Assembly: GCA_949287305.1 (NCBI GenBank)
Contig: CASEFX010000026.1
Coordinates: 1-64,000, forward strand
DNA: 64,000 nucleotides
Origin: an uncultured Sutterella sp.
GTDB taxonomy: Bacteria > Pseudomonadota > Gammaproteobacteria > Burkholderiales > Burkholderiaceae_F
Direction: 5' to 3'
Part shown: in pieces, positions 1-64,000 of the stretch
Position numbering within the stretch: position 1 is the stretch's first letter
Layout of the letters: every line of letters begins with the position of its first letter
Translations under genes and position numbers: made by a program
Notes under the pieces: generated by a model
The model's input: only the letters and a program-made list of their open reading frames with translations
What the model was told of the DNA's origin: nothing
The model's database searches: none

Positions 1-306
1 CGACTTCACCCATGTGCGGGCTTCTTCTCCAATCGTGATTGGACGTCCGCTCCGTTTTAGATCGTCAAGCGCCATCATCGGGCCGATTTGAAGCGCCTTG
101 CGCAGCATGCGCGCGACTGCGCTGACAGAGAGTCCGATTTCAGAAGCAATTTCCTTCTGTGATTTGCCTGCGGCCGCTCCAAGGAAGGCCTTTGCTCTTT
201 GTACTCGTCTAAGCTCTTCAGACCGAGAATTGGCAATTGCTTTCAATGTCGCAGTCTGCTCTGCGTTCAGTTCGAGACGGTTAACAACGGGGCGACCACG
301 AGGCAT
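1..306 (-). CDS. IS630-type transposase, N-terminal part (cut by window edge)
   Basis: The reverse strand reads from an ATG at 306 down to the window edge, giving about 102 residues with no stop. The protein begins MPRGRPVVNRLELNAEQT and continues with an arginine-rich helix, a helix-turn-helix around KSQKEIASEIGLSVSAVARM, and the segment LKRSGRPITIGEEA. This order (Leu/Arg-rich helix, HTH, then 'GRP' linker) is typical of the DNA-binding half of IS630-family transposases. The DDE catalytic half lies outside the window. A GGAG ribosome site precedes the start. Whether the element is intact cannot be judged here. The opposite-strand reading frame over the same bases is a shadow. Confidence 0.7.
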   Translation of the reverse strand, partial: MPRGRPVVNRLELNAEQTATLKAIANSRSEELRRVQRAKAFLGAAAGKSQKEIASEIGLSVSAVARMLRKALQIGPMMALDDLKRSGRPITIGEEARTWVKS

Positions 307-332
307 GAGAGGGCTCCTAATGAAACCCTCTC

Positions 333-341
333 ATTATAGCA
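333..341 (-). promoter_or_regulatory. Extended -10 promoter of the transposase gene
   Basis: On the reverse strand TGCTATAAT matches the extended -10 consensus (TGnTATAAT) exactly and sits about 27 bases before the transposase ATG. No good -35 hexamer is visible, as is common for extended -10 promoters. Confidence 0.5.
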
Positions 342-446
342 CATTTGCTTTATTTAATGGCGTTATATCGCGAACGTTATACTAGATCACCGTGACTTCC
401 GCTCGGGAGTATATCTTCACGTCTTTTCGCAGCTCTTTTACGCAAG

Positions 447-480
447 AAAGGCTATCAACCTGAATAGATTGATAGCCTTT
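447..480. terminator. Perfect 12-bp stem-loop between transposase and sensor kinase genes
   Basis: AAAGGCTATCAA (447-458) pairs perfectly with TTGATAGCCTTT (469-480) around a 10-base loop. It lies between the 5' end of the transposase and the 3' end of the sensor kinase gene, both on the reverse strand, so it most likely ends transcription of the kinase gene. The U-tract is short, so termination is inferred. Confidence 0.45.
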
Positions 481-569
481 TCGTAAAGAAAAAAAAATCC
501 TGTGTACGCGATTTTTTCCCGTCCTTTTTCCCTTCAAAGAAAAGGATTGTTTTGATTGTGGTAAGTAAT

Positions 570-3014
570 TTACTTCTTTTTGCACGATCCTGCCGACATT
601 TCGTCGTTCCGGGCTTCTTCACGGGAAGATTTTTCTTCGCCGGCGGCTTCACCCTCGGGTTCGGCCGTGTTGTCCTTCGGATCTTCGAGCCCCTCCCCCG
701 TTTCGCCCCTACGAAGGTCGTAAGGGGAAACCAGAGTCAAGCCTTGAACGCCCGTCTTCGCGGAAAGGAAGTTTTTGCGCACGTCCTCCTTGCGTCCGAT
801 GTCGCCCGACTCGTAGAAGTGGAGCGCCTCGGCCAAGCCCAAGGACTGCACCGTGACGGGAATTCCGCCGCGCTTCTCGCGGTCGACGGTCGTCATGCGC
901 TCGATCACGCTCACGGCCGCTTCGGACGTCGCGGGGCCCGAAACGCCGGGATCGGTCTTTTCGGCTTCTGCGCTCTTCACCATGGCCTCGACCTCGCGCC
1001 GGCGGTCGAGCACCTCGATCGTTTCTTCGCGGGTCGCATCGGGTTCGGTCTCGCCCGTCTTAGGAAGCACGAAGTCGAAGGTGACGCCCCTCTTTCCGTT
1101 CTTTTTCACGGTCACGCGTCCGGCGTGGCGCTCGGCGATGTTGGCGACGATCGATAGGCCGAGCCCCATGCCGCCCTCGCCCTTGCTCGTGCGAAGGGGT
1201 TTGAAGAAGTTCGAGAGCGCCTCGTCGCTCACTTCGGGACCGTTGTCGGCGACGGAGAGGATCCAGTTCCCCTCCTTCGAAACGAGCGAGACGCGGATCA
1301 TCGGATCGGGCACGCCCGAAATCGCGTCGGCGGCGTTTTTCAGAAGATTGAGGAGCGCGAGTTCGATTTCCCACTCGTCGACTTCGGCCATCGAGTTGCG
1401 GGGCACCGCGATCTGCAGGCTCGCCGTCGTGGTGCGCGAACGCCGGAAGGTCTGAATCGCCCGGTCGATCACGACCGAAAGGTCCGCGACCTTGCGGGGC
1501 GGGTAGTCGTGCTTGGCGTACCCTCTCACGCGCTCGACGATCCGGCTCGCGCGCTCGGCCTGCGCGACGATTTCGCCCAAGGCCTCGAGAAACTTTTCCT
1601 GGTCCATGGCGCCGCGCTTCGTGCGGCGCATGAGACCGTTGGCGTAATTCATGATGGCGCCCAAGGGCTGCTTCAATTCATGGGCGATGATGGTGGACAT
1701 CTGCCCGACAAGACCCGTGCGCTCAAGGTTCGCGATGTGCGCGCGCGACTGGCTCGCCTCGGCCTCGATCAGTTCGCGGGCTTCAAGCGAAGCGCGAAGT
1801 TCCCGCGTCTTTCTGCGCACGAGCACAGAAAGGCTCACCGCATAGGAGAGAACGAGGAAGGTGACGAGCGACAAAAAGGCGATCAGGTCGCCGTGCTCGC
1901 GAAGAATCCGGCGAAAGCTCCAGTCGGCGAGGTCCCGATAGGGACCGATCTTCAAAAGGTAATAGAGGTCGTAGACGCTTCGGGCTTCCGCGGGGTCCGT
2001 CCAGACGTCGTGCAGGCCCGGGGCCCTCACGGCCCGAAAGGCCGAGAGCACCGTGTCGCGAAAGACGATCGAAGTTCTTTCGGTCGCGCCGAGCGCCCAA
2101 CCCGGATAGAGAGGCGTCGAGACGCTGCAGGCGAAGTTCGTCGTAGGCAAAGGATGCACGATCTCGATGTCGCGCCCGATGTTGAGCTTGCCCGCCCGCT
2201 CGAGCTGTTCGAGCGAACACGCGGGCAACACCCCGACGGTGCTCTCACCCTTCAGCACGCGATCGAGCACCTTCTCGTAAGCGCCGAGTCCCAAAAACTC
2301 GGTGCGAAGCTGCAGCTCTTCGCGCGTCACCCCGGCCTTCGCGAAGACCCCGGCGGCGGCGAGCCACCCGCCCAAGGATTCGTCAGAAGTCGCGGCGAAA
2401 CTCTCATAGCGAAGCGCGAGAAGATCGGCGTATTCGTCGTGCCGGTCCTTCTTTAAGTAAGAGGGCTGTCGGACGGGCGCGCCCGAGCGCTTCTTCGTGA
2501 AGATCACGCTCCCCTGCGTTTCATCGGCGCTTCCCGCCTCGCCCGAGCGCATCGACGCGATCACGTCGACGTTCATCATGGGCCCTTCGGCCGTATAGAA
2601 CGTGGGCTCGGCGATGATGAAGTCGGCAAGGCCGTCCTGCACGGCGCGCCCGAGGTCGGCCGAGTCGAGGTAGTAGACGGAGAAGGTTTGGTAGCCGAAG
2701 AGTTTTCCGAGAAACTCCTTCGTCACCCGCAGAAAGCGGCTCGAAGGGTCGCTTGCGACTTCGCTTTGCACGACGATGCGGAAGGGCCGCACGGCGCGTT
2801 CCGCAAAGAAGGGCCGAAGCGCCTCCACGTCCTCGTCCCGGACGAGGTTGTTCGTCGTCCTGAGGAATTCCGGGGCCACGTGGTCCTGCAGCGCCCGCAC
2901 GTCCCCCGAAGGCGTTCCCGTGGTCGTCCCCATGCCGACGAAGGACGAGGGCGACGCACAGACGCCGCCCGCGAGGGCGGCCGCAAGAGAGAGCGCAAGA
3001 AGGGCGTGCTTCAT
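570..3014 (-). CDS. Orphan hybrid sensor: PhnD-like binding protein fused to histidine kinase
   Basis: The protein has 814 residues. A signal peptide (about 1-20, ending GGVCAS) leads into a periplasmic PhnD/TtrS-type binding domain (about 70-350), one membrane segment (about 377-397), a coiled linker and a histidine kinase core: H-box IAHELKQPLGAI with His445, N-box LLNLLKNAADA near 555-564, G1 DNGP 591-594, and G2 GGMGLGLSI 614-622. This architecture matches TtrS, the tetrathionate sensor, but no ttrR regulator or ttrABC operon is next to it, so its ligand is unknown. The kinase core ends near residue 650 and an unusual acidic tail of about 160 residues follows. The RBS before the ATG is weak. 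Confidence 0.85.
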   Translation of the reverse strand: MKHALLALSLAAALAGGVCASPSSFVGMGTTTGTPSGDVRALQDHVAPEFLRTTNNLVRDEDVEALRPFFAERAVRPFRIVVQSEVASDPSSRFLRVTKEFLGKLFGYQTFSVYYLDSADLGRAVQDGLADFIIAEPTFYTAEGPMMNVDVIASMRSGEAGSADETQGSVIFTKKRSGAPVRQPSYLKKDRHDEYADLLALRYESFAATSDESLGGWLAAAGVFAKAGVTREELQLRTEFLGLGAYEKVLDRVLKGESTVGVLPACSLEQLERAGKLNIGRDIEIVHPLPTTNFACSVSTPLYPGWALGATERTSIVFRDTVLSAFRAVRAPGLHDVWTDPAEARSVYDLYYLLKIGPYRDLADWSFRRILREHGDLIAFLSLVTFLVLSYAVSLSVLVRRKTRELRASLEARELIEAEASQSRAHIANLERTGLVGQMSTIIAHELKQPLGAIMNYANGLMRRTKRGAMDQEKFLEALGEIVAQAERASRIVERVRGYAKHDYPPRKVADLSVVIDRAIQTFRRSRTTTASLQIAVPRNSMAEVDEWEIELALLNLLKNAADAISGVPDPMIRVSLVSKEGNWILSVADNGPEVSDEALSNFFKPLRTSKGEGGMGLGLSIVANIAERHAGRVTVKKNGKRGVTFDFVLPKTGETEPDATREETIEVLDRRREVEAMVKSAEAEKTDPGVSGPATSEAAVSVIERMTTVDREKRGGIPVTVQSLGLAEALHFYESGDIGRKEDVRKNFLSAKTGVQGLTLVSPYDLRRGETGEGLEDPKDNTAEPEGEAAGEEKSSREEARNDEMSAGSCKKK

Positions 3015-3115
3015 GACGAAAAAGAAGGCGTGAGGACGACGATAACAAAACCGCCATTATAGGAAGGCGTCCGCGCTCTATACTTCTCGGACGATCACTT
3101 TTTCTCGCCGCCTCC

Positions 3116-4594
3116 ATGGATCTTCCCGCCCGAACGCTCTCTCCCGACGACGCCCTCTCGAAACTCCTCCCCGCCTCCGTGGCCGTGCCGCTTGCGGGGC
3201 TCGAGATTCTCACCGTCGAAGACCTCTACGACATGATCGCCTCGCTCGGCGCGGGGTGGTTTCGCGAGGTCCAGGGGCTTGACGCCCAGGGCGCGGCCGC
3301 GATCGTCTCGTGGCTCGCCGACTTCGGGCGCGGCGTGGGCGAAGTGACGGAGCGCTTCTACCCGGCGGGCTTTGCGCCCGAAACCAAGCATGCAAACGAA
3401 CCCGACTACGGGATCGTGCCGCTCGAGCGCCTCACGCTCACTTCCGTCGAATTGGGCGAAGGAGCGATCAACCGCGCGCCCGCCGTCGGGTGTTCGCTCG
3501 AAGCCCGGGACGACCTCGAGGCGCTCAAGCAGTGGCTCGTCGCCCGCGCTCCCAACTCCAACACCCGCGGGAACTACCGCAAGGAGGCCGAGCGCTATCT
3601 TCTCTGGTGCGTGCGCGAGCGCGGTACTGCCCTCTCGGCCGTCCGCGCGGGAGACGCGGCGCTCTACCTCCGGTGGCTCGAGTCCCTCGGCCGCACGGAC
3701 GAAGGCGAGTGGGCGCAGACCTGGAAGATCCCGCAGAGCGCCTGGATCGCCCCCAAGAATACGCCCCGCAAGAGTCCGCGCTGGCGCCCCTTCAACGGGC
3801 CGCTTTCCGTCATGAGCCGCCGAAACGCCGTGACGGTCGTGCGGCAGCTCTACAACTTTCTTAAAAAGACGGGCTACCTCATCTTCAATCCCTTCGATCA
3901 GGTCTCGGGCAAGGTTCCGCTTCTGCGCGGAGAAGGCGCCCCGCAGGCCTTCGGCGACCGGTCGCTCACGGAGGCGCAGTGGGAGGACATCGTGCGCCAC
4001 ATCGACACGCTCCCCGAAGGCTACCCGAGAGAGCGCATGCGCGCGATTCTGATGCTCGGCAAAACGCTGGGGCTTCGGTCCTCCGAAATCATCGACGCCC
4101 GGGTCTCCTGGATCGTGACGCGCCGCATGGGCTTTCGCGAGCGTGCGGCAATCGAGGTCGTGGGGAAAGGTTCCAAGGTGCGCCGTTTGCCGCTCACCTC
4201 CGAACAACTCGGCATTTTGGACGGCTGCCTCAAGGCCCGCGGTCTCGGGGGCCTGCAGGCGGTGCCGCCCGAAACGCCCCTTCTCACGAATCTCGGGCGC
4301 GGCGGCAGGCCTTTCGAAGGCCTCACGCGGGGCGGCCTCTACCGCATCGTGGCGGGCTTTTTCGAGTCGGTCGCATTGGACCTCGAAACGTCGAGACCGC
4401 TCGATGCGGCGCGTCTTCGCGCGGCGTCCACCCACTGGCTTCGGCACAGCTTCGCCGTCGAAGCTCTCACGAAGATGAACGTCAACATCGTGCAGGCCGC
4501 CATGGGCCACGCCTCCGTCTCGACGACCGGGCGCTACCTCGCCCCGGAAGAAGAGGAAATGAGCGACGCGCTCGCCCGCATGAGCCGCTTCTGA
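3116..4594 (+). CDS. Tyrosine recombinase / phage-type integrase with DUF3701-like N-terminus
   Basis: This is a 492-residue site-specific recombinase. The C-terminal catalytic domain has all the expected residues: Arg321 (GLRSSEI), Lys354 (GKGSK), His440 and Arg443 (HWLRHSF), His465 (GHAS) and the nucleophile Tyr474 (TGRYL). A SAM-like core-binding region spans about 130-260. The first ~120 residues resemble the DUF3701 extension seen on Burkholderiales integrases. It is longer than XerC/XerD (about 300 residues), so it is probably not the housekeeping dimer-resolution enzyme. No tRNA gene, attachment-site repeat or phage gene is visible nearby. It diverges from the sensor kinase gene across about 100 bp. 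The RBS is poor, so the exact start is uncertain. Confidence 0.85.
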   Translation: MDLPARTLSPDDALSKLLPASVAVPLAGLEILTVEDLYDMIASLGAGWFREVQGLDAQGAAAIVSWLADFGRGVGEVTERFYPAGFAPETKHANEPDYGIVPLERLTLTSVELGEGAINRAPAVGCSLEARDDLEALKQWLVARAPNSNTRGNYRKEAERYLLWCVRERGTALSAVRAGDAALYLRWLESLGRTDEGEWAQTWKIPQSAWIAPKNTPRKSPRWRPFNGPLSVMSRRNAVTVVRQLYNFLKKTGYLIFNPFDQVSGKVPLLRGEGAPQAFGDRSLTEAQWEDIVRHIDTLPEGYPRERMRAILMLGKTLGLRSSEIIDARVSWIVTRRMGFRERAAIEVVGKGSKVRRLPLTSEQLGILDGCLKARGLGGLQAVPPETPLLTNLGRGGRPFEGLTRGGLYRIVAGFFESVALDLETSRPLDAARLRAASTHWLRHSFAVEALTKMNVNIVQAAMGHASVSTTGRYLAPEEEEMSDALARMSRF

Positions 4595-4709
4595 CGCCTT
4601 TTCCCGCAAGTCGTTTGTCACTTTTCGCCCTTCGGGTTTTCTTGGGATCGACGAACCGCCCCGACCGCGCGCATCATGCGAATGTTCCTTTGCACAGAGG
4701 AGTTTTTGC

Positions 4710-6383
4710 ATGAGAACACCGATTTCGCTCGCCATTGCGCTCCTGCCCGCAATGGCATTCGCCTTCGTTCCGACGGTCGACCAAAAAACGGTCGACGCGG
4801 CGGCCGCCATTCACGCCGATCGCGCGATGAAGGCGCTTCTCGCCGACCTCGAGACGCCCGAAGCCAAGGACGCGCGCTTTGCCACGCACATGGAAATCGT
4901 GCGCATCATTTCGCCTTCGCGCTACGAACTTCGCCGTCAGGCCGAAATCACGCGCCGCCTCACTGCCGACTGGGGCTTTGACGCCAAGGACATCATGTCG
5001 CGCACCGACGGCCACCTTCCGGGCGCGGGCGTGCAGACGGTCGACGGCCTGCCCGTCTACAACGTCTGCGTGCGCATTCCGGGAACCTACTCCCAGACGC
5101 CGGGCGCCAAGAACTACAAGGGACAGTTCCCGAAGGTGCTGATCGAAGGCCACATCGACACGGTGAATCCGCCCGATCTCCCGCCCGAATCCAAGCCCTA
5201 CGCGCCGATCAAGCTCGCGCCCGCCTCGGATCCCGTCGTGAAGACCCGCGACGAACTCGCCGCGATCAAGGACGAACTCCACTTTAACGACAAGGGCTAC
5301 CTCATCAAGGACGAGACCTTCCAAAAAGCCTACAAGCGCTTCGCGAGTCTGGATGACGCCCAGAAAAACGGCGGCACGCGCTTCTATGTTCCGGGCTATT
5401 CCGACGCCATGGTGAACACCGCCGCGGTGCTCCAAGCCGCGCAGATGATGAAAAAGCACCGCATCCGACCCGTCTACGACGTCTGGGTCTGCGGCACCGC
5501 GGGCGAAGAAGGGAAAGGCAACATCGCCGGCATGAAGCAGCTCTACGGCTACAGCCAGGAAACCGGCAAGGCCAACAACGCCCTCAACATCGTCGCGAAC
5601 GTTTCGGTCGACAGCACGAGCCCCGGATCGGCCACGATCAACTATGTGGGGAGCTACCGCTTCGAAATCAAATACCGCGAATCGCCCGACGGCAAGCCCT
5701 CGGCCCTGCAGGCCATGGCCCGCGCGATCGAAGAGATCGCCAAGGTAAAGACCGCCTACGACAAGAACCCGAAGGTCGACCGCACGACCTACACGGTGGG
5801 GGTCGCCCGCTGCACGCCGGCCGGCGCGAACGGACGCTCGCAGGAATGCTCTTTGTCGGTTGACATGCGAAGCCTCGACAAGAAGCTTCTCACCGAAACC
5901 CGCGCCATGATCGAACCTCAGTTCAAGGCGGCGCTTGACGCCGAAAACGCAGCCCACGGCCTCAAGACGGGCGACAAGGGCGCCCTCACGATGGACGTCG
6001 TCTGGTTCGGCGACCGTCCCGCCGCGAAGCGTGAAAACCTCAACGACCCGATCATCCAGGCCCACTGGACCGCGACGAAGCTTCTCGGCATCGACGAGCG
6101 CAAGGAACTCTCGACCGACGCCCAGTCCTTGAACGACAACGTCCCGGCCGCGATCGGCATTCCGACGATCAACGTGAACGTCGGCACGAACGCCGCCTCC
6201 CGCGGCGGCCACACCTGGTACGAATGGGGGATTCCCGGCGACGCCGATGCGGAAAGCCTGCGCGTCTATCGTCTGATCCTTACGGGTCTCCTTGCCGCGG
6301 GCTTCAACACGTCCGACGGCAAGACCATCGAGCCGCTCGTCGGTCCCGAAGGACCGCGCACAACGGAAGAAATGTACAAGTGA
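4710..6383 (+). CDS. Exported M20-family metallopeptidase
   Basis: A strong RBS (GAGGAG) precedes the ATG of a 557-residue protein with a clear signal peptide (MRTPISLAIALLPAMAFA). M20 signatures are present: metal-binding GHIDTVNPP (about residue 151), the region YSDAMVNTAAVL where the bridging Asp lies, the catalytic pair CGTAGEEGKGN, its own dimerisation domain, and a C-terminal GGHTWYEWG. It is longer than typical M20 enzymes because of an insertion after the first metal ligand (about 155-225). It should act in the periplasm as an amino- or carboxypeptidase or amidase; substrate unknown. The next gene starts 11 bases downstream and encodes a separate lid domain, so the two are probably cotranscribed. 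Confidence 0.85.
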   Translation: MRTPISLAIALLPAMAFAFVPTVDQKTVDAAAAIHADRAMKALLADLETPEAKDARFATHMEIVRIISPSRYELRRQAEITRRLTADWGFDAKDIMSRTDGHLPGAGVQTVDGLPVYNVCVRIPGTYSQTPGAKNYKGQFPKVLIEGHIDTVNPPDLPPESKPYAPIKLAPASDPVVKTRDELAAIKDELHFNDKGYLIKDETFQKAYKRFASLDDAQKNGGTRFYVPGYSDAMVNTAAVLQAAQMMKKHRIRPVYDVWVCGTAGEEGKGNIAGMKQLYGYSQETGKANNALNIVANVSVDSTSPGSATINYVGSYRFEIKYRESPDGKPSALQAMARAIEEIAKVKTAYDKNPKVDRTTYTVGVARCTPAGANGRSQECSLSVDMRSLDKKLLTETRAMIEPQFKAALDAENAAHGLKTGDKGALTMDVVWFGDRPAAKRENLNDPIIQAHWTATKLLGIDERKELSTDAQSLNDNVPAAIGIPTINVNVGTNAASRGGHTWYEWGIPGDADAESLRVYRLILTGLLAAGFNTSDGKTIEPLVGPEGPRTTEEMYK

Positions 6384-6394
6384 GGGAAGACATC

Positions 6395-6796
6395 ATGAGA
6401 ACACGCAATCTTCTTCTGGCCTTTGCCCTCGCCTCCGTCTTTGCGGGCGGCGCCGCGGCGCAAACCTACGTCGTCAACATCGCGGCCCCAGGCGGCCACT
6501 CGTTCGGCTCCTACGGGAACACCAACGCCGTGCACGCGGCGGCGAACGCGATCCGTGAAATCGCGAGGACCGTTCCCGAAGCGGTGGTGAGCGACTTCAA
6601 CGGCGGCGCCACGGTGAACGCCATCGCGACCGACGCGACCTTCCGCGTTACGGTGCCCGACGGAAAGGATCTGCGCGCGAAGATCAAGAAAGCCGTCGAC
6701 ACGGGCGTGAAGCGTGAAAACGACTTCCGCGGCGTGAAGGCGGGCGATCTTGCCGCGGGCGGAACCCCCGCGCACGTTCGCTACACGATCCGGTAA
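6395..6796 (+). CDS. Free-standing exported M20 dimerisation ('lid') domain protein
   Basis: The ATG at 6395 gives 133 residues with a signal peptide (MRTRNLLLAFALASVFAGGAAA). The mature part reads like the isolated dimerisation domain of an M20 peptidase: APGGHSFGSYGNTNAVHAAA, then FNGGATVNAIATDATFRV. Compare GPGGHSWLDYGRVPSAVHAI and KGGTTVNTIAAHCEVDVDM in the complete M20 enzyme at 28938-30155. No metal-binding half is present. It follows the exported peptidase gene by 11 bases. In whole M20 enzymes the lid His of the GGHS motif reaches into the partner subunit's active site, so a role as partner, modulator or decoy of the upstream enzyme is plausible but unproven. Confidence 0.75.
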   Translation: MRTRNLLLAFALASVFAGGAAAQTYVVNIAAPGGHSFGSYGNTNAVHAAANAIREIARTVPEAVVSDFNGGATVNAIATDATFRVTVPDGKDLRAKIKKAVDTGVKRENDFRGVKAGDLAAGGTPAHVRYTIR

Positions 6797-6821
6797 TCGA
6801 AGACCGCCGCTGACGGCTCCC

Positions 6822-6858
6822 GACCTCCGGTCCTTCCTCGGGCCGGAGGTCTTCCTTT
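6822..6858 (+). terminator. Rho-independent terminator after the M20 pair
   Basis: GACCTCCGG (6822-6830) pairs with CCGGAGGTC (6843-6851), followed by a TTCCTTTTC tract. It closes the peptidase/lid-domain transcription unit. Nothing else is evident between here and the MATE gene at 7065. Confidence 0.7.
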
Positions 6859-7064
6859 TCTGATGACGGCAGGCAACGCACGCCTCTGACCGTCAACAGT
6901 CTTCGTTTCCTTTCATCGGGCTTCACCGCAAAAACTTTTTCCCTCCTGCCCGATTCTCCCGTCCCATTTGCGTTTGCGCCCGCATCCCGATAGACTTTCC
7001 TGCGTTTGAATCGATTTTTTTTTTCGCCGCCTCGAAAGCGTCCGGCGGCGCGACGGGAGACTTC

Positions 7065-8432
7065 ATGCGTTCGGCCCAACAAGCCCTCGACCGCGACTTT
7101 TCACTTTTCGGACAACTGCGCTTCGTGTCGCCCCGCATCGGCATGTCGCTCTTCATCATGTCCTACCTGGTCGCGGACGGCGTTCTGATCGCGCACTATC
7201 TCGGCACGACGGCGCTCGCGGCGCTCAACCTCACCTTCCCCATCGCGGGGGTGATGTCGGCGGGCGGGATCATGCTGAGCAGCGGCGGAAGCTCCGTCGT
7301 CTCGCGCCGTCTCGGCGCGGACCGTTTGGAAGACGCTCATTCCGCCTTCACGACGATTCTCTGGGCGGAAGCGATCCTCGGAGCGCTTCTGGGCTTTTTC
7401 GGGTGGCTCTTCATGGATCCGCTCTTCGCCTTTCTCGGGATCGACGACGAGCTCGTTCCGCTCGCGGCCGCGTATCAGGCGGTGGTGTTCCTCGGGCAGC
7501 CCCTGCTCCTTCTGAGTTTCGCCGTACAAACCTTCTTTACGACGGCGGGCTACCCGAAGTTCGGACTCTACTCCTCGATCGCCTCGGGCGTGACGAACGT
7601 CGTCCTCGACATTCTCTTCATGGGGCCGCTCGAAATGGGCATGGCGGGCGCCGCCTGGGCTACCGTCATCTCCTGGTTCGTGACGGGACTCACGGGCGTC
7701 GCCTTCTTCGGGCGCAAGAACGCGCCGCTGCAGTTCCGGCGCGGCGTCTTTGAGTGGCGCGCCATCAAGAACGCCGTGACGAGCGGCTTTGCGGAAATGG
7801 TCTCTAGCCTCTCGCACGCCGTGACGCTCTTCCTTTTCAACCGCGCCTTCAAGGGGATGCTCGGGATCGACGGCGTGGCCGCGCTCACGATCGCGTCTTA
7901 TTCGACTTACGTCTTCAATTCGGTCTTCTACGGCTTTTCGGAAGCGACCGCCGCGATCATCGGCTTCAAATACGGCCGCAAGGACTGGGCGGGGCTCAAG
8001 AAAGTCTTCGGGAATGCGGTCAAGACGGCTTTGGCCTTCTCGGGGCTGAGCTTCCTTCTTTCGATTCTCTTTTACGAGCCCGTGCTGGCGGTCTTCACGG
8101 CCCCGGGCACGAACGTCTACGCGATCGTGGCGGGAAGCTTCACGCTCTATGCGACGACCCTCCTTTTCTCAGGCTCGAACATGTTCGCCGCATACTTCTT
8201 CACGGCGTTTGGCGACGGGCGTCGCGCGGCGATTCTGTCGTTTTGCCGCACCTTCCTCTTCATGATCATCGCGATCGAGACGCTTCCGCGGCTTCTCGGC
8301 GAACCCGGGCTCTGGCTCGCGCTCCCCGCGTCCGAATGCCTCTCCTTTGCGACGGCGCTCGTATTCATCCTCATGAACGCCCGCCGCTACGGCTACGACG
8401 GACGCCCCGCATTGCTCATCCGCGAAGGCTGA
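7065..8432 (+). CDS. MATE-family multidrug/Na+ antiporter
   Basis: The 455-residue protein is very hydrophobic, with about twelve predicted membrane segments in two related halves, as in MATE (NorM/MepA/DinF) transporters. Typical elements include the first-helix region around LVADGVLIAHYLGTTALAAL, the motif GGIMLSSGGSSVVSRRLGA, and the second-half counterpart near GFSEATAAIIGFKYGRKD. Such proteins export cationic drugs or metabolites using Na+ or H+ gradients at the inner membrane. The start at 7065 has a GGGAGA ribosome site. The gene stands alone between two terminators, with no adjacent regulator. Substrate cannot be deduced from sequence. Confidence 0.85.
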   Translation: MRSAQQALDRDFSLFGQLRFVSPRIGMSLFIMSYLVADGVLIAHYLGTTALAALNLTFPIAGVMSAGGIMLSSGGSSVVSRRLGADRLEDAHSAFTTILWAEAILGALLGFFGWLFMDPLFAFLGIDDELVPLAAAYQAVVFLGQPLLLLSFAVQTFFTTAGYPKFGLYSSIASGVTNVVLDILFMGPLEMGMAGAAWATVISWFVTGLTGVAFFGRKNAPLQFRRGVFEWRAIKNAVTSGFAEMVSSLSHAVTLFLFNRAFKGMLGIDGVAALTIASYSTYVFNSVFYGFSEATAAIIGFKYGRKDWAGLKKVFGNAVKTALAFSGLSFLLSILFYEPVLAVFTAPGTNVYAIVAGSFTLYATTLLFSGSNMFAAYFFTAFGDGRRAAILSFCRTFLFMIIAIETLPRLLGEPGLWLALPASECLSFATALVFILMNARRYGYDGRPALLIREG

Positions 8433-8454
8433 CCATTTTCCCGACCTCCAACGC

Positions 8455-8496
8455 AAAGACGCCGCCCGAACAAGCCGGTGCGGCGTCTTTTCTCTT
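8455..8496. terminator. Bidirectional terminator between MATE and ygiW-like genes
   Basis: AAAGACGCCGC (8455-8465) pairs perfectly with GCGGCGTCTTT (8480-8490) and is flanked by a T-rich run on the plus strand and the reciprocal A-rich side. It sits between two convergent genes and can serve both. Confidence 0.75.
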
Positions 8497-8525
8497 TCCT
8501 CAACAGAAAGGAACGGAATGTATCG

Positions 8526-8882
8526 TTACTGGACGATGCGCAGGATTTCCACGTCGATCTTCGGCGCGCCGATCAGATCGCGGTCGATTTCACCCTGGAG
8601 TTCCACCTTCGTCTTTTCATTCACCTGAACGTTCATGAAAAGGTCGTCGTCGATGTCGGCCGTGATCGAACCCGTTTCATCCTGGAAGATGTAGCGTTCG
8701 TCGCCGACCTTCTTCATGATGAAGCCCGTGACGCGGAAGCCCTGATCGTCGATGCCGTCGTCAAGGATGAGCTTGACCTTTTCGAGCGTCGGGCCGGCGG
8801 AGGGACCCGTGTAGGCGGCCTGCGCGGTACCGGCGGCAAGTCCTGCGGCGAGCGCAAGGGCAATCAAAGCTTTGGCTTTCAT
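8526..8882 (-). CDS. YgiW/YdeI-family periplasmic OB-fold (BOF) protein
   Basis: The start at 8882 is chosen because AAGGAG lies 8 bases upstream and a signal peptide begins there (MKAKALIALALAAGLAAGTAQA). The 118-residue protein carries the BOF core: VTGFIMKKVGDERYIFQDET, then GSITADIDDDLF, then TKVELQGEIDRD and a final KIDVEILRIV strand. This matches YgiW/YdeI/VisP stress-tolerance proteins of Gram-negative bacteria, small periplasmic OB folds linked to peroxide, cationic peptide or metal stress. It is monocistronic with a good promoter. The exact stress it answers to here is unknown. Confidence 0.85.
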   Translation of the reverse strand: MKAKALIALALAAGLAAGTAQAAYTGPSAGPTLEKVKLILDDGIDDQGFRVTGFIMKKVGDERYIFQDETGSITADIDDDLFMNVQVNEKTKVELQGEIDRDLIGAPKIDVEILRIVQ

Positions 8883-8915
8883 GATGGTTCTCCTTGTTGA
8901 TTTCGTCATGCCTTC

Positions 8916-8944
8916 AATCTAACAGACGAAATCCCGTCGTCCAA
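8916..8944 (-). promoter_or_regulatory. Sigma-70-type promoter of the ygiW-like gene
   Basis: On the reverse strand TTGGAC (8944-8939) and TAGATT (8921-8916) are separated by exactly 17 bases, about 34 bases before the start codon at 8882. Confidence 0.6.
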
Positions 8945-9141
8945 GCGCCAAATGAAAGGAGAATCGTTTCAGATGTAACGAAGGGTTTTTGTCGCGCCCT
9001 CCTCCTAACACAACTTTACTTTCCTTGAAAATCAAGGGAAAAGTTGCCAAAACAAAACTTCTATTTCGATTTATGTCAGCAACCGGGTCACAACGGAAGG
9101 AGCCCCGTACCCGCAACAGATTCCCCGACGATTTCCGCTCT

Positions 9142-10167
9142 TCAGGAAAGCGCCGCGACGAGGTGGAGACACAGCGCCTCGGTGACGTTCTTGACGTTCA
9201 ACGGATGCTCCGAATGGCGGTTTCGCTCGAGAAGATCGTCGTAGAGGGCGAGAAGTTTTTCCTCGGAGGCCCCCGACGCCTGCCGCGCAAGCGTGTTGGC
9301 TTCAAGCGGAAAGAAGAGCGGCTCGAGCCCCGACTTCACGCGTACGAGGTCCGTCGACCAGCGCGTGAAGTAGTAAAGCACCGCCGGCACCGTGAGGCCC
9401 TTCGTAACGCCGCGCACGATCTCGTCGGGCGTAAGCGAAGCGCCCCGACGCAGAAGGTTCAAAATCGCCTTTTCGTCGTCTTCAGGAAGCGTGAGCCCCG
9501 AGACGTCCTCAAGCGCCAGAAGGGGCGAGCCGCCCGCGAGCGCCAAACGGCGCTCCGCTTCGTCGACGCCCTTCTCCCTGAGCCAGGCGAGCGCCTCGTC
9601 CTTCGAAGGGAGCGTCAGACGAAAGAGCCGCGAGCGGCTTCGAATCGTCGGGAGCACGGCGTCGAGTTCCTCCGTGACGAGAAGGAAGGTGCACTCGGAC
9701 GGGGGTTCCTCGATCGACTTCAGCAGGGCCGCAGCCGCTTCGGCGCGCACCATCTCGGCGGGGTAAATCACGACGATGCGGCGTCCGCCCTGATTGGCCG
9801 TGAGTTCGAGAAAGTCCCCGAGCGCCTTCACCTGCGGAAGGAGAATTTCGCGCGAGAGGGTCTTTCTCGTCGAGGACGAGGTCTCGGGCTGAGCAAACGG
9901 AAGATCCTTTGCGACGGCGAAGTATTCGGGCACGATCACGCGAAGGTCGGGGTGCGTCCCCGCGCGCGTCAGTTCGCACCCGCGGCAGTGTCCGCAGGGT
10001 TCGCCTTCGGACCCGGGATAGTGACAAAGAAGGCTCTTCGCAAATTCATAGGCGAGCTCGAACCCGCCCGCCCCTCGCGGACCGTAGAGGAGCATCGCGT
10101 TCGGAAGCGTCGCGCGCTGTCGCGAGAGCGCCGCAGCGGCGGGCTTGAGCCAGGGATAGGGAATCAT
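9142..10167 (-). CDS. holB: DNA polymerase III delta' subunit
   Basis: The 341-residue clamp-loader subunit begins MIPYPWLKP; its ATG overlaps the tmk stop by 4 bases (ATGA). A degenerate P-loop (YGPRGAGGFELA, lacking the Lys/Ser of an active ATPase) is normal for delta'. The zinc module has four cysteines (48, 58, 61, 64; CGHCRGC). The sensor region TIRSRSRLF follows. It works in the DNA polymerase III clamp-loader complex to load the beta clamp. Its place as last gene of mltG-tmk-holB is conserved in many proteobacteria. A longer upstream start is possible but would run into tmk. Confidence 0.9.
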   Translation of the reverse strand: MIPYPWLKPAAAALSRQRATLPNAMLLYGPRGAGGFELAYEFAKSLLCHYPGSEGEPCGHCRGCELTRAGTHPDLRVIVPEYFAVAKDLPFAQPETSSSTRKTLSREILLPQVKALGDFLELTANQGGRRIVVIYPAEMVRAEAAAALLKSIEEPPSECTFLLVTEELDAVLPTIRSRSRLFRLTLPSKDEALAWLREKGVDEAERRLALAGGSPLLALEDVSGLTLPEDDEKAILNLLRRGASLTPDEIVRGVTKGLTVPAVLYYFTRWSTDLVRVKSGLEPLFFPLEANTLARQASGASEEKLLALYDDLLERNRHSEHPLNVKNVTEALCLHLVAALS

Positions 10168-10802
10168 GCCTCTTCTCCCTTGCGGCGCACGAGCGATTCG
10201 ACCCACTCGGCGATTTCACGCTCGATTTCGTCGGCCGAACTCTCGGCGTTCACGATCAAAAAGCGTTCGGGATTGCGCACCGCACGATCCAGATAGGCTT
10301 CGCGCACGCGCGAGAAGAATTCCGTGCTCTCGCGCTCGAAGCGGTCGTCGCCGCCCGAACGGGCCGCACGGCGTGCGGCCGCCACTTCGGGCGAGAGATC
10401 GAAAAGCACCGTCCCGTCGGGACGGAAGGCCCCGAGCGTCCAGTTTTCGAGCGACTCCACTTCCGCCCCGGAGAACCCTTTGCCGCCCACCTGATAGGCG
10501 TAGGTGGCGTCGGTGAAGCGGTCCGAGAGCACCCAGGTGCCCGACGCGAGGGCCGGACGGATCTTCGTTTCGGCGTGCTCGGCACGGCCCGCGAAAAAGA
10601 GGAGCGTCTCCGTTCTCGGCGTCATGTCGTCTGCGAGCAGGAGGCCGCGGATCTTTTCGCCCACGGGCGTGCCGCCCGGTTCCCGCGTCACGAGCACGCT
10701 TTCGCCGTGCTCTTCCAAACGTCGGGCGAGCCGTTCGATCTGCGTCGACTTGCCGGCGCCGTCGATGCCTTCAAAGGTGATGAAGAGGGGACTGAGTGTC
10801 AC
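10164..10802 (-). CDS. tmk: Thymidylate kinase
   Basis: The 212-residue enzyme phosphorylates dTMP to dTDP in dTTP synthesis. The P-loop GIDGAGKST is at about 12-20, followed by the TREPGGTPVGEKIR motif that binds dTMP, the DRF motif (LSDRFTDATYAYQ) and a lid region rich in Arg. It starts with GTG, which overlaps the mltG stop by 4 bases, and its own TGA overlaps the holB ATG, so the three genes are translationally coupled. Length is normal for the family. Confidence 0.93.
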   Translation of the reverse strand: MTLSPLFITFEGIDGAGKSTQIERLARRLEEHGESVLVTREPGGTPVGEKIRGLLLADDMTPRTETLLFFAGRAEHAETKIRPALASGTWVLSDRFTDATYAYQVGGKGFSGAEVESLENWTLGAFRPDGTVLFDLSPEVAAARRAARSGGDDRFERESTEFFSRVREAYLDRAVRNPERFLIVNAESSADEIEREIAEWVESLVRRKGEEA

Positions 10803-12298
10803 TTGGAGTCCTTCGTTTTGCTTCGTTGGTTCTTATTCAGGATGAAGCGCCGCACCGCGCGGTTGTGTTCGGCGAGCGTGCGCGAGAATTCACTCGTTCC
10901 GTCTCCGCGCGCGACGAAGTAGAGGTACTTCGTGTCGGCGGGGTGCACGGCCGCCTCGATCGAGGCCTTCGAGGGCATCGCGATCGGCGTGGGCGGGAGC
11001 TTGTTCATGGTGTAGGTATTGTAGGGAGTCGGACGGCGCAGATCGGCGCGCGTGAGATTCCCGTTGAAGTCGGGCCCGATCCCGTAAATCACCGTCGGAT
11101 CGGTCTGCAGGGGCATCCCGCGCTTCAGACGATTGTGGAAGACCGAACTCACCTTCGTGCGGTCGGCGTCGACCGACGTTTCCTTTTCGATGATCGAGGC
11201 GAGAATGAGGGCTTCGTACGGGGTCTTGAGGACCGAGTCCGCCGGACGCGTCGCCCAGGCCGCCTCGAGCGTCTCCTTTTGGCGGCGATAGGCCTGACGC
11301 CAGAGCGGCAGATCGTCGGAGCCCGAGCTGTAGCGGTAGGTGTCGGGCGCGAACCACCCTTCGGGACTCATCCCTTCGGGGAGCCCCACGGCCTTCGCGA
11401 AGGCTTCGGCGTCAAGCGTCTCGGTCTTTCCTTCGAGCTCTTCGGCCGCCCCGAAGACTTTGCGCACTTCCCAAATGGGCGCGCCGTCGGGAATGCGAAC
11501 GGAACGGTCGAGAAGCGGCAGCCCCGTGAGAATGTCGATCACGCCCGCGTGGGTCGTTCCTTCGGGAAAGCGAAAGACGCCCGAATGCATGGGAGCGGTC
11601 GTTTTGGGGTGAAGCCGAAAGGCAAAGCGCATGAGACGCTCGTCGAGCTCAAAGCCCGCTTCCTTCAGGCGCAGGACGGCGCTTCGCATCGTGTCGCCAG
11701 GACGCACGCGGATGTCGACGGCGCGCTGCGAGATGCCGTCCTTTACGACCTCCACGCCCGCGCCTTCGCGAATCGCAACGGGCTCTTCGAAAATCTTCTT
11801 TTTCCCCTGGGTGTAGAGCACCCCGGCCGCCGCGACCGCAAGGAGTACCAGAACGAGAAGAGCGAGCAGGATCTTCCCGACTAGGCTCTTCTTGCGCACG
11901 GGGACGGGCTCGGCTTCCGTCCGGGTCTCCGCAGGAGCGGGCTCGGCGGAGTCCGGCAGTGCGGCTTCCGATCCTTTCGGATCTTCCGCCTCACGCTCAG
12001 CCGCCGACTTTTCGGCAGCCTCGACGGCGGGCGTCTCCTTCAAAGCGGCATCCTTTTCGGAAGGCTCTTCCCGCGTGGAAACCTCCTGCGGCTCCCCCGA
12101 AGGCTCGTTCGTCACGAACGACGACTCCCCCGTCTTGTCGTCCGCAGGGGCGGCGTCGACCGCGGGCGTCCCATCCGTTCCCTCTTCGGGACGGACTTCG
12201 GACTCGGCCGTTCGGGTTTCGGGCGCGGGATCCTCGGGGGTACGGGATTCCGCGTCCGCGAGTTCGTCGTTTCGGTCGGATGCAATCTTTTCGGACAC
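10799..12298 (-). CDS. mltG: Endolytic murein transglycosylase MltG with long acidic cytoplasmic extension
   Basis: Taking the GTG at 12298 gives 499 residues. Residues 1-135 are a low-complexity stretch rich in Glu, Ala, Pro and Thr, followed by one membrane segment (about 140-163, KILLALLVLVLLAVAAAGVL) and a periplasmic YceG domain. The catalytic Glu lies in ASIIEKETSV (about 371), and the family signature VFHNRLKRGMPLQTDPTVIY follows. MltG cleaves nascent glycan strands and so limits their length. Typical MltG is about 340 residues; the extra N-terminal part is cytoplasmic and of unknown use. The RBS is weak, and an in-frame ATG at 12415 would add 39 unlikely residues. Confidence 0.85.
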   Translation of the reverse strand: MSEKIASDRNDELADAESRTPEDPAPETRTAESEVRPEEGTDGTPAVDAAPADDKTGESSFVTNEPSGEPQEVSTREEPSEKDAALKETPAVEAAEKSAAEREAEDPKGSEAALPDSAEPAPAETRTEAEPVPVRKKSLVGKILLALLVLVLLAVAAAGVLYTQGKKKIFEEPVAIREGAGVEVVKDGISQRAVDIRVRPGDTMRSAVLRLKEAGFELDERLMRFAFRLHPKTTAPMHSGVFRFPEGTTHAGVIDILTGLPLLDRSVRIPDGAPIWEVRKVFGAAEELEGKTETLDAEAFAKAVGLPEGMSPEGWFAPDTYRYSSGSDDLPLWRQAYRRQKETLEAAWATRPADSVLKTPYEALILASIIEKETSVDADRTKVSSVFHNRLKRGMPLQTDPTVIYGIGPDFNGNLTRADLRRPTPYNTYTMNKLPPTPIAMPSKASIEAAVHPADTKYLYFVARGDGTSEFSRTLAEHNRAVRRFILNKNQRSKTKDSK

Positions 12299-12471
12299 GG
12301 CTGAGCCTTCGGTATTGAGAAAACCACGACAGTATACGGGACGGAAAGTTGCGCAGCGGTGACGAACGTCCGCCGTAAACGAAAAAGACGCTTCTTTTCC
12401 ATCACGTCGTGGCATCTTTGCACGTTATTTTCTTTGCCCGAGAATAGTTCCTTTTCGCAAGATTGCCTTTT

Positions 12472-12996
12472 TCAGAATCCTGAGCTAACATGCCCCACTA
12501 AGGATCGCAGGATGTTCCGATGAAAGGCGTTAGAGGTACAGTTCGCCGCGTGCCCGCGGAAGTGCGATCCTTTTTTCTTTGAGGAGTTTTTGTACATCGA
12601 CGCCAACTTCCCCGCGGGTGCCGTATAGACCGTAACGATGTTCCAACGTTCTTTCGTCGGCCCCTTCCAAACGTGCTCTTCGCTGAGCGTGCGCTCAACG
12701 ATCGCGACCACGAGAGCACCGTCGCCCCGCGACGGTCAAAAAGCCCTCCTCTCCCCCACCAGGAACCCTCTTTCGGCGATGGTTGGCATGTCTATCACTT
12801 TCTCAAAGTCCGACTCCGTCGGGTCTGGACGCCTTTTCCGGTCATGCCGGGCTGTATCGCGGCTGAGAACCACTTTCACCTCTGAAACCGCGCCCTTTAG
12901 AGAAGAGTATTTCTCCGTTACCGCCGTCGTTCGCGTAAACCGTTCTTTATCCCAGTTCGACCGATGTCTGACACAAGGTGACTCAATGTAACTCAC
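12472..12996 (-). pseudogene. Possible degraded reading frame in the mltG-ygfZ gap
   Basis: The 820-base gap between mltG and ygfZ holds no intact gene. On the reverse strand one frame stays open from about 12996 to 12472 except for a single TGA at 12736-12738. Either side reads as charged, protein-like sequence (EVKVVLSRDTARHDRKRRPD before the stop, IVERTLSEEHVWKGPTKERW after it). The first part loosely recalls an IS1634/IS4-type transposase, but I cannot assign a family. It could equally be a chance open frame. Confidence 0.25.
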
Positions 12997-13118
12997 GCTT
13001 TAAAGGAAAAAGCCCGTAATCGCATGAGAGAGAAGCAATTCTGCCTCTTTCTCACTCTACCTGACGCATATGATTTTATGGTATTGTTGCAGAACTTTTT
13101 CTTGAAAGGATCTTTCCC

Positions 13119-14078
13119 ATGACGCAAGCCAATCACCCCGCCTTCGTGCGCCTTTCGAGTCTCGGCGTCACCACCGTGACGGGCAAGGACGCTCTCGCCT
13201 TCCTCCACGGCCAGTTCACGAACCGCCTGCAGCCGCTCGGGCAACGCGCGCCGCTCGCGGGCTACTGCTCTCCGAAGGGCCGCCTCCTCGCCACGATGCG
13301 CGTCTGGGGCGAAGGGGATGCGATCTCGCTTCTCCTCCCCAAGTCCGCCGAACCCGCGTTTCTGAAGCGCATCCGCATGTACGTGCTGCGCTCCGACGTG
13401 CACTTTGCCGAAGACGCCGAGCGCACGCTACTCGCGGGCTTCGGTGAAGAAGCCGAAGCACTCCTCAAGGACCGTCTTGCCGCCGCCGGCGCGGAACTTC
13501 CCGCCGTGAACGAAGCCGCCGTGGCGCCCGAGATCACGGTCGTGCGCGTGCCCGACACCCCGGCCCTTCCCGGCGTCGCGGACGCGGGCGTTCGCTATCT
13601 CGCGCTCGTAAAGGACGCGGAAGCCTTTGCCCCCGCTGAGGACGACGCCTACTGGTGGGCCACCGAAGCCGCCGCGGGGATCGGTTCGGTCTTCGCGGAA
13701 ACGGCCGACCGTTTCGTTCCGCAGTCGATCAACTACGAACTCACCGACGGGGTCGTCTTCAACAAGGGCTGCTACCCCGGTCAGGAAGTAGTGTCGCGCA
13801 TTCAGCATCTGGGGACGCCTTCGCGCCGCATGGCCCTGGGGCTCGCGCAAACGCCGGTTCTCCCGGAAGCCGGTGCGGGCCTGTACGCCCTGAAGGGAGG
13901 AGCGCGGACGCCGTCGGGCGACGTCGTCTTCGCCGTACGGGGCGAAAACGCCGCGGCGGTCCTCGTTTCGCTTCCGACGGGCGACTTCGGGCACGAATTG
14001 TCGCTCGACGCGGAAGGCGGGATCCCCGTCAAGCTCGTGCCGCTTCCCTACGAAATCCGCAACGTGCTCGACAGCTGA
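13119..14078 (+). CDS. ygfZ: Folate-binding Fe-S cluster maintenance protein YgfZ
   Basis: The 319-residue protein has the diagnostic YgfZ motif KGCYPGQE (about residues 216-223) with its conserved Cys, in a GcvT-like folate-binding fold. Family members use tetrahydrofolate to help assemble or repair certain Fe-S enzymes, including MiaB. An AAAGGATCTTTCCC ribosome site precedes the ATG. The gene diverges from mltG-tmk-holB, an arrangement common in Burkholderiales, but here an 820-base gap separates them. A strong terminator follows. Confidence 0.9.
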   Translation: MTQANHPAFVRLSSLGVTTVTGKDALAFLHGQFTNRLQPLGQRAPLAGYCSPKGRLLATMRVWGEGDAISLLLPKSAEPAFLKRIRMYVLRSDVHFAEDAERTLLAGFGEEAEALLKDRLAAAGAELPAVNEAAVAPEITVVRVPDTPALPGVADAGVRYLALVKDAEAFAPAEDDAYWWATEAAAGIGSVFAETADRFVPQSINYELTDGVVFNKGCYPGQEVVSRIQHLGTPSRRMALGLAQTPVLPEAGAGLYALKGGARTPSGDVVFAVRGENAAAVLVSLPTGDFGHELSLDAEGGIPVKLVPLPYEIRNVLDS

Positions 14079-14105
14079 GGGGGGCATTCTCTGCGCTGCA
14101 ACTTG

Positions 14106-14137
14106 GGGACGTCTTGCGAGAAGGCGTCCCTTTTTTT
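14106..14137 (+). terminator. Rho-independent terminator after ygfZ
   Basis: GGGACGTCTT (14106-14115) pairs with AAGGCGTCCC (14121-14130), with one G-T pair, followed by seven T residues. Confidence 0.85.
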
Positions 14138-14435
14138 CGCCTTATTCCCTGCGGGCTCGAAACTTTTCGCCGTCCGATCCGCTCGGGCGCGTCCTCTTCT
14201 TCCCTTCACTCCAAGATCCGAAACACGGCGTTCCGGAAACCGGAATCAGATTTCATCCGACTTCCTTTTTGACATTCGCATAACTAAAGACCTTCATTCC
14301 TCGGCTACGCCCGATCCAATCGACAACGTCGCACTTTCCGCCCTCATCTCCTACGAAATTCCGAGATTTTCTGATCTCAATCATAAAAAGGCGCCTCTTT
14401 TACACGAAATAAGCATGATTCATTGATATTTGTCA

Positions 14436-14465
14436 TTGCTTTTTAGGCGTTTCCATTGATAGGAT
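14436..14465 (+). promoter_or_regulatory. Candidate promoter of the speF leader transcript
   Basis: TTGCTT (14436-14441) and TAGGAT (14460-14465) are 18 bases apart and lie about 55 bases before the leader peptide start at 14521. The bases between 14138 and 14435 hold no recognisable gene and are comparatively AT-rich, as expected of a regulated promoter region. Confidence 0.35.
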
Positions 14466-14520
14466 ATCGTCATTCGGTACGGCGCCACCCGGTGCCGCGA
14501 TTTTTCCAAGAGGTGTCAAC

Positions 14521-14643
14521 ATGTGCGTTTACAATGCTGATAGCTCACTATGTAACGTGGGCATGCGCCGAACATGTCATCTGATGTGCTTCGCGCTCCG
14601 AACCTGTTTCGACTTTGCGCGCTTCGCCACCGACACAATTTAA
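14521..14643 (+). CDS. speFL: SpeFL-like ornithine-sensing leader peptide upstream of speF
   Basis: A 40-codon reading frame starts at ATG 14521, preceded by AGAGGTG at good spacing, and ends with TAA. Its residues 16-35, RRTCHLMCFALRTCFDFARF, align without gaps to residues 12-31 of the E. coli SpeFL arrest peptide as I remember it (RRTTHIMKFAHRNSFDFHFF), with 12 of 20 identical including RRT, HxM, FA, R, FDF and F. In E. coli, ornithine captured by the ribosome translating SpeFL stalls it and allows transcription into speF. Here speF starts 362 bases downstream. Differences: five Cys residues, and the reading frame runs five residues past the last matched Phe rather than three. Homology is strong; function is inferred. 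Confidence 0.8.
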   Translation: MCVYNADSSLCNVGMRRTCHLMCFALRTCFDFARFATDTI

Positions 14644-14760
14644 TCCTCCGCCTCTCGGTCGCGCCGCAGCTTTCTTCGGCCGCGCACCATGCCTTTGTCC
14701 GACCGCTTTTCTCCACCCAAGCGTTCCGGACTCCTCTCCCGATTTCTTTCTTTTAAACGT
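14644..14760 (+). promoter_or_regulatory. C-rich, G-poor speF leader segment, candidate Rho utilisation site
   Basis: Between the leader peptide stop and about 14760 the transcript is strongly C-biased: a hand count over 14641-14760 gives 48 C against 21 G. Such unstructured C>G stretches are typical rut sites. In E. coli, Rho terminates transcription in the speFL-speF gap unless a stalled ribosome protects it. No intrinsic terminator is visible in 14644-15005. Rho control is inferred. Confidence 0.5.
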
Positions 14761-15005
14761 CCTCGACGGACCGGTTGCGACCTGCTCGTGAAATCGGCAG
14801 CGTCCCGCGCACCCTTCCCGCCGATCGTAGCGTCCGCCTGCCCGTCCGCTCCGCTTTGAAGGACGGAGGAATCATTCGCGCGGCTCGAAAAGAAATTCGG
14901 GAACCACAATTCCGCTTTTCGCGTGATGGCACACGACTGCCAGGGGAACATGCACCCTGAATTCCGTCACGCGCCAAAACCAAATTTCTCTGTGAGGATT
15001 ACAAA

Positions 15006-17192
15006 ATGCGTAAGCTCTTTATCGCCGCCACCCACGAAGCCTGCGACGCCTTCTGCGCCGAACGCACGGTCGTCGACTTCGAGTGCGCCGACTTCACGAC
15101 GGTTTCCGCCGCCGTGATGACCGCTGCCGAAGCGCTCGGCGGCAAGCTCGAACAGATCGAGGAACTCGCGCTCGGGATCCCCGTCTTCGCCGTGCTCGAG
15201 GCCGGCGAAAGCCTCCCTCCCGAACTCATCGGCCGCGTCGTGAGCGTCATCAACCGCAATGCCGACGACCTCGGACTCTTCGGCCGTCAGATCGACGCCG
15301 CCGCCAAGAAGTATGAAGATCAGGTTCTTCCCCCGTTCTTCGGCTCCCTCGAGGAATACGTCGCGCAGGGTTACGCCCAGTTCGACTGCCCGGGCCATCA
15401 GGGCGGCGCCTTCTTCCGCCGTCATCCCGCCGGTCGCGAATTCGCCGAATTCTTCGGGGAAAACGTCTTCCGCGCCGACCTCTGCAACGCCGACGTCTCG
15501 ATGGGCGACCTCCTCATCCATGAAGGCGCTCCGTGTGCCGCCCAGCAGGCCGCGGCGAAGATCTACAACGCCGACAAGACCTACTTCGTCCTGAACGGCA
15601 CGTCCGCTTCCAACAAGGTGGTTCTCAACGCCCTGCTCGCCCCGGGCGATCTCGTGCTCTTCGACCGCAACAACCACAAGTCGAACCATCACGGCGCCCT
15701 CCTGCAGGCCGGCGCCAAGCCCGTTTATCTCGAAACCGCCCGCAACGCCTACGGCTTCATCGGCGGCATCGACGAGCACTGCTTCGACGAAGCCTACCTG
15801 CGCGAACTCGTCCGCGAAACGGCTCCGGAAAAGGCCGGCGAAAAGCGTCCCTTCCGTCTCGCCGTCATTCAGCTCGGCACTTACGACGGCACGATCTACA
15901 ACGCCCGTCAGGTCGTCGACCGCATCGGTCACCTCTGCGACTACATCCTCTTTGACTCGGCCTGGGTGGGCTACGAACAGTTCATCCCCATGATGAAGGA
16001 CTGCTCGCCGCTTCTTCTCGAACTCGGACCTGAAGATCCGGGCATCTTCGTGACGCAGTCCGTGCACAAGCAGCAGGCGGGCTTCTCGCAGACGTCGCAG
16101 ATCCACAAGAAGGACTCGCACATCAAGGGCCAGAAGCGCTACTGCCCGCACAAGCGTCTCAACAACGCCTTCATGATGCACGCCTCCACTTCGCCCTTCT
16201 ACGCGCTCTTCGCGGCGCTCGACGTCAACGCCAAGATGCACGAAGGCGAAGCCGGCCGCCGTCTCTGGGCCGACTGCGTGCGCGTCGGCATTGAAGCGCG
16301 CAAGCTCCTGCGCAAGACCTGCAAGTACATCAAGCCCTTCGTTCCGGCTGTGGTGGACGGCAAGCCCTGGGAGAGCTACCCCACCGACGAAATGGTCAAC
16401 GACCTGCGCTTCTTTGAATTCAAGCCGGGCGACGCCTGGCACAACTTCGAAGGCTACGGCGATCACCAGTACTTCGTCGATCCCTGCAAGTTCCTCCTGA
16501 CGACGCCGGGCATCAACGCCGAAACCGCCGTCTATGAAGACTTCGGGGTTCCCGCCACGATTCTGGCAAACTTCCTCCGCGAAAACGGCATCATTCCGGA
16601 AAAGTGCGACCTCAATTCGATTCTCTTCCTGATGACGCCCGCCGAAGACACGGCCAAGATGGAACACCTCGTCACGCAGATCAAGCGTTTTGAAGACTTC
16701 CTCGACGCCGACGCGCCGCTCTCGGAAGTGCTTCCGGCCATCTACAAGGCCAACGAAGAACGCTATCGCGGCTACACGATCCGTCAGCTCTGCCAGGAAA
16801 TGCACGACTTCTACAAGGCGGGCAACGTCAAGCAGCTGCAAAAGGAAATGTTCCGCAAGGCTCACTTCCCGCGCCGCGCTCTCGAACCGCAGGCCGCCCA
16901 CTTTGAATTCATCCGCGGCAACGCCGAGCTGGTCGCGCTTGAAAACGCCGAAGGCCGCATCGCCGTCGAAGGCGCCCTTCCCTATCCTCCGGGCGTGCTC
17001 TGCGTGGTCCCGGGCGAAGTCTGGGGCGGCTCCGTGCAGAAGTACTTCCTCGCGCTCGAAGAAGGCATCAACCGCTTCCCGGGCTTCTCGCCTGAACTGC
17101 AGGGCGTCTACATCAACACCGACGCCGACGGCCGCAAGCGCGCCTACGGCTATGTCCTGACGAAGGAACGCGAAGCCGAACTCGTCAAGTAA
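15006..17192 (+). CDS. speF: Inducible ornithine decarboxylase
   Basis: The 728-residue, PLP-dependent fold-type I decarboxylase converts ornithine to putrescine and CO2. Its length matches SpeF (about 732). It has the N-terminal wing domain, the PLP-binding core with VLNGTSASNKVVLNALL near 195-211 and the Schiff-base lysine at 355 in QSVHKQQAGFSQTSQIHKKD, and the C-terminal domain. An AGGA ribosome site precedes the ATG. The downstream potE antiporter confirms ornithine rather than lysine or arginine as substrate. Together they consume a cytoplasmic proton per cycle (acid resistance, polyamine supply). Regulation is probably through the upstream leader peptide and C-rich leader RNA. Confidence 0.92.
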   Translation: MRKLFIAATHEACDAFCAERTVVDFECADFTTVSAAVMTAAEALGGKLEQIEELALGIPVFAVLEAGESLPPELIGRVVSVINRNADDLGLFGRQIDAAAKKYEDQVLPPFFGSLEEYVAQGYAQFDCPGHQGGAFFRRHPAGREFAEFFGENVFRADLCNADVSMGDLLIHEGAPCAAQQAAAKIYNADKTYFVLNGTSASNKVVLNALLAPGDLVLFDRNNHKSNHHGALLQAGAKPVYLETARNAYGFIGGIDEHCFDEAYLRELVRETAPEKAGEKRPFRLAVIQLGTYDGTIYNARQVVDRIGHLCDYILFDSAWVGYEQFIPMMKDCSPLLLELGPEDPGIFVTQSVHKQQAGFSQTSQIHKKDSHIKGQKRYCPHKRLNNAFMMHASTSPFYALFAALDVNAKMHEGEAGRRLWADCVRVGIEARKLLRKTCKYIKPFVPAVVDGKPWESYPTDEMVNDLRFFEFKPGDAWHNFEGYGDHQYFVDPCKFLLTTPGINAETAVYEDFGVPATILANFLRENGIIPEKCDLNSILFLMTPAEDTAKMEHLVTQIKRFEDFLDADAPLSEVLPAIYKANEERYRGYTIRQLCQEMHDFYKAGNVKQLQKEMFRKAHFPRRALEPQAAHFEFIRGNAELVALENAEGRIAVEGALPYPPGVLCVVPGEVWGGSVQKYFLALEEGINRFPGFSPELQGVYINTDADGRKRAYGYVLTKEREAELVK

Positions 17193-17206
17193 GACGACCG
17201 GCCTTT

Positions 17207-17238
17207 CCGGAGGAGCCCCGCGCGGGGTTCCTCCCCGG
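17207..17238 (+). other. Stem-loop between speF and potE
   Basis: A long GC-rich imperfect inverted repeat (CCGGAGGAGCCCCG at 17207-17220 against CGGGGTTCCTCCCCGG at 17223-17238) lies in the 85-base gap. No T-run follows, so it is more likely a partial attenuator or an mRNA-stability element than a full terminator. Confidence 0.5.
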
Positions 17239-17277
17239 ACACCTACGTCAGACACACAACCCTTTGAGGCAATTACT

Positions 17278-18600
17278 ATGTCCAACAGCACCAGCAACAA
17301 CAAGATGAGCGTGATGCAGCTCACGCTTCTCACGGCGCTCAACATGATGGGTTCGGGCATCATCATGCTCCCCACGAAGCTTGCGGAAATCGGAACCTTC
17401 TCGATTCTCTCCTGGCTCGTCACGGCGACGGGCTCCACGGCGATGGCCTACGCCTTTGCCAAGTGCGGCATGCTTTCCCGCCGTCCGGGCGGCATGGGCG
17501 GATACTCCGAATACGCCTTCGGCCAATCCGGGAACTTCATGGCGAACTACACCTACGCCGTGTCCCTCATCATCGCGAACGTCGCCATCGCCGTGACGGT
17601 CGTGGGCTACGCTTCGGCGCTCTTTGACGTGACGCTCTCGCCGGTGGGCACCTGCATCGCCACGATCGCCACGCTCTGGATCTGCACGTCGCTCAACTTC
17701 CGCGGTCCCAAGATCACGGGCTATCTCTCGAACTTCTCCGCCTGGGGCGCGATCCTGCCGGTCGCGGGTCTCTCGCTCTTCGGCTGGTTCTGGTTCAGCC
17801 CGACGCTCTACGTCGAATCGTGGAACCCCAACAACGTGCCCTTCTTCAGCGCGCTCAGCAACTCGATCTCGATGACGCTCTGGGCCTTCCTCGGTCTTGA
17901 ATCGGCCTGCGCCAACTCCGAAGCCGTGGACAATCCCGAAAAGAACGTCCCGAAGGCCGTCCTCGGCGCCACGATCGGCGTTGCCGTGATCTACATCCTT
18001 TCGACCAACATCTGCGCGGGCATCGTCGACAACGCTTCGCTCGTTCAGTCGACCGCTCCCTTCGGTCTCGTCTTCGCCTCGATGTTCAACGACACCGTCG
18101 GCAAGATCGTGATCGGCATGATGGTCATTTCGTGCGCTGGCTCGCTTCTTTCTTGGCAGTTCACGATCGCCCAGGTCTTCAAGTCGCTCTCCGACGCCAA
18201 GTTCTTCCCGAGCGCCTTCTCGAAGCTTACGAAGGACGACGCCCCGGTGGTCGGCATGGTGATCATCACCTGCACGCAGACGCTCCTTTCCTTCATGACG
18301 ATCAGCCCGTCGCTCTACAAGCAGTTCACGACGCTCGTCGACCTCGCCGTCGTCACGAACGTGATGCCCTACCTTCTCTCGATGGCCGCCGTCCCGGCGC
18401 TCCTTTCGAGCGAAAAGGTCCAAAACGGCGCCGGCACGATCAAGCTCTGCGCCTTCGTGGGTACGGTGTACAGCCTCTACGCGCTCTACGCTTCGGGCTT
18501 TGAAGCGATGATGTACGGCTCGCTCGTCACCTTCCTCGGCTGGGGCATCTACGGCGTCGCCGCCAACAAGCTCCTCAAGTCGGGTGAACTCCGCGTCTGA
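17278..18600 (+). CDS. potE: Putrescine-ornithine antiporter
   Basis: The 440-residue inner-membrane transporter of the APC superfamily has about twelve hydrophobic segments. It opens with QLTLLTALNMMGSGIIMLPT, the conserved first-helix substrate-binding region of PotE/CadB-type exchangers, and includes GLESACANSEAVDNPEKNVP in helix 6, another family hallmark. It swaps external ornithine for internal putrescine, completing the decarboxylation cycle with SpeF directly upstream. A GAGGCA ribosome site lies 8 bases before the ATG. Confidence 0.9.
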   Translation: MSNSTSNNKMSVMQLTLLTALNMMGSGIIMLPTKLAEIGTFSILSWLVTATGSTAMAYAFAKCGMLSRRPGGMGGYSEYAFGQSGNFMANYTYAVSLIIANVAIAVTVVGYASALFDVTLSPVGTCIATIATLWICTSLNFRGPKITGYLSNFSAWGAILPVAGLSLFGWFWFSPTLYVESWNPNNVPFFSALSNSISMTLWAFLGLESACANSEAVDNPEKNVPKAVLGATIGVAVIYILSTNICAGIVDNASLVQSTAPFGLVFASMFNDTVGKIVIGMMVISCAGSLLSWQFTIAQVFKSLSDAKFFPSAFSKLTKDDAPVVGMVIITCTQTLLSFMTISPSLYKQFTTLVDLAVVTNVMPYLLSMAAVPALLSSEKVQNGAGTIKLCAFVGTVYSLYALYASGFEAMMYGSLVTFLGWGIYGVAANKLLKSGELRV

Positions 18601-18624
18601 TAAGATGACGCTCACTTAAGAACG

Positions 18625-18660
18625 ACGTCCGGTCCGGGCTCAGTCCGACCGGACGTTTTC
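18625..18660 (+). terminator. Rho-independent terminator after potE
   Basis: ACGTCCGGTC (18625-18634) pairs perfectly with GACCGGACGT (18647-18656), followed by TTTTC. It ends the speF-potE operon. Confidence 0.85.
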
Positions 18661-18720
18661 GCAACGACCGGACGTCTTTCCCTTCCTTCCTTTTTCTCCC
18701 TCTTCGGCCGAGTCTGCAGC

Positions 18721-19665
18721 ATGTTCGTCGGTTTTCTCTACGGCCTTGCCGCCACCATGATCTGGGGTTCCGTCTACGTGATCCCCCTTCTCGTGCCGGA
18801 ATGTTCTCCCATTCTCGTGGCGCTCTCCCGCTACACAATCTTCGGGCTCTTTTCTCTCGGTCTCTTCGTCAAGGAGCGGCATCAGGCCCGGCATCTCCAT
18901 CGGGACGATCTTCTTCTCGCCTCGGCGCTCGGCGTCGTCGGCAATCTCCTTTACTACTGGCTGCTCGCCGAAGCCGTCCACAACGTGGGGGCGAGCCTCA
19001 CGGGGATTTTCACGGCGCTCATTCCCGTCACCGCCGCGGTCGCGGCGAACCTCACGGACCGCGAGGCGTGCGTCCCGTGGAAGGCGCTTTTACTTCCTCT
19101 CCTCTTGATCGCATTCGGCATGGGGCTCCTCAACGTACGCGCCTTCACCCACCCGGAAGAGCTCTCCGCCGTCTCGGACGGTCTAGTCTGGGGCGTGACG
19201 GCGGCCGTTCTTTCGGTCGTCATCTGGACGTGGTTTCCCCTCGCGAACGCCAAATGGCTCAAGACCCATCCGCGCTTTTCGATGTCGCTCTGGGCGGCGG
19301 CGCAGGGCGTGACGCTGCTTCCCTTCGCGGCGGGCGGCCTTTTTCTCTACGGCACCGTCGAGCCCATCCCCGGGACGGTCTTCGCGTCGCCCCGCTTCCT
19401 TCTCTGCGTCTCCTTCCTCGCCATAGCCGCGAGCTGGGGCGGCAACGTCCTCTGGAACAAGATGAGTTCGCGCCTCTCGCCGCAGCTCATCGGCCAGATG
19501 CTCGTCTTCGAGGCGATCTTTGCGGTACTCTACGACGCCGTCCTCGCCCAACGACTTCCCGCCGCCGTCTCCTTCCTCGGCATGGCCTTCGTGCTCTCGG
19601 GGATTTCGCTCTCGCTCTATCGCTTCTCCAAGATCGAAGCCGAACGCAAGCAGACTGCGCAGTAA
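18721..19665 (+). CDS. EamA/DMT-family transporter
   Basis: This 314-residue protein has ten predicted membrane segments in two EamA repeats (about 1-140 and 160-305). Features include the first-helix GLAATMIWGSVYVIP and the end of the second repeat around AVLYDAVLAQRLPAAVSFLG. EamA/DMT proteins export amino acids or metabolites at the inner membrane. It is separated from potE by a strong terminator, so it need not belong to polyamine metabolism. The ribosome site is weak and a start a few codons later is possible. Substrate unknown. Confidence 0.8.
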   Translation: MFVGFLYGLAATMIWGSVYVIPLLVPECSPILVALSRYTIFGLFSLGLFVKERHQARHLHRDDLLLASALGVVGNLLYYWLLAEAVHNVGASLTGIFTALIPVTAAVAANLTDREACVPWKALLLPLLLIAFGMGLLNVRAFTHPEELSAVSDGLVWGVTAAVLSVVIWTWFPLANAKWLKTHPRFSMSLWAAAQGVTLLPFAAGGLFLYGTVEPIPGTVFASPRFLLCVSFLAIAASWGGNVLWNKMSSRLSPQLIGQMLVFEAIFAVLYDAVLAQRLPAAVSFLGMAFVLSGISLSLYRFSKIEAERKQTAQ

Positions 19666-19720
19666 CGTACGCTCTGCGTCAGAGGCTTTCCTGAAAAATC
19701 GACTCCTTTTTGCGAACCCC

Positions 19721-19800
19721 ATCTCGTAATTTTGCGAATTGGATCTCGTAAATTTACGAGATGCATCTCGCAAATTTTCGAGCCGTATCTCGTAAAATAC
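19721..19800 (+). repeat. Tandem 22-bp palindromic iterons upstream of the AAA/DUF4143 gene
   Basis: Three full copies (19721-19742, 19743-19764, 19765-19786) and a partial fourth (19787-19800) of a 22-bp unit beginning ATCTCGTAA or ATCTCGCAA. Copy 2 contains the perfect 18-bp palindrome TCTCGTAAATTTACGAGA. The array ends 20-75 bases before the possible starts of the next gene, where an operator would sit. The tract is AT-rich compared with its surroundings. Confidence 0.85.
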
Positions 19801-19873
19801 CTACATAGGGGACTCCTGCATGATTTCCCCCTCCTTTATGTTGTGTATGACTCAGCACGTTGGAAGAAGCCTC

Positions 19874-21064
19874 ATGTTCAAACGCAAAGAATTTGAAATC
19901 ATTCGCTCGCGCCTAATGGAACCGCGGCACTTCATTCAAGTTGTGCTGGGCCCCAGGCAGGTAGGCAAAACCACGACGATCCGACAGGTCCTGGCCACCT
20001 TGGGAAAGCCCTCTCTCTATTTTTCTGCCGACGACGTCCGTGATGCGGGTCCTCAATGGCTTTCCCGATGCTGGGAGACTGCTCGAATCGAAGCGAGCCG
20101 CAATCCTGACAAAGAAATAATTCTCATCATCGACGAGGTACAGAAGGTCCCGAACTGGTCAGAGGTCGTCAAGAAGGAGTGGGACTCGGACTCATGGAAC
20201 GAGCGTCCGATCAAGGTACTTCTTCTTGGTTCTTCGCGTGCTTTACTAATGGCCGGCTTGAGCGAGTCTCTAATGGGGCGCTTCGAAGAAATCCGCATGA
20301 CTCACTGGAGCTATGCTGAAATGCATGAGGCATTCGGCATGGAACTGGATGAGTTCATGTTTTACGGAGGATATCCCGGTCCCGCTTTTCTGCTTCCCGC
20401 AGAAGAGGAGCGTTGGAAAAACACCGTACGAAACGCCATGGTGGATGCAACCATTCAACGAGATATTCTGGAAGACAATCGTATTGCTCACGCGGCGCTT
20501 TTACGGAGAACCCTTGAGCTAGGCATTGAGTATTCAGGGCAGATTCTTTCGTTGACAAAACTCTTAGGCGAACTTCAGGATCGCGGCAATGTCTCTACGA
20601 TTGCAGGGTATTTGGAGAAGCTAAATCAAAGCGGACTGCTTGGAACGTTGTCCAAATATTCCAATGACAGTGCTCGTCAACGCGCAAGCATTCCTAAACT
20701 GCAAGTCCACAACAATGCACTTTTTGCTGCTTTCTGCCGAAAAACCTTCGATGAAGCGAGAAGCGATCCGATATTTTGGGGCCGATGCGTTGAGTCCGCC
20801 GTCGGTGCCTATCTCTTGAGCCAAAGTTATCGAAAACGTTTCGAGGTGATGTACTGGCGCGAGGGAAGCGACGAAGTGGATTTCGTATTGCGCATCCATG
20901 GGAAATTAATCGCACTCGAGGTCAAAAGTAATTTTGAAAAGAGAAGCCGCGGCTTGGACAAATTTTGCGAAAAATTCTCCCCTTACCGCTCGCTGATTGT
21001 GGGAAGCGGCGGATTGTCGCTGGAGACCTTCTTCTCGATGGATCCCGAAGAGCTCGCCGCTTGA
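19874..21064 (+). CDS. AAA-family ATPase with C-terminal DUF4143 nuclease-like domain
   Basis: The preferred start (MFKRKEFEIIR) gives 396 residues; an ATG at 19820 would add 18. Walker A is GPRQVGKTTT and Walker B is ILIIDEVQK, the AAA_14 type. The C-terminal DUF4143 region ends in EVDFVLRIHGKLIALEVKS, a PD-(D/E)XK-like pattern (D, then E-x-K). Such ATPases are widespread, often acquired, and of unclear role. Base composition and codon use (many A/T-ending codons) differ from the flanking genes, supporting transfer. The 22-bp iterons just upstream suggest autoregulation. It converges with the AlbA_2-type gene across 44 bases. Confidence 0.8.
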   Translation: MFKRKEFEIIRSRLMEPRHFIQVVLGPRQVGKTTTIRQVLATLGKPSLYFSADDVRDAGPQWLSRCWETARIEASRNPDKEIILIIDEVQKVPNWSEVVKKEWDSDSWNERPIKVLLLGSSRALLMAGLSESLMGRFEEIRMTHWSYAEMHEAFGMELDEFMFYGGYPGPAFLLPAEEERWKNTVRNAMVDATIQRDILEDNRIAHAALLRRTLELGIEYSGQILSLTKLLGELQDRGNVSTIAGYLEKLNQSGLLGTLSKYSNDSARQRASIPKLQVHNNALFAAFCRKTFDEARSDPIFWGRCVESAVGAYLLSQSYRKRFEVMYWREGSDEVDFVLRIHGKLIALEVKSNFEKRSRGLDKFCEKFSPYRSLIVGSGGLSLETFFSMDPEELAA

Positions 21065-21108
21065 GGCACCTCCACACAAAACCCATCTCTTTCCGTACCG
21101 TCGCCGCG

Positions 21109-22254
21109 TCACTTCCGGACAAAGTCCGCGAACTCGGCGTCGTTACGGACTCTCGGTAGCGTGATCGTGAAGGACGTCTCGGAGACGGAGAACAAGTTGC
21201 CGAGAGCGGTTTCCTTGTAGCCTGCACGGATACGCGGCAACCCGGCTCCGAGGTTGTCCCTCAGCTTGAGATCCGTAAAGAGACGGGAAAGGCCGGGATT
21301 TTTGCAGTCCGTCCCCATTCTCTCGACAACGTCCTTCGCACTCAAACCCGCACCGAAACCACCGAGGGCAAACAATCGGACGGACCTCGGCGTCACGTGA
21401 ATCACATTCGGCACCGTCTTGGCGTAATCGCGATGAACGAGCATGTTTACGAGCGCCTCGCTGATCACGCCGGGGGCCACGGCAAGAGATTCGGCGCCCG
21501 TCGCACTGCCGGGCTCCGCCCTCGCGGCCTGTATGCCGTTCATTCCGGCCAAAAATTCCGACGCCCGCTCGTAGAGATCGAAAACGGATCCCGTGACGCG
21601 TTCCGAACGAAGGATCTGCGTCTTTTCTTCGTCGGCGAACTCGATAAGCAACTCAGAGGCTGCACTTTGGTCCGAACAAAGATAGGCCAGATTTGTGTAC
21701 GCCCCTTTGGCTTTGTTCCAGAATCCGAAGATCCGCTTCGGATCAAAGGCCAAATCGCTCCTCTCGAAAAACCGACGGCATGCCTCAAAGTCCAGACCCT
21801 GTTCGAGCGAAATACGCTCTTCGAAGGGAATCGGATTGGCCGACCGCACCATCCTGGCGACCTCATCGGGCGTCGCAGGGACGCTTCGGTCTCCCCGGCG
21901 AACAAAGATCGTGTCGGTCAAACGGGGATTCAAACAGTAAGGTTTCCCGGTTCCCGCATCTACGTGCACCCGCAGGACATGCTTTCCTTCGACTGAAATG
22001 CGTTCGGCAGAGACAAACGCGAGAAGCGACGGCTGAATGTCGTGACGAACGGCTCGAAGCACGCATTGCTCCAATCGGTCGGGATCGTCCACGCCGACGA
22101 CGTGGCCGTCGCGACCGATGCCTACGTATAGGTCGCCACCGACCGTGTTGGCCAAAGCCGCAACATCCCTTATGACGGAATACCCTTCATCCTTGGCATT
22201 CCAATCCGACGAAAACGCCACGACAAGACCTTCCGCTCTCGGCATCGTCAACAT
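21109..22254 (-). CDS. AlbA_2/Schlafen-type DNA-binding protein with HATPase-like C-terminus
   Basis: The start at 22254 has an excellent ribosome site (GGGAGGAAAA). The 381-residue protein has an N-terminal AlbA_2 (Schlafen) domain: DVAALANTVGGDLYVGIGRDGHVVGVDD, then VHVDAGTGKPYCLNPRLTDTIFVRRGDRSVPAT. A middle linker and a C-terminal HATPase_c_4-like region (EALVNMLVHRDYA, then FALGGFGAGLSAKDV and LGAGLPRIRAGY) follow. Family members are putative transcriptional regulators or RecG-like ATPases. The usual early Glu of the Schlafen motif is not obvious. It is likely accessory, as is its convergent neighbour. Confidence 0.75.
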   Translation of the reverse strand: MLTMPRAEGLVVAFSSDWNAKDEGYSVIRDVAALANTVGGDLYVGIGRDGHVVGVDDPDRLEQCVLRAVRHDIQPSLLAFVSAERISVEGKHVLRVHVDAGTGKPYCLNPRLTDTIFVRRGDRSVPATPDEVARMVRSANPIPFEERISLEQGLDFEACRRFFERSDLAFDPKRIFGFWNKAKGAYTNLAYLCSDQSAASELLIEFADEEKTQILRSERVTGSVFDLYERASEFLAGMNGIQAARAEPGSATGAESLAVAPGVISEALVNMLVHRDYAKTVPNVIHVTPRSVRLFALGGFGAGLSAKDVVERMGTDCKNPGLSRLFTDLKLRDNLGAGLPRIRAGYKETALGNLFSVSETSFTITLPRVRNDAEFADFVRK

Positions 22255-22456
22255 TTTTCCTCCCTCTTTTGCGGTTCTAGAGAGTTTTGACCTCGACTCC
22301 GGCTTTTCGTCCGCAGTCATCCTCCCCCGCACGAAACAACGTTCTGCAACCGAAGGTCATTCTCCCGCGAATTCCTCGACCCCGCAATGAAAACGAAGGA
22401 AATTCAAACCAAACGACACCACACGTTGCATGAAGCTCCGCATGGGCTCATTTCTC

Positions 22457-22506
22457 CGTTGACGCCTCCCCAAAGCGTCAACGGGGCGCCCCTCTCGAGG
22501 CGCCCC
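22457..22506. other. Two adjacent GC-rich hairpins downstream of nrdG
   Basis: CGTTGACGC (22457-22465) pairs with GCGTCAACG (22475-22483), and GGGGCGCC (22483-22490) pairs with GGCGCCCC (22499-22506). They lie 40-90 bases past the nrdG stop in the otherwise empty 290-base gap to the AlbA_2 gene. No U-tract follows on the reverse strand; they may terminate with Rho or protect the nrdDG mRNA 3' end. Confidence 0.45.
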
Positions 22507-22544
22507 GCCGGCTTTTCGGTTTTCAGTACCGAAGGTCTTCCGCG

Positions 22545-23012
22545 TCAGTCCGCAGCGTGAATCGGGATCACGCGCTGATTGTCGCTTCCGTACCAAAGAC
22601 CCTTCTGCGTGACCTTGCGCTTTTCCACGAAGGGCCCGTCCACGACCGTGTCGACCCACTGCCAGAGCGGGAGGTCGGCGTACTTGTCGTAGATGCGGCC
22701 CGTCCAGAGCCACACGTCGCGCTTCTTGCCGTAGCGATCCTTCACGCGGCGCGCGAGGTCGGTCACGACCGGGATGTTCGACTCCTCAAGCGGATCGCCC
22801 CCGAGAATGCTCAGTCCCGCGACGTAAGGTTCGTCGAGATAACGGAAGATCGTCTCGACCGTCTCTTCGGTGAAGGGCTTCCCCGCCTTAAAGTCCCAGC
22901 TTTCGGGATTGAAGCAGCCCTTGCACCGGAGCGTGCAGCCCGAAACGAAAAGCGAAACGCGCACGCCCGGGCCGTTGGCCGTGTCGCAGGATGAAAGTCC
23001 GATGTAGTGCAT
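22545..23012 (-). CDS. nrdG: Anaerobic ribonucleotide reductase activating protein
   Basis: The 155-residue radical SAM activase installs the glycyl radical on NrdD. The CxxxCxxC motif is SGCTLRCKGCFN (about residues 26-33), followed by LSILGGDPLEE, the SAM-binding GGDP motif. Its ATG overlaps the nrdD stop by one base (TGATG), so the pair is translationally coupled. Length is normal for NrdG. Confidence 0.93.
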   Translation of the reverse strand: MHYIGLSSCDTANGPGVRVSLFVSGCTLRCKGCFNPESWDFKAGKPFTEETVETIFRYLDEPYVAGLSILGGDPLEESNIPVVTDLARRVKDRYGKKRDVWLWTGRIYDKYADLPLWQWVDTVVDGPFVEKRKVTQKGLWYGSDNQRVIPIHAAD

Positions 23013-25189
23013 CACATGCTCTTGCGGTTCTTGATTTCCGCCATCTTCCCGTCGTTCATGCGCGAGACGCCGTTGACGTTCGAATAGCCGAGGTAGCCGC
23101 AGACGCGGCTGATGACGGAGAGGTTGCGGCTGCCGCAGTGCGGGCACGTAAAGAGCACGTTAGTGCTGTGGCGTCCGCAGTCGCCGCAGTAGGCGCTGTC
23201 GAAGTTCACGCCCTGATAGAAGCCCTTTTCCATGCCGCGTTCGACGAAGGCGCGCACGGCGGCGAGGTTTTCGGGGTTGTCGAGGCGAATGTACTGGATG
23301 TGGCCGCCTTCGCAGAGGTGGAAGTCCGTGAATTCGCGGTCCTGCTTTTCAAAGGGCGAGATCTCTTCCGTGACGTTCACGTGGAAGGAGTTCGTGAAGT
23401 ATTCCGGGCTGTAGTGCTCGGTGTGGCGGAAGACGTTGTCGATCTCGTTCTTTTCGCAGAAGCGGTCGTACTGCTTGGCCTGCGTGGCGCACAAGGATTC
23501 GGCGGGCGTGCCGTACATGGCGTAGAGGTGCCCGTCCTCCTTCTTGTACTGCGCAAGGCGGTCACCGATGTAGCGAAGGATCTTGGCGGAGAGCTCGCCC
23601 CCTTCTTCGACGAGGCGCTTGCCGGTCCAGAGATAGGTCGTTTCGTCGAGCGCCGTAATGCCGAACGAGGCCGTCATGTAGCGCACGAGATCGCCCACCT
23701 TGTCGTCGGGGTCCTTCGTCCCTTCGTAGAGACCGCCCTGCGTGAAGGCGAGCGGATTGCTCGAGCACTTCTGATTGCGGATGATGTCGTAGCGCTTCTT
23801 GAAGAACTGACGGATGACGTCGAGACGGCGGTCGAGTTCTTCCCAGAAGGCTTCGCGCCAGTCGTCGGGTCGCTGCATCTGCGTGATCTTGAGGATGATC
23901 GGGAGGTTGAGCGAGACGGCGCCGATGTTGCAGCGGCCGACCGTGATCGCCTGACCCTCTTCGTTCTTCCAGAGCGAGAGGAACGCGCGGCAGCCCATGG
24001 GCGACGTGATCGCGCCGTAGCGCTGATAGATCTGCGAGACGCTGCCCGATTCGGACGAGAGCGACAGATAGTCCGGATACATGCACTCGGCCGACGTGCG
24101 AAGGGCTTCGTCGAAGAGTTCGGCCGAGGGCTTGTCGTTGGCGATCTGGTCGCGGTCGTAGAGATAGACGAGCTTCGGGAAGACGACGGGCTTGCCGTGG
24201 CGGCCGTGACCCTTCTTGCGAACGCGCAGCATCGTGCGCGAAATGGTCGAGAGCCACTCGCGCTCGGCGGCCGTGTAGTTTTCGGGCTTCCACTGACCGA
24301 AGGTGATCGTCGTGAAGGCGAAGTCGCCGCGCGAGCAGGGAACGGTGTTGAGCTTGAGTTCGAGCGACTGGAAGCCCTGTTCGAGTTCGCGGACGGTTTC
24401 CTTCACGGCGAATTCGCGGGCGACGTCGTCGGCGACGCCCATCTGACGGAACTTTTCGAGGGCCGCCGCTTCGCTCTTCAGAACGTAGGGGAGCAGAACC
24501 TTGTCGAGTTCGGGGAGCGTGAAGCCGCCGAACTGCTGCGCGGTCGCGACGAGCGTAATGTCGCCGATCACCTGCAGGGCCGAGAGAACGGTCTTCGGTT
24601 CCGTGTACTCGACGTTCGACATTTCAAAGCCGCCCTTCAGAACCGAGCCGATGTCGAAGAGGCAGCAGTTGATGCAGCCGAGGATCATGTCGCGCAGGTC
24701 GTGAATGTAGATGTCGCCGCGCTCGATCAATTCCTTTTCGAGACCCGAGAGATAGAACTGCTTGTAGAGGCTCTTCGTGAGGTAGCCCTTGATGAGCGAG
24801 CCCTTCGTCGAAACGAGCGAACTGTCGTAGTTGGCGTTTTCACGGTCGCCCAGGCGCAGGACGTCGTCCGCGTCCTGGCGGAGCTGCTCGAAGGTCTTCG
24901 CGTAGGTCGTCTTGTAGTAACGGTATTCGGCGTAGGCTTCGCCCACTTCCTTCATCTGAAAGAAGGAGAGCGCAGCGATCACGAGTTCGTGGAGTTCGGC
25001 CACGGTCACGCGGTCGCGGTGTTCGATGCGGCGATAGACTTCGCGCGCGATGGCGTCGAGCGTCGCCTGCGGCACGATCTTGTCGCAGCGAAACGCCGCC
25101 TTGCTCACGGCGTCGGTGATTTTCGACGCGTCGTAGTCTTCAACCGATTTGTCCTTCTTGACAACCTGTACACCGGGTTTCGTTGGCAT
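23012..25189 (-). CDS. nrdD: Anaerobic ribonucleoside-triphosphate reductase
   Basis: The 725-residue glycyl radical enzyme makes deoxynucleotides without oxygen, so the organism grows anaerobically. An N-terminal ATP-cone (about 10-95) provides allosteric control. The C-terminal zinc site shows CGDCG and CPHCG, and the glycyl radical loop RVCGYLGYSN (radical Gly in CGYLGY) follows. The catalytic core includes GRCNIGAVSLNLP. An AAGGACGGA ribosome site precedes the ATG. A 103-base gap with a GC-rich hairpin separates it from the upstream gene. I did not find a convincing NrdR box. Confidence 0.93.
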   Translation of the reverse strand: MPTKPGVQVVKKDKSVEDYDASKITDAVSKAAFRCDKIVPQATLDAIAREVYRRIEHRDRVTVAELHELVIAALSFFQMKEVGEAYAEYRYYKTTYAKTFEQLRQDADDVLRLGDRENANYDSSLVSTKGSLIKGYLTKSLYKQFYLSGLEKELIERGDIYIHDLRDMILGCINCCLFDIGSVLKGGFEMSNVEYTEPKTVLSALQVIGDITLVATAQQFGGFTLPELDKVLLPYVLKSEAAALEKFRQMGVADDVAREFAVKETVRELEQGFQSLELKLNTVPCSRGDFAFTTITFGQWKPENYTAAEREWLSTISRTMLRVRKKGHGRHGKPVVFPKLVYLYDRDQIANDKPSAELFDEALRTSAECMYPDYLSLSSESGSVSQIYQRYGAITSPMGCRAFLSLWKNEEGQAITVGRCNIGAVSLNLPIILKITQMQRPDDWREAFWEELDRRLDVIRQFFKKRYDIIRNQKCSSNPLAFTQGGLYEGTKDPDDKVGDLVRYMTASFGITALDETTYLWTGKRLVEEGGELSAKILRYIGDRLAQYKKEDGHLYAMYGTPAESLCATQAKQYDRFCEKNEIDNVFRHTEHYSPEYFTNSFHVNVTEEISPFEKQDREFTDFHLCEGGHIQYIRLDNPENLAAVRAFVERGMEKGFYQGVNFDSAYCGDCGRHSTNVLFTCPHCGSRNLSVISRVCGYLGYSNVNGVSRMNDGKMAEIKNRKSM

Positions 25190-25263
25190 GGGAGTCCGTC
25201 CTTCTGAATGTTGTTGGTTCGTTGCGGGCCCCCCGGGACCCGGCTAAATGGAAATTCTTGGGC

Positions 25264-25285
25264 GGGGCGCTCTATAGAGAGCCCC
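25264..25285. other. GC-rich hairpin between the 25293 gene and nrdD
   Basis: An imperfect inverted repeat (GGGGCGCTCT against AGAGAGCCCC) lies just past the stop of the nucleoside operon's last gene and about 75 bases before nrdD. There is no U-tract; it may be a weak terminator or processing site. Confidence 0.35.
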
Positions 25286-25292
25286 AGAGGGT

Positions 25293-25796
25293 TCAGGCGG
25301 CGCCTTGCGGCTTGGCCCCGGCCGCTTCGGGCGCAGGGGCCTCGGCGGGCGTTTCGCACCCTTCGGCCTTCGCGGCGGCTTCGGCGAGAGCGCGCTCCTT
25401 CGCGCGCTTTTCGCGCATTTCCTTGAAGTGCTGTTCGCGGGCCATGCGCTCCTTGTCGCGCCGGGTGAGCACCACGAACTTCTCTTCAAAGAGCTTGCGG
25501 GGAAGGGCCTTGACGATCGCCTCGTCGATTTCCTTCTGCATGGCGGCGTAGCTCTTCTTTCCGCGCGAAGGCGGATCGAGGACGACCTTCGCCTTCTTGA
25601 TGTCGAAATAGTTGTCGCCGCGGTAGGTGCAGCTCCATTCGAGCGCCGTGCCCGCTTCGTAGTCTTCGTCCGACATGTATCGGAACTGCAGGAAGCACCA
25701 GACGCGCGCGGCAAGCGACGCGCGGCCGTCGGAATAAAAGAGGTGATCCCCTTCCCCGACGATGCGCTTCTTTTGGGGTTTCTGATCTTCGGCCAT
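25293..25796 (-). CDS. Uncharacterised 167-residue protein in the nucleoside salvage operon
   Basis: I do not recognise a family. The protein starts MAEDQKPQKKRIVGEGDHLF, has a globular part with several aromatic residues (about 15-105), then a highly charged helix likely to form a coiled coil (about 105-145), and a tail of Ala, Pro and Glu. There is no signal peptide or membrane segment, so it is cytoplasmic. A GAAGGA ribosome site precedes the ATG. It starts 9 bases after the nucleoside hydrolase stop, so it is almost certainly cotranscribed with the ribokinase and hydrolase genes. Codon use matches its neighbours, so it appears to be a real gene. Confidence 0.7.
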   Translation of the reverse strand: MAEDQKPQKKRIVGEGDHLFYSDGRASLAARVWCFLQFRYMSDEDYEAGTALEWSCTYRGDNYFDIKKAKVVLDPPSRGKKSYAAMQKEIDEAIVKALPRKLFEEKFVVLTRRDKERMAREQHFKEMREKRAKERALAEAAAKAEGCETPAEAPAPEAAGAKPQGAA

Positions 25797-25805
25797 GCCC
25801 TTCCT

Positions 25806-26741
25806 TCAGCGAAGCCGCTCCACGGCGGCGAAAAGCGTGTTCCAAAACTTCGTCTGGTCAAGACGCACCGCAACGCGCACGTGCCCGTCCTTGGGCGCCG
25901 AGCGGCGGCGGTCGACGACCGTCATCCCGCGGGTGTGTTCTCCGCGGCACTCGACGTGCACGGGATGCACCTCCGTCTCCACGATCGAAGCGTCGATCAC
26001 ATAGGCGACGGCGCAGGGATCGTGCACCGGAGGCGCTTCAAAGCCCGCGGAGCGCTTGTAGCGCGCTGCGAAGGCTTGGAGCACGTCCGAGAGAAAACGT
26101 CCCGCGGGCGTGTCGATTCGGCGGGCGCGCTCGAGCACGTCGAGGTCGGCCCTCGCCTGATACGTGAGGTCCAAGCCCACCATCACGACGGGCCAGGCCT
26201 CTTCGAAAACGACGTGCGCCGCCTCGGGATCGTTTTCGATGTTGAATTCGGCCATCGGACGAACGTTTCCGATGGTGGTGCCGCCCCCCATGAGGACGAC
26301 TTCGCGCACGCGCGAAACGATGCGGGGCTCGAGCCGCGCGGCAAGCGCGATGTTCGTCAGAGGCCCGATCGCGACGATCGTCACCGTCCCCGCGGGTTCG
26401 CGCATGAGGATGTCGACGATGAGGCGCGCGGCCGAGAGTTCGGAAGGCGCACGGGTCGCCTCGGGGAGCGTCGTGCCGTCAAGACCCGACTCCCCGTGGA
26501 TTTCGGGCGCGGGTACGACCTCGCCGAAAACGAGGGGACGCGCCGACCCGGCCGCGACCGGACAGTCGAGCCCGCAGAGCTCCGCGATGCGAAGGGCGTT
26601 CGTCGTCACCTTCTCGATCGTCTGGTTTCCGGCGACCGTCGTGACGGCGAGAACCTCGACGTCGGGATGACCCGCCGCAAGGAGCATGGCGACGGCGTCG
26701 TCATAGCCCGGATCGCAGTCCAGAATGATTTTTTTCGTCAT
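25806..26741 (-). CDS. Inosine-uridine-type nucleoside hydrolase
   Basis: The 311-residue enzyme shows the hallmark Ca2+-binding motif DCDPGYDD at residues 8-15, the mid-protein MGGGTTIGNVRPMAEFNIENDPEAA region (split around about 160-185) and the C-terminal VHDPCAVAYVID metal-binding aspartate. It hydrolyses ribonucleosides to base and ribose. It sits 10 bases downstream of a ribokinase gene, so the ribose released would be phosphorylated at once; this is nucleoside salvage. Purine against pyrimidine preference cannot be told. GAAGGGG is the ribosome site. Confidence 0.88.
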   Translation of the reverse strand: MTKKIILDCDPGYDDAVAMLLAAGHPDVEVLAVTTVAGNQTIEKVTTNALRIAELCGLDCPVAAGSARPLVFGEVVPAPEIHGESGLDGTTLPEATRAPSELSAARLIVDILMREPAGTVTIVAIGPLTNIALAARLEPRIVSRVREVVLMGGGTTIGNVRPMAEFNIENDPEAAHVVFEEAWPVVMVGLDLTYQARADLDVLERARRIDTPAGRFLSDVLQAFAARYKRSAGFEAPPVHDPCAVAYVIDASIVETEVHPVHVECRGEHTRGMTVVDRRRSAPKDGHVRVAVRLDQTKFWNTLFAAVERLR

Positions 26742-26751
26742 CTCGTCCCCT

Positions 26752-27675
26752 TCAGGCGGAATGTTCAGTGAGGAAGCGCTCCACGTCGGCGCGCTTCGGA
26801 ATCGAGGGGACGGCCCCCTCCTTCGTGACCGAAAGGGCCGCGGCCGCCGCGGCGGTGCGAAGCCCCTCGACCAAGGCGGCGGTCGATCCCGTTTCGGCGT
26901 AGGCCCCGAGCGCGCCCACGGCGTAGCCCGCGAGCGTGTCGCCAGCGCCCGTCGTATCGACGGCCTCGACCCGGAAGGCCGGAACCGAGCCCGATTCGCC
27001 CTCCTTCGTGCGCCAGACGAGACCCTTGGCGCCGAGCGTCAGAATCACGACGGCGACGCCCTTGTCGGCCAAGGCCTTCGCCGCGACTTCGGGAGCGAGC
27101 TCGGCCCCCGTCCATTCGGCCGCCTCCGTTTCGTTCAGAACGAGCGCGTAGAGCCCCGAAAGATCGAGCGCGCAAAGTTCCGGCGAAAAGGGCGACGGAT
27201 TGAAAACGACGCGAAGTCCCCGGCGCTTGCCCTCATGAATGAGGCGTTCCGTGCCGTTCACTTCGTTTTGAAGGACGAGAAAGTCCCCTTCGAGGGCCGT
27301 CGAGAGAAAGTCGTCGACAAGCTCCTCCGTCACCCCGTGGTTCGTGCCCGGGTAATAGAGAATCGCGTTCTCCCCGTCGGGCGTCACCTGAATGAAGGTG
27401 TGACCCGTCGCGGCGCCCTCGTCGACCCGCAGATGCGAGACGTTGGATCCTTCGGTCGCGAGGAAGTCGGAGAGCGGCGTTCCGTCCGCGCCCACCGCGC
27501 CGCAGTGGCGCACCGCGAGCCCGGAGCGGAGCATCGCGACCGTCTGGTTCAAGCCCTTCCCGCCCCAGTGCACCGCACGGTGAGCGGCCTCGAGCGTCTC
27601 GCCCGGACGCAGAAAATGCGGGACCTTGTAGACGTAGTCGAGATTGAGCGAACCGATGGCGTGGACCTGAGACAT
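26752..27675 (-). CDS. rbsK: Ribokinase (PfkB family)
   Basis: The ATG at 27675 gives 307 residues starting MSQVHAIGSLNLDYVYKVP. PfkB motifs are clear: GGKGLNQTVA near residue 39, and the C-terminal VDTTGAGDTLAGYAVGAL with the catalytic Asp in GAGD. It phosphorylates D-ribose at O5 to feed the pentose phosphate pool. It is the first gene of a three-gene operon with nucleoside hydrolase and an unknown protein. A TTG five codons upstream is a less likely start. A TAGAAT -10-like element lies close upstream with no clear -35. Confidence 0.85.
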   Translation of the reverse strand: MSQVHAIGSLNLDYVYKVPHFLRPGETLEAAHRAVHWGGKGLNQTVAMLRSGLAVRHCGAVGADGTPLSDFLATEGSNVSHLRVDEGAATGHTFIQVTPDGENAILYYPGTNHGVTEELVDDFLSTALEGDFLVLQNEVNGTERLIHEGKRRGLRVVFNPSPFSPELCALDLSGLYALVLNETEAAEWTGAELAPEVAAKALADKGVAVVILTLGAKGLVWRTKEGESGSVPAFRVEAVDTTGAGDTLAGYAVGALGAYAETGSTAALVEGLRTAAAAAALSVTKEGAVPSIPKRADVERFLTEHSA

Positions 27676-27843
27676 GGCGAATCGAGACAAAAGAGGAAGT
27701 CCATTCTACCGATCTTCCAGAAAAATCGGGGACGGATCATCAGTACATGTTGAAGAGGAAGAATTCAGAGACACAAGATATTGTGCGGCGAGCGTTCCCG
27801 ACACAAGAGAGGTTTGCGTCGGATTCCGTCGCATCGGACGCTT

Positions 27844-27862
27844 CGGCTAGGGCGCCTAGCCG
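27844..27862. other. Perfect 8-bp stem-loop between rbsK and the MazG-like gene
   Basis: CGGCTAGG (27844-27851) pairs with CCTAGCCG (27855-27862) around a three-base loop, about 40 bases past the stop of the MazG-like gene on the reverse strand. No U-tract follows; terminator function is uncertain. Confidence 0.4.
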
Positions 27863-27901
27863 TTCGCGCGTCGTTCGAATTTTTCTATGGTGAACGACCG
27901 C

Positions 27902-28936
27902 TCAAGCTATCGGAGTTCGGGAGGACGATCCCTCTCCGAACCACGCCTCGGGCGAAGCGTCGAGGATCCGCCTAAGAAGACGCCCCACGAGTCCGGAATT
28001 GGCGGCGCGCAAAAAGGCGCCCGTCTCCATCCGCTCGAGCCCGACGAGTTCCGAAAAAGCCGCCCAGGCAAGGCCCGGGGTCATGTCGTCCCAGTCGTAG
28101 AGATGGGGATCGAGCGGCGGACGGCGCTTCGGCGGGGCGCCGAACCAATCGCCCGCGAGACGCCAGACGGCGAGCACCGGCTCGACGTAGCGCACGTAGG
28201 CAACGCGGTCGTCGGGAGAAGCCTCCCAAAAGCCCGCGGGATCCGTTTCGAGATGCTTTTCGAGTCTTGCGAGCGCGTCGCGCAGACGAGCCGCGCGAAG
28301 ACGGATTTGCTCGCGGGGGTCTTCAGGGGCTTGCACCGGCTCCGCGACCTTCTCTTCTCCGGACGAAACGGGAGACGCTTCCGGCTTCGACGCGCCTTCG
28401 GCGTCCGGCACGGGAGCCGTGCCATCGGGAGCCGGGGCACAGGCCGCCTCTTCCCGGACAGAGTCCGCACGAAGTTCGGAGGTTTCCGCCGGAGAAGACG
28501 TCGCTTCTTCTTCCTCCGCGCGGTTCGACGTCGCCGCGGGAGCGTTCGCGCCCGTGCGTCTCGCCTCCTCGTGAATCGCGCGCGCCGCGGCGCGGGCGGC
28601 CGAGGCTTCACCCTTCACCGCCGTCGCCGGATACTTTTTCTCGTTGGCGGCGAGCTTTGCGCGCACCGCACGGTCGAGATCGATGCCGCGGTGATCCGCG
28701 AGCATCGCGAGGTAGATGAGGACGTCCGCCATCTCGGCTTCGATCTCGGCCGAACGCTCGGGCGCTTCCAGGTCGTCGCCCGACCACTGAAAGCATTCGA
28801 GAAGCTCGGCCGCTTCGATCGAAACCGAAAGCGCGAGGTCTTTGGAAGAGTGAAAGCGCGCCCAGTCTCGCTCGTCGCGGAATTTCGCGACGAGCAGGAG
28901 GAAGTCGGACGCGGGCCAGGTCGCCCCGCGGGTCAT
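27902..28936 (-). CDS. MazG-like NTP pyrophosphohydrolase fused to a long C-terminal region
   Basis: The first ~110 of 344 residues are a MazG/DCTPP1-type all-alpha pyrophosphohydrolase: the metal-binding pattern ExxE (SIEAAELLECFQW) and later ExxxxD (EIEAEMADVLIYLAMLADHRG). These enzymes hydrolyse non-canonical or excess nucleotides. Residues about 110-225 are a low-complexity Ala/Glu/Pro linker, and residues about 225-344 form a second compact region (RLRDALARLEKHLETDPAGF to the end) that I do not recognise. The start lies one base past the stop of the upstream M20 peptidase gene, so the two are coupled. Confidence 0.75.
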   Translation of the reverse strand: MTRGATWPASDFLLLVAKFRDERDWARFHSSKDLALSVSIEAAELLECFQWSGDDLEAPERSAEIEAEMADVLIYLAMLADHRGIDLDRAVRAKLAANEKKYPATAVKGEASAARAAARAIHEEARRTGANAPAATSNRAEEEEATSSPAETSELRADSVREEAACAPAPDGTAPVPDAEGASKPEASPVSSGEEKVAEPVQAPEDPREQIRLRAARLRDALARLEKHLETDPAGFWEASPDDRVAYVRYVEPVLAVWRLAGDWFGAPPKRRPPLDPHLYDWDDMTPGLAWAAFSELVGLERMETGAFLRAANSGLVGRLLRRILDASPEAWFGEGSSSRTPIA

Positions 28937-28937
28937 C

Positions 28938-30155
28938 TTAGGCGAGACCCGTGATGCCGAGGACCGTGAGGAGCGCCAACTGCGGACCGAGGTGCATGTC
29001 GGTGCTGTCGAAATACTCCTTCAGGGAGTGTTCGTTGTAGGTGTGACCGCCCGTGCCGAGGCAGACGGCGGGGATGCCGAGCGACATCGGCATGTTGCAG
29101 TCGGTCGAGGAAGAACCCGTCCAGGTCACTTCGATGCCGAGGGCCTTGGCGCCTTCGAGGGCGGCGTTGACGGCCGGGCAGTCGGCCGGACGCTGGCCGG
29201 CGGGACGGTCGCCGATCTTCGTCTTCGTGAGCTTCACGTAGGAGGATTCGGGGGCCTTCGTCCAACGGGCGTTTTCTTCGGCCACGGCTTCTTCAAAGGC
29301 GGCGAGGATGGTTTCCTCGACCTTCATGAGTTCTTCCATGGCGACGCTTCGCATGTCGACGTCGACTTCGCAGTGCGCGGCGATCGTGTTCACCGTCGTG
29401 CCGCCCTTGATCGTGCCGACCGTGTAGGAGGTCTTCGGATCTTCGGGGAGTTCGAGGTTGGCGATCTTCGCGATCGCGCGGCCGATGGCGTGCACGGCCG
29501 AGGGAACGCGGCCGTAGTCGAGCCAGGAGTGCCCGCCGGGGCCGTCGACGGCGAGACGCCAGCGGTGCGCGCCCGTGGCGCCCGTCTGCACGCGGGCGAC
29601 CGTTTCCATGTCGAGCGCGACGAAGGCGTCGATCTTGCGGGAGCCGTCAAAGAGGGCCTTGGCGCCGCGGATGTCGCCGTTGCCTTCTTCGCCGACCGTG
29701 CCGACAAAGAGGATGTCGCCCGCCGTTTCGATCTTGGCGGCTTCGAGCATGCGCAGAACCTGCAACATCGAGCGCAGACCCGAGGCGTTGTCGCCGATGC
29801 CCGGACCGTAGTGGAGATTGCCTTCGGAGCGGACCGTCACGTCGGTTTCCATCGGGAAGACCGTGTCGGTGTGGGCGGCGATCGCGACGACCGGACCCGT
29901 GCCGCGGCCGGGACGGCGGCCGACGACGTTGCCCGACGGATCGATCACGACGTCCGTCAGGCCGTATTCGCGGAGAAGACGCGCGATTTCTTCGGCGCGG
30001 CGGGATTCTTCAAAGGTCGGGGAAGGGATCTGGGCGATCGCGATCTGTTCGGCGAGCGCGCGGGGCGCTTCTTCCTTCGCGACGGCAAGCGCCTTCTGAA
30101 CGGATTCGTTGGCGATCAGTTCGCCCATGCGGGCGGCGATGGCGGGATTCGACAT
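28938..30155 (-). CDS. Cytoplasmic M20-family peptidase
   Basis: The ATG at 30155 (RBS AGAGGAG) gives 405 residues without a signal peptide. Metal and catalytic motifs are all present: AAHTDTVFP, GPGIGDNASGL, VGTVGEEGNGD, and a C-terminal GTGGHTYNEHSLKEYFD. The dimerisation domain carries GPGGHSWLDYGRVPSAVHAI and KGGTTVNTIAAHCEVDVDM. It most resembles tripeptidase/peptidase T-like or acyl-amino-acid hydrolases of the M20 group. It is the first gene of a two-gene unit with the MazG-like protein and has a good promoter. Confidence 0.87.
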   Translation of the reverse strand: MSNPAIAARMGELIANESVQKALAVAKEEAPRALAEQIAIAQIPSPTFEESRRAEEIARLLREYGLTDVVIDPSGNVVGRRPGRGTGPVVAIAAHTDTVFPMETDVTVRSEGNLHYGPGIGDNASGLRSMLQVLRMLEAAKIETAGDILFVGTVGEEGNGDIRGAKALFDGSRKIDAFVALDMETVARVQTGATGAHRWRLAVDGPGGHSWLDYGRVPSAVHAIGRAIAKIANLELPEDPKTSYTVGTIKGGTTVNTIAAHCEVDVDMRSVAMEELMKVEETILAAFEEAVAEENARWTKAPESSYVKLTKTKIGDRPAGQRPADCPAVNAALEGAKALGIEVTWTGSSSTDCNMPMSLGIPAVCLGTGGHTYNEHSLKEYFDSTDMHLGPQLALLTVLGITGLA

Positions 30156-30239
30156 CGAGAACTCCTCTGTCGTGGTTGGTCTGAATGTGTCCGTCCGCGG
30201 CGAAGAATCCTCTCCTCGACCGCGAAACAAGCCGCATGC

Positions 30240-30269
30240 ATTATACGGACCGAGGAGCGAAATCACCAA
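30240..30269 (-). promoter_or_regulatory. Sigma-70-type promoter of the M20-MazG operon
   Basis: On the reverse strand TTGGTG (30269-30264) and a perfect TATAAT (30245-30240) are 18 bases apart, about 85 bases before the ATG at 30155. Confidence 0.65.
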
Positions 30270-30432
30270 ACCTAACATGCTCTCCCTAGGGAAAACTGCG
30301 GGGTCCGACCGCCCGCTTTTCTTCGCGCGAAGAAACGCCTTGCTCGCAAAACGCCCGGCCGCGGCGAACCGTTTTCTCCCGGCAAACCCCTCCCAAAGAT
30401 ACAAGACTGTCGATCGGCATTAACCCGCGCCC

Positions 30433-30593
30433 CACATCTTGTGGTATCGCCCCTCCTCCCTCACGAAGCATAAAAGTGCGCCCGCGGGAACGGAATGTCG
30501 ACCTATTTTCCACAAAGTCTGTGCACTACCCCCGCTTGACGGGGCGGGAGATCTTCTCCGAAGCGCCCTTCCTTAAATCGCACAAAAATTGTG
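30433..30593 (+). promoter_or_regulatory. Three CACA-N-TGTG inverted repeats in the gap before the tetR gene
   Basis: The 690-base gap between the M20 gene and tetR has no coding feature but holds three dyads: CACATCTTGTG (30433-30443), CACAAAGTCTGTG (30511-30523) and CACAAAAATTGTG (30581-30593). The last two extend as direct repeats into GCACT. They look like operator sites for a dimeric regulator, perhaps the adjacent TetR protein. Spacings of about 70-78 bases place them roughly seven helical turns apart. Confidence 0.4.
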
Positions 30594-30845
30594 CACTTAT
30601 GCCTGAAATGATTTTTCCAAAGAATGACCGGCCCCGCGGTTTTCTCCGATGTCTCTCTCTTCCAAGAAGAGGAAAACGCCCCTTGACGAGCATCAAACCT
30701 CGACACCCCGTACCCGACATCCTGTAGAATGGCGAAATCTTTCGTCTCCACCGGTACGCTTTTTCGTACCGATCCGGCCTTTTCCGGACCTCCGGACCCG
30801 GCTCGGCGGCCGACGGCGACGAACTCACCCTCGGACAGAAAACCC

Positions 30846-31490
30846 ATGACGGAATACAACAAGCCACTTACCCGCCGCGGCCTCGAGAGAAGCCGCGTCA
30901 TCCTCTCGAAGGCGATCGAGATCTTCGCCGAAAAGGGCTATGACGCGACGACCCTGAGCGACATCACCGACATCGCCGGGGGCTCGCGCTCCCTCATCTA
31001 TCACTGCTTCGGCAACAAGGAGGGGCTCTTTCGGGCGGCGCTGCAGATGATGGTGGACGAAATCTACGGCGCCTACCAGAAGGAAGGCCGCACGGGAAAG
31101 ACGCTCTACGACGAGCTCGTGCACTTCGGAAAGCTCCTCGTGAGCCATCTTGTGACGCCCCGCGCGATCGGGATGATGCGCCTCGTCTACGCGGAAGTGC
31201 CCCGCTGCGAGGGCCTCGGGGACTGGTACTGGCGCGAAGGGGTGCTGAAGAGCTACGAAGCCTTCGCGGGGGTGCTCGAACACTACGTCGTGACGGACCG
31301 CGAGAATCTCCTTGAACTCTCGCGCCTCTACATCGACTATCTGCGCTCGGGCCTTCCGACACGCCTTCTCATTCTTCCCGACGACCGTCCGACGAAAAAA
31401 GACATCGAAGAGGAAGTGTCGCTCGTGGCCGAACGCTTTGCCCTTTACGTCGAGTCGCGCTTCGCCGTAAAGACGGCGCTCGACGACTGA
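30846..31490 (+). CDS. TetR-family transcriptional regulator
   Basis: The preferred ATG (MTEYNKPLTRRG) gives 214 residues; a longer frame from 30729 exists but its start codons are less plausible. The N-terminal HTH is typical TetR: ILSKAIEIFAEKGYDATTLS, then ITDIAGGSRSLIYHCFGNKE. The C-terminal ligand-binding half is not assignable. The flavoprotein reductase gene begins 157 bases downstream on the same strand, behind a 14-bp palindrome, which suggests that this protein controls that reductase in response to its substrate, a pairing seen repeatedly in bacteria with many flavin reductases. Confidence 0.82.
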   Translation: MTEYNKPLTRRGLERSRVILSKAIEIFAEKGYDATTLSDITDIAGGSRSLIYHCFGNKEGLFRAALQMMVDEIYGAYQKEGRTGKTLYDELVHFGKLLVSHLVTPRAIGMMRLVYAEVPRCEGLGDWYWREGVLKSYEAFAGVLEHYVVTDRENLLELSRLYIDYLRSGLPTRLLILPDDRPTKKDIEEEVSLVAERFALYVESRFAVKTALDD

Positions 31491-31509
31491 TGACCTTCCG
31501 CCATCCCGC

Positions 31510-31545
31510 CGGGCCGTTCTTTGGAACGGCCCGTCTCTCCTTCCC
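31510..31545 (+). terminator. Terminator after tetR
   Basis: CGGGCCGTTC (31510-31519) pairs perfectly with GAACGGCCCG (31524-31533), followed by a pyrimidine-rich TCTCTCCTTCCC tract. It separates tetR from the reductase gene. Confidence 0.65.
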
Positions 31546-31592
31546 TTTCTCCTTTTTCTCCTCTCTTCAGGCCACTTTAAGTCGCGTGTAGC

Positions 31593-31606
31593 ATAGTCGC
31601 GACTAT
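31593..31606 (+). promoter_or_regulatory. 14-bp palindrome, candidate TetR operator of the flavoprotein gene
   Basis: ATAGTCGCGACTAT is a perfect palindrome 42 bases before the reductase start; a related half-site AAGTCGCG lies just upstream (31579-31586). Position and symmetry suit a TetR-dimer operator overlapping the promoter. Confidence 0.5.
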
Positions 31607-31647
31607 TCTCAATCATTGTGACCGAACAACCCTGAGGAGACCCCACC

Positions 31648-33456
31648 GTGATTCAAAGACTCTTTCGAAAGAGCGCGCTCTTTGCCGCGCTCGCCGGGCT
31701 GACGTTCGCCGCCCACGCCACCACCTTCAAACCCGGGACGTACGAAGTGACGACCCGCGGCAACGCCGGCCCGCTCACGGTCGCGACCACCTTCTCGAAG
31801 AACCGCATCGAAAAGATCGAGATCAAGACCTCGAACGACACCTCCTACGTGGGCGGCGTCGCGATGGAAAAGGTCCGCAACGAAATCCTTTCGAAGCAGC
31901 ACCTCGGCGTCGACACCGTTTCGGGCGCCACGATGTCGACGGCCGCGCTCCTGCGCGCCGTGGGCGAAGCGGCCGAAAAGGCGGGCGTCAAGGCCGAAAG
32001 CCTCGTCCCCCACAAGAAGCCCGTGGATCCCGCGAAGCTTCCCGCTGAAAAGATCACGACCGACGTCGTCGTGATCGGCGCGGGCGGCACGGGCCTTGCG
32101 GCCGCCGCGACCGCCGCCGAAAAGGGCGCCAAGGTCCTCCTCATCGAAAAGATGCCCTTTGCGGGCGGCTCCTCCGCGCTCGCGGGCGGCGCCATCGTCG
32201 GTACCGGCACGACCTACCAGAAGGCCGCGGGCATCCGCGACGACGTCGACGACATGCTCGAAGACTGGGCCGAACACGACGAAACGGCCGTGAAGGGCGG
32301 CGACAAGGACTATCCCGATCCGAAGCTTCGCCGTCTGATGCTCGAACGGAGCACCGAAGCCGTCGAATGGCTCGGGAAGACCGTGGGCCTCGAATTCGCC
32401 GAACCCCGTCCCTTCGGGCACGGCGGCGACAAGCGCGCCCACGCTCCGAAGGCGAGCCCCGTGCCCGCGAGCGGCATGGGAAGCTCCCCGGCGGGCGGCG
32501 CCTTCGTCGTGAAGGCCGTGCAGGATTACGCTAAGAAGTTGGGCGTTGCGATGCAGTTCAACACCACCGCCTACGAACTCGTCAGGAACGACAAGGGTGA
32601 AGTGACGGGCGTTCTCGCCCACGACGGCAAGAAGCGCTATGAGGTCAAGGCCGACGCGGTCGTCCTCGCAACGGGCGGCTTTGCGCACAACATGGAAATG
32701 ATGGCCGAGCGCCTTCCGGTCTTCACGGTCGCGACCGAACGCTCCGTCGCCGCCAAGGGCGACACCGGGGACGGCCTTCGCATGGCCTTGAAGGCGGGCG
32801 CCGCCGAAGCCGACGACTCCTGGGTGATCGGGCTGCATCTTCTTCCGCGCTACGACGAACTCAAGACCGCCATCACGGGCAAGTCCAAGCAGCGCGATCT
32901 CGTCCTCGTCAATGAAAAGGGACAGCGCTTCGTGAACGAAGCCCTCCCCTACATTGCCGACCACTGCGGCATGCAGCGCGTCTGCTGGGTCGTCATCGAC
33001 TCGTCCGACGAAAAGAAGGCCGACATCGCGGCGAAGTACTTTAACTACGACGTCGCGGTCTACGGGGAAGACTTCGCGAAGCTCGGCCGCCGCATGGGCG
33101 TGCCCGCCGAAGTCTTTGAAAAGACCATGACCGAATACAACGAAAACGCCGAGGACGGCGACGATCCGGTCTTCGGGAAGGACGAGGACTACTTGCGTCC
33201 GCTCGTCAAGGCTCCATTCTTTGCGATCCGCGTCGAACCGGGGCTCGGCGGCACGATCGGCGGCGTGAAGACCACGTCCGACTTCGAAGTCCTCGACAAG
33301 GCGGGCAAGGTGATTCCGGGCCTCTACGCGGGCGGCGAAATGGCGAACCGTCCCTACTACGCGCGCAACTATGAATCGGGCACGGGCCTCGGGCTCGCCT
33401 ACGGTTCGGGCCGCGTCGCGGGTGCCGCGGCGGCGGAACGCGCGCTCAAGAAGTAA
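31648..33456 (+). CDS. Periplasmic fumarate-reductase-type flavoprotein with FMN-binding domain
   Basis: GTG at 31648, with GAGGAG upstream, gives 602 residues with a Sec signal peptide (about 1-24). An FMN-binding domain follows (about 28-110) with the covalent-flavin motif SGATMST (92-98), then the FAD domain with the dinucleotide motif VVVIGAGGTGLAAAATAAEKG. It thus resembles flavocytochrome c/urocanate-reductase enzymes that reduce enoates or related acceptors during anaerobic respiration. It lacks a heme domain, so electrons must arrive from another carrier. Near the C-terminus RNYESGTGLGLAYGSGRVAG replaces the GANRLGG of fumarate reductases, so the substrate is probably not fumarate. 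Confidence 0.85.
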   Translation: MIQRLFRKSALFAALAGLTFAAHATTFKPGTYEVTTRGNAGPLTVATTFSKNRIEKIEIKTSNDTSYVGGVAMEKVRNEILSKQHLGVDTVSGATMSTAALLRAVGEAAEKAGVKAESLVPHKKPVDPAKLPAEKITTDVVVIGAGGTGLAAAATAAEKGAKVLLIEKMPFAGGSSALAGGAIVGTGTTYQKAAGIRDDVDDMLEDWAEHDETAVKGGDKDYPDPKLRRLMLERSTEAVEWLGKTVGLEFAEPRPFGHGGDKRAHAPKASPVPASGMGSSPAGGAFVVKAVQDYAKKLGVAMQFNTTAYELVRNDKGEVTGVLAHDGKKRYEVKADAVVLATGGFAHNMEMMAERLPVFTVATERSVAAKGDTGDGLRMALKAGAAEADDSWVIGLHLLPRYDELKTAITGKSKQRDLVLVNEKGQRFVNEALPYIADHCGMQRVCWVVIDSSDEKKADIAAKYFNYDVAVYGEDFAKLGRRMGVPAEVFEKTMTEYNENAEDGDDPVFGKDEDYLRPLVKAPFFAIRVEPGLGGTIGGVKTTSDFEVLDKAGKVIPGLYAGGEMANRPYYARNYESGTGLGLAYGSGRVAGAAAAERALKK

Positions 33457-33477
33457 GGCGGAAAATTTCCTCCGTCC

Positions 33478-33518
33478 AAGGGTCCGACAGGCACACCGCC
33501 TTTCGGACCCTTCTTTTT
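33478..33518 (+). terminator. Terminator after the flavoprotein gene
   Basis: AAGGGTCCGA (33478-33487) pairs perfectly with TCGGACCCTT (33503-33512), followed by CTTTTTGG. Confidence 0.8.
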
Positions 33519-33703
33519 GGAAAAGCCGCAACAATTTTCGAAAATTCTTTCATTCGCCCGACCCCAGACGTTCCGGGGCGTTGCCCCGGGGAATCGTCGG
33601 AGAGCGGCCTTTTCGGGCGTTTCGACATCGGACGGTTTTCCTGCGTTCCGAGGCGAACATGGCAGAATGGGTAGCTCGTTTCACCACCTGAAAGGAGACC
33701 GAA

Positions 33704-33979
33704 ATGCGAACCGTAAAAGCCAAACTGAAGAACCGCGACGACGAACTGCTCCAGACGCTCGTTCGCGAACTCGGGAAAACCGAAGAGGAAATTCTCGCCC
33801 AGGGCGTGCGCGCCCTCTACGGCGACATCATGCTCGGACAGGGCTCGGCCATGACGCGCCTTTCCAAAAACGATTATCACGAGTGTTTGAAGCGATTCCG
33901 GGGAAATTCGAAGAATCCGGAAGCCATTCTCCGGCGAGAAGAAACGCAGACACGAGCCGCCCTCTGGGACAGCCTCTGA
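33704..33979 (+). CDS. Small antitoxin-like protein (possible ribbon-helix-helix)
   Basis: A good ribosome site (AAAGGAGACCGAA) precedes an ATG giving 91 residues. The N-terminal half (VKAKLKNRDDELLQTLVREL) looks like a ribbon-helix-helix or similar small DNA-binding fold, and the C-terminal part (RLSKNDYHECLKRF then NPEAILRREETQ) loosely recalls DUF1778/ParD-type antitoxin tails that bind a toxin. No toxin gene is adjacent: upstream is the flavoprotein and downstream the convergent MFS gene. It may be an orphan antitoxin or a small regulator. Family assignment is weak. Confidence 0.55.
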   Translation: MRTVKAKLKNRDDELLQTLVRELGKTEEEILAQGVRALYGDIMLGQGSAMTRLSKNDYHECLKRFRGNSKNPEAILRREETQTRAALWDSL

Positions 33980-33997
33980 CCACGGAGTCGCAAACTC

Positions 33998-35173
33998 TCA
34001 GTCCGAAAAGAGCGGGCGCTCTCCGAAGGCGTAGAGAGCGCTCGCACCCCACACCGCAATCGCGGCCAGCATGAAGGCGACGATCACCCAGGGCTCGTGC
34101 ACGAGATCGAAGAGCACCCCGCAGGCCCAGGGTCCGAGCCCCGCGATGACGTAGCCCGTCCCCTGCGCAAAGCCCGAAATCAGGAAGAGTTCCGAGAGAT
34201 TCTTGGTCTTCCGGCTCATGACGAGCATCGCGAGACTGAAGGCGAGGCCCTGCGAGCCCCCCGCCATGAGGCAGCCGATGAAGGCGACGCCGCCCCCTTG
34301 AAGCCAGAGCCACACGCCGACGGCGAAATTCAACGCACACAAGAAGGATGTCCTTCGACCTCCCCCGCAGACGCGCACGATCCAGGGCGAGAAAATGCTC
34401 GCGGGCGCGCTGATCAGAAGAAAGGCCGCGACGCCGAAGCCCGCGTCCGCCGCGCTGAAGCCCTCGGTCTTGAGGATGGTGGGAAGCCACGCCGCCGTCG
34501 TGTAGATCGTGAGCGACTGCATGCTCATCACGAGCATCACCGCCCAGACCATGGGATTGCGCAGGAACCCGGCACCAAAGTGAAAACGGTTTTCCGTGAC
34601 GCTTCCCTTCTTGGGCGCCGAGAGCCAGGCGAGAAGCGCCAGGGCCGAGAGCGCGACCCAAAGCCCGAAGGGTGCGGCAAGCGTTCCCCAGCGCTCCCAC
34701 ATCGGGACGGACACGTAGGTCCCGATCGCGCCCGAAAAGCCGATGAAGCCCGTGAAGAGGCCCATGGCCACGTCCGCGCGCTCGGGAAAGTTCTGCTTCA
34801 GAAGGACCGGCATCAGGACGTTGAGAAACGCAATCCCCGTCGCGATGAAGACGGTGGAAACGAGGAGCGTCGCGTAGTCCGTGACGAGGCGTCCTGCGGC
34901 GCCGACGAGAACGAGAAGGACCGAGAGCGTGAGCGCCCGCGAGAGACCCGTGCGGGCGCTCACGACGGGGCCGAGAAGCCCGCTGAGACCGAAGCACGCA
35001 ATGGGGAGCGCACTGAGAAAGCCGAAGGCGGAGTATCCGATTCCGAAGGTCGTCATGACGGGTTCGGTCAGCACGCCCACGCAGGTGACGGGTCCGCGCA
35101 TGATGAGGATCATGGCGAGAAGCGCCGTGAGCAACATGACGAGCGATCCGGTTTTCTCTCCTTCCCGAGGCAT
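33998..35173 (-). CDS. MFS transporter of the CynX/NimT type
   Basis: The 391-residue protein has twelve predicted membrane segments in the two-bundle MFS arrangement. The opening MLLTALLAMILIMRGPVTCVG, followed by VLTEPVMTTFGIGYSAFGFL, is characteristic of CynX/NimT (cyanate or 2-nitroimidazole) transporters. The ribosome site is AAGGAAG. It is probably an inner-membrane proton-coupled transporter; substrates in this family are poorly known. It lies 160 bases downstream of the Panacea-domain gene on the same strand and may be cotranscribed with it, though they have no obvious shared role. Confidence 0.82.
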   Translation of the reverse strand: MPREGEKTGSLVMLLTALLAMILIMRGPVTCVGVLTEPVMTTFGIGYSAFGFLSALPIACFGLSGLLGPVVSARTGLSRALTLSVLLVLVGAAGRLVTDYATLLVSTVFIATGIAFLNVLMPVLLKQNFPERADVAMGLFTGFIGFSGAIGTYVSVPMWERWGTLAAPFGLWVALSALALLAWLSAPKKGSVTENRFHFGAGFLRNPMVWAVMLVMSMQSLTIYTTAAWLPTILKTEGFSAADAGFGVAAFLLISAPASIFSPWIVRVCGGGRRTSFLCALNFAVGVWLWLQGGGVAFIGCLMAGGSQGLAFSLAMLVMSRKTKNLSELFLISGFAQGTGYVIAGLGPWACGVLFDLVHEPWVIVAFMLAAIAVWGASALYAFGERPLFSD

Positions 35174-35332
35174 TCTTTTCTTCCTTATGGGGGTCGGGCG
35201 ACCGACGCGGTCGTCCCAACGAATCCCTGAATTCTACGGCAGGAAAGACTTTTCAGGCTTGGGCGCGGCGACAAGATGCATGCGGGACGCGTCAGACCCT
35301 CCGGTCGGGTCCAAACTTCCCGACCGTGCGGA

Positions 35333-35890
35333 TCAAATGAATTGGCGCAAGTACTCTCGGAGCTCTTCGGTCTCACGTACTTGCTCCGCGACAGCCCTCG
35401 CCTTCTCGGGGGATTTGCCGTGATGCATCAGGAGCGTTTCGAGGGGAATCGGGCTCGAGGCTTCCGACGGCTTTTGCCACTCGGGAGAAACGTTGAGGAA
35501 TTCTTCGCGGGTAAGCGATCCGTATCGATCCAAGACTTGATCGAGCACGTCGACATCCGCGACGGAGAGCGCGTCGAAATCCTCAACCGATGTCCCGGAA
35601 GAATCTTCAGTTCCCTTACGACTCCGGACTGTTTCTTCATTCCCGAACTCGAGCCAACGGCTCCACGGGTCACTCAATTCCGAAGCGCTGAAGATCGCCA
35701 GGCAGCCTTCGAGCGCGGGGCCGTCCTTCGTCGCCACGATGCGGTCGCCTGTGAAACTGTCCTCGTGGAGCAGAAGAAACGTCCGCTCGCACAGATAGAG
35801 CAGTCGGCAGAGTTGCCGTCTCCGGATGTGACCGCCCGCTTTTTCGACCAGATAGGCCGCGGCGTGCACAGCTTTTTCTGTTTCCAACAT
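35333..35890 (-). CDS. Panacea-domain (DUF4065/SocA-like) protein, orphan antitoxin-like
   Basis: The 185-residue protein starts after an AGGAGA ribosome site. Its first ~70 residues match the Panacea/DUF4065 fold: AAYLVEKAGGHIRRRQLCRL, then LYLCERTFLLLHEDSFTGDR and IVATKDGPALEGC. This is the domain of GepA and SocA and of the hyper-promiscuous antitoxins that neutralise many unrelated toxins. A toxin partner is usually encoded directly next to it. None is visible: the 332-base region upstream is empty and the MFS gene lies downstream. It may be an orphan or may serve as a proteolytic adaptor like SocA. Confidence 0.7.
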   Translation of the reverse strand: MLETEKAVHAAAYLVEKAGGHIRRRQLCRLLYLCERTFLLLHEDSFTGDRIVATKDGPALEGCLAIFSASELSDPWSRWLEFGNEETVRSRKGTEDSSGTSVEDFDALSVADVDVLDQVLDRYGSLTREEFLNVSPEWQKPSEASSPIPLETLLMHHGKSPEKARAVAEQVRETEELREYLRQFI

Positions 35891-36222
35891 ACCGTCTCTC
35901 CTACGAGGCGTCGGCGGACCTCAGATTTCACGACGGAAGACGCCGACTTCTTTTTGATCGTTCCTGACTTCAGGATAGCGTTCCGAGCCCCCAAAAGTCT
36001 CGGAGAGAATTTCTCATTTTTCTTCCCCCGCAATAAAATTCCGTCGTCTCACTCCGAACGAAGCGGACGCACCCTTCCCTCTCTTACCGCCGGTCATTGC
36101 TCATAGTCTTCCCGAAGCCCCGCTGCAACGCCGATTTTCTCCGCCTCTGATAGAATGACGAAACTCCATCGGCGGGCGCCTCATCCACGTCCGCGTTTCA
36201 TTTTTCAGAGAAGGAATTCATC
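35891..36222. other. Gene-free 332-base divergent region
   Basis: This stretch separates the Panacea-domain gene from ppaC. I see no reading frame with a ribosome site. It carries promoters in both directions, including an extended -10 element for ppaC (TGATAGAAT, 36148-36156) without a convincing -35. Confidence 0.45.
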
Positions 36223-37140
36223 GTGTCCGCTTTGATTCTCGGTCATAAGAACCCCGACACCGACAGCATCGTTTCCGCCATCGTCTGCGCCGACCTCTAC
36301 AAGAAGCGCGGTCTTGACGTCGTTCCCGCCGCGCAGGGCAAGCCCGCCCCCGAAACGCAGTTCGTGCTCGACCGCTTCGGCTTTGAAGCGCCCGAAGTCG
36401 TGACGAGCGTTGCCGGACGCGACATCTACCTCGTCGACTTCTCCGACCGCGCCCAGGCCCCGGCCGACATCGACGAAGCCAACCTCAAGGGCATAGTCGA
36501 CCATCATAAGCTCGGCGACGTGACGTCCTCCTCGCCGCTCGAATGCATCATCTGGACCGCGGGCTGCACGAACACGATCCTCAAGGCCATGTACGACTAC
36601 TGCGGCATCGAAATCCCGAAGAACATCGCTGGGATCATGCTCTGCGCCATCCTCTCCGACACGGTGATCTTCAAGTCGCCCACGACGACGGACATGGACC
36701 GCAAGGCCGCCAAGGAACTCGCCGAAATCGCCGGCGTCGCCGACCTCGAAGCCCTCGGCATGGAACTCTTCACGGCCAAGTCGGCCGTCGCCGGCTGCTC
36801 GCCGCGCGACCTCATCTTCCGCGACTTCAAGGACTTCGAAATGTCCGGCCACAAGGTGGGCGTGGGCCAGCTCGAACTCGTGAGCCTTGACATCGTCGCC
36901 GACATGATGCCCGCGATCGAAGAGGAACTCGGCCGCATCCGCGCCGAAGGCCGTCACAGCGCCCTCTTCCTTCTCACCGACATCATGAAGGAAGGCTCCC
37001 GCCTCGTCCTCGCTTCGGAAGATCCCGCCCGCGTCGCCGGCGCCTTCGGCGTGGAAGTCTCCGACTTTATGTGGCTCCCCGGCGTGATGAGCCGCAAGAA
37101 GCAGGTCGTTCCGGCCCTCGAAAAGGCCTTCCGCGGCTGA
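36223..37140 (+). CDS. ppaC: Manganese-dependent (family II) inorganic pyrophosphatase
   Basis: GTG at 36223 with GAAGGAATT upstream gives 305 residues. Family II (DHH) motifs are present: GHKNPDTDS with His8, Asp12 and Asp14 as metal ligands, the DHH motif in GIVDHHKLGD (near 93-95), and the C-terminal substrate-binding LPGVMSRKKQVVPAL with its SRKKQ signature. It hydrolyses pyrophosphate to phosphate in the cytoplasm. It is monocistronic and ends at a strong terminator. Confidence 0.93.
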   Translation: MSALILGHKNPDTDSIVSAIVCADLYKKRGLDVVPAAQGKPAPETQFVLDRFGFEAPEVVTSVAGRDIYLVDFSDRAQAPADIDEANLKGIVDHHKLGDVTSSSPLECIIWTAGCTNTILKAMYDYCGIEIPKNIAGIMLCAILSDTVIFKSPTTTDMDRKAAKELAEIAGVADLEALGMELFTAKSAVAGCSPRDLIFRDFKDFEMSGHKVGVGQLELVSLDIVADMMPAIEEELGRIRAEGRHSALFLLTDIMKEGSRLVLASEDPARVAGAFGVEVSDFMWLPGVMSRKKQVVPALEKAFRG

Positions 37141-37165
37141 TCTTCTGATCCGCACTGAAAAACCG

Positions 37166-37205
37166 TCGCCCCGCCGAAGTCTTCGCCGGGGCGATTTCCT
37201 TTCTT
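37166..37205 (+). terminator. Terminator after ppaC
   Basis: TCGCCCCGCCGAAG (37166-37179) pairs with CTTCGCCGGGGCGA (37181-37194) followed by TTTCCTTTCTT. The stem is nearly perfect. Confidence 0.85.
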
Positions 37206-37224
37206 CCCAACCCTTTCGCCCATC

Positions 37225-37596
37225 ATGCTCACCAAAGGCCTCACCACCGTCGGACTGTTGCTCGTCTCGAACGTCTTCATGACGCTCGCCTGGTACGCGC
37301 ACCTGAAGCTGCAGACGGCCAAAGTCATTTCGAGCTGGCCTCTCTACACGGTCGTGCTCTTTTCCTGGGGGATCGCGCTCTTTGAGTACAGCTTCATGGT
37401 GCCCGCCAACCGCATCGGCTTCGACGGCAACGGCGGTCCCTTCTCGCTCGTGCAGCTCAAGATCATTCAGGAAGTGATCACGCTCTTCGTCTTCACGCTC
37501 TTCTCGCTCATCGCCTTCAACACGCATCTCGCGTGGAACCACGTGGCGGCCTTCATCTGCATGGTGGGGGCGGTGTTCTTCGTCTTTATGAAGTAA
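37225..37596 (+). CDS. DUF486 (DMT-superfamily) membrane protein
   Basis: The 123-residue protein has four membrane helices and the DUF486 pattern: an early NVFMTLAWYAHLK, a second-helix SWGIALFEYSFMVPANRIG, and QLKIIQEVITLFVF before the last two helices. DUF486 proteins are small members of the drug/metabolite transporter superfamily, probably acting as dimers; substrates are unknown. The ribosome site is poor. A terminator separates it from ppaC, although only 84 bases lie between them. Confidence 0.85.
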   Translation: MLTKGLTTVGLLLVSNVFMTLAWYAHLKLQTAKVISSWPLYTVVLFSWGIALFEYSFMVPANRIGFDGNGGPFSLVQLKIIQEVITLFVFTLFSLIAFNTHLAWNHVAAFICMVGAVFFVFMK

Positions 37597-37696
37597 GCCG
37601 CAAAAAAGAGAGGAGCCCCTCACGGAGACTCCCCCTCGCGACTTGATTCGCACGCTTCGGGCGGCCGGCGTTCTTCATCGGGCCTCCCTTTTCGTC

Positions 37697-39292
37697 TCAA
37701 TCCTCGGCTTCCCAAAGGAGTTCGCCCGCCTTCCAGACGCGACGCACCCGAATGTCGGCGAGTTCTTCCTTCGGAACATCGAATGGATTCGCGCTCCAGA
37801 GCACGAAGTCCGCGGCTTCGCCCGGAAGCAGCAACCCGGTCGTCCCGAGATCCGTCACCTTTGCCGCACGCGACGTGTAGAGCGACAGGGCCGTCGCGAC
37901 GTCCACCGCTTCCGCTTCGCCGAACGGTACTCCTCGGGCGTCCCGTCTCGTCACCGCCGCGGCGACCGTAACGAAGGGCTGATCGGGATCGGCCCAGGTC
38001 GTGGCGGGCGCGTCGGACGAAAGCGCAAAGGCGTCCGTTCGAGCCGCAATCGTCTTCACCGCGTAGCCTTCGTCGATCATGGTGCGCGGAATCGCCTCTT
38101 CGTAGCCCTTCCATTCCGCAAAGGGAAAGACGGGCTGCGTCGTCATCGCGACCGGGAAGTTCATGTCGTCGACGTGCTCGAGATGGTCGGGCCGCAGATA
38201 GGAGACGTGCTCCAGGCGCACCGAAGGCTCGTTTTCGAGCCACGGCTCTTCCCCCTCGAGCCAGTCGAGAATCCGGTCGATCGAGCGGTCGCCCATGACG
38301 TGCACAGAGAGCTGCACGCCGTTTCGCCTCGCCCAGGCGAGAGCCGCGCGGAAGACCTCGTGCGTGACGCACATCGTCCCCTGAGGATCCTCGTCGTCGG
38401 AGAGACCCAGATAGCGCCCGCGGATCGCCGCGGTCTTACCCGAAATCGAACCGTCCGCGAAGACCTTGAGGCCCGCGTAGCGCACGGGACCGGTCTTGTC
38501 GTCCTCCGTGAAGTCCGGCATCCCGAAGGGATCAATCCCGCCCTGCCAGACGAGATACATCCCGACCGAAAGCGGCAGTCCCGCCTCCCTTGCGGCACGA
38601 TAGACGGGAAGGAGATCCTTTTCGCCTCGCTCGCACATCATTTCGGTGACATACCCGATCCCGCGCGAAAGATAGTGTTCGCCCAGAGCGCAGAGCTTGT
38701 GCACGTTCCCCTCGAAGTCCTCCTTCTTTCGGAGACGCTCGACCATCCGCACGGCGGCGGTTTCGATGAGCCGTCCGTCGGGTTCGCCCATGGCGTCCCG
38801 ACCGAAACGTCCGCCCTCGGGGTCGGGCGTCGTGCGGTCGATCCCGGCCGCCTTCAGAAGATACGTGTTCACGGCCGCCGAATGGCAGTCCGAACGACGT
38901 ATGAAGACGGGTCGGTCCGTCGCGACGCGGTCGAGGTCGTGCCGCGTGGGAGAACGGTTTTCCTTCAAAAGACTCTCGTCATAGCCCCAGGCTTCGATCC
39001 AGGCGTCCTCGGAGAGTTCGTTCTTCTTGCGGACGAGTCCTTCGACGAGATCTTCGATCGAGAGAACGTCGGGTGGCAGTGCGGCGAGCGCCGAGAGCGT
39101 CTGCGCGACGTAGGAGGGGTGCGTGTGCTGGTCGGAGAAAAGCGGCGTCACGAAGCCGCCCGCGAGATCGACCTCGCGGTCGACGGGAGAGTCGTCGGGA
39201 ACGATTCGTCCCGCCTCGACGACGAAGGATTCCAAAAGCGGCAGGGCCGCGTCGCCCGTAAAGGCGAAAAGATTCTTGTAGCGTACGCGCAT
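37697..39292 (-). CDS. YtcJ-like metal-dependent amidohydrolase
   Basis: The 531-residue protein belongs to the amidohydrolase superfamily of the YtcJ/NfdA type. The first metal motif FVTPLFSDQHTHPSY (HxH) comes near residues 48-62, the mid-region VKVFADGS-type element appears as GLKVFADGSISGKTAAI, histidine ligands occur in LSVHVMGDRSID and RLEHVSYL, and the final Asp in FALSSDAPATTWADP. No signal peptide is visible. Substrates in this group are diverse (N-formyl or imide compounds). It stands alone between convergent DUF486 and divergently spaced autotransporter regions. Confidence 0.82.
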   Translation of the reverse strand: MRVRYKNLFAFTGDAALPLLESFVVEAGRIVPDDSPVDREVDLAGGFVTPLFSDQHTHPSYVAQTLSALAALPPDVLSIEDLVEGLVRKKNELSEDAWIEAWGYDESLLKENRSPTRHDLDRVATDRPVFIRRSDCHSAAVNTYLLKAAGIDRTTPDPEGGRFGRDAMGEPDGRLIETAAVRMVERLRKKEDFEGNVHKLCALGEHYLSRGIGYVTEMMCERGEKDLLPVYRAAREAGLPLSVGMYLVWQGGIDPFGMPDFTEDDKTGPVRYAGLKVFADGSISGKTAAIRGRYLGLSDDEDPQGTMCVTHEVFRAALAWARRNGVQLSVHVMGDRSIDRILDWLEGEEPWLENEPSVRLEHVSYLRPDHLEHVDDMNFPVAMTTQPVFPFAEWKGYEEAIPRTMIDEGYAVKTIAARTDAFALSSDAPATTWADPDQPFVTVAAAVTRRDARGVPFGEAEAVDVATALSLYTSRAAKVTDLGTTGLLLPGEAADFVLWSANPFDVPKEELADIRVRRVWKAGELLWEAED

Positions 39293-39429
39293 GACGACTT
39301 CTCCGTAACGGACGAAGAGATGCGGGAAGGCCGACGCTCGAAAGAGCGCGCCGCTTCAGCGAAGATTCGCCTTACCCTCAGTCTAGAAAAGACCGCGCCC
39401 GAAGGACGTATTTCCGCCCGTTTTTACGC

Positions 39430-39508
39430 CTTGAAATAAGAAAGCCCCGAATCGACGGCGGGTCGATTCGGGGAGACTGTCGATCGGCGCCCGCTTTCGG
39501 ACGGGCGC
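39430..39508 (-). terminator. Double hairpin terminating the autotransporter gene
   Basis: CCCCGAATCGAC (39445-39456) pairs perfectly with GTCGATTCGGGG (39462-39473) and on the reverse strand is followed by CTTTCTTATTTC. A second stem (GCGCCCG 39487-39493 with CGGGCGC 39502-39508) lies between it and the gene's stop. Confidence 0.75.
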
Positions 39509-39517
39509 AGCTCACGA

Positions 39518-41635
39518 TCAGAAGGTGTAGCGCAGACCGAGGTTCCAGCGGAAGGGCGTTTCCACTTCGCCCGAGTGCGCCGTCTCGAATTCGGCGTAGC
39601 CCGTGAGGCTCTCCGTCAGGCGGGCCTTGGCGCCGAGACCGATTTCGAACCAGGAGCCGCCCAGGTCCTTGTCGAACCGGTTGACTTCACGGCCGTTCGA
39701 ATAAAAGCCCGTCGAGGTTTCGCCCTGGAAGTCGTACTTCTGGTCCAGACGCAGATAGACGTCGCCTCGGTCGTTCGGGCAAGAGAAGCCCAGGGTGAGA
39801 CCCACGCCGCCCACCAAGGAGTCGAAGTCGTCCTGATTCACCGAAGCGTTGTCGCCCACGCGGAAACTGTCGCCGTTGACCTTGGCGTAGGTGAGTCCCA
39901 CGTGCGGTTCGACGAAGAAGCTCTTCGCGAGCGCAAAGCGGTGACCCGTTTCGACCGAGAAGGCCCAGGCGTCGGCGCGGAATTCTCCGTCGATCGTCTT
40001 CGAGAGTTCGACTTCGTTGCGAAGCGCCCCGTACTTGAGCGCCGCGGTGAGGAAGGAGCCGCTTTGCGTCAGAAGTTCGCCGTAGGCGGTGAAGGCGTAG
40101 CTCTTGGCGTCGGACGTACCCGTCGAGTACTTGGCGTCGCCGTCCGTGTAGGAGAAGGCCGCGCCCGCGAGCACCTTGACGTCGCCGTCGACGACGACAC
40201 GGTCCGCGCCCATCTGAAGGGCGAGATAGTCGTAGTCGCTGCTCCCGAATTCGCTGCGGCCGCCGTAGTGACGAACCCAGAGGCCCGTTTTGCCGCTTGA
40301 GCGGACGTCGCCCATTCGCTGCATGACGTCGTCCGTTTCGGCCCGCCACTGCATGAAGAGGATCGAACCCGTATCAGCAACGGCGAGCGCGTTCTCGTTG
40401 GTCGTCCGGTTCGTCTTGTTCACGTCCCCCTCATGGCTCACGGTCCCCGACACGCCGTCCGAGAACAAGCCCTGCTCGAGTTCGAAACGGACGGTCTCTT
40501 CCTTCGTATCGACGGCCTTCGCCATGGCGCGGATGATCGTGTCGTCGTCATGGCCGTCACGGAGATTTGCCGACGCGACGAGCTTCGTCGAAACGTTGTC
40601 GGCCTGAACCACAACATCGGCGTTTTCCAAGCCCTTGAAGCGCACGTCGAGCTCATAAGTCTTGGGCACGTCGTCCGCCAATACCGCAGCGGCGAGTTCG
40701 GCCGTTTTGCCCACCGTGAGCGACGTGTTGTCGTTCACATTCACGCGCACACCCGAGTCGAGTTTGTCGATCGAGAGCTTCGTCTGTTTTTCCGCCGTTC
40801 CGGCGAGGATTTCAACGTCGGAGTCGGAGTCCGCCTTGAGCGTCGTCACGAAGGAGTCGTCGGTGACGGCCCAGTGCGAGTTATCGGCGAGGAGCAGGTT
40901 CGTGCGGTGCTTGAGCGTTTCGTCGCGTTCCTGCTTGGTGCTGTTGCCACCCTCTACCTTACTGGTGATCGTCGAATAGGTGGCTCCGGTCCACTTCGTG
41001 CCGTAGAGATCGAGGTTGAGTTGGTTGCCCTTATCCGACACGAGGGCGAAGTCCTTCATCAACCCCGCATCCTTGGAATTGTGAACGATGTCCCCCGTGA
41101 ACTCGGAATTGACAAACGTAATCGAGTGTTCGGTCGAACATTCCCCCTCCTGAATGCCGAAATACTCGCGGTAGGTAGGTTCTTCAACGACGATGTTCCA
41201 GCGCTTGACGACGCTGTTATCAAACGTCAGACTCATGTCGCGCACGGGCGACTTGTCGGCGCTGCTGTCGCTCATCGTGATCTTGTAGGGCTTCGAACCC
41301 TTGTCGTTGACGAGGTTCAATCCGGAAAACGAGACATGAACCTTGCCGTTCACCGAAGAGTAGCTGTTGAGCGGATCCAGGCCCGTCGTGAGGTAGATCG
41401 TACGGAGATTCGTCCAAACCTTCGTGTCGTTGGGCAGAGTGATTTCCGTCGGCTTCCAGTTCAGAATGTCCTGCGTACCGTCGTATGCGGCGCCGGCCTC
41501 GCCGACCCCGCCGAAGTACTGCGTATACATCTCTCCGAAAACGGACTGGTACGGACCGGCGAGCGCGCCGCTCGCCGACACGGCCAACGCCGATCCGACG
41601 GCAAGAGAAAGGGCATGACGAAGGGGGGTGAACAT
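39518..41635 (-). CDS. Classical (type Va) autotransporter
   Basis: The 705-residue protein has a signal peptide (about 1-26, ending SGALA), a passenger region (about 27-430) built of short beta-strand-like segments rich in Asp, Thr, Val and Asn, and a C-terminal autotransporter beta-barrel (about 430-705) starting with the junction LFMQWRAETDDVMQRMGDVR and ending in the outer-membrane signature LGLRYTF. The passenger should be displayed on the surface; no protease, esterase or adhesion motif is recognisable. The upstream 540 bases are AT-rich. Surface display and function are inferred from architecture. Confidence 0.88.
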   Translation of the reverse strand: MFTPLRHALSLAVGSALAVSASGALAGPYQSVFGEMYTQYFGGVGEAGAAYDGTQDILNWKPTEITLPNDTKVWTNLRTIYLTTGLDPLNSYSSVNGKVHVSFSGLNLVNDKGSKPYKITMSDSSADKSPVRDMSLTFDNSVVKRWNIVVEEPTYREYFGIQEGECSTEHSITFVNSEFTGDIVHNSKDAGLMKDFALVSDKGNQLNLDLYGTKWTGATYSTITSKVEGGNSTKQERDETLKHRTNLLLADNSHWAVTDDSFVTTLKADSDSDVEILAGTAEKQTKLSIDKLDSGVRVNVNDNTSLTVGKTAELAAAVLADDVPKTYELDVRFKGLENADVVVQADNVSTKLVASANLRDGHDDDTIIRAMAKAVDTKEETVRFELEQGLFSDGVSGTVSHEGDVNKTNRTTNENALAVADTGSILFMQWRAETDDVMQRMGDVRSSGKTGLWVRHYGGRSEFGSSDYDYLALQMGADRVVVDGDVKVLAGAAFSYTDGDAKYSTGTSDAKSYAFTAYGELLTQSGSFLTAALKYGALRNEVELSKTIDGEFRADAWAFSVETGHRFALAKSFFVEPHVGLTYAKVNGDSFRVGDNASVNQDDFDSLVGGVGLTLGFSCPNDRGDVYLRLDQKYDFQGETSTGFYSNGREVNRFDKDLGGSWFEIGLGAKARLTESLTGYAEFETAHSGEVETPFRWNLGLRYTF

Positions 41636-42102
41636 TTTTTCTCTCCAATGTCAGAAGTTCCGTCGAGGGAACGGTGGATATAAGGGTTATTGTGTATCGC
41701 GCGAAAAATATACCCGCGGACGAACCGACTATATCGATTTCCTTTTCGCGAAGGGAAAAATTTCGATCTTCGGAAGAAAAATATTAAACTTGGGGTTTAC
41801 CCTTTAATCCTCATACTTTCGTACTACTCCCTTTACTTTGATGCACCACAATGGATTGCCGTGTAATTTCGTTCTCGATCAAGCACTTTTCTCCATAAAA
41901 CACGATTCGAAAAAGAAAGTTGCATTTTTTCCAAAGACCTTGTGATAACCGACCGTTCACTCGGTTTATGAAAAGTAAAATTGGGTTTTCCCTTAATTTT
42001 CGTCAAACTTCTCATTTGACGCTTCCGCCCCCACCGACTTCTTCGCGGACCGTCCCGACGTAGCCGCATCGATCAAACGGAACTCCGGTTCGGCGAGCCG
42101 CC
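41636..42102. other. AT-rich gene-free region upstream of the autotransporter
   Basis: This stretch has no plausible gene; short open frames lack ribosome sites. It is much richer in A and T than its neighbours, a pattern common upstream of regulated surface-protein genes and of segments silenced by nucleoid proteins. Promoter elements for the autotransporter should lie here on the reverse strand, but I see no unambiguous pair. Confidence 0.5.
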
Positions 42103-42145
42103 GATAAAAAACGGACGGTCCTTCTCGGAAACCGTCCGTCTTTCT
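42103..42145. terminator. Terminator after the nitroreductase gene
   Basis: ACGGACGGT (42111-42119) pairs perfectly with ACCGTCCGT (42131-42139). On the reverse strand it is followed by TTTTTTATC, ending the nitroreductase gene. Confidence 0.8.
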
Positions 42146-42178
42146 CTGCGCACGCCCGGGTGCGCGCCCCGAGACGCT

Positions 42179-42697
42179 TCAAATCCGGAAGACGCGTCCT
42201 TCCCGATGAGCGGGCGCCTCGCCCGGAGCCCCGGCGGGAACGCCGAGGATCGCGTGACCGATCCCGACGTAGTCGCCCTTGACGCCGAGCTTTTCGAGGA
42301 GCGCCTTGCCTTCGGGCGACTCGAACTCTTCCCGGGCGCGGTGGATCCAGCAGGATCCGAGCCCCTCCGCATGGGCGGCGTTCAAAAGATTGCCCATCAT
42401 GAGGGCGCCGTCCTCGACATGGGTCGGGACCGTTCGATCGGCGAGCACCACGAGCACGACGGGGGCGCCGTAGAAGGGATCGCCCTCCTTCATCCCGGCG
42501 ATTTCGGCGTTCATGCGCGAGAGCTGATCGCGAACCGCCTTGTCGGTCACCACGACGACGATCGCGGACTGGCGGCCCATGCCGCTCGGGGCGTAGAGCC
42601 CCGCGCGGACGATGTTGTAGATCGCGTCGTCCGTGACGGGTTCGTCCTTGTAGGCGCGGCAGCTGCGCCGCGTGAGCAGATTCTCCATAGCGTCCAT
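42179..42697 (-). CDS. Nitroreductase-family flavoprotein
   Basis: The ATG at 42697, with GGAG upstream, gives 172 residues starting MDAMENLLTRRSCRAYKDEP. This RRSxRxY motif is the FMN-phosphate-binding signature of the nitroreductase family, followed by GLYAPSGMGRQSAIVVVVTD and, later, the family's LGSCWIHRAREEF and VGIGHAILGVPAG. It is a short, cytoplasmic, FMN-dependent NAD(P)H oxidoreductase, probably dimeric. Physiological substrate unknown (quinones, nitro compounds or flavins are typical). Confidence 0.87.
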   Translation of the reverse strand: MDAMENLLTRRSCRAYKDEPVTDDAIYNIVRAGLYAPSGMGRQSAIVVVVTDKAVRDQLSRMNAEIAGMKEGDPFYGAPVVLVVLADRTVPTHVEDGALMMGNLLNAAHAEGLGSCWIHRAREEFESPEGKALLEKLGVKGDYVGIGHAILGVPAGAPGEAPAHREGRVFRI

Positions 42698-42846
42698 TTG
42701 CTTTTCTCCATTTCTTCGCTCGAAGCATCGAGCTTCAACCATTTTCGCACGTTCCGAAGGCTCGCACGGGACCGAAATGTTCGGGCGCCCGTCGATCCCG
42801 TCGACGAACGCCCGCACCTTTGCGTCGCTCAAGAAAGAGGCTCGCC

Positions 42847-44436
42847 TTACGCTTCCTTGCCGCGCCCCGTCGGCACGCGCACGGTGACGGTGAGCCCCCG
42901 TCCCCGCTCGTCCTCGCCTTCGGGATGAGCGTCTTCGAGCGTCACGACGGCGCCGAGCCGATCGGCGTAGGTCTTCACGATCGCAAGCCCCAGGCCCGTT
43001 CCTGAAACGCCCGTGCCGGGAATCCGGTAAAAGGGATCGAATACGCGCTCTCTTTCGGACTCGGGAATCCCCGGACCGTCGTTCGTGACGGAGAGCACGA
43101 GAGCTTCGACTTCCCGCGACACCTTCACGGCGATGCGGCCCTTTTCGGGCGAATAGCGGACGGCGTTTTCAAGGAGATTCCGAAGAATCGCCTCAAGCGC
43201 CGAAGAAGAAATCCCTTCGACGGGCGCTTCCTTGGCGCCCTCTTCCTCCACCCCGGAGACGAACCACTCGATTTCCTTCTTGTCGGCCGCATCGAGAAGC
43301 GGCTCCAGGAGCCGCCCGATCAATTCCGACAGGTACCAGGATTCGTTTTCGGCGTTCGGGGCGTCCGCTTCGCCGGCCTGCGCGCGGGCGAAATGCAGCA
43401 ATTGCGAAAGCTGATGCACGGCCCGCTCGAGCCCCTGCGTGAGGTTCGCGACGACGGGCTTGGCTTCGTCGGGAAGAGGAAGCTTCGCAAGGTGTTCCGC
43501 CTCGATCGTAAGCGACGTCAGGGGCGAGCGCAGCTCGTGCGCCGCATCGGCCGAAAAACGCAGCTCCCGAACACGCGCCGCCTCGACGCGCGCGAGAAGG
43601 TCGTTCACGGCTTCGACGAAGGGCCGCGTTTCGGAGGGCACCTTCTCGACGGGCAAGGGCGTGAAGCGATTTTCGTCTCGCTTTCGCACGTCTTCGGCCG
43701 CCCGCTGCAGAGGACGGAAGGTGAGCCACAGCACGCCCGCCACGACGCCCAAGAGGATCGGAAGCAAAATGAGAAGCGGCGTCACGGCGGCGTAGGCCCT
43801 CGCCTGCGCCTCCTCTTCGATCACGCTCAGGGGGTCGGCCACGGCCGTATAACTCCCGTCCGGGAGAAAAATGAGGCAGAGACGATGCTCGTCGCCGTTG
43901 ATCGAAACGTTGGAAAATCCGCCCTTCACGGCCTCGTCAAAGCGCGCAACTTCCGCCTGACCGCCCGTGTGGCGCATGCGAACGAGCACGTCGCGCCCCG
44001 CGGGAATCGACATGCGGCCGCCCTCGGGCGAGACGTCCGCAAGAAGACACTCGGCCGTGCCGCTCCAGGGACAGCCGCCGTCCCGCATGTGGCGGTGCCG
44101 TCCCATCCCGCGGTGTCCGCGGCCGCGTCCGTGCCACTCGGGCTCGTCCTGCGGACCGCTCTTCATTTCGTCCTCGAGCGCCCGCTCGAAGGTTTCGGGC
44201 GCCATCGTCAGCGCCCCGGGAATGCGGTTCACGACGTCGGCGCGGGCAAGCGACGACGCCACTTCCGCGAGCTCCACGTCCTGCGAGGCGAGCGCGTCCG
44301 CCTTGGTATTGCGGTAGGTGATGTAGGCGGTCGCCGCCGTAAAGACAAAGAGCGCCGTCACCAGCGCCGCGACCGTGCGCAGAAGCACGGAGCCGCCCGG
44401 CGGAAAGGCCTTTTTCAAAACGTTCTCAAAGCTCAC
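42847..44436 (-). CDS. Sensor histidine kinase with a His-rich periplasmic domain
   Basis: GTG at 44436 overlaps the response regulator stop by four bases, so the two genes are coupled. The 529-residue kinase has membrane segments at about 18-40 and 217-239 around a periplasmic domain of about 175 residues, then HAMP, the H-box FSADAAHELRSPLTSLTIEA (His300), an N-box in ILRNLLENAVRYS, and G-boxes DGPGIPESE and GTGLGLAIVKTYA. It resembles QseC/PmrB-type kinases. The sensor domain contains a His/Arg/Gly-rich loop (about 102-117, HGRGRGHRGMGRHRH) plus four cysteines, suggesting metal or cation sensing, which is inferred. Confidence 0.88.
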   Translation of the reverse strand: MSFENVLKKAFPPGGSVLLRTVAALVTALFVFTAATAYITYRNTKADALASQDVELAEVASSLARADVVNRIPGALTMAPETFERALEDEMKSGPQDEPEWHGRGRGHRGMGRHRHMRDGGCPWSGTAECLLADVSPEGGRMSIPAGRDVLVRMRHTGGQAEVARFDEAVKGGFSNVSINGDEHRLCLIFLPDGSYTAVADPLSVIEEEAQARAYAAVTPLLILLPILLGVVAGVLWLTFRPLQRAAEDVRKRDENRFTPLPVEKVPSETRPFVEAVNDLLARVEAARVRELRFSADAAHELRSPLTSLTIEAEHLAKLPLPDEAKPVVANLTQGLERAVHQLSQLLHFARAQAGEADAPNAENESWYLSELIGRLLEPLLDAADKKEIEWFVSGVEEEGAKEAPVEGISSSALEAILRNLLENAVRYSPEKGRIAVKVSREVEALVLSVTNDGPGIPESERERVFDPFYRIPGTGVSGTGLGLAIVKTYADRLGAVVTLEDAHPEGEDERGRGLTVTVRVPTGRGKEA

Positions 44437-45107
44437 GACGCCCTCTCCCGAATGCGCCAGCCGAGGCCCCGAATGTTCTCGATCGCGTCACTTCCGATCT
44501 TCTTGCGAAGCGCATGAATGAGGTACTCGACGGCGTTCCCTTCCGGTTCGTCCCCGGGGGCGTAGAGCTTTTCTTCGAGAGCGCGCTTTGAGAGCACGGC
44601 GCCCGGCCGAACAAGAAGCGCGGCCAAGAGCGCGTACTCGCGTTTCGAGAGCGTCACGACGTCGCCCCCGACCGTGACGGCATGCGTCACGGTGTTGAGC
44701 GAAATGTTCCCCGCGCGCAGGACGTCGCCCGCGATCGGGCCCTTGCGGCGCGCCACGGCGCGAAGTCGAGCGATCAGTTCCGACATGTGGAAGGGTTTGA
44801 GGACGTAGTCGTCCGCCCCGGCGTCGAGCCCCTCGAGGCGGCTTTCGAGCGCTTCTCGGGCGGTGACGATCAAAACTGGAAGACTTCCCTTGGGCGCGGG
44901 CATCGCGCGGATGTTTTTGAGCACGTCGATGCCGTCCATCCCGGGAAGCCCCAGGTCCAAAAGCACGGCGTCGACGTCGTGCACACGCAGAGCCGCCAGG
45001 CCCTCGGGACCGGTCGGCGCGTAGGTGACGACGTGCGCCTCGCTTTCCAGAGCGGCGCTCACGGCCCGCGCGATGAAGGGATCGTCTTCAATGAGAAGAA
45101 TGTGCAT
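44433..45107 (-). CDS. OmpR-family response regulator
   Basis: The 224-residue protein has a receiver domain (phospho-acceptor Asp51 in AVLLDLGLPGMDG, acidic pair near 8-9, conserved Thr and Lys in LIVTAREA and DDYVLKPFH) and a winged-helix DNA-binding domain (TLSKREYALLAALLVRPGAV, then VEYLIHALRKKIGSDAIENI and RGLGWRI). It is most like PmrA/QseB regulators. It is encoded ahead of its sensor kinase with a 4-base overlap and diverges from a secreted protein gene at 45300, a likely target. Confidence 0.9.
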   Translation of the reverse strand: MHILLIEDDPFIARAVSAALESEAHVVTYAPTGPEGLAALRVHDVDAVLLDLGLPGMDGIDVLKNIRAMPAPKGSLPVLIVTAREALESRLEGLDAGADDYVLKPFHMSELIARLRAVARRKGPIAGDVLRAGNISLNTVTHAVTVGGDVVTLSKREYALLAALLVRPGAVLSKRALEEKLYAPGDEPEGNAVEYLIHALRKKIGSDAIENIRGLGWRIRERAS

Positions 45108-45299
45108 GGATAATCCGTTGTAAAGGTGTTGGAGGCATACTTTTCGGAAAGAAGAGCGCTTTTCAAAAGTCTAACCGCCCGGAAGAATCTCGGCGCGCTT
45201 CGCCATCTTCCGTCACAAAGATGCGGACAGCGCTTCGTCCCCTGACGACAACGCCGACCCGGCGAATCCGTCACGCCTACCCGAAGGAAACACCGTCCC

Positions 45300-46157
45300 A
45301 TGCCGACCTTTGACCGCCGCCTGCCCGCAGGCGCCCTTCTCTCCTCCCTCATCGCGATCGTTTCGGCGAGTGCGCACGCCATGCCCATGGGGAGCGCCGT
45401 AAAGGTTCCGCTCACGATCGCGGCCGACTGCGCCGGAGCGCAAGATTTCCGCTCGACGGGCTACGGCGTCTGCCGCCTGCACGCCGAGATTCCGCTCGAA
45501 GCCGAAGAGGCGCTCTCGCGCGTGCCGGAGCTCACGAAAGAAGAAAGGAAGGGCGTCGGCCTCGACGTCGTCTGGGAAGTCCGCGCCGCAGAGAATCGGG
45601 GCGCGGTGGCGGCGGGCTTCGAAGCCGCCGCCTCGGGGCTCGCCTGGCATGCGCCCGTGGCCGGGCGCAGTTCTCCCGTCGAGGGGCTCTGGACCAAAAC
45701 CGACGGCGAAGGCATCTCCAAGGCGACGCTCACCGACATTCTCGGCGAGCGCACGGTGACGGTCTGCGCCTCCGTCATGACGGAGGGCGTTCGGGGAAGC
45801 GCCTGCACGAAGCTCGAATTCGGCAGGGGACCGCTTTCGCGCTTCACGAAGCCCGCAGAGAAAGCCCTCGACTATGCCTCCCACGAAGCGCGCTGCCGGG
45901 AGCTCGGGGGCAAACTTCCGAGCGTCGCGGACCTTCAGACCGTTTCGCTCAAAGGCCGCTACAACGCGCTTTCCAACGCCTTCGGGGCGGGGATCGCCGC
46001 GGGCTGGCCCCATGACCTTCACTACTGGGGCGAACCTTCCAAAGTCATGCCGGGGCGCGTGCGGCAGCTGCAGATCCGAAACGGAAGTCCTCACGGGGCG
46101 GGCGCGATTCCGAAATCGTCCCTGCGGCATTCGGTCTGTCTCAAGCCCGAAAACTAA
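45300..46157 (+). CDS. Secreted protein with a lectin/invasin-like C-terminal region
   Basis: The 285-residue protein has a signal peptide (about 1-27, ending ASAHA). The mature protein starts with an immunoglobulin-like stretch (about 33-185) including TVTVCASVMTEGVRGSACTK. The C-terminal ~90 residues (ASHEARCRELGGKLPSVADL, later WPHDLHYWGEPSK and LRHSVCLKP) resemble the C-type-lectin-like adhesion domain at the tips of intimin/invasin-type proteins. No outer-membrane anchor is present. Located divergently from the His-rich two-component system, 192 bases away. The resemblance was recognised by eye and needs a profile search. Confidence 0.6.
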   Translation: MPTFDRRLPAGALLSSLIAIVSASAHAMPMGSAVKVPLTIAADCAGAQDFRSTGYGVCRLHAEIPLEAEEALSRVPELTKEERKGVGLDVVWEVRAAENRGAVAAGFEAAASGLAWHAPVAGRSSPVEGLWTKTDGEGISKATLTDILGERTVTVCASVMTEGVRGSACTKLEFGRGPLSRFTKPAEKALDYASHEARCRELGGKLPSVADLQTVSLKGRYNALSNAFGAGIAAGWPHDLHYWGEPSKVMPGRVRQLQIRNGSPHGAGAIPKSSLRHSVCLKPEN

Positions 46158-46183
46158 GCGTCGACCGTCCTCGCCGCCCGACT

Positions 46184-47347
46184 TCACCGGCCTTCGGATC
46201 GGGCGACTTCTTCGGCGTGAAGCCTTTGGGTGAAAGAGGCGGCATCATCATTCGGAAAACCGAGCCGGACAATACCTTCCGCCGGCGACTGAATCGTGAG
46301 ACACCCGGTTCGCGCCAAAAGCGAAATGCCTTCCGTCTCTCGTCCTTCCCAAGGCGTTTGAAGGTGCAGAAACGGGTAGAAAAGCGTTTCGTCCCGACCC
46401 ACCGAAGACGACGGGAAGCAGGACTTGAGGTCGCTGTACGCCGACGAGGGAACTCCGCAGTCGAAAGGACGGTCTGAAATTGCTGCATCGGGGCGTGCCA
46501 GTAACTGCAGGACCGACTTCGGGCAATGAACGCGGGGCGAATCTTCCACGAAGTCGAAGGAATATCCGCCGCAACGCGCCCGAAGCATCGCCGCAAGGTC
46601 TCCCCGCGTCATCCCCCGCGTCTCGGCCGCACGGTCGAGATACGGCCCGAAATTCTCCAAGATTTCCTCGTCGGTAAAGCCCGTGAGGTGTGCATGATAC
46701 GGGCCGTACGAAATGTCCTGGAGATTGTTGAGGGCGGGAAAGAAGCGCGTGTGCGTAATTTTGAAGACGCCCGTTAGAAAAAGAAACCGCAGACCTCCGT
46801 CCCTCGACTTCAGGATCGCAAAGAATTGGCTCATCGTACGGCGGACGCCTTCGAAAACTTCGGGTCGCTCCAGGCACTCGATCAGCGGTGCGTCGTAGTT
46901 GTCGATCAGAAGCGCCAGACTCAAAATGTCCAAAGAACCAAGCCAACAGGCGAATTCCATAAGAATGTCAAAGCGCCCCGTCGGCCGGAAACCAAGCTTT
47001 CCGCAGAGATCGACAAGTCTTTGCTCGAATCGGACCCGAAAGTCCTCATCGTCGGAAAAGCCGGAGAATTCAGAAAAATCAAAACGCACCACCCGATAGG
47101 TTTTTTCGGTCCAGAGCCTTTCGATGGCGAGGCCCCGGAAGTGCTCGAGCCCGTCCCGAAAGAGCGTTTCCAGAGTGGAGACAAGGAGCGACTTCCCAAA
47201 GCCCCGGGGACGAAGGAAGAGATACTTGTAGGGATGCTTGGCGATCTCGTAGACAAACTCGGTCTTATCGACGTAGGGCATGCCGGCGCGGCGCAGGGCG
47301 ATGAAGTCGGAGCAATCGACGGACAAAGGAGGCAGGTTTTTGATCAT
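46184..47347 (-). CDS. Truncated AAA-ATPase-like protein with altered Walker B
   Basis: The 387-residue protein matches the AAA-ATPase_like family (PF09820) that usually continues into a DUF1703 PD-(D/E)XK nuclease domain (total about 520 residues). Walker A is RPRGFGKSLL (46-55). The Walker B position reads LALLIDNYDAPL, with Asn150 where the family normally has a catalytic Glu (LLIDEYDAP). The protein stops soon after RLGFPNDD, where the nuclease domain normally begins. Missing catalytic Glu plus missing nuclease suggests a decaying or repurposed copy. Ribosome site is weak; base composition is slightly lower in GC than neighbours. Confidence 0.75.
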   Translation of the reverse strand: MIKNLPPLSVDCSDFIALRRAGMPYVDKTEFVYEIAKHPYKYLFLRPRGFGKSLLVSTLETLFRDGLEHFRGLAIERLWTEKTYRVVRFDFSEFSGFSDDEDFRVRFEQRLVDLCGKLGFRPTGRFDILMEFACWLGSLDILSLALLIDNYDAPLIECLERPEVFEGVRRTMSQFFAILKSRDGGLRFLFLTGVFKITHTRFFPALNNLQDISYGPYHAHLTGFTDEEILENFGPYLDRAAETRGMTRGDLAAMLRARCGGYSFDFVEDSPRVHCPKSVLQLLARPDAAISDRPFDCGVPSSAYSDLKSCFPSSSVGRDETLFYPFLHLQTPWEGRETEGISLLARTGCLTIQSPAEGIVRLGFPNDDAASFTQRLHAEEVARSEGR

Positions 47348-47584
47348 GACAAAGAGGATGTGGTTCGCTCATACACCATTGTGGCACAAGAGGATTTTTC
47401 TTTTCACGCATCGTTCGCCGAATATTCTCGCTTCGCATCAGCACCTCTTTCTGACGTGAAGCAAATTGCCTAGGCCGCGCCCCTGCGGAGAATGATTTTG
47501 CCCGCGGGAATGTGCCCCTTCTTCCCCGGAATCCTCCCGGGACGCGATTCTCGCGGGAAAGCTCATGCGAAAAAGGAGAAAACC

Positions 47585-49063
47585 ATGCAGAGACGACATT
47601 TCCTCGAACTCGGTCTCGGTACGGCCGCCTTCACGGCTGCGGGTCTGGCCCGCGCGACGCCCGTCGGGATGCCCCAAAAGTGGGACGAAACGCACGACTT
47701 CGTCGTGATCGGCGCGGGTAGCGGTGGACTTGCTGCGGCGGCCTACGCCAAGGATGCGGGGCTCGACGTCGTGGTGCTCGAAAAGCTTTCCTTCGTGGGC
47801 GGCTCGTCCCTCATCTGCGGCGGCGCCTGGGCGACGGCCGGCACCGACGAGCAAAAGGCCAAGGGTATCGAAGATTCGCCCGAGAAGTACCTTAAAGACA
47901 TGCTCGCGACCGGTCAGCATCAGAACGACCCCGAACTCGTGAAGGCCATGATCGCCTCGACCCGCATCGCCTACGAGTTCGTGACGAAGAAAATCGGCGT
48001 CAAGCCCGACACCGTCGACGCGGCCTCCGGGATGAGCGTTCCCCGTGCGCACCACTTTGTGCCGGCAAACCTCATCAAGGGACTCTACGAATACGACAAA
48101 TCGAAGGGCGTTCCCTTCCTAATGAACACCGCCGCCGAACGCCTCGTCTGGGATCCGCAAGAGACGGTCATCGCCGGCGTGCGCGCGACCTCGAAAGGCA
48201 AGACCCTTTGGATCCGAGCCAGGAAGGGCGTCCTCATCGCCAGCGGCGGTTTCTCGCGCAATCCGAAGCTTTTGAAGAAGTACAACCCGCTCATGGCGGC
48301 GGTCGACCCCGAAGGGGGCCCGGGCAACACCGGGGACGGTCTCCTTATGGCCCAGGCCTACGGAGCCGACGTGCTCGACACGCAGTTCATCAAGGCAACC
48401 TTCGGCTATCGTCCCGATCCGAAGAAGTACGGACCGCACACGCTGCACGGCTACTACGAGGGCGCCATTCTCGTGAACGGCGAAGGGAAGCGCTTCGTCA
48501 ACGAATCGATTTCCTACAAACTCCTCTCCGACGCCGCGCTGAAGCAGAAGGACGTCAAGGCCTTCGAATTTTTCGACGAAGCCGTGCGCGTCAAGATGCG
48601 CGATTCGACCGCCAAGTACCGCAAGCTCCTGGGCCCGCTCGACAACGGCGGGGAAGTCGAATATTGCCTGCGCGGCAACACGGTCGAAGAAGTCGCTCAA
48701 AAGGCCGGGATCGATCCGAAGGTTCTGCGCGCGACGGTCGACCGCTACAACGACTTCGCCCGCAAGGGAAAGGACGAGGACTTCGGGCGCACGAGCCTCA
48801 CCTCGGGCTACGGGAAGATCTTCCCTCTGACTGAAGGCCCCTTCTACCTCTATCAGGCGAAGCCCCGTCTCATCGCCACGTATTGCGGCCTGCGCATTGA
48901 TCCGAAGGCCCGCGTGATCGACGTCTTCGGCGAGCCGATTCCCCACCTCTACGCCTGCGGCGAAGCCGTGGGTGGCGTGCACGGCGCCGCGTACATGAGC
49001 GGCTCGGCCGTCGGCAAGGCGATCGGCTTCGGCCGCATCGCGGCGCTCGAAGTGGCCAACTAA
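47585..49063 (+). CDS. Tat-exported FAD-dependent reductase (fumarate-reductase flavoprotein family)
   Basis: The ATG at 47585 with AAGGAG upstream gives 492 residues with a twin-arginine signal (MQRRHFLELGLGTAAFTAAG). The FAD-binding motif is DFVVIGAGSGGLAAAAYAKD. C-terminally YACGEAVGGVHGAAYMSGSA occupies the place where fumarate reductases have GANRLGG, so the substrate-binding Arg is missing. There is no FMN-binding or heme domain, so an external electron donor is required; none is encoded next door. Likely a periplasmic reductase of an unknown enoate, ketone or steroid-like compound. It ends at a clear terminator. Confidence 0.82.
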   Translation: MQRRHFLELGLGTAAFTAAGLARATPVGMPQKWDETHDFVVIGAGSGGLAAAAYAKDAGLDVVVLEKLSFVGGSSLICGGAWATAGTDEQKAKGIEDSPEKYLKDMLATGQHQNDPELVKAMIASTRIAYEFVTKKIGVKPDTVDAASGMSVPRAHHFVPANLIKGLYEYDKSKGVPFLMNTAAERLVWDPQETVIAGVRATSKGKTLWIRARKGVLIASGGFSRNPKLLKKYNPLMAAVDPEGGPGNTGDGLLMAQAYGADVLDTQFIKATFGYRPDPKKYGPHTLHGYYEGAILVNGEGKRFVNESISYKLLSDAALKQKDVKAFEFFDEAVRVKMRDSTAKYRKLLGPLDNGGEVEYCLRGNTVEEVAQKAGIDPKVLRATVDRYNDFARKGKDEDFGRTSLTSGYGKIFPLTEGPFYLYQAKPRLIATYCGLRIDPKARVIDVFGEPIPHLYACGEAVGGVHGAAYMSGSAVGKAIGFGRIAALEVAN

Positions 49064-49104
49064 GCCGGGGGAGCGCTTGCTCCGGCGTCCCGTCCACACC
49101 TTTG

Positions 49105-49142
49105 GGGAGACCGGTGAGATTTCGCCGGCCTCCCTCTTTTTG
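49105..49142 (+). terminator. Terminator after the Tat flavoprotein gene
   Basis: GGGAGACCGG (49105-49114) pairs with CCGGCCTCCC (49125-49134) with one mismatch, followed by TCTTTTTGC. Confidence 0.75.
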
Positions 49143-49240
49143 CAAAACAGGTCCCGATCGCAATCAAAACGGGCGCCGCCGAGTTGCCCCGACGACGCCC
49201 GTCCGTCATCCCTCCGAGGGATGTGCGTATCCTGTCACGC

Positions 49241-50209
49241 TCAGACTTCGATCAGGTCGTACTGATCCGACCCCATGTGGAGTTCACGCATGTAGGAGAG
49301 CTGGCGCAGACCGCTGCGCGATTCGATGCGCTCGACCAAGTCGTGGCGTTCCTTTTCGGGAAGCGCGTAGACCAGATCGATCGCCGCCTTGTCGATCGCG
49401 AGAATGTCGGTCGAGGCGAGAATCCCGATGTCGTGGGCCGTCGGTTCGGCGGCGCTCGTTCCGACGCAGTCGCAGTCGACCGACATGCGGCGCATGACGG
49501 AGAGATACGTGATGTGCTTGCCGAAATGATCCGTCACGGCCTTGCCGCCCTCCACCATGCGTTCCATGAAGTGCGGACCGCCCGCCCAGTCGTTGTTCCC
49601 TTCGCGGTGGAGTTCGCGCTTCCCCTGAGCACCCGAGGCGCAGCCGATGGCGATGTTTTTGAGGCACCCGCCGAAGCCGCCCATCGTGTGGCCCTTGAAG
49701 TGGGTGAGAACGATCATGGAGTCGTAGTTGAGAAGGTGTTTGCCGACATGGACTTCTTTGAGCCACTTGCCGCCCTTGATCGGGAGCGCCACGTCCCCGT
49801 CTTCGTCCATGATGTCGACGGGCGAGAAGGTCCAGCCGTTCGTCTTCAGGACTTCGCGGTGGCCGGCCGTCGTCTGACGGGGACTCGCGTAGAAGACGTT
49901 GCACTCCACGATCGTGGAGGGGACTTCCGCCTGGAAGGCCTTCACCCATTCGCGCGGAATGATGTTGGGGCCGTTGGGTTCGCCCGTGTGGAGCTTCAGG
50001 GCCGTCTTGCCCGTGATGTCGCCGTTCACGAGCTTGTAGAGCTTCAAAAGACCCGCGGCGGAAAGGTCCTTCGTAAAGTACACCTTGGCGCGGCCCGTGC
50101 CGGCGGCGGTAGCCGCGCCGGCGGGCGCTTCGGCGGCCTTCAAAGAGGCCGCCTGCAGACCTCCCGCCACGGTCGCGACGGTGGCGAGGAAATTACGACG
50201 ACTGAGCAT
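49241..50209 (-). CDS. Tat-exported DUF362 protein
   Basis: The 322-residue protein opens with a twin-arginine signal (MLSRRNFLATVATVAGG). The body matches DUF362: VYFTKDLSAAGLLKLYKLVN, MIVLTHFKGHTMGGFGGCLK with its following NIAIGCASGAQGK, and ILASTDILAIDKAAIDLVYA. Many DUF362 proteins carry a ferredoxin domain; this one does not. The Tat signal implies that it folds, probably with a cofactor, before export. Biochemical role unknown. It lies 138 bases downstream of the exported cupin and carboxymuconolactone-decarboxylase genes on the same strand. Confidence 0.82.
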   Translation of the reverse strand: MLSRRNFLATVATVAGGLQAASLKAAEAPAGAATAAGTGRAKVYFTKDLSAAGLLKLYKLVNGDITGKTALKLHTGEPNGPNIIPREWVKAFQAEVPSTIVECNVFYASPRQTTAGHREVLKTNGWTFSPVDIMDEDGDVALPIKGGKWLKEVHVGKHLLNYDSMIVLTHFKGHTMGGFGGCLKNIAIGCASGAQGKRELHREGNNDWAGGPHFMERMVEGGKAVTDHFGKHITYLSVMRRMSVDCDCVGTSAAEPTAHDIGILASTDILAIDKAAIDLVYALPEKERHDLVERIESRSGLRQLSYMRELHMGSDQYDLIEV

Positions 50210-50347
50210 TTTCTTCTCCTTTTTGAGACCCGCGCCGCACGACGGGCGGCGGCGGGTATTCAGTACCTGTATAGAAACTAAGGGATTTCAGAGGAAAGAA
50301 ATCGTCCGATTCGCTCAGTTTCTTGTCCGATGGCTTCAACGTTCGCT

Positions 50348-51064
50348 TCAGGACGGCCTGCGCTTGGCGAGAATCTTCCCGAGGACGTCCCGGGCGACCT
50401 TCTCCTGCTCGGCGCCCGCGGCGCGTTCGATCTCGGCGAAGTAGTCCTCCATTTCCTCGACCGTCGTGCCGGTGTTGAGCGCGGCGCCCAAGTGGAAGTT
50501 GAGCTGCCCGGCCGTTCCCGTCATGGCGCCGAGCGCCCCGATCGTCGCGAGCTCGCGGTGCTTGGGCGAGAGGTTGTCGCGAATGAAAATGTCGCAGAAA
50601 AGGTGTTCCTTCAGGAAGGTGTCGATCGCGGGCGCGAAGACCTGATAGCCCGCGGGCGGCGGAATTTCCGTACGGCCGCCCAACTTCGCGCGCACCTTGG
50701 CGCCGTACTCGTCCTTGTTGATCCCGGCGGGGACGGGAGACGGTTCCCGACCGATTTCGTCCTTGATGCCGGCGTCGGCGCGGCGCTTCGTCACGTCCAT
50801 GAAGCGGTGAATGGCGTTGAGACTGCGCGGGAAGCCCGTGTAGGCGTAAAGCTGCACGAGGACTTCCTTGATTTCGTTGACGGTCAAACCCGCTTCGAGG
50901 CCCCGCACGAGCGAGGCGTCGAGCTTATCCATGTCGCCCCGCGCCGTGTAGGCGGAGATCGCGACGATCGAGCGGCTCTTTTCGTCGAGCGCGTCGGCCC
51001 AGGCGGCGTTCCCCGCAAGGAGGAGGGAAAGCGCACAGAAGATCGCGGCGGACGTCTTTTTCAT
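50348..51064 (-). CDS. Exported carboxymuconolactone decarboxylase family protein (tandem domain)
   Basis: The 238-residue protein has a signal peptide (about 1-24, ending GNAAWA) and two CMD/AhpD-type helical repeats: LDEKSRSIVAISAYTARGDM through EIKEVLVQLYAYTGFPRSLN, and LSPKHRELATIGALGAMTGT through GTTVEEMEDYFAEI. The redox CxxC pair of AhpD is absent, so peroxidase-reductant activity is unlikely. It starts 10 bases after the cupin gene and forms a unit with it. Export of such a protein is unusual for the family; function unknown. Confidence 0.83.
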   Translation of the reverse strand: MKKTSAAIFCALSLLLAGNAAWADALDEKSRSIVAISAYTARGDMDKLDASLVRGLEAGLTVNEIKEVLVQLYAYTGFPRSLNAIHRFMDVTKRRADAGIKDEIGREPSPVPAGINKDEYGAKVRAKLGGRTEIPPPAGYQVFAPAIDTFLKEHLFCDIFIRDNLSPKHRELATIGALGAMTGTAGQLNFHLGAALNTGTTVEEMEDYFAEIERAAGAEQEKVARDVLGKILAKRRPS

Positions 51065-51074
51065 GATGAACTCC

Positions 51075-51605
51075 TTACTTCTTCAGGGGATCGACGGCGG
51101 ACGCGGCAAAGCGCGCGTACTCTTCGTCGGTGAGCGCCTCGAACCACTCGGTGGAGGGCCCGTTGGCGGGCGTGTTCGTGAGCGCGATGTGACTCATCGC
51201 CGTGTCGGGCGTAGCGCCGTGCCAGTGACGAACCCCCGGCGGACACCAGACGTAGTCGCCCGGACGCACGACGTCGACCTTGCCGTCGGCGGTGCCGACG
51301 AGTCCCTTGCCGAAGGTGACGAGGAGGCGCTGTCCCGCGGGATGGAGATGCCAGAAGGTGCGGGCACCGGGTTCGAAAGTCACGACCGTGATGCCGTTTT
51401 GGTTGTGCTGATCGGCCTTCGCGATCGAATCCTGACGAACGTTTCCGACGAACCATTTGTCGGAACCCTTCGCCGAGGGCGTATCGCCCGCACGGCGGAT
51501 TTCATGACCGGCGGCGGGGACGGGATCGGCCGCCCAGGAGGTCTGCACGAAGGCGGCGAAGAGCGCGCCGCAGAGGAGCGCGAAGCGAAGATTCTTTCCC
51601 TGCAT
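51075..51605 (-). CDS. Exported single-domain cupin
   Basis: The ATG at 51605, with GAAAGGAAA upstream, gives 176 residues with a signal peptide (MQGKNLRFALLCGALFAAF, cleavage after SWA). The cupin core has metal-binding histidines in FWHLHPAGQRLLVTFGKGLV (HxH) and GVRHWHGATPD. The N-terminal part (GSDKWFVGNVRQDSI) is typical of cupins found beside carboxymuconolactone decarboxylases. It leads the operon cupin-CMD, perhaps with DUF362. It diverges from a two-component system across 206 bases, which may regulate it. Substrate unknown. Confidence 0.83.
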   Translation of the reverse strand: MQGKNLRFALLCGALFAAFVQTSWAADPVPAAGHEIRRAGDTPSAKGSDKWFVGNVRQDSIAKADQHNQNGITVVTFEPGARTFWHLHPAGQRLLVTFGKGLVGTADGKVDVVRPGDYVWCPPGVRHWHGATPDTAMSHIALTNTPANGPSTEWFEALTDEEYARFAASAVDPLKK

Positions 51606-51811
51606 GACGATTTCCTTTCGGAGGTGGATGACGGTTTGATGCGGCCGGCGGACGTTCCGCCGCGCCGTCATCGTCAATCTATCGGTCGAATCTTGCGCGA
51701 CCTTCCCCCTTCTCCATCAAAACGCATCGTTTTCTTGCAGGAGACTCTCCCGTCGCAAGGTTTTGCAAGATTCGGGCGCTATGATCGAGACAACAAATTC
51801 CGGATTCCGTC

Positions 51812-52582
51812 ATGCCCAACCGTCCTCTCCTTCTCATCGTCGAAGACGACGCGGAAATCGCCGAGCTTCTCGAAGAAAACCTTCGGGCCCACGGCTTTGA
51901 CACCGTCGGCGCCGCAAACGGCGTGGAACTCTTCTCGCAGCTTGAAACGAGAAAACCCGACCTGATTCTCCTCGACATCATGCTCCCGGGCGAGGACGGC
52001 CTTACGCTCTGCCGTCGGCTTCGCGCGGGCGACGGCGGTTTGCCCGAGACGCCCATCATCTTTTTGTCGGCCCTGGGCGACCTCACCGACCGCGTCGTGG
52101 GACTCGAACTCGGCGCGGACGACTATCTTCCGAAACCCTTCGAAATGCGGGAGCTTCTCGCCCGCATCCGCGCGGTGCTTCGCCGCTCCGAAATGCGAAG
52201 CCGCGCCGAGAAAGCTGACCCAACGGGTGCGGCTGATTATGCCAATACTCTTCCCTCCCGAACGATCCTTCGCTTCGGCCCCTGGCGCGTCGACATGGGC
52301 GCAAGGCACCTGATCGACGAGTCCGACGTGACCGTGTCGCTCTCCGCCCTGGAATTCAAACTTCTCGAAATGTTCCTCCGGAACCCGCAGCGCGTACTCA
52401 CGCGCGAGAGCATTCTTCTGAAACTCGAAAACCGCTCGGACGCCTACGACCGCAACATCGACGTGCAGATGAGCCGGCTTCGCGCCAAGCTTCGCGACAG
52501 CGGGCGCAGCCCCAAACTCATCCGCACGATGCGCGGAGACGGCTACATGCTTGCCGTCCCCGTCGAAAGGGAGGTCCCGTGA
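51812..52582 (+). CDS. OmpR-family response regulator
   Basis: The 256-residue regulator has a receiver domain with the acceptor Asp55 (LILLDIMLPGEDG), acidic residues 11-13 and the Lys of DDYLPKPFEM, then a winged-helix domain (LSALEFKLLEMFLRNPQRVL and YDRNIDVQMSRLRAKLRDSG, ending RTMRGDGYMLAVP). It precedes its kinase, whose GTG start overlaps the regulator's TGA by four bases. Divergent orientation to the exported cupin operon suggests a regulatory link. Confidence 0.9.
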   Translation: MPNRPLLLIVEDDAEIAELLEENLRAHGFDTVGAANGVELFSQLETRKPDLILLDIMLPGEDGLTLCRRLRAGDGGLPETPIIFLSALGDLTDRVVGLELGADDYLPKPFEMRELLARIRAVLRRSEMRSRAEKADPTGAADYANTLPSRTILRFGPWRVDMGARHLIDESDVTVSLSALEFKLLEMFLRNPQRVLTRESILLKLENRSDAYDRNIDVQMSRLRAKLRDSGRSPKLIRTMRGDGYMLAVPVEREVP

Positions 52583-53967
52583 ACCGTCTTCGAAAGCGCC
52601 TCGCTTCGCTTTTACCCGACTCGATTTTCGGACAGATCCTCTTCGTGCTCGTCGCAGGACTCGCGCTCCTCCAGATCGCGAACTTTCTCGTCGTCTGCGG
52701 CGTACAGAAGCTCTACGTAGATCAGATGGAGCGGGCCCGAATCGAGCACGTCGTCTCCTATCGGGCGCTCTTTGAGTCGATTCCCTCGGACCTGCGCGCG
52801 GAAACCCTCAATGCCGCGCACGGCAATCCCGCACTAGCCCCGTCGCTTGAGCGCGTGACGATCGTGCGCGAGCACCCCGACTGGGCTGCGCCCGGCCCCA
52901 TTCTCGCGGATTCTCTCGGGGCTCTCAAGGAAGCGTTGTCCGCCGGCGGCGAAACGCCCGAAGTGCTCGTGCGGGGCGACGAGACGGGCTCGATTCTCCC
53001 GCTTCACGCCCCGACCATGGAAGTAGCCGTCGCGCTCTCGGACGGCACGTGGCTCACGATCCTCTTTCCCGTCGAAGCGGACGACCGCATGATGGTCTGG
53101 TCGCAGCGACTTTTCGTCTTTTTGGAAGCGCTCGTCCTTCTCGTGCCGCTCGTCTATCTGCTGCGGCGCGTCACAAAGCCGATCGATCGGCTCTGCAGTG
53201 CGGCGGAAGCCTTCGGGGCCGCCCCTGAAGAGAGTCCCGCGCTTCCCGAAGAAGGTCCCCGAGAACTGCGAAGCGCCGCGAACGCCTTCAACCGCATGCG
53301 TGAACAAATCCGCGGACACTTGGACGAGCGAAACCGCATGATCGCGGCCCTCGCGCACGATCTGCGAACGCCGCTCACGAAGCTGCAGCTACGGCTCGCG
53401 CGCGTCGAGCCCGAAACGCTTCGTGATCAGCTCGCCGACACCGCCAAGGGCATGAACGAAATCCTGACGCAGGGCCTCGAATTCGCAAGAAGCCTGCGCA
53501 CCGAAGAGCCGATGACGAAGATCGACCTTCCCTCTTTCCTTCAGAGTCTCGCGGACGACTACGCGGACCTCGGGCACGCCGTGACGTTTGATAGCGATCC
53601 CGCACTGGAAGCTGAACCCCAAAAGGGCGTTTTGCCGGCAAGGCCCCTTTGTCTCAAACGCTGCATGGAAAACCTTCTCACGAACGCCTGCGCCTACGGA
53701 GGTTCGGCCGAGATGCGGCTGACCCTCGAGAAGAACGCACTCGTCGTGACGGTGTCGGACCGGGGGCCGGGGATTCCGGAAGCGTTGATGGAGAAGGTGT
53801 TCGAGCCCTACTTCCGGGTGGAGGGATCCCGCAACCGCGCTTCCGGCGGAACGGGCCTGGGACTCCCCATCGCCAAGAACATGGCGCAGCTGAACGGCGG
53901 CACGCTCACGCTCGCGAACCGTCCCGAGGGCGGGCTTACGGCGACGCTTCACCTGCGGCTCCCTTGA
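52579..53967 (+). CDS. EnvZ-type sensor histidine kinase
   Basis: GTG at 52579 gives 462 residues. Membrane segments at about 18-40 and 178-197 flank a periplasmic domain of about 137 residues; a HAMP domain and the H-box MIAALAHDLRTPLTKLQLRL (His260) follow, with an N-box in CMENLLTNACAYGG, G1 SDRGPGIPEAL and G2 GGTGLGLPIAKNMA. The HDLRTPLT H-box places it in the EnvZ/RstB group. Its signal is unknown. It converges with a small acidic secreted protein gene 21 bases downstream. Confidence 0.88.
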   Translation: MNRLRKRLASLLPDSIFGQILFVLVAGLALLQIANFLVVCGVQKLYVDQMERARIEHVVSYRALFESIPSDLRAETLNAAHGNPALAPSLERVTIVREHPDWAAPGPILADSLGALKEALSAGGETPEVLVRGDETGSILPLHAPTMEVAVALSDGTWLTILFPVEADDRMMVWSQRLFVFLEALVLLVPLVYLLRRVTKPIDRLCSAAEAFGAAPEESPALPEEGPRELRSAANAFNRMREQIRGHLDERNRMIAALAHDLRTPLTKLQLRLARVEPETLRDQLADTAKGMNEILTQGLEFARSLRTEEPMTKIDLPSFLQSLADDYADLGHAVTFDSDPALEAEPQKGVLPARPLCLKRCMENLLTNACAYGGSAEMRLTLEKNALVVTVSDRGPGIPEALMEKVFEPYFRVEGSRNRASGGTGLGLPIAKNMAQLNGGTLTLANRPEGGLTATLHLRLP

Positions 53968-53988
53968 GAGGGGATCGGTCGGGTTCGG

Positions 53989-54303
53989 TCACCCCCAGTC
54001 CTCTTCCGGATAGTCTTCGCGGACGTCTTCGATGTCTTCGGCATCGGGCGAGATGAACTCGACCATGCCGTTCTCTTCGTTGTCCTCACCGTCCTCGTTG
54101 TAGTAGCCGTTGAAGCTTTGATCCCGCACGGTTTCACTCTCGGGCGTGAGATAGTCGCTCATCACGCCCGCACGCTCGCGGCCGCCCTCGTAGTCGTCAT
54201 AGTCTTCGGACCCGTACGCAGAAGCGTTGACAGCGACGGCCAATAACACAACGGCAATAGAGGTTGTGAAAGTGCTGATGAAGAGACAATTCTTATTGGG
54301 CAT
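53989..54303 (-). CDS. Small acidic secreted protein, unrecognised
   Basis: Taking the ATG at 54303 gives 104 residues with a signal peptide (MPNKNCLFISTFTTSIAVVL, cleavage near VNASA). The mature ~72 residues are extremely rich in Asp, Glu and Tyr (YGSEDYDDYEGG, then EDGEDNEENGMVEF and DAEDIEDVREDYPEEDWG), with few hydrophobic residues, so they are probably disordered and may bind cations. I recognise no family. GC content is lower than in the neighbouring genes. No strong ribosome site is visible; in-frame starts further upstream are possible. Confidence 0.5.
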   Translation of the reverse strand: MPNKNCLFISTFTTSIAVVLLAVAVNASAYGSEDYDDYEGGRERAGVMSDYLTPESETVRDQSFNGYYNEDGEDNEENGMVEFISPDAEDIEDVREDYPEEDWG

Positions 54304-54634
54304 AACCGTGAGTTTTTTCGAGTTTATTCGTGAGATGGGAATCATCAAACATCCGTCGAGTTTTCTCGGCAGAATCTCGTTCACCAAAAAGAAAACTTAA
54401 TCATGGCGGAACGCCATTGTTACATGCCTATGGTGCCGGCTTGTCTGACAACGTCTTTTCAAGGCAACCTGAAGCGACAAGGATTTGAGAGCAACTTCTT
54501 CGAAAGAGTAGCAGGAGTGTTCTTCCAAAAACTGAAATTCTTTTCGATTTTTTTTCTCTCCAACGCAAAGTTCAAGCCTTTGAACTTGCGGCCTCGTTAA
54601 CCAAATGAGGCTCCAGTTCCTTCCTTCAACTTAC

Positions 54635-54670
54635 GCGTTATCTTGCACGTTATCCTGTGCGTTATCTTGT
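54635..54670 (+). repeat. Three tandem 12-bp repeats
   Basis: GCGTTATCTTGC, ACGTTATCCTGT and GCGTTATCTTGT follow one another without gaps. On the reverse strand they would encode a repeated Gln-Asp-Asn-Ala/Val, but no credible gene contains them. Possible binding-site array or replication slippage product. Confidence 0.6.
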
Positions 54671-54703
54671 GCACTTTTAGCGGATCCCGCACAATTCAGC
54701 CTC

Positions 54704-54734
54704 TTCGGGCGGCGGTCCTGACCGCCGCCCCGAA
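54704..54734. terminator. Strong GC-rich hairpin
   Basis: TTCGGGCGGCGGTC (54704-54717) pairs with GACCGCCGCCCCGAA (54720-54734) with one bulged base and a two-base loop. There is no T-run, so it could be a terminator that needs Rho or a structural element in the reductase leader. Confidence 0.4.
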
Positions 54735-55128
54735 TCACGCTCGAAACGACTCCCTTCGCTTCAGGGCAACCACCTCCCCGTACTTTCCCCACGTCCACTT
54801 TGCGGTTTTTCAAAAATGAAAACCGCACCTTTCCTTCCATTGCAAGGATTCGCACTCCCAAACCTCCGTCAACACCTCCTCACTCTTTGCAAAAACCGCA
54901 AACTTCTTTGCAAAACCCAAGATGCCGTAGAAATCGCCTCCTCTGAGAATGCAAAAAGCCGAAGCCATTTCCACGCCCGATTCCTTCGGGCCCAAGGCAA
55001 CGGTTCCGACGATGCACGCGGCGTCGAACGCACCCGAGAACCGATCGGGCGTTCGAGACCGCGCGCCTCGCACCCCTTTGCGGAAGGCACACCCCAACAA
55101 AGCCTTCCGAACCCCAAGGAGACCCCTT

Positions 55129-57810
55129 ATGCAACTATCTCGCCGAAGCTTTCTCGAAGCGACGGCCGTGGCGGGCCTTGCCGCCACGGTGAACCGCCTC
55201 GTGCCCGAAGGTCTCGTTTCCTCGGCCCGCGCCGCCGAGGCGGCCAAAGCCGCGCCCGCCGCAGCCGCCGCGGGTGAAACGAAAATCGTCAAGACCTGCT
55301 GCCGCGCCTGCATTCACAACTGCGGCGTGCTCGCCCACGTGCGCAACGGCCGCGTGGTGAAGCTCGAAGGCAACCCCGAATACCCGATGAGCAAGGGCAC
55401 GCTCTGCCCGAAGGGACTCGCAGGCATTTCCGCCCTCTATCATCCGAACCGCAACAAGTATCCCCTCCTGCGCGTGGGCAAGCGCGGCGAAAACAAGTGG
55501 CGCCGCATCAGCTGGCAGGAAGCGATCGACCGTATCGCCCGCAAGATGGAGGAAGTCCGCCATCAGTACGGCGCCGAATCCGTCCTCATCACGACGGGCG
55601 GCGGCGGCAATCCGGCCTTCCGCGGGATTCCGCGCGTTGCGAACGCCTTCGGAACCCCGAACTTCTACGAACCGGGCTGCGCGCAGTGCTATCTTCCGCG
55701 CACGCTCGCCTTCGACATGATGTACGGCGGCCCGGACACGTCGATCGCCGACGAAAAGAGCCGCGAAATCTACAACCCGAACACGGTCATGAAGTCGATC
55801 GTGCTCTGGGGTACGGACCCCTCCTACAGCAACCCCGCGGGCGGCGGCCAGGCGCTCGTGACCCTGCGCGCAAAGGGCGTGAAGTCGGTCGTGATCGACC
55901 CGCGCTTCATTCCGGAAGCGGCCCGCGCCGACGTGTGGCTGCCGATCCGTCCGGGCACTGACGTGGCGCTCATGCTCGGTTGGATGCGCTACATCATTGC
56001 GAACAAACTCTGGGACAACGAGTTCGTCATGCGCTGGACGAACCTTCCCTACCTCGTTGACGTCGAAACGAAGATGCTCGTGCACGCCAACGACCTCGAC
56101 GCGAAGGGCGACGCCAAGACCTACGTCGTGTGGGATGCGAAGACGAAGTCTCCGAAACCCATCGCCTATCCCTGGGACGACAAGCTCGAGCCGGTGCTCG
56201 ACGGCGCGTTCGAATGGCAGGGCAAGAAGTACGTGACGGGCTTCCGCGCGCTCAAGGAACGGGTCGAACCCTGGACCCTCGAAGCGACGGCGAAAGAATG
56301 CTGGCTCGATCCGAAGAAGATCGAAGAGGCGATCCACATCTACTGCGACGGTCCCTCGGGCATCTCCCTCGGCGTCGCGACCGACCAGACGCCGAACTCC
56401 GTACAGGCCGCCATGGGCGCGGTGATCCTCAACGCCCTCCTCGGGAACGTCGAACGTCCGGGTTCGCTCATGCAGCGCAATCCCTCGAGCAACGTCGTTC
56501 CGGCCGGCTCGCTCGCCACCCGCTGCTCCTACCTCCTTCCGGAAGGTCAGCTCACGAAGCGTCTCGGCAGCAATGAACACAAGGGCCTCATCCAGTGGGA
56601 CGCCGCGCAGCCGAGCGCCGTGCTCGACGCGATGCTCACGGGCAAGCCCTATCCGATCAAGGTCTGGCTCGAACGTTCCGGCAACAAGTTCTGCGTAAAC
56701 GGCAACGCCGGCTCCTGGGTGAAGGCGATGGAAAACGTGGACCTCATCGTCCACATGTACATGTATCCGACGTCCTTCTCGATGTACGCGGACATTCTCC
56801 TGCCCGCGACCGAGTGGCTCGAAACGAACATGCTCATCGAGTCCCTCAACATGGTGTTCGCCCGCCAGGCGGTCGCCCACGTGTGGGAAACCGAAGACGA
56901 AACGCTCTTCTGGTCGAAGCTCATCAAGAAATGCGCCTCGCTCGGCAACGAAAACGCCCAGCGCGCCTGCGACCCCGAGTTCATGAAGGACGACCTCGCC
57001 TACTGGGATTCGATGGAAGAGCTCCTTGACGGCCGTCTGAAGCGCATCAACATGACCTGGAAGCAGCTTCTTGCGAACAATCCGGTCACGTACATGCCCT
57101 ACGACAAGTGGAACACCTACTACGTCTACAAGGAAAAGGATCCGAAGACGGGGCTTCCGAAGGGCTTCCGCACGCCTTCGAAGAAGCTCGAACTCTACGG
57201 CGACGTGTGGATCACGCTCAGCCGCACCGGGAAGCCCTATGCGCTGCAGCCGCTTCCGCCCGCCTCGAAGGATTACGATCCTCTGCCGTACTACTTGGAA
57301 CCCCACGAAAATCCGACGAACGAGATCGGCCGCGAATTCCCGCTCATCCTCACGAACGGCCGCATTCCGGTCTATCACCACGGCACGCTTCGCAACGTGC
57401 CGTACCTGCGCGAAATCTATCCGGTGCCCGAACTCTGGGTGAATCCGGTCGACGCGAAGAAGTACGGCCTCAAGACGGGCGACTGGGCCTGGATCGAGTC
57501 GCTTCGCGGCAAGACCCGCGGCAAGGTCCTCGTCACCGAAGGCGTGAGCCCGGGCGTTCTCTACATGGAACGCTTCTGGTTCCCGGAAACGCTGACGACG
57601 CCGACGCGCGGCTGGATGGAAGCCAACGTCAACGTGTTGACGAAGAACGACCCGCCCTTCAACGACGTGGTCGGCACCTACACGCTGCGCGGCATCCAGG
57701 TCCGCATCTCGAAGGCGCCGGGCGCCCCCGAAGGGATCTGGCAGAAGCCCGAGGACTTCAAGCCGTGGCTCCCGCAGCCCACGGACACGACGCCGAATCC
57801 GAAGCTCTGA
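55129..57810 (+). CDS. Tat-exported molybdopterin oxidoreductase, catalytic subunit (DMSO reductase family)
   Basis: The start at 55129 has an AAGGAGA ribosome site and a twin-arginine signal (MQLSRRSFLEATAVAG). The 893-residue subunit binds [4Fe-4S] through Cys58, Cys61, Cys65 and Cys93 (CRACIHNC then TLCPKG), followed by bis-MGD domains. The candidate molybdenum-ligand region is EPGCAQCYLPR (Cys184 or Cys187), pointing to the PsrA/PhsA/arsenate-reductase-like branch with Cys ligation rather than the Ser of DMSO reductase. The next two genes encode Fe-S and membrane subunits, so it forms an ABC-type respiratory reductase facing the periplasm. Substrate (sulfur compound, arsenate, S- or N-oxide) is not determinable. 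Confidence 0.88.
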   Translation: MQLSRRSFLEATAVAGLAATVNRLVPEGLVSSARAAEAAKAAPAAAAAGETKIVKTCCRACIHNCGVLAHVRNGRVVKLEGNPEYPMSKGTLCPKGLAGISALYHPNRNKYPLLRVGKRGENKWRRISWQEAIDRIARKMEEVRHQYGAESVLITTGGGGNPAFRGIPRVANAFGTPNFYEPGCAQCYLPRTLAFDMMYGGPDTSIADEKSREIYNPNTVMKSIVLWGTDPSYSNPAGGGQALVTLRAKGVKSVVIDPRFIPEAARADVWLPIRPGTDVALMLGWMRYIIANKLWDNEFVMRWTNLPYLVDVETKMLVHANDLDAKGDAKTYVVWDAKTKSPKPIAYPWDDKLEPVLDGAFEWQGKKYVTGFRALKERVEPWTLEATAKECWLDPKKIEEAIHIYCDGPSGISLGVATDQTPNSVQAAMGAVILNALLGNVERPGSLMQRNPSSNVVPAGSLATRCSYLLPEGQLTKRLGSNEHKGLIQWDAAQPSAVLDAMLTGKPYPIKVWLERSGNKFCVNGNAGSWVKAMENVDLIVHMYMYPTSFSMYADILLPATEWLETNMLIESLNMVFARQAVAHVWETEDETLFWSKLIKKCASLGNENAQRACDPEFMKDDLAYWDSMEELLDGRLKRINMTWKQLLANNPVTYMPYDKWNTYYVYKEKDPKTGLPKGFRTPSKKLELYGDVWITLSRTGKPYALQPLPPASKDYDPLPYYLEPHENPTNEIGREFPLILTNGRIPVYHHGTLRNVPYLREIYPVPELWVNPVDAKKYGLKTGDWAWIESLRGKTRGKVLVTEGVSPGVLYMERFWFPETLTTPTRGWMEANVNVLTKNDPPFNDVVGTYTLRGIQVRISKAPGAPEGIWQKPEDFKPWLPQPTDTTPNPKL

Positions 57811-57906
57811 TGCTTTGATTCGACCCGAACCGTCTCGTTCGAAGCCGCGTGACGCACGGACGCGAGCCGTCCGTACCGACGCGGCCTCCCAAAAGGAATT
57901 TTCGTT

Positions 57907-58503
57907 ATGACGCAAAAAACTTTGGTTATCGACCTCGACCGCTGCACGGGGTGCATGGCCTGTGAAGTCGCCTGCAAGCAGGAAAACGGCGTGCCGCTCG
58001 GGGTGTACCTCAACAAGGTCCACACGATCGGCCCGACGGGTGTCTTCCCCGACATCAAGCAGTACTTCCTTCCGCACGTCTGCCAGAACTGCAAGGACGC
58101 GCCCTGCGTGAAGGTGTGCCCGACGAAGGCCACCTACCGCACGGAAGACGGCCAGGTGCTCGTCGACAAGGAAAAGTGCATCGGCTGCCGCGCCTGCATG
58201 ACGGCCTGCCCCTACGGCGCGCGCTCCTTCAATCCGGAAACGAACGTCGTCGAAAAGTGCACGCTTTGCAACCACCTGCAGGCGGCGGGCGAACAGCCCG
58301 CCTGCGTGAAGGCCTGCTGTGCGCACGCCCGCTTCTTCGGCGACATCGACGATCCGGAAAGCGACGTCTCGAAGGCCATCAAGGCGGCCGGTCCCGAAAA
58401 CGTGCATGCGATGCGCGACGTCGGCAACAAGCCTACGGTCCGCTACATCCTGCACAAGAAGTACGGCGACTGGACGGAAGACCAGCCGAAGATGCTCCCG
58501 TAA
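57907..58503 (+). CDS. Four-cluster ferredoxin subunit of the molybdopterin reductase (DmsB/PsrB-like)
   Basis: The 198-residue electron-transfer subunit carries four cysteine sets: CTGCMACEVAC, CQNCKDAPCVKVCP, CIGCRACMTACPYGAR and CTLCNHL with a later PACVKACC. This is the DmsB/PsrB/PhsB layout of four [4Fe-4S] clusters. It lacks a signal peptide, so it is expected to be exported with the Tat-signal-bearing catalytic subunit. GGAATT precedes the ATG. It passes electrons from the membrane anchor to the molybdenum subunit. Confidence 0.9.
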   Translation: MTQKTLVIDLDRCTGCMACEVACKQENGVPLGVYLNKVHTIGPTGVFPDIKQYFLPHVCQNCKDAPCVKVCPTKATYRTEDGQVLVDKEKCIGCRACMTACPYGARSFNPETNVVEKCTLCNHLQAAGEQPACVKACCAHARFFGDIDDPESDVSKAIKAAGPENVHAMRDVGNKPTVRYILHKKYGDWTEDQPKMLP

Positions 58504-58534
58504 GAGCTTTCGGCGAAGTAAAGAGGAGTGAGCG

Positions 58535-59392
58535 ATGGCGACCTTTCTGCCGAGCCTCTATGCGTTCTTCGCCGCGGCGGCGGCCGGGTGCCTTCTTGCG
58601 ACGGCCTTCGGTGAAGTCCGCCGCGTCCGAACGGACCGTCTTGCGGCGGTGACGCTTGCGGGCCTCGTCGCGACGCTCGCGGCCGCGGCCGCGGTCGTGG
58701 GGCAGTTCGGTCGTCCCTCCCTCCTCTTTTCCGTCTTCTCAAACCCCGGGACGGCGATCTTTCGCGAGCTCGCCTCGCTCCTTCTCGCGCTCCTGGCGGG
58801 CGCCGCCTATCTGACGGCGCTCCTCACCGGCGCGACCCGCAGAACGGGGCGAAAGCTCTCGCTTTTCGCGGCCGCCTCGGGGCTTCTTCTTGCGCTGGCG
58901 GTGGGTTCCGCCGCGGTGCAGCCCTGGCGTCCCGTCTGGAACACCTGGACCCTCGTCCTTCCGACGGCGGGTTTTGCGTGGCTCGCGGGCGTGATGTTCG
59001 CCAAAGGCCTCGGCGCCACCGGACACAAAAATGTCGGACCGGCCCTCCGCCTTCTGAAGAAAGCCGAAGAGAAGACGATCGAAACCGTTTCCGAACCGCT
59101 TTGGGAGAGCCCGAAACTGGCCGCCTCGGCGCCCCTCGTCGGGCTTGCCGTCTACTTCGCGATCGCATCGACCGACGCCTCCGCCCGCACGGCGCTCGCT
59201 TCGCTTCTTACGGGTTCGAACGCCCCGCTCTTTTGGGCGGGCGTGATCGTTCCGAGCGTTCTCGCGTCCTTCCTCGCAGCAGTCTTCGCCTCCGACGCGC
59301 TGAAGCGAAATCCCGTTTCCGGCACCGTATTGGCGATCCTCGCCGCCTTCTCCGCGGGCGCGTGGCAACATCTCGTGTTGGGATTGGCCTGA
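58535..59392 (+). CDS. DmsC-like membrane anchor subunit
   Basis: The 285-residue protein starts after an AGAGGAG ribosome site and has about eight membrane helices, in the DmsC pattern. The first helix region is FFAAAAAGCLLATAFGEVRR, helix 3 begins after SNPGTAIFRELASLLL, and the hydrophobic pairs end near VLASFLAAVFASDALKRNP. DmsC-type subunits anchor the AB pair to the inner membrane and oxidise menaquinol. Together with the two preceding genes it completes a self-sufficient quinol-linked reductase. A terminator follows. Confidence 0.82.
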   Translation: MATFLPSLYAFFAAAAAGCLLATAFGEVRRVRTDRLAAVTLAGLVATLAAAAAVVGQFGRPSLLFSVFSNPGTAIFRELASLLLALLAGAAYLTALLTGATRRTGRKLSLFAAASGLLLALAVGSAAVQPWRPVWNTWTLVLPTAGFAWLAGVMFAKGLGATGHKNVGPALRLLKKAEEKTIETVSEPLWESPKLAASAPLVGLAVYFAIASTDASARTALASLLTGSNAPLFWAGVIVPSVLASFLAAVFASDALKRNPVSGTVLAILAAFSAGAWQHLVLGLA

Positions 59393-59463
59393 TGAAGGAA
59401 ACGCTTCGCACAACCTGCAAACCCTTGCCGCCCTGAAGAGCGGCCTACGTCCCTGCGGACGAA

Positions 59464-59512
59464 TCCTCCCGAAGGACTTTCCGTGCGATGATCCTTCGGG
59501 AGGACTCTTTCC
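59464..59512 (+). terminator. Terminator after the ABC reductase genes
   Basis: TCCTCCCGAAGGA (59464-59476) pairs perfectly over 13 bp with TCCTTCGGGAGGA (59492-59504), followed by CTCTTTCCC. It splits the cluster into a catalytic unit and a downstream chaperone/electron-transfer unit. Confidence 0.7.
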
Positions 59513-59572
59513 CGAGTCCCGAACGAACACTCATCCAAAAAGAAGAACCGACCCCACAAAAAGGAATCCATT

Positions 59573-60271
59573 ATGCAGAAGACCCCCGAACTCGCGCGTC
59601 TCTTGGAAGGCCGCGGCAATCTCTACCGCTTCCTCTCGCGCTTCTACCTCGTGGAAGTCGACGAAGCCTTCTGGACGGCGCTTCGCGGCATGACCTTCCC
59701 CGAAACGGCGGACGAACCCCGCATGGCCGAAGGCTGGCAGCGGCTTGCGAAGGCGGTCGCCTCCGACCTCGGTCCCGACCCCATCGAAACGCTCGCCGTC
59801 GACTACGCGCGCATCTTCCTCTCCGCGGGCGTGAGCGAGGGCGCCGCGTACCCGATCGAATCGGTCTACACGAGCCCCGAACACCTCGTCATGCAGGACG
59901 CCTGGGAGGCGGTCTGCCGCACCTACCGCGAAGCGGGCTTTGAAAAGGACGCGAAGGTGGACGTGCACGAAGACCAGCTCGGGCTTGAGCTTCTCTTCCT
60001 CGCGCACCTGAACGACCGTCTTCTCGCGTCGATCTCGGCCGAAGGGGACGATCCCGAACGCGACGCCGCGTTCTTCGCCACCCTTCGCGCGTCGAAGACC
60101 TTCCTTGCGGAGCATCCCCTTCGCTGGGTCGCGGACTTCTGCCGCGACGTGAGAAAGTGCCCGGCGACCGACTTCTATCCGGCCGTGTCGCTTCTCACGG
60201 AAGGCTTCCTCGCGATGGACGCCGCGCTTCTCGACGACCTCCTCGCCGAAGCCGAAGGAAAGGCCGCCTGA
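59573..60271 (+). CDS. TorD/DmsD-family redox enzyme maturation chaperone
   Basis: The 232-residue all-helical protein starts NLYRFLSRFYLVEVDEAFWT near its N-terminus and carries the TorD motifs AYPIESVYTSPEHLVMQDAW and VHEDQLGLELLFLAHLND. Such chaperones bind the Tat signal of a specific molybdoenzyme and delay export until the cofactor is inserted. Its client is almost certainly the catalytic subunit encoded upstream. Ribosome site AAAAAGGAATCC. A terminator separates it from the ABC genes. Confidence 0.87.
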   Translation: MQKTPELARLLEGRGNLYRFLSRFYLVEVDEAFWTALRGMTFPETADEPRMAEGWQRLAKAVASDLGPDPIETLAVDYARIFLSAGVSEGAAYPIESVYTSPEHLVMQDAWEAVCRTYREAGFEKDAKVDVHEDQLGLELLFLAHLNDRLLASISAEGDDPERDAAFFATLRASKTFLAEHPLRWVADFCRDVRKCPATDFYPAVSLLTEGFLAMDAALLDDLLAEAEGKAA

Positions 60272-60356
60272 AAACCGGGGCCTGCCGGAGGGTCGGATCC
60301 CCTGTCCCAAAGTGCGGGGATCCCTCTCTCGTTTGCAATGCATGGAGGGAGGCTGA

Positions 60357-61058
60357 TTGACGAACACGAAACAACGGACGGACGCCCCTGCGGACGGTCC
60401 GTCCCAAACCCCAAAACCGTCGGACGCATCGATTGACGTCGGCCGCCGCAAGGTCCTTCAGGGGACGGCCGCGGTGACGGGCGTCGCCGCCCTTTTTGCG
60501 CTCGGCGCCGCCACGTCGACGGACGACGCGGAAGACCTCGAGTTTTCGAAACCCGCGGTTCGTCCGCCGGGAAGCGTGGCCGAACCCGAGTTTCTCGCGC
60601 GGTGCCTTCGCTGCGACCGCTGCCGAAGCGTCTGTCACACTTCGGTGATCGGCATGACCGACTGGTCGGACGGACTCGTTCGGATGAGAACGCCCGTCCT
60701 CGACTTCCGGCTCGGGCACTGCGACTTCTGCGGGCTTTGCGCCGAAGTGTGCCCGACGGGCGCGATTCTTCCCTTCTCCAAGGAAACGACCAAGGTGGGG
60801 CTTGCGGTCCTGACAGAGCGCTGCATTGCGCTGCGCACGGCCGCCTGCCGCGTCTGCGAGGAGAAGTGTCCCTACGATGCCGTGACGCTCGACGAACACA
60901 AGGTTCCCGTGATCGATCCCGAAATCTGCAACGGCTGCGGACTCTGTGAAAACGTCTGTCCTGCGAACGTCTTTCAGTCCTATCGGACGGGCGTTGAGCG
61001 CGGGATCGTGGTGCGGCCCTTCGCCGCACTCGAGGCTACTGAAGGAGGTGCGGCATGA
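60357..61058 (+). CDS. NapG-like Tat-exported polyferredoxin
   Basis: The start is a TTG at 60357, supported by a very strong GGAGGGAGG ribosome site. The 233-residue protein has a twin-arginine signal (VGRRKVLQGTAAVTG, Arg30-Arg31) and four cysteine sets: CLRCDRCRSVC (83-93), CDFCGLCAEVCP (122-132), CRVCEEKCP (164-171) and CNGCGLCENVCP (191-201). This is the NapG/MauM layout: a periplasmic ferredoxin that receives electrons from a NapH-type membrane protein. Its TGA overlaps the ATG of the NapH-GltD fusion gene by four bases, so the two are made together. It may deliver electrons to the molybdoenzyme or other periplasmic reductases. Confidence 0.88.
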   Translation: MTNTKQRTDAPADGPSQTPKPSDASIDVGRRKVLQGTAAVTGVAALFALGAATSTDDAEDLEFSKPAVRPPGSVAEPEFLARCLRCDRCRSVCHTSVIGMTDWSDGLVRMRTPVLDFRLGHCDFCGLCAEVCPTGAILPFSKETTKVGLAVLTERCIALRTAACRVCEEKCPYDAVTLDEHKVPVIDPEICNGCGLCENVCPANVFQSYRTGVERGIVVRPFAALEATEGGAA

Positions 61059-63409
61059 AAAAGTTCTTCACGGGCCCGCGCCTGCGCGCCCTGACGGCGC
61101 TCGTCTTCTTCCTTCTCTTCCTTCTCGGGCTTGCGGTGCACACGGGCTGGGGGACGGCCTCGTCCTTCGGGATCGCCGAAATCGCCGCGATCTGTCCCTT
61201 GGGCGGTCTCGAAGCGATGCTCGCTTCGAAGACCTTCCTCCCGCGCGCCCTCGTGGGCTTCGCGGTGTTCCTTGTCGTCGCGGTGCTTCTCGGACGCTTC
61301 TTCTGCGGGTGGCTCTGCCCCGTGCCCTGGGTCGACAAGGCGCTCTCGAAACTGCGCGCGCCGGGACGGCGTTTCGTGCGCGGCGCGAAGGCGTCCCCGG
61401 CGGCCTCGTGCACGACGCCTGACGCGGCTTCGATCCCGCCTTCCGAGAGTACCAAGACTGCACCGCAGTCCTGCCCGAGCGCCGCATCCTGCACTTCCGC
61501 CTCCTGCAAAGACTGCGCCTTCGCCAACCGCGTGAAGGAAAAGGCCGAGAGCGCGACGGAAAAGACGCCCTACTGGATTTTGGGCGGCGCGCTCGCTTCG
61601 AGCGCCGTCTTCGGTTTTCCGGTCTTCTGTCTCATCTGTCCGGTGGGCCTCACCTTTGCGCTCACGGTGGCGCTCTGGCGTCTCTTTGAATTCAACGAAA
61701 CGAACTGGGCGATCCTCTGGTTCGCGGGCTTTCTGGTGCTGGAACTCCTCGTTCTTCGCCGCTGGTGCTCGCGCTTTTGCCCGCTCGGCGCCCTCTGGAC
61801 GCTCGCCTCGAGGCTCAACCGCTTCTTCCGTCCGAAGGCGAACGAAGCGCTCTGCACCCGCATGACCCACGGCGTCGCCTGCACGATCTGCCGCGACGTC
61901 TGTCCCGAGGGGATCGACCCGGCGGCGGTGGCGAACGACCCGATGCTCCTTGCCCGCTGCACGAAGTGCGGCGCCTGTGCGGCCGCCTGCCCGACGGGCG
62001 CGGTGCATTTCCCCTTCCTCGCCGAGGCGGGCAAGAAGACGCTACCGATCGTTCCGGTCGCCAGGGCTTCCGCTTCCGTGAAGGCGAATGCCGAAGTCCC
62101 CGCGTCGTCCGACGAAAGGGCGAACACTGTGCTCACGCCTGAGGAAGAACGCATGGAGGTCGCCCGCTGCATTCACTGCGGCGCCTGCGGCGAACGCTGT
62201 CCCCTCGGAGACCGCATGCCGCGTGCGACGGCGCTTCTCGCCCGCGGCCGTCGAGAAGATGCCGCAAACGTTTTGTTGGCGCCGGGCGGTTTCCCGGAAA
62301 TCACGTCCCGCGTCTGTCCGACGGAGCGCTTCTGCGAGGGCGCCTGCGCGACGGAGCACGACGGCAATCCCGTCGCGGTCGCGATGCTCGAAAAGACCCT
62401 GGCGGACGAAGCCCTTCGCGAGGGCTGGCGCCCCGACGTTCGCCATGCGGCGAAGCGCCGCCGCGTTGCGGTGGTGGGTTCGGGCCCGGCGGGGCTGGCC
62501 TGCGCCGACGTTCTCGTGCACCTGGGCGTGGAAGTCCACGTGATCGACCGCGCCCCCGTTGCGGGCGGTTTGCTCTCGCTCGGGATTCCCTCCTTCAAGC
62601 TTCCAAGAGACGTCGTCACCCGCCGCGTGAAGCTTCTGGAAGACGCGGGCGTACGCTTCGCCTTGGGACTCTCCGTCGGGAAGGACCTTTCCTGGCGGGA
62701 TCTCGCGAACGAATTCGACGCCGTCTTCGCGGGTACGGGCGCAGCCCAGCCCGTGACGCTCGACGTGCCGGGCGCTCTCCGAGAAGACGAAAAGGACGAC
62801 GCCTCCCTTCTCACGGCGGACGTCTTCCTTCGCGCGGTCGCGAAACGCGAGGCGAATCTCCCCGACGCGGGCGACATTCCCGACGCCCTTCGCGGGAAGC
62901 GCGTCGCGGTCCTCGGGGGCGGCGACACGGCGCTCGACTGCGCGAGAACGGCTCTTCGCTTGGGTGCCTCTTCGGTGACGCTTGTCGCGCGGCGCGCCAA
63001 AGTGGCGCTTCGGGCCCGTCCTTCGGACCTAGCCCGCGCCGAACGTGAAGGCATGAAGCTTCTTTGCGGGCGCACCGTCCCGGCCGTTCTCCGCAAGACG
63101 GACGGCACTTTGGAAGGTCTTTCGCTCTCCGCCGCGGCTGACGCAGAGACGTCTCCCGAGACGCTTCCCGCGGACGTCGTGATCGTCGCCTACGGCTTCC
63201 GTTCGGTTCCCGACGAAGAGCTCCGCTCGTTCGGCGTTGCCTACGACGACGCGGGACGCATCGTGACCGACGCCGAGGGCCGCACGAACGCCCCCAAACT
63301 CTGGGCGGGCGGCGACGCCGTTCGAGGCGCGGCGCTCGTCAGTTGGGCCCTTGCCGACGGCCGTCGTGCGGGACTCTCGATCGCGGCCGCGATCGGGGTT
63401 CTCCGCTGA
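61055..63409 (+). CDS. Fusion of NapH-type membrane polyferredoxin with a GltD-type NAD(P)H flavoprotein
   Basis: The 784-residue protein joins two complete modules. Residues 1-320 are NapH-like: four or so membrane helices (about 12-28, 64-82, 174-206, 217-235), the paired-Cys motifs CGWLCPV (84-88), CLICPVG (192-195) and CSRFCPLG (238-242), then ferredoxin clusters (276-283; 302-312). Residues about 365-784 are a GltD/NfnB-like oxidoreductase: the [4Fe-4S] set CIHCGACGERCP (372-382) and Cys421, Cys427, Cys431, an FAD-binding VAVVGSGPAGLACADVL (471-487), a second dinucleotide motif VAVLGGGDTALDCA (617-630), and the terminal AGGDAVRGAALVSWALADGR. NapH C-termini are cytoplasmic, so the flavoprotein would reach NAD(P)H. 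An insertion with several Cys (113-160) lies between helices 2 and 3. Confidence 0.9.
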   Translation: MKKFFTGPRLRALTALVFFLLFLLGLAVHTGWGTASSFGIAEIAAICPLGGLEAMLASKTFLPRALVGFAVFLVVAVLLGRFFCGWLCPVPWVDKALSKLRAPGRRFVRGAKASPAASCTTPDAASIPPSESTKTAPQSCPSAASCTSASCKDCAFANRVKEKAESATEKTPYWILGGALASSAVFGFPVFCLICPVGLTFALTVALWRLFEFNETNWAILWFAGFLVLELLVLRRWCSRFCPLGALWTLASRLNRFFRPKANEALCTRMTHGVACTICRDVCPEGIDPAAVANDPMLLARCTKCGACAAACPTGAVHFPFLAEAGKKTLPIVPVARASASVKANAEVPASSDERANTVLTPEEERMEVARCIHCGACGERCPLGDRMPRATALLARGRREDAANVLLAPGGFPEITSRVCPTERFCEGACATEHDGNPVAVAMLEKTLADEALREGWRPDVRHAAKRRRVAVVGSGPAGLACADVLVHLGVEVHVIDRAPVAGGLLSLGIPSFKLPRDVVTRRVKLLEDAGVRFALGLSVGKDLSWRDLANEFDAVFAGTGAAQPVTLDVPGALREDEKDDASLLTADVFLRAVAKREANLPDAGDIPDALRGKRVAVLGGGDTALDCARTALRLGASSVTLVARRAKVALRARPSDLARAEREGMKLLCGRTVPAVLRKTDGTLEGLSLSAAADAETSPETLPADVVIVAYGFRSVPDEELRSFGVAYDDAGRIVTDAEGRTNAPKLWAGGDAVRGAALVSWALADGRRAGLSIAAAIGVLR

Positions 63410-63432
63410 ACCAGAACGATTCCTCCAAGACG

Positions 63433-63480
63433 GGAGAAGGTCCGAGGCGGCGACGCTTCGGACCTTCTCCTTCTTTTCCT
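63433..63480. terminator. Terminator at the end of the respiratory cluster
   Basis: GGAGAAGGTCCGA (63433-63445) pairs perfectly with TCGGACCTTCTCC (63458-63470), followed by TTCTTTTCCTT on the plus strand. It may also serve the convergent LysR gene. Confidence 0.85.
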
Positions 63481-63490
63481 TCCCTTTTCT

Positions 63491-64000
63491 TCAGTCTCCG
63501 GGCTCGGCGGTTTGCCGGGTCGAGCGGTTGAGACCGCGCCACCCTTTTCGCGTCACGACGCGAAGCGCATTGCCGGCGTACCCCGTAAACCACTCCGCAA
63601 AGGCCCTCAGACGGGGCGAGCGCTCTTCGTCTTCCGTCCTCGTCACGACGCACATGTGCCAGGGAGCGCGCTCCCAGCCTCGCAGCACCGGAACGACGCG
63701 TCCCTCGTTGATCTCGTCGACGACGTGTCCGAGAAAGAGGTCGACCGCGATGCCGCGGTGGTTGAGCAGAAGCTTTTTGAGCGTCACCTGGTCGCTCGCG
63801 AGAAAGGTGTCCCGCCAGCGAAGCGGCGACGAGGCGACGCCGTTTCGATAGAGAACCGTCGTGTCGCGCGTGTTCACCGAATGATGCAGAAGCCCGAAGT
63901 GACGCGAAAGGTCTTCGGGGCACTCGGGCGTGCCGTACTTCTCGAGATATTCGGGCGTTGCGAGCGGTACGGTCGAGGACGTGTGCAGATGTCGGAACAT
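63491..64000 (-). CDS. LysR-family regulator, C-terminal effector domain (cut by window edge)
   Basis: The reverse strand encodes about 169 C-terminal residues; the start and the HTH domain lie beyond the window. The visible part is a LysR substrate-binding domain: LATPEYLEKYGTPECPEDLS (the canonical 'spaYL..G.P..p.DL' segment), LLLNHRGIAVDLFLGHVVDE, and EGRVVPVLRGWERAPWHMCV near the end. LysR regulators bind a small coinducer. It converges with the NapH-GltD gene. What it controls cannot be seen here. Confidence 0.85.
   Translation of the reverse strand: MFRHLHTSSTVPLATPEYLEKYGTPECPEDLSRHFGLLHHSVNTRDTTVLYRNGVASSPLRWRDTFLASDQVTLKKLLLNHRGIAVDLFLGHVVDEINEGRVVPVLRGWERAPWHMCVVTRTEDEERSPRLRAFAEWFTGYAGNALRVVTRKGWRGLNRSTRQTAEPGD

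Follow-up and report, generated by a model that had tools for sequence, protein, structure and literature searches.

Judged from their sequences, two adjacent genes of an uncultured Sutterella sp. are likely to encode one exported peptidase composed of two different chains. The genes lie in a window of 64,000 nucleotides, the whole stretch of DNA analysed here (contig CASEFX010000026.1). A 557-residue M20-type peptidase with intact zinc-site residues is directly followed by a 133-residue protein with the predicted fold of an M20 lid domain, and each of the two lids lacks active-site residues that the other retains. A preliminary description had proposed a two-component peptidase. The present analysis supports that idea and sharpens it by the reciprocal loss of residues, which was not part of the description.

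A stand-alone lid protein encoded behind an M20 peptidase

The small open reading frame begins with ATG and is separated from the stop codon of the peptidase gene by a spacer of 11 nt (6384-6394), exactly as had been described for its position behind a full M20 enzyme. Its product carries PGGHSFG at residues 32-38 and GGATVNAI at residues 70-77, the two hallmarks by which it had been recognized as a stand-alone M20 lid. In Pfam, residues 29-102 matched M20_dimer (PF07687) with an E value of 1.6e-4 and 22.0 bits (cut-off 21). There was no Pfam match to the catalytic domain Peptidase_M20, in agreement with the reported lack of a metal-binding half, and the sole other row was DUF1390 (E 0.22). 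The N-terminus has a hydrophobic core (residues 6-15) and an AxA site after residue 22 and is signal-peptide-like by this rule of thumb, as had been proposed.

An AF2 model of the small protein, built from a 21-row alignment (mean pLDDT 82, pTM 0.74), showed the strand and helix order of the M20 lid; residues 37-41, beside the GGHS motif, were modelled poorly. Foldseek returned 7ljh_A as the top match (E 3.5e-6), with further M20 enzymes in the next ranks, and VIA-align superimposed the model on 7ljh_A with Z 11.3 and an rmsd of 2.6 over 105 residues, M20 enzymes making up all of the best 40 rows. The predicted fold is hence that of the M20 lid, as the preliminary description expected. By profile cut-off and by fold the small protein belongs to PF07687, yet its lid is incomplete, as the triad of His, Asn and Arg is not present in full.

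The upstream protein matched Peptidase_M20 (E 9.4e-8), while its own lid reached 16 bits with PF07687 and remained under the cut-off. Its N-terminus is likewise signal-peptide-like by simple rules. The closest solved structure by sequence was 7ljh (E 1.4e-18), and 7ljh_A was also the best VIA-align match (Z 21.1, 389 residues, rmsd 7.6) of an AF2 model of middling quality (pLDDT 72, pTM 0.73). Metal-site residues were located by alignment with 7ljh and the residue list given in PMC6271292. H148, D150, D232, E266, E267, D301 and H501 are invariant in 20 of 20 sequences, and the peptidase has the dizinc site of two His, two Asp and one Glu together with the catalytic Glu. A pseudo-peptidase accompanied by a regulator is disfavoured because these zinc-site residues are invariant. 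All 20 peptidases contain a long stretch (about residues 159-219) that separates the GHxD motif from the bridging Asp, where 7ljh has few residues.

Directly upstream of the pair lies a gene for a tyrosine recombinase with DUF3701 (3116-4594, + strand), preceded by one for a sensor histidine kinase whose periplasmic binding domain is of the phosphonate type (570-3014, - strand). Behind the small gene, a terminator-like hairpin would close the two-gene unit (Table 1); the consensus scan that detected it found 6 sites against 3.5 expected in shuffled sequences. No Rfam match was obtained for positions 1-14000 of the window.

Table 1. Positions of the two genes and of their features in the window
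Feature	Position	Strand	Basis
Putative catalytic subunit: exported M20-type peptidase, 557 aa, own lid degenerate	4710..6383	+	Pfam, 7ljh match, invariant metal-site residues
Peptidase's own lid, about residues 304-425; GGHS and GGxxVNxI loop absent, Arg kept	5619..5984	+	Alignment, profile alignment to small protein
Codon of lid Arg387 (DMRS)	5868..5870	+	Invariant in 20/20
Putative stand-alone lid subunit, 133 aa, signal-peptide-like N-terminus	6395..6796	+	ORF, Pfam, alignment, AF2, Foldseek, VIA-align
Predicted signal peptide, residues 1-22	6395..6460	+	Hydrophobic core and AxA rule only
GGHS motif, His35	6491..6502	+	Invariant in 21/21
GGATVNAI loop, Asn75	6602..6625	+	Invariant in 21/21
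Terminator-like hairpin, 12 pairs followed by T-rich tail	6822..6851	+	Consensus scan

Distribution and gene order

Of 67 genomes of the family, 21 encode stand-alone small proteins, at 22 places distributed over six genera and with open frames of 127-253 aa; the remaining 46 genomes had none. With a threshold of E 1e-60, the peptidase was detected at 21 places in 20 of these genomes (five genera). At every one of the 21 places the small gene follows directly 3' on the same strand, and the peptidase gene always comes first. The 22 small genes comprise 20 complete pairs, one pair with a truncated peptidase and one orphan lid, and one genome has two whole pairs (L087, L090 in G004). The conservation that the preliminary description had made a point of decision was thus found in the form of 20 complete adjacent pairs. 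The intergenic gap is 9-28 nt at the 20 places measured, which do not include L081 because of a run of N.

The truncated peptidase occurs in Sutterella massiliensis An829 (L094 in G053), where only residues 418-557 are left beside an intact small gene. At L094:7583-10500, a different stretch of DNA replaces the first 417 residues of the peptidase and the last 140 remain. The orphan (L095:8581-8991 in G011) lies behind a gene that we read from its ORF as dinB-like, with no close peptidase, and the best match of that genome to the peptidase profile had an E value of 5.9e-31. This orphan is either a leftover or a lid serving another M20 enzyme.

Named relatives with the pair or its remnant are Turicimonas muris YL45 (L022), which is placed in the Sutterellaceae (Burkholderiales), S. 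massiliensis An829 and an uncultured Sutterella. In a rough mechanical comparison, the flanks of the pair were common within genus g2, where they include queA, tgt, secD and secF, and different between genera; in T. muris, the neighbouring genes include those of a lyase of the fumarase type and of an EamA transporter.

Beyond the family, 399 sampled genomes of the order (E 1e-15, up to 10 candidates scored per genome) yielded four stand-alone lids, none of them outside the family, and 398 sampled genomes of the phylum (E 1e-14, up to 10 candidates scored per genome) yielded only that of the window. The peptidase profile at E 1e-80 (up to three candidates scored per genome) found three of the 399 order genomes, all belonging to the family. 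Neither protein matched viral contigs. A plasmid search returned nine records with at most 36.5% identity and 64-76% of the query covered. No fused form of the pair was seen among the matches listed in these searches. The source genome (2.6 Mb, 39 contigs) contains 22 places with PF07687, of which 21 lie in reading frames 361-511 aa long, and this richness in M20 peptidases fits a peptide-based life.

Active-site residues are divided between the two lids

In homodimeric M20 enzymes, each active site is completed by the lid of the partner. The closed active site of DapE, a geometry that rests partly on docking models, is described as containing Arg258 of chain A together with His194 and Asn244/245 of chain B (PMC10815964, PMC5919655), and the two lids of CPG2 bring Arg288 from one chain together with His229 and Asn275 from its partner (PMC6271292). 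These accounts agree with the earlier statement that the lid His serves the active site of the partner.

We aligned the lids of 21 small proteins and 20 peptidases with those of 55 other full-length M20 proteins, 20 of which came from the same genome. The lid His is present in 21/21 small proteins, 0/20 peptidase lids and 55/55 other lids, and the lid Asn in 21/21, 2/20 and 50/55. The Arg of the D-x-R strand has the opposite distribution, with 1/21 small proteins, 20/20 peptidase lids and 55/55 other lids. The two peptidase lids scored as Asn belong to the peptidase of the window and to a relative 95% identical to it, and the residue lies within a rewritten loop. All 20 peptidase lids have a variable loop in place of GGHS and a variable hairpin in place of the GGxxVNxI loop; the placement of single residues inside these loops is uncertain, while both motifs themselves are missing in every case. 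Invariant C368 and C380 flank the variable hairpin and are a possible periplasmic disulfide clamp. The 55-lid background is biased, since the profiles used to collect it include the His. The lid of the peptidase itself fell below the PF07687 cut-off and is absent from the genome's lid list, and further lids without His would escape in the same way.

In the small protein, the ten positions of the active-site loops, which were picked from known motifs, are all invariant, as against 19 of the 101 remaining positions of the mature chain. The peptidase does not possess a complete lid of its own with His, Asn and Arg. Neither chain has a PepV-like lid uniting all three residues, which are instead divided over two chains.

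We take Arg387 of the peptidase to be the putative counterpart of DapE Arg258 and CPG2 Arg288, the match of residue numbers to these two enzymes being an assumption. The role given to it follows the descriptions of these two enzymes (PMC10815964, PMC6271292). In a heterodimer with one catalytic domain, the large chain would have to supply Arg and the small chain His and Asn, and precisely these are the residues that each chain has kept. The division is the one expected, at the level of residues, of a 1:1 heterodimer with a single active site.

Origin and selection

A tree of the lids placed the small proteins in one clade and the peptidase lids in another (SH-aLRT 100 for both), on long stems (1.65 and 1.94, respectively), and both clades were nested in one clade of GGHS-type M20 lids with a support of 96. 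The tree was inferred by a quick method from 116 columns, and many of its forks are open. It fits a duplication of a GGHS-type enzyme with subsequent reciprocal loss as a possible history. As each lid is a single clade, the pair has a single origin and its 20 instances are not 20 independent events. Small and large chain were related marginally by BLASTP (E 0.05) and more clearly by profile comparison (E 6e-6, probability 85%).

For eight pairs of loci, dN/dS was 0.03-0.08 for the small gene and 0.02-0.09 for the peptidase gene; in six of these pairs dS exceeded 1. In a ninth pair, window versus L094, the small gene had dN 0.27, dS 0.98 and dN/dS of about 0.28. The last value suggested relaxed evolution of the small gene in L094, but the identities of small protein and peptidase fragment fall on the line of intact pairs, and we do not uphold this reading. 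Across 171 locus pairs, the distances of the small proteins correlate with those of the peptidases (r 0.89), as shared ancestry by itself would likewise bring about. An artefactual or chance reading frame is ruled out by 22 homologues in 21 of 67 genomes, the invariant motifs and the dN/dS of 0.03-0.08.

Discussion

In the proposed enzyme, the large chain would contribute the dizinc catalytic domain, a lid that acts as docking surface and R387 as Arg donor in cis. The small chain would act as the partner lid and dock lid to lid, like the second subunit of homodimeric M20 enzymes. Upon closure, His35, for the oxyanion or transition state, and Asn75, for the substrate carboxylate, would enter the single active site. 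With just one active site, His and Asn would be dispensable in the large chain and Arg in the small chain, and these residues have been lost. The sequences and models show the conserved adjacency, the predicted lid fold of the small protein, the intact zinc-site residues and the divided lid residues; we infer that the lids dock on each other, that the chains combine 1:1, that catalysis proceeds in trans and that the enzyme is periplasmic. Among the roles first considered for a free lid, the reciprocal residues favour complementation of the enzyme over its inhibition or tuning.

The small protein could instead be a dedicated inhibitor or regulator that occupies the position of the partner lid and keeps the peptidase blocked or restrained until its release. 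Gene pairing and lid fold fit this, and separate export would permit regulation. We nevertheless consider it unlikely, because inhibition alone leaves unexplained why the peptidase is without His and Asn and why the small protein has exactly these and no Arg. That the peptidase is self-sufficient, either as a homodimer or as a monomer with a rewritten active site, while the small protein is a cotranscribed binder of peptides or other M20 enzymes, appears rather unlikely, too. PepD with the exchange H219A is reported to retain about 110% activity (PMC6271292); the lid His is dispensable in this M20 enzyme, and its absence does not imply that a peptidase is inactive. The orphan lid and the 21 other M20 lids of the source genome, as potential partners, point in the same direction. 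However, the order is fixed in 20 complete pairs, the orphan is the only one of 22 lids without any adjoining piece of the peptidase, and an M20 partner that already has a His would not require a donor.

The idea that the small gene is a relic in decay, left by an M20 duplication, would agree with the position of both lids in the same clade of GGHS-type lids, which fits an origin by duplication. This explanation is very improbable and was rejected as far as sequence allows: the frame is open and free of stops at 22 of 22 places, dN/dS is low, the active-site loops are invariant and the protein has a predicted signal peptide of its own. In addition, the 9-28 nt between the genes leave no room for a remnant of a catalytic domain. 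What counts against the two-chain enzyme is the orphan, the lid beside a truncated peptidase in L094, the behaviour of PepD and the single origin of the pair.

Both chains have their closest solved relative, by sequence and fold, in the PahZ2-type M20 hydrolase 7ljh, a poly(aspartic acid) hydrolase. It shares the catalytic residues and a GGHS-type lid with the pair but unites the catalytic domain and a complete lid with His, Asn and Arg in a single chain. The lid of the monomeric M20 dipeptidase PepV imitates a dimer of lids. PepV has one catalytic domain and a lid with Asn217, His269 and Arg350 (PMC6271292), all in one chain, whereas the second lid of the pair is a separate gene product. DapE, CPG2 and aminoacylase-1 would resemble the pair in supplying the His (and Asn) of the partner lid in trans and Arg in cis; unlike the pair, they consist of two identical chains with two active sites.

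Completion in trans by the partner lid is already established from M20 homodimers and laboratory mutants. Mutants E157A and H226A of MsAA, a mycobacterial M20 aminoacylase, restore 13% of the wild-type activity when combined, and a similar complementation of aminoacylase-1 by Lindner et al. is reported there as well (PMC13058870). DapE deprived of its lid is described as inactive (PMC4012986). The published M20 heterodimers that we encountered combine mutants made in the laboratory (as presented in PMC13058870), and a search of the open-access PMC literature yielded no description of a natural stand-alone or heterodimeric M20 lid. New here is probably a natural M20 pair in which the two active-site roles appear to be placed on separate genes.

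We lean towards regarding the pair as a natural obligate two-gene M20 peptidase, in which a homodimer would have become an asymmetric heterodimer by loss of one catalytic domain and then of those lid residues that no longer faced an active site. The free lid may be exchangeable and in this way control activity or specificity. By analogy, the periplasmic substrate might be a small peptide or an N-acyl amino acid, a guess based on the poly-Asp hydrolase as nearest solved relative and on the peptide-based life of Sutterella. S. massiliensis An829, the strain with the truncated peptidase in the assembly analysed (L023, L094), is reported to live on peptides in the chick caecum with aspartate in a central role (PMC11204068).

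If the two-chain enzyme is real, either half could be added, removed or mutated alone, and what the lid contributes to closure and catalysis could be tested directly. The pair would then show cleanly how, in gut bacteria with a peptide-based life, reciprocal loss makes an obligate heterodimer out of a symmetric homodimer.

Follow-up and report, generated by a model that had tools for sequence, protein, structure and literature searches.

Gene organization of the locus

The window, by which we mean the whole 64,000-nucleotide stretch of contig CASEFX010000026.1 (assembly GCA_949287305.1) from an uncultured Sutterella sp. and which sets the positions used here, carries near its end the genes and features collected in Table 1. 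The ORF of moA is open from 54949 and its likely start lies at MQLSRRSFL. The memC product has no Pfam match of its own and its homologue in locus L086 matches NrfD (E 5e-10). The napG-like product scores 75 bits against the NapG/MauM family TIGR00397, below the cut-off of 178.85, with its Tat signal and 16 Cys present. The last gene of the series, which overlaps the napG-like gene by 4 bases and whose ATG is preceded by a strong Shine-Dalgarno sequence, AAGGAGGTG, encodes a NapH-type membrane polyferredoxin followed by a linker and a GltD-type FAD/NAD(P) module.

Table 1. Positions of the operon genes, of the parts of the fusion and of the adjoining regulator in the window
Feature	Position	Strand	Remarks
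moA, exported molybdoenzyme, PsrA/PhsA/acetylene-hydratase-like	55129-57810	+	Tat motif RRSFL, FS0 Cys motif
feSB, four-cluster ferredoxin subunit, ArrB/NrfC/DsrO-like	57907-58503	+	74-99% identical in relatives
memC, multi-TM membrane subunit, NrfD/DmsC-like (quinol-type anchor)	58535-59392	+	
torD, Tat/molybdoenzyme chaperone	59573-60271	+	Nitrate_red_del / TorD family match
napG-like, Tat ferredoxin	60357-61058	+	NapF/NapG family matches, RRKVLQGTA signal, 16 invariant Cys
Fusion gene	61055-63409	+	single intact ORF, 784 aa
NapH-type half, residues 1-322	61055-62020	+	four TM helices, two CX3CP, two ferredoxin motifs
C47, predicted periplasm-side Cys	61193-61195	+	
C192, predicted periplasm-side Cys	61628-61630	+	
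C195, predicted periplasm-side Cys	61637-61639	+	
GltD-type half, residues 356-784	62120-63406	+	seven Fe-S Cys, FAD motif 475, NAD(P) motif 621
LysR-type regulator	63494-64000, past the window to about 64465	-	homologue beside operon in at least 14 fusion loci

In all homologous loci uncut by contig ends the gene order is molybdoenzyme, ferredoxin subunit, membrane subunit, TorD, NapG and fusion. Twelve homologous loci carry a seventh gene for a cytoplasmic polyferredoxin somewhat like NapF; this gene is missing in the window strain and in three of its near relatives. Its product measures ~360-380 aa with a conserved C-terminal WEDKLG...PIYR (L030:3684-4754, L034:13169-14302, L038:13587-14702 and L040:12619-13752).

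Domain make-up of the fusion

Pfam matches in the fusion are Fer4_5 (63-101), ferredoxin domains (275-317), Fer4_20 (356-457) and Pyr_redox_2 (470-769). Among NCBIfam families, NapH models match in two stretches, the best at ~163-323, and gltD_gamma matches at 360-778, all below the curated cut-offs: 71.4 bits against 213.05 for NapH TIGR02163, 74.6 against 234 for NF007013 and 339.7 against 482.95 for the C-terminal half with GltD TIGR01318. This C-terminal half displays the GltD fold together with its Fe-S Cys and its FAD and NAD(P) motifs, since both GxGxxG (475) and GGGDTA (621) are intact, and Foldseek with its AlphaFold model retrieves NfnI-L and GltS beta (E 5e-32, TM-score 0.81 by target). 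Furthermore, R646 is found in 13 of the 14 aligned fusions and R/K647 in 11 of them, as expected for a 2'-phosphate site, and on these residues the GltD half would prefer NADP. The initial sequence-only reading, which had described one polypeptide joining NapH to a complete GltD with all Cys motifs present and coupled to NapG by a 4-base overlap, is thus borne out by the intact ORF with both dinucleotide motifs, by 22 Cys that are invariant in the 14 full-length fusions aligned and by the NapG-fusion order kept in homologous loci.

The same genome holds an ordinary nap locus (napA, napG, napH; L045:4348-8769). Given this separate canonical napH, the fusion is an addition rather than a replacement and is not the strain's NapH for nitrate.

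Distribution and conservation

Full-length homologues of the fusion with 37-88% identity occur in 16 of the 67 Sutterellaceae genomes searched, in six genera, and in these 16 genomes the same domain order goes with NapG and a periplasmic molybdoenzyme, a co-occurrence that had been put forward as a check. Two Sutterella loci came from a pattern scan of genome contigs with patterns that reach close relatives only. In one genome (G055) the fusion is split by contig ends, and in another (G058) an in-frame TGA lies within the variable insert beside an ambiguous base. This TGA is the one point in favour of a sequencing or assembly artefact behind the fusion, an explanation that the sequence-only reading had also raised and that we regard as practically negligible, because fourteen intact full-length homologues in several genera are single ORFs and both halves are under purifying selection. 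Indeed, between the strain and its nearest relative (G000 and G060) dN/dS ranges from 0.04 to 0.17 outside the variable insert and linker (residues 1-96, 0.04; residues 166-322, 0.11; GltD half, 0.17) and rises to about 0.4 in the cytoplasmic insert and linker. A frameshift is rejected on the same grounds.

Outside the family, no fusion was found among the ~700 sampled order and phylum genomes (300 order, 398 phylum), the best 2-3 candidates per genome being scored; no match spanned both halves and only GltD/AegA-type proteins were among the matches listed. The NapH half searched against 249 phylum genomes at 1e-25 returned its own sequence only. A plasmid search gave no record covering 80% of the fusion query, with AegA-type proteins among the matches listed, and the viral contigs searched gave no fusion match. 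In a tree of GltD halves the fusions group together (support 90/91, long branches), which is in line with a single origin of the fusions. Two long PF12801 proteins, L153 (1332 aa) and L154 (1399 aa), were set aside as NosR-like membrane modules and not NAD(P) fusions; in these two ORFs, which come from other members of the phylum, the NosR-like C-terminal module follows a long multi-TM domain that looks spermidine-synthase-like by eye.

Cysteine pattern and predicted topology of the NapH half

Both CX3CP motifs and the eight ferredoxin Cys are kept in the fusion, these 12 Cys being common to the 25 canonical NapH reference proteins, most of them from the same bacterial family. The fusions depart from canonical NapH at three other positions. 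C47 and C192 are Cys in 14/14 fusions, whereas all 25 canonical NapH carry an acid at both positions (D in 24 and E in one at C47, E in 24 and D in one at C192), and at C195 the canonical residue is S in 23 and N in two. Across 67 NapH/NosR-type proteins, the first periplasmic segment holds D/E-P in 58, and neither CPxG nor CxxCP occurs in any of the 67.

AlphaFold gave a usable model of the membrane half once the 25 NapH were added, the earlier one having been of low quality. This four-helix model, of moderate confidence (mean pLDDT 73.7), places C47 and C192/C195 at the same face, and together with a strongly basic segment after helix 2 it points to a periplasmic location for all three, hence to only three candidate ligands on the predicted periplasmic side, a number that speaks against a cluster there, while C84, C88, C238 and C242 would lie on the cytoplasmic side. 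Foldseek of the membrane half gave no solved structure matching at E 0.001. With Cys at the acid positions, two conserved acids are gone from the NapH half and candidate Fe-S ligands have appeared on the far side of the membrane; on the simplest reading of the alignment, the two acids would have been exchanged for Fe-S ligands. The conserved NapH acids may serve quinol oxidation. As for the CX3CP motifs, iron counts of NosR argued against clusters at these sites (PMC5928378).

Molybdoenzyme of the operon

The molybdoenzyme (E <= 1e-100) is found in exactly the 16 fusion genomes and in none of the 51 others of the family, and in a 349-genome phylum sample it is present in this genome only. Its Mo-Cys region could be aligned with that of PsrA, and Tat signals are present on both the molybdoenzyme and NapG. 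The protein scores 297.9 bits against the PhsA thiosulfate reductase family NF012032 (cut-off 694) and stays below the cut-offs of every NCBIfam family matched, so that no reductase family is assigned; with a profile of the family, acetylene hydratase (247 bits) comes out slightly ahead of PsrA (233).

Five genomes have extra molybdoenzyme operons, in which the NapG-fusion pair was not found. Those of L088 and L090 are also without the membrane subunit, and molybdoenzyme operons without it occur only in fusion-bearing genomes. This suggests that the extra operons are supplied in trans. In L085-L091, which belong to fusion-operon genomes, the molybdoenzyme and ferredoxin subunit are encoded a second time, accompanied by the membrane subunit or TorD in some cases only.

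Comparison with known systems

The fusion shares with NapH/NapG the four TM helices, the two CX3CP motifs, the two C-terminal ferredoxin motifs and the adjoining gene for a NapG-like Tat ferredoxin, but it differs by its GltD module, by a partner enzyme that is not NapA and by C47, C192 and C195 in place of acid, acid and Ser/Asn. Similarly, it has the fold, Fe-S Cys ligands and FAD and NAD(P) motifs of GltD-type modules (GltS beta, NfnI-L, the N-terminal part of DPD and the C-terminal part of AegA), whereas its partner is a membrane polyferredoxin instead of a soluble protein and the operon contains no GltB. With AegA (NF009408) the fusion scores 308 bits against a cut-off of 1003, over the GltD part only: AegA has a HydN-like soluble ferredoxin domain before GltD, where the fusion has a membrane domain. 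NosR and RdhC (PceC) likewise have a NapH-like membrane module with CX3CP within a larger polypeptide serving an exported reductase, but what they add to it is an exported domain that binds FMN, and they lack one for NAD(P); no exported FMN-binding Pfam domain was found in the fusion. PsrABC and PhsABC resemble the operon in the molybdoenzyme with its aligned Mo-Cys region, the ferredoxin subunit and the NrfD-like membrane subunit, to which the fusion operon adds the TorD, NapG and fusion genes.

MsrQ-like or NqrB/RnfD-like carriers are described in PMC8238504 as membrane proteins to which an NAD domain is fused; these also combine a membrane carrier and a cytosolic NAD(P) module in one chain, but their membrane parts are unrelated (heme/flavin) and their NAD domain is of the FNR type, not GltD. 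A review names GltS, DPD, NfnI and AegA as GltD-type proteins (PMC8097209, available part), and the available parts of this review and of PMC8238504 make no mention of a NapH-GltD fusion. We did not find such a fusion in the open-access literature. All parts belong to known families, and their combination and the Cys substitution appear to be undescribed.

Proposed electron route and alternatives

The usual electron source of periplasmic molybdoenzymes is the quinone pool. Given that the NapH-NADPH fusion always occurs with an exported molybdoenzyme, the fusion in these gut Sutterella-type bacteria probably delivers electrons from intracellular NADPH to a reaction beyond the membrane, skipping the customary passage through quinone. 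We lean slightly towards the view that the six genes form a respiratory unit whose fusion protein acts as a membrane-spanning NADPH dehydrogenase and feeds the periplasmic molybdoenzyme as an alternative to quinol. The narrower proposal of a quinone-independent conduit from NADPH to the periplasm, in which acids replaced by Fe-S ligands complete a cluster chain across the membrane that, with NADPH and the membrane potential as driving force, powers a low-potential molybdoenzyme in gut Sutterellaceae, is offered tentatively, as somewhat short of an even chance. The sequence-only reading had predicted such a conduit, bypassing or bifurcating with the quinone pool. In outline the conduit stands as the best-supported reading; the bypass is favoured by the acid-to-Cys exchange and is put more cautiously, and for bifurcation we found no positive evidence, there being one flavin site and no second NAD-binding subunit in the operon.

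The proposed chain, whose cofactor loading, topology, C47/C192/C195 cluster, direction, NADP preference and acceptor are all predicted, would begin with the reduction of the FAD of the GltD half by cytoplasmic NADPH. Electrons would then pass through the two GltD [4Fe-4S] clusters and on to the NapH half, where two ferredoxin clusters would lead them to a putative cytoplasm-side site at the CX3CP motifs, and from there across the membrane to the candidate periplasm-side site of C47, C192 and C195. The exported NapG-like ferredoxin with its 16 Cys would take them up and hand them over to the iron-sulfur subunit and finally to the PsrA/acetylene-hydratase-like molybdoenzyme. The NrfD/DmsC-like subunit would offer a parallel entry through which quinol could supply the enzyme, which makes the fusion only one possible donor; quinone independence and the substrate of the fusion pathway are likewise predictions. 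With electrons flowing outward, the membrane potential would add to the reducing strength of NADPH as seen from the periplasm: by calculation, NADPH (-320 mV) acts there like about -470 mV at 150 mV, which would fit a low-potential acceptor of the PsrA/PhsA kind. Stoffels and co-workers reportedly found in 2012 that membrane energy assists thiosulfate reduction.

Quinol could itself be the donor or a co-donor if the NapH half oxidises menaquinol and the GltD half acts as a second entry, a regulatory or a bifurcating branch, both feeding NapG. Published work treats NapH as part of a quinol dehydrogenase (PMC5928378, PMC8238504), the fusion keeps both CX3CP and both ferredoxin motifs, and the twelve loci with the added polyferredoxin would also suit this scheme; we nevertheless hold it to be unlikely, since the conserved periplasm-side acids of NapH are Cys in every fusion aligned, and the single flavin site has no NfnS-like partner in the operon to bifurcate with. 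The polyferredoxin gene also bears on the idea that joining the halves would serve assembly or stoichiometry alone, with the GltD half working for a cytoplasmic partner such as this downstream protein. That gene is gone from the window strain and three near relatives, which retain the fusion, and the Cys motifs are conserved along the entire chain, all of which makes the idea highly improbable.

Reverse flow, in which the molybdoenzyme would oxidise a periplasmic substrate while electrons would run inward through NapG and the fusion and end up in NADPH, draws on the redox reversibility, in principle, of every step, on the lack of an assigned reductase family for the molybdoenzyme and on the fact that some GltD-type modules (NfnI) work towards NADP+. 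It would nonetheless need a low-potential periplasmic donor against the membrane potential, and TorD, the subunit composition and the nearest characterised relatives (PsrA/PhsA) are of the reductase type; we consider it distinctly unlikely.

If the outward route from NADPH is true, a conserved protein that connects NADPH by iron-sulfur clusters to the far side of the membrane would open a new route of respiration. The fusion bears on the mechanism of transmembrane electron transfer in NapH-type proteins, for which the acid-to-Cys replacement provides a direct mutational handle, and the operon points to a further electron acceptor in gut bacteria.

Genes flanking the operon

Just upstream of the operon, genes for an OmpR-type response regulator and a sensor kinase occupy 51812-53967 of the window (+ strand). 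No homologue of these two-component genes was found near the operon in relatives and they are therefore not counted in it. Between them and the operon, 53989-54387 (- strand) encodes a small and highly acidic protein that matches no Pfam family and probably carries a signal peptide; L028 has a similar ORF at 14000-14359, upstream of its operon. Just past the window and downstream of the LysR gene, L027:1781-2785 encodes a di-haem cytochrome c peroxidase of the MauG type, and a MauG-type peroxidase is also found beside the operon in L028.
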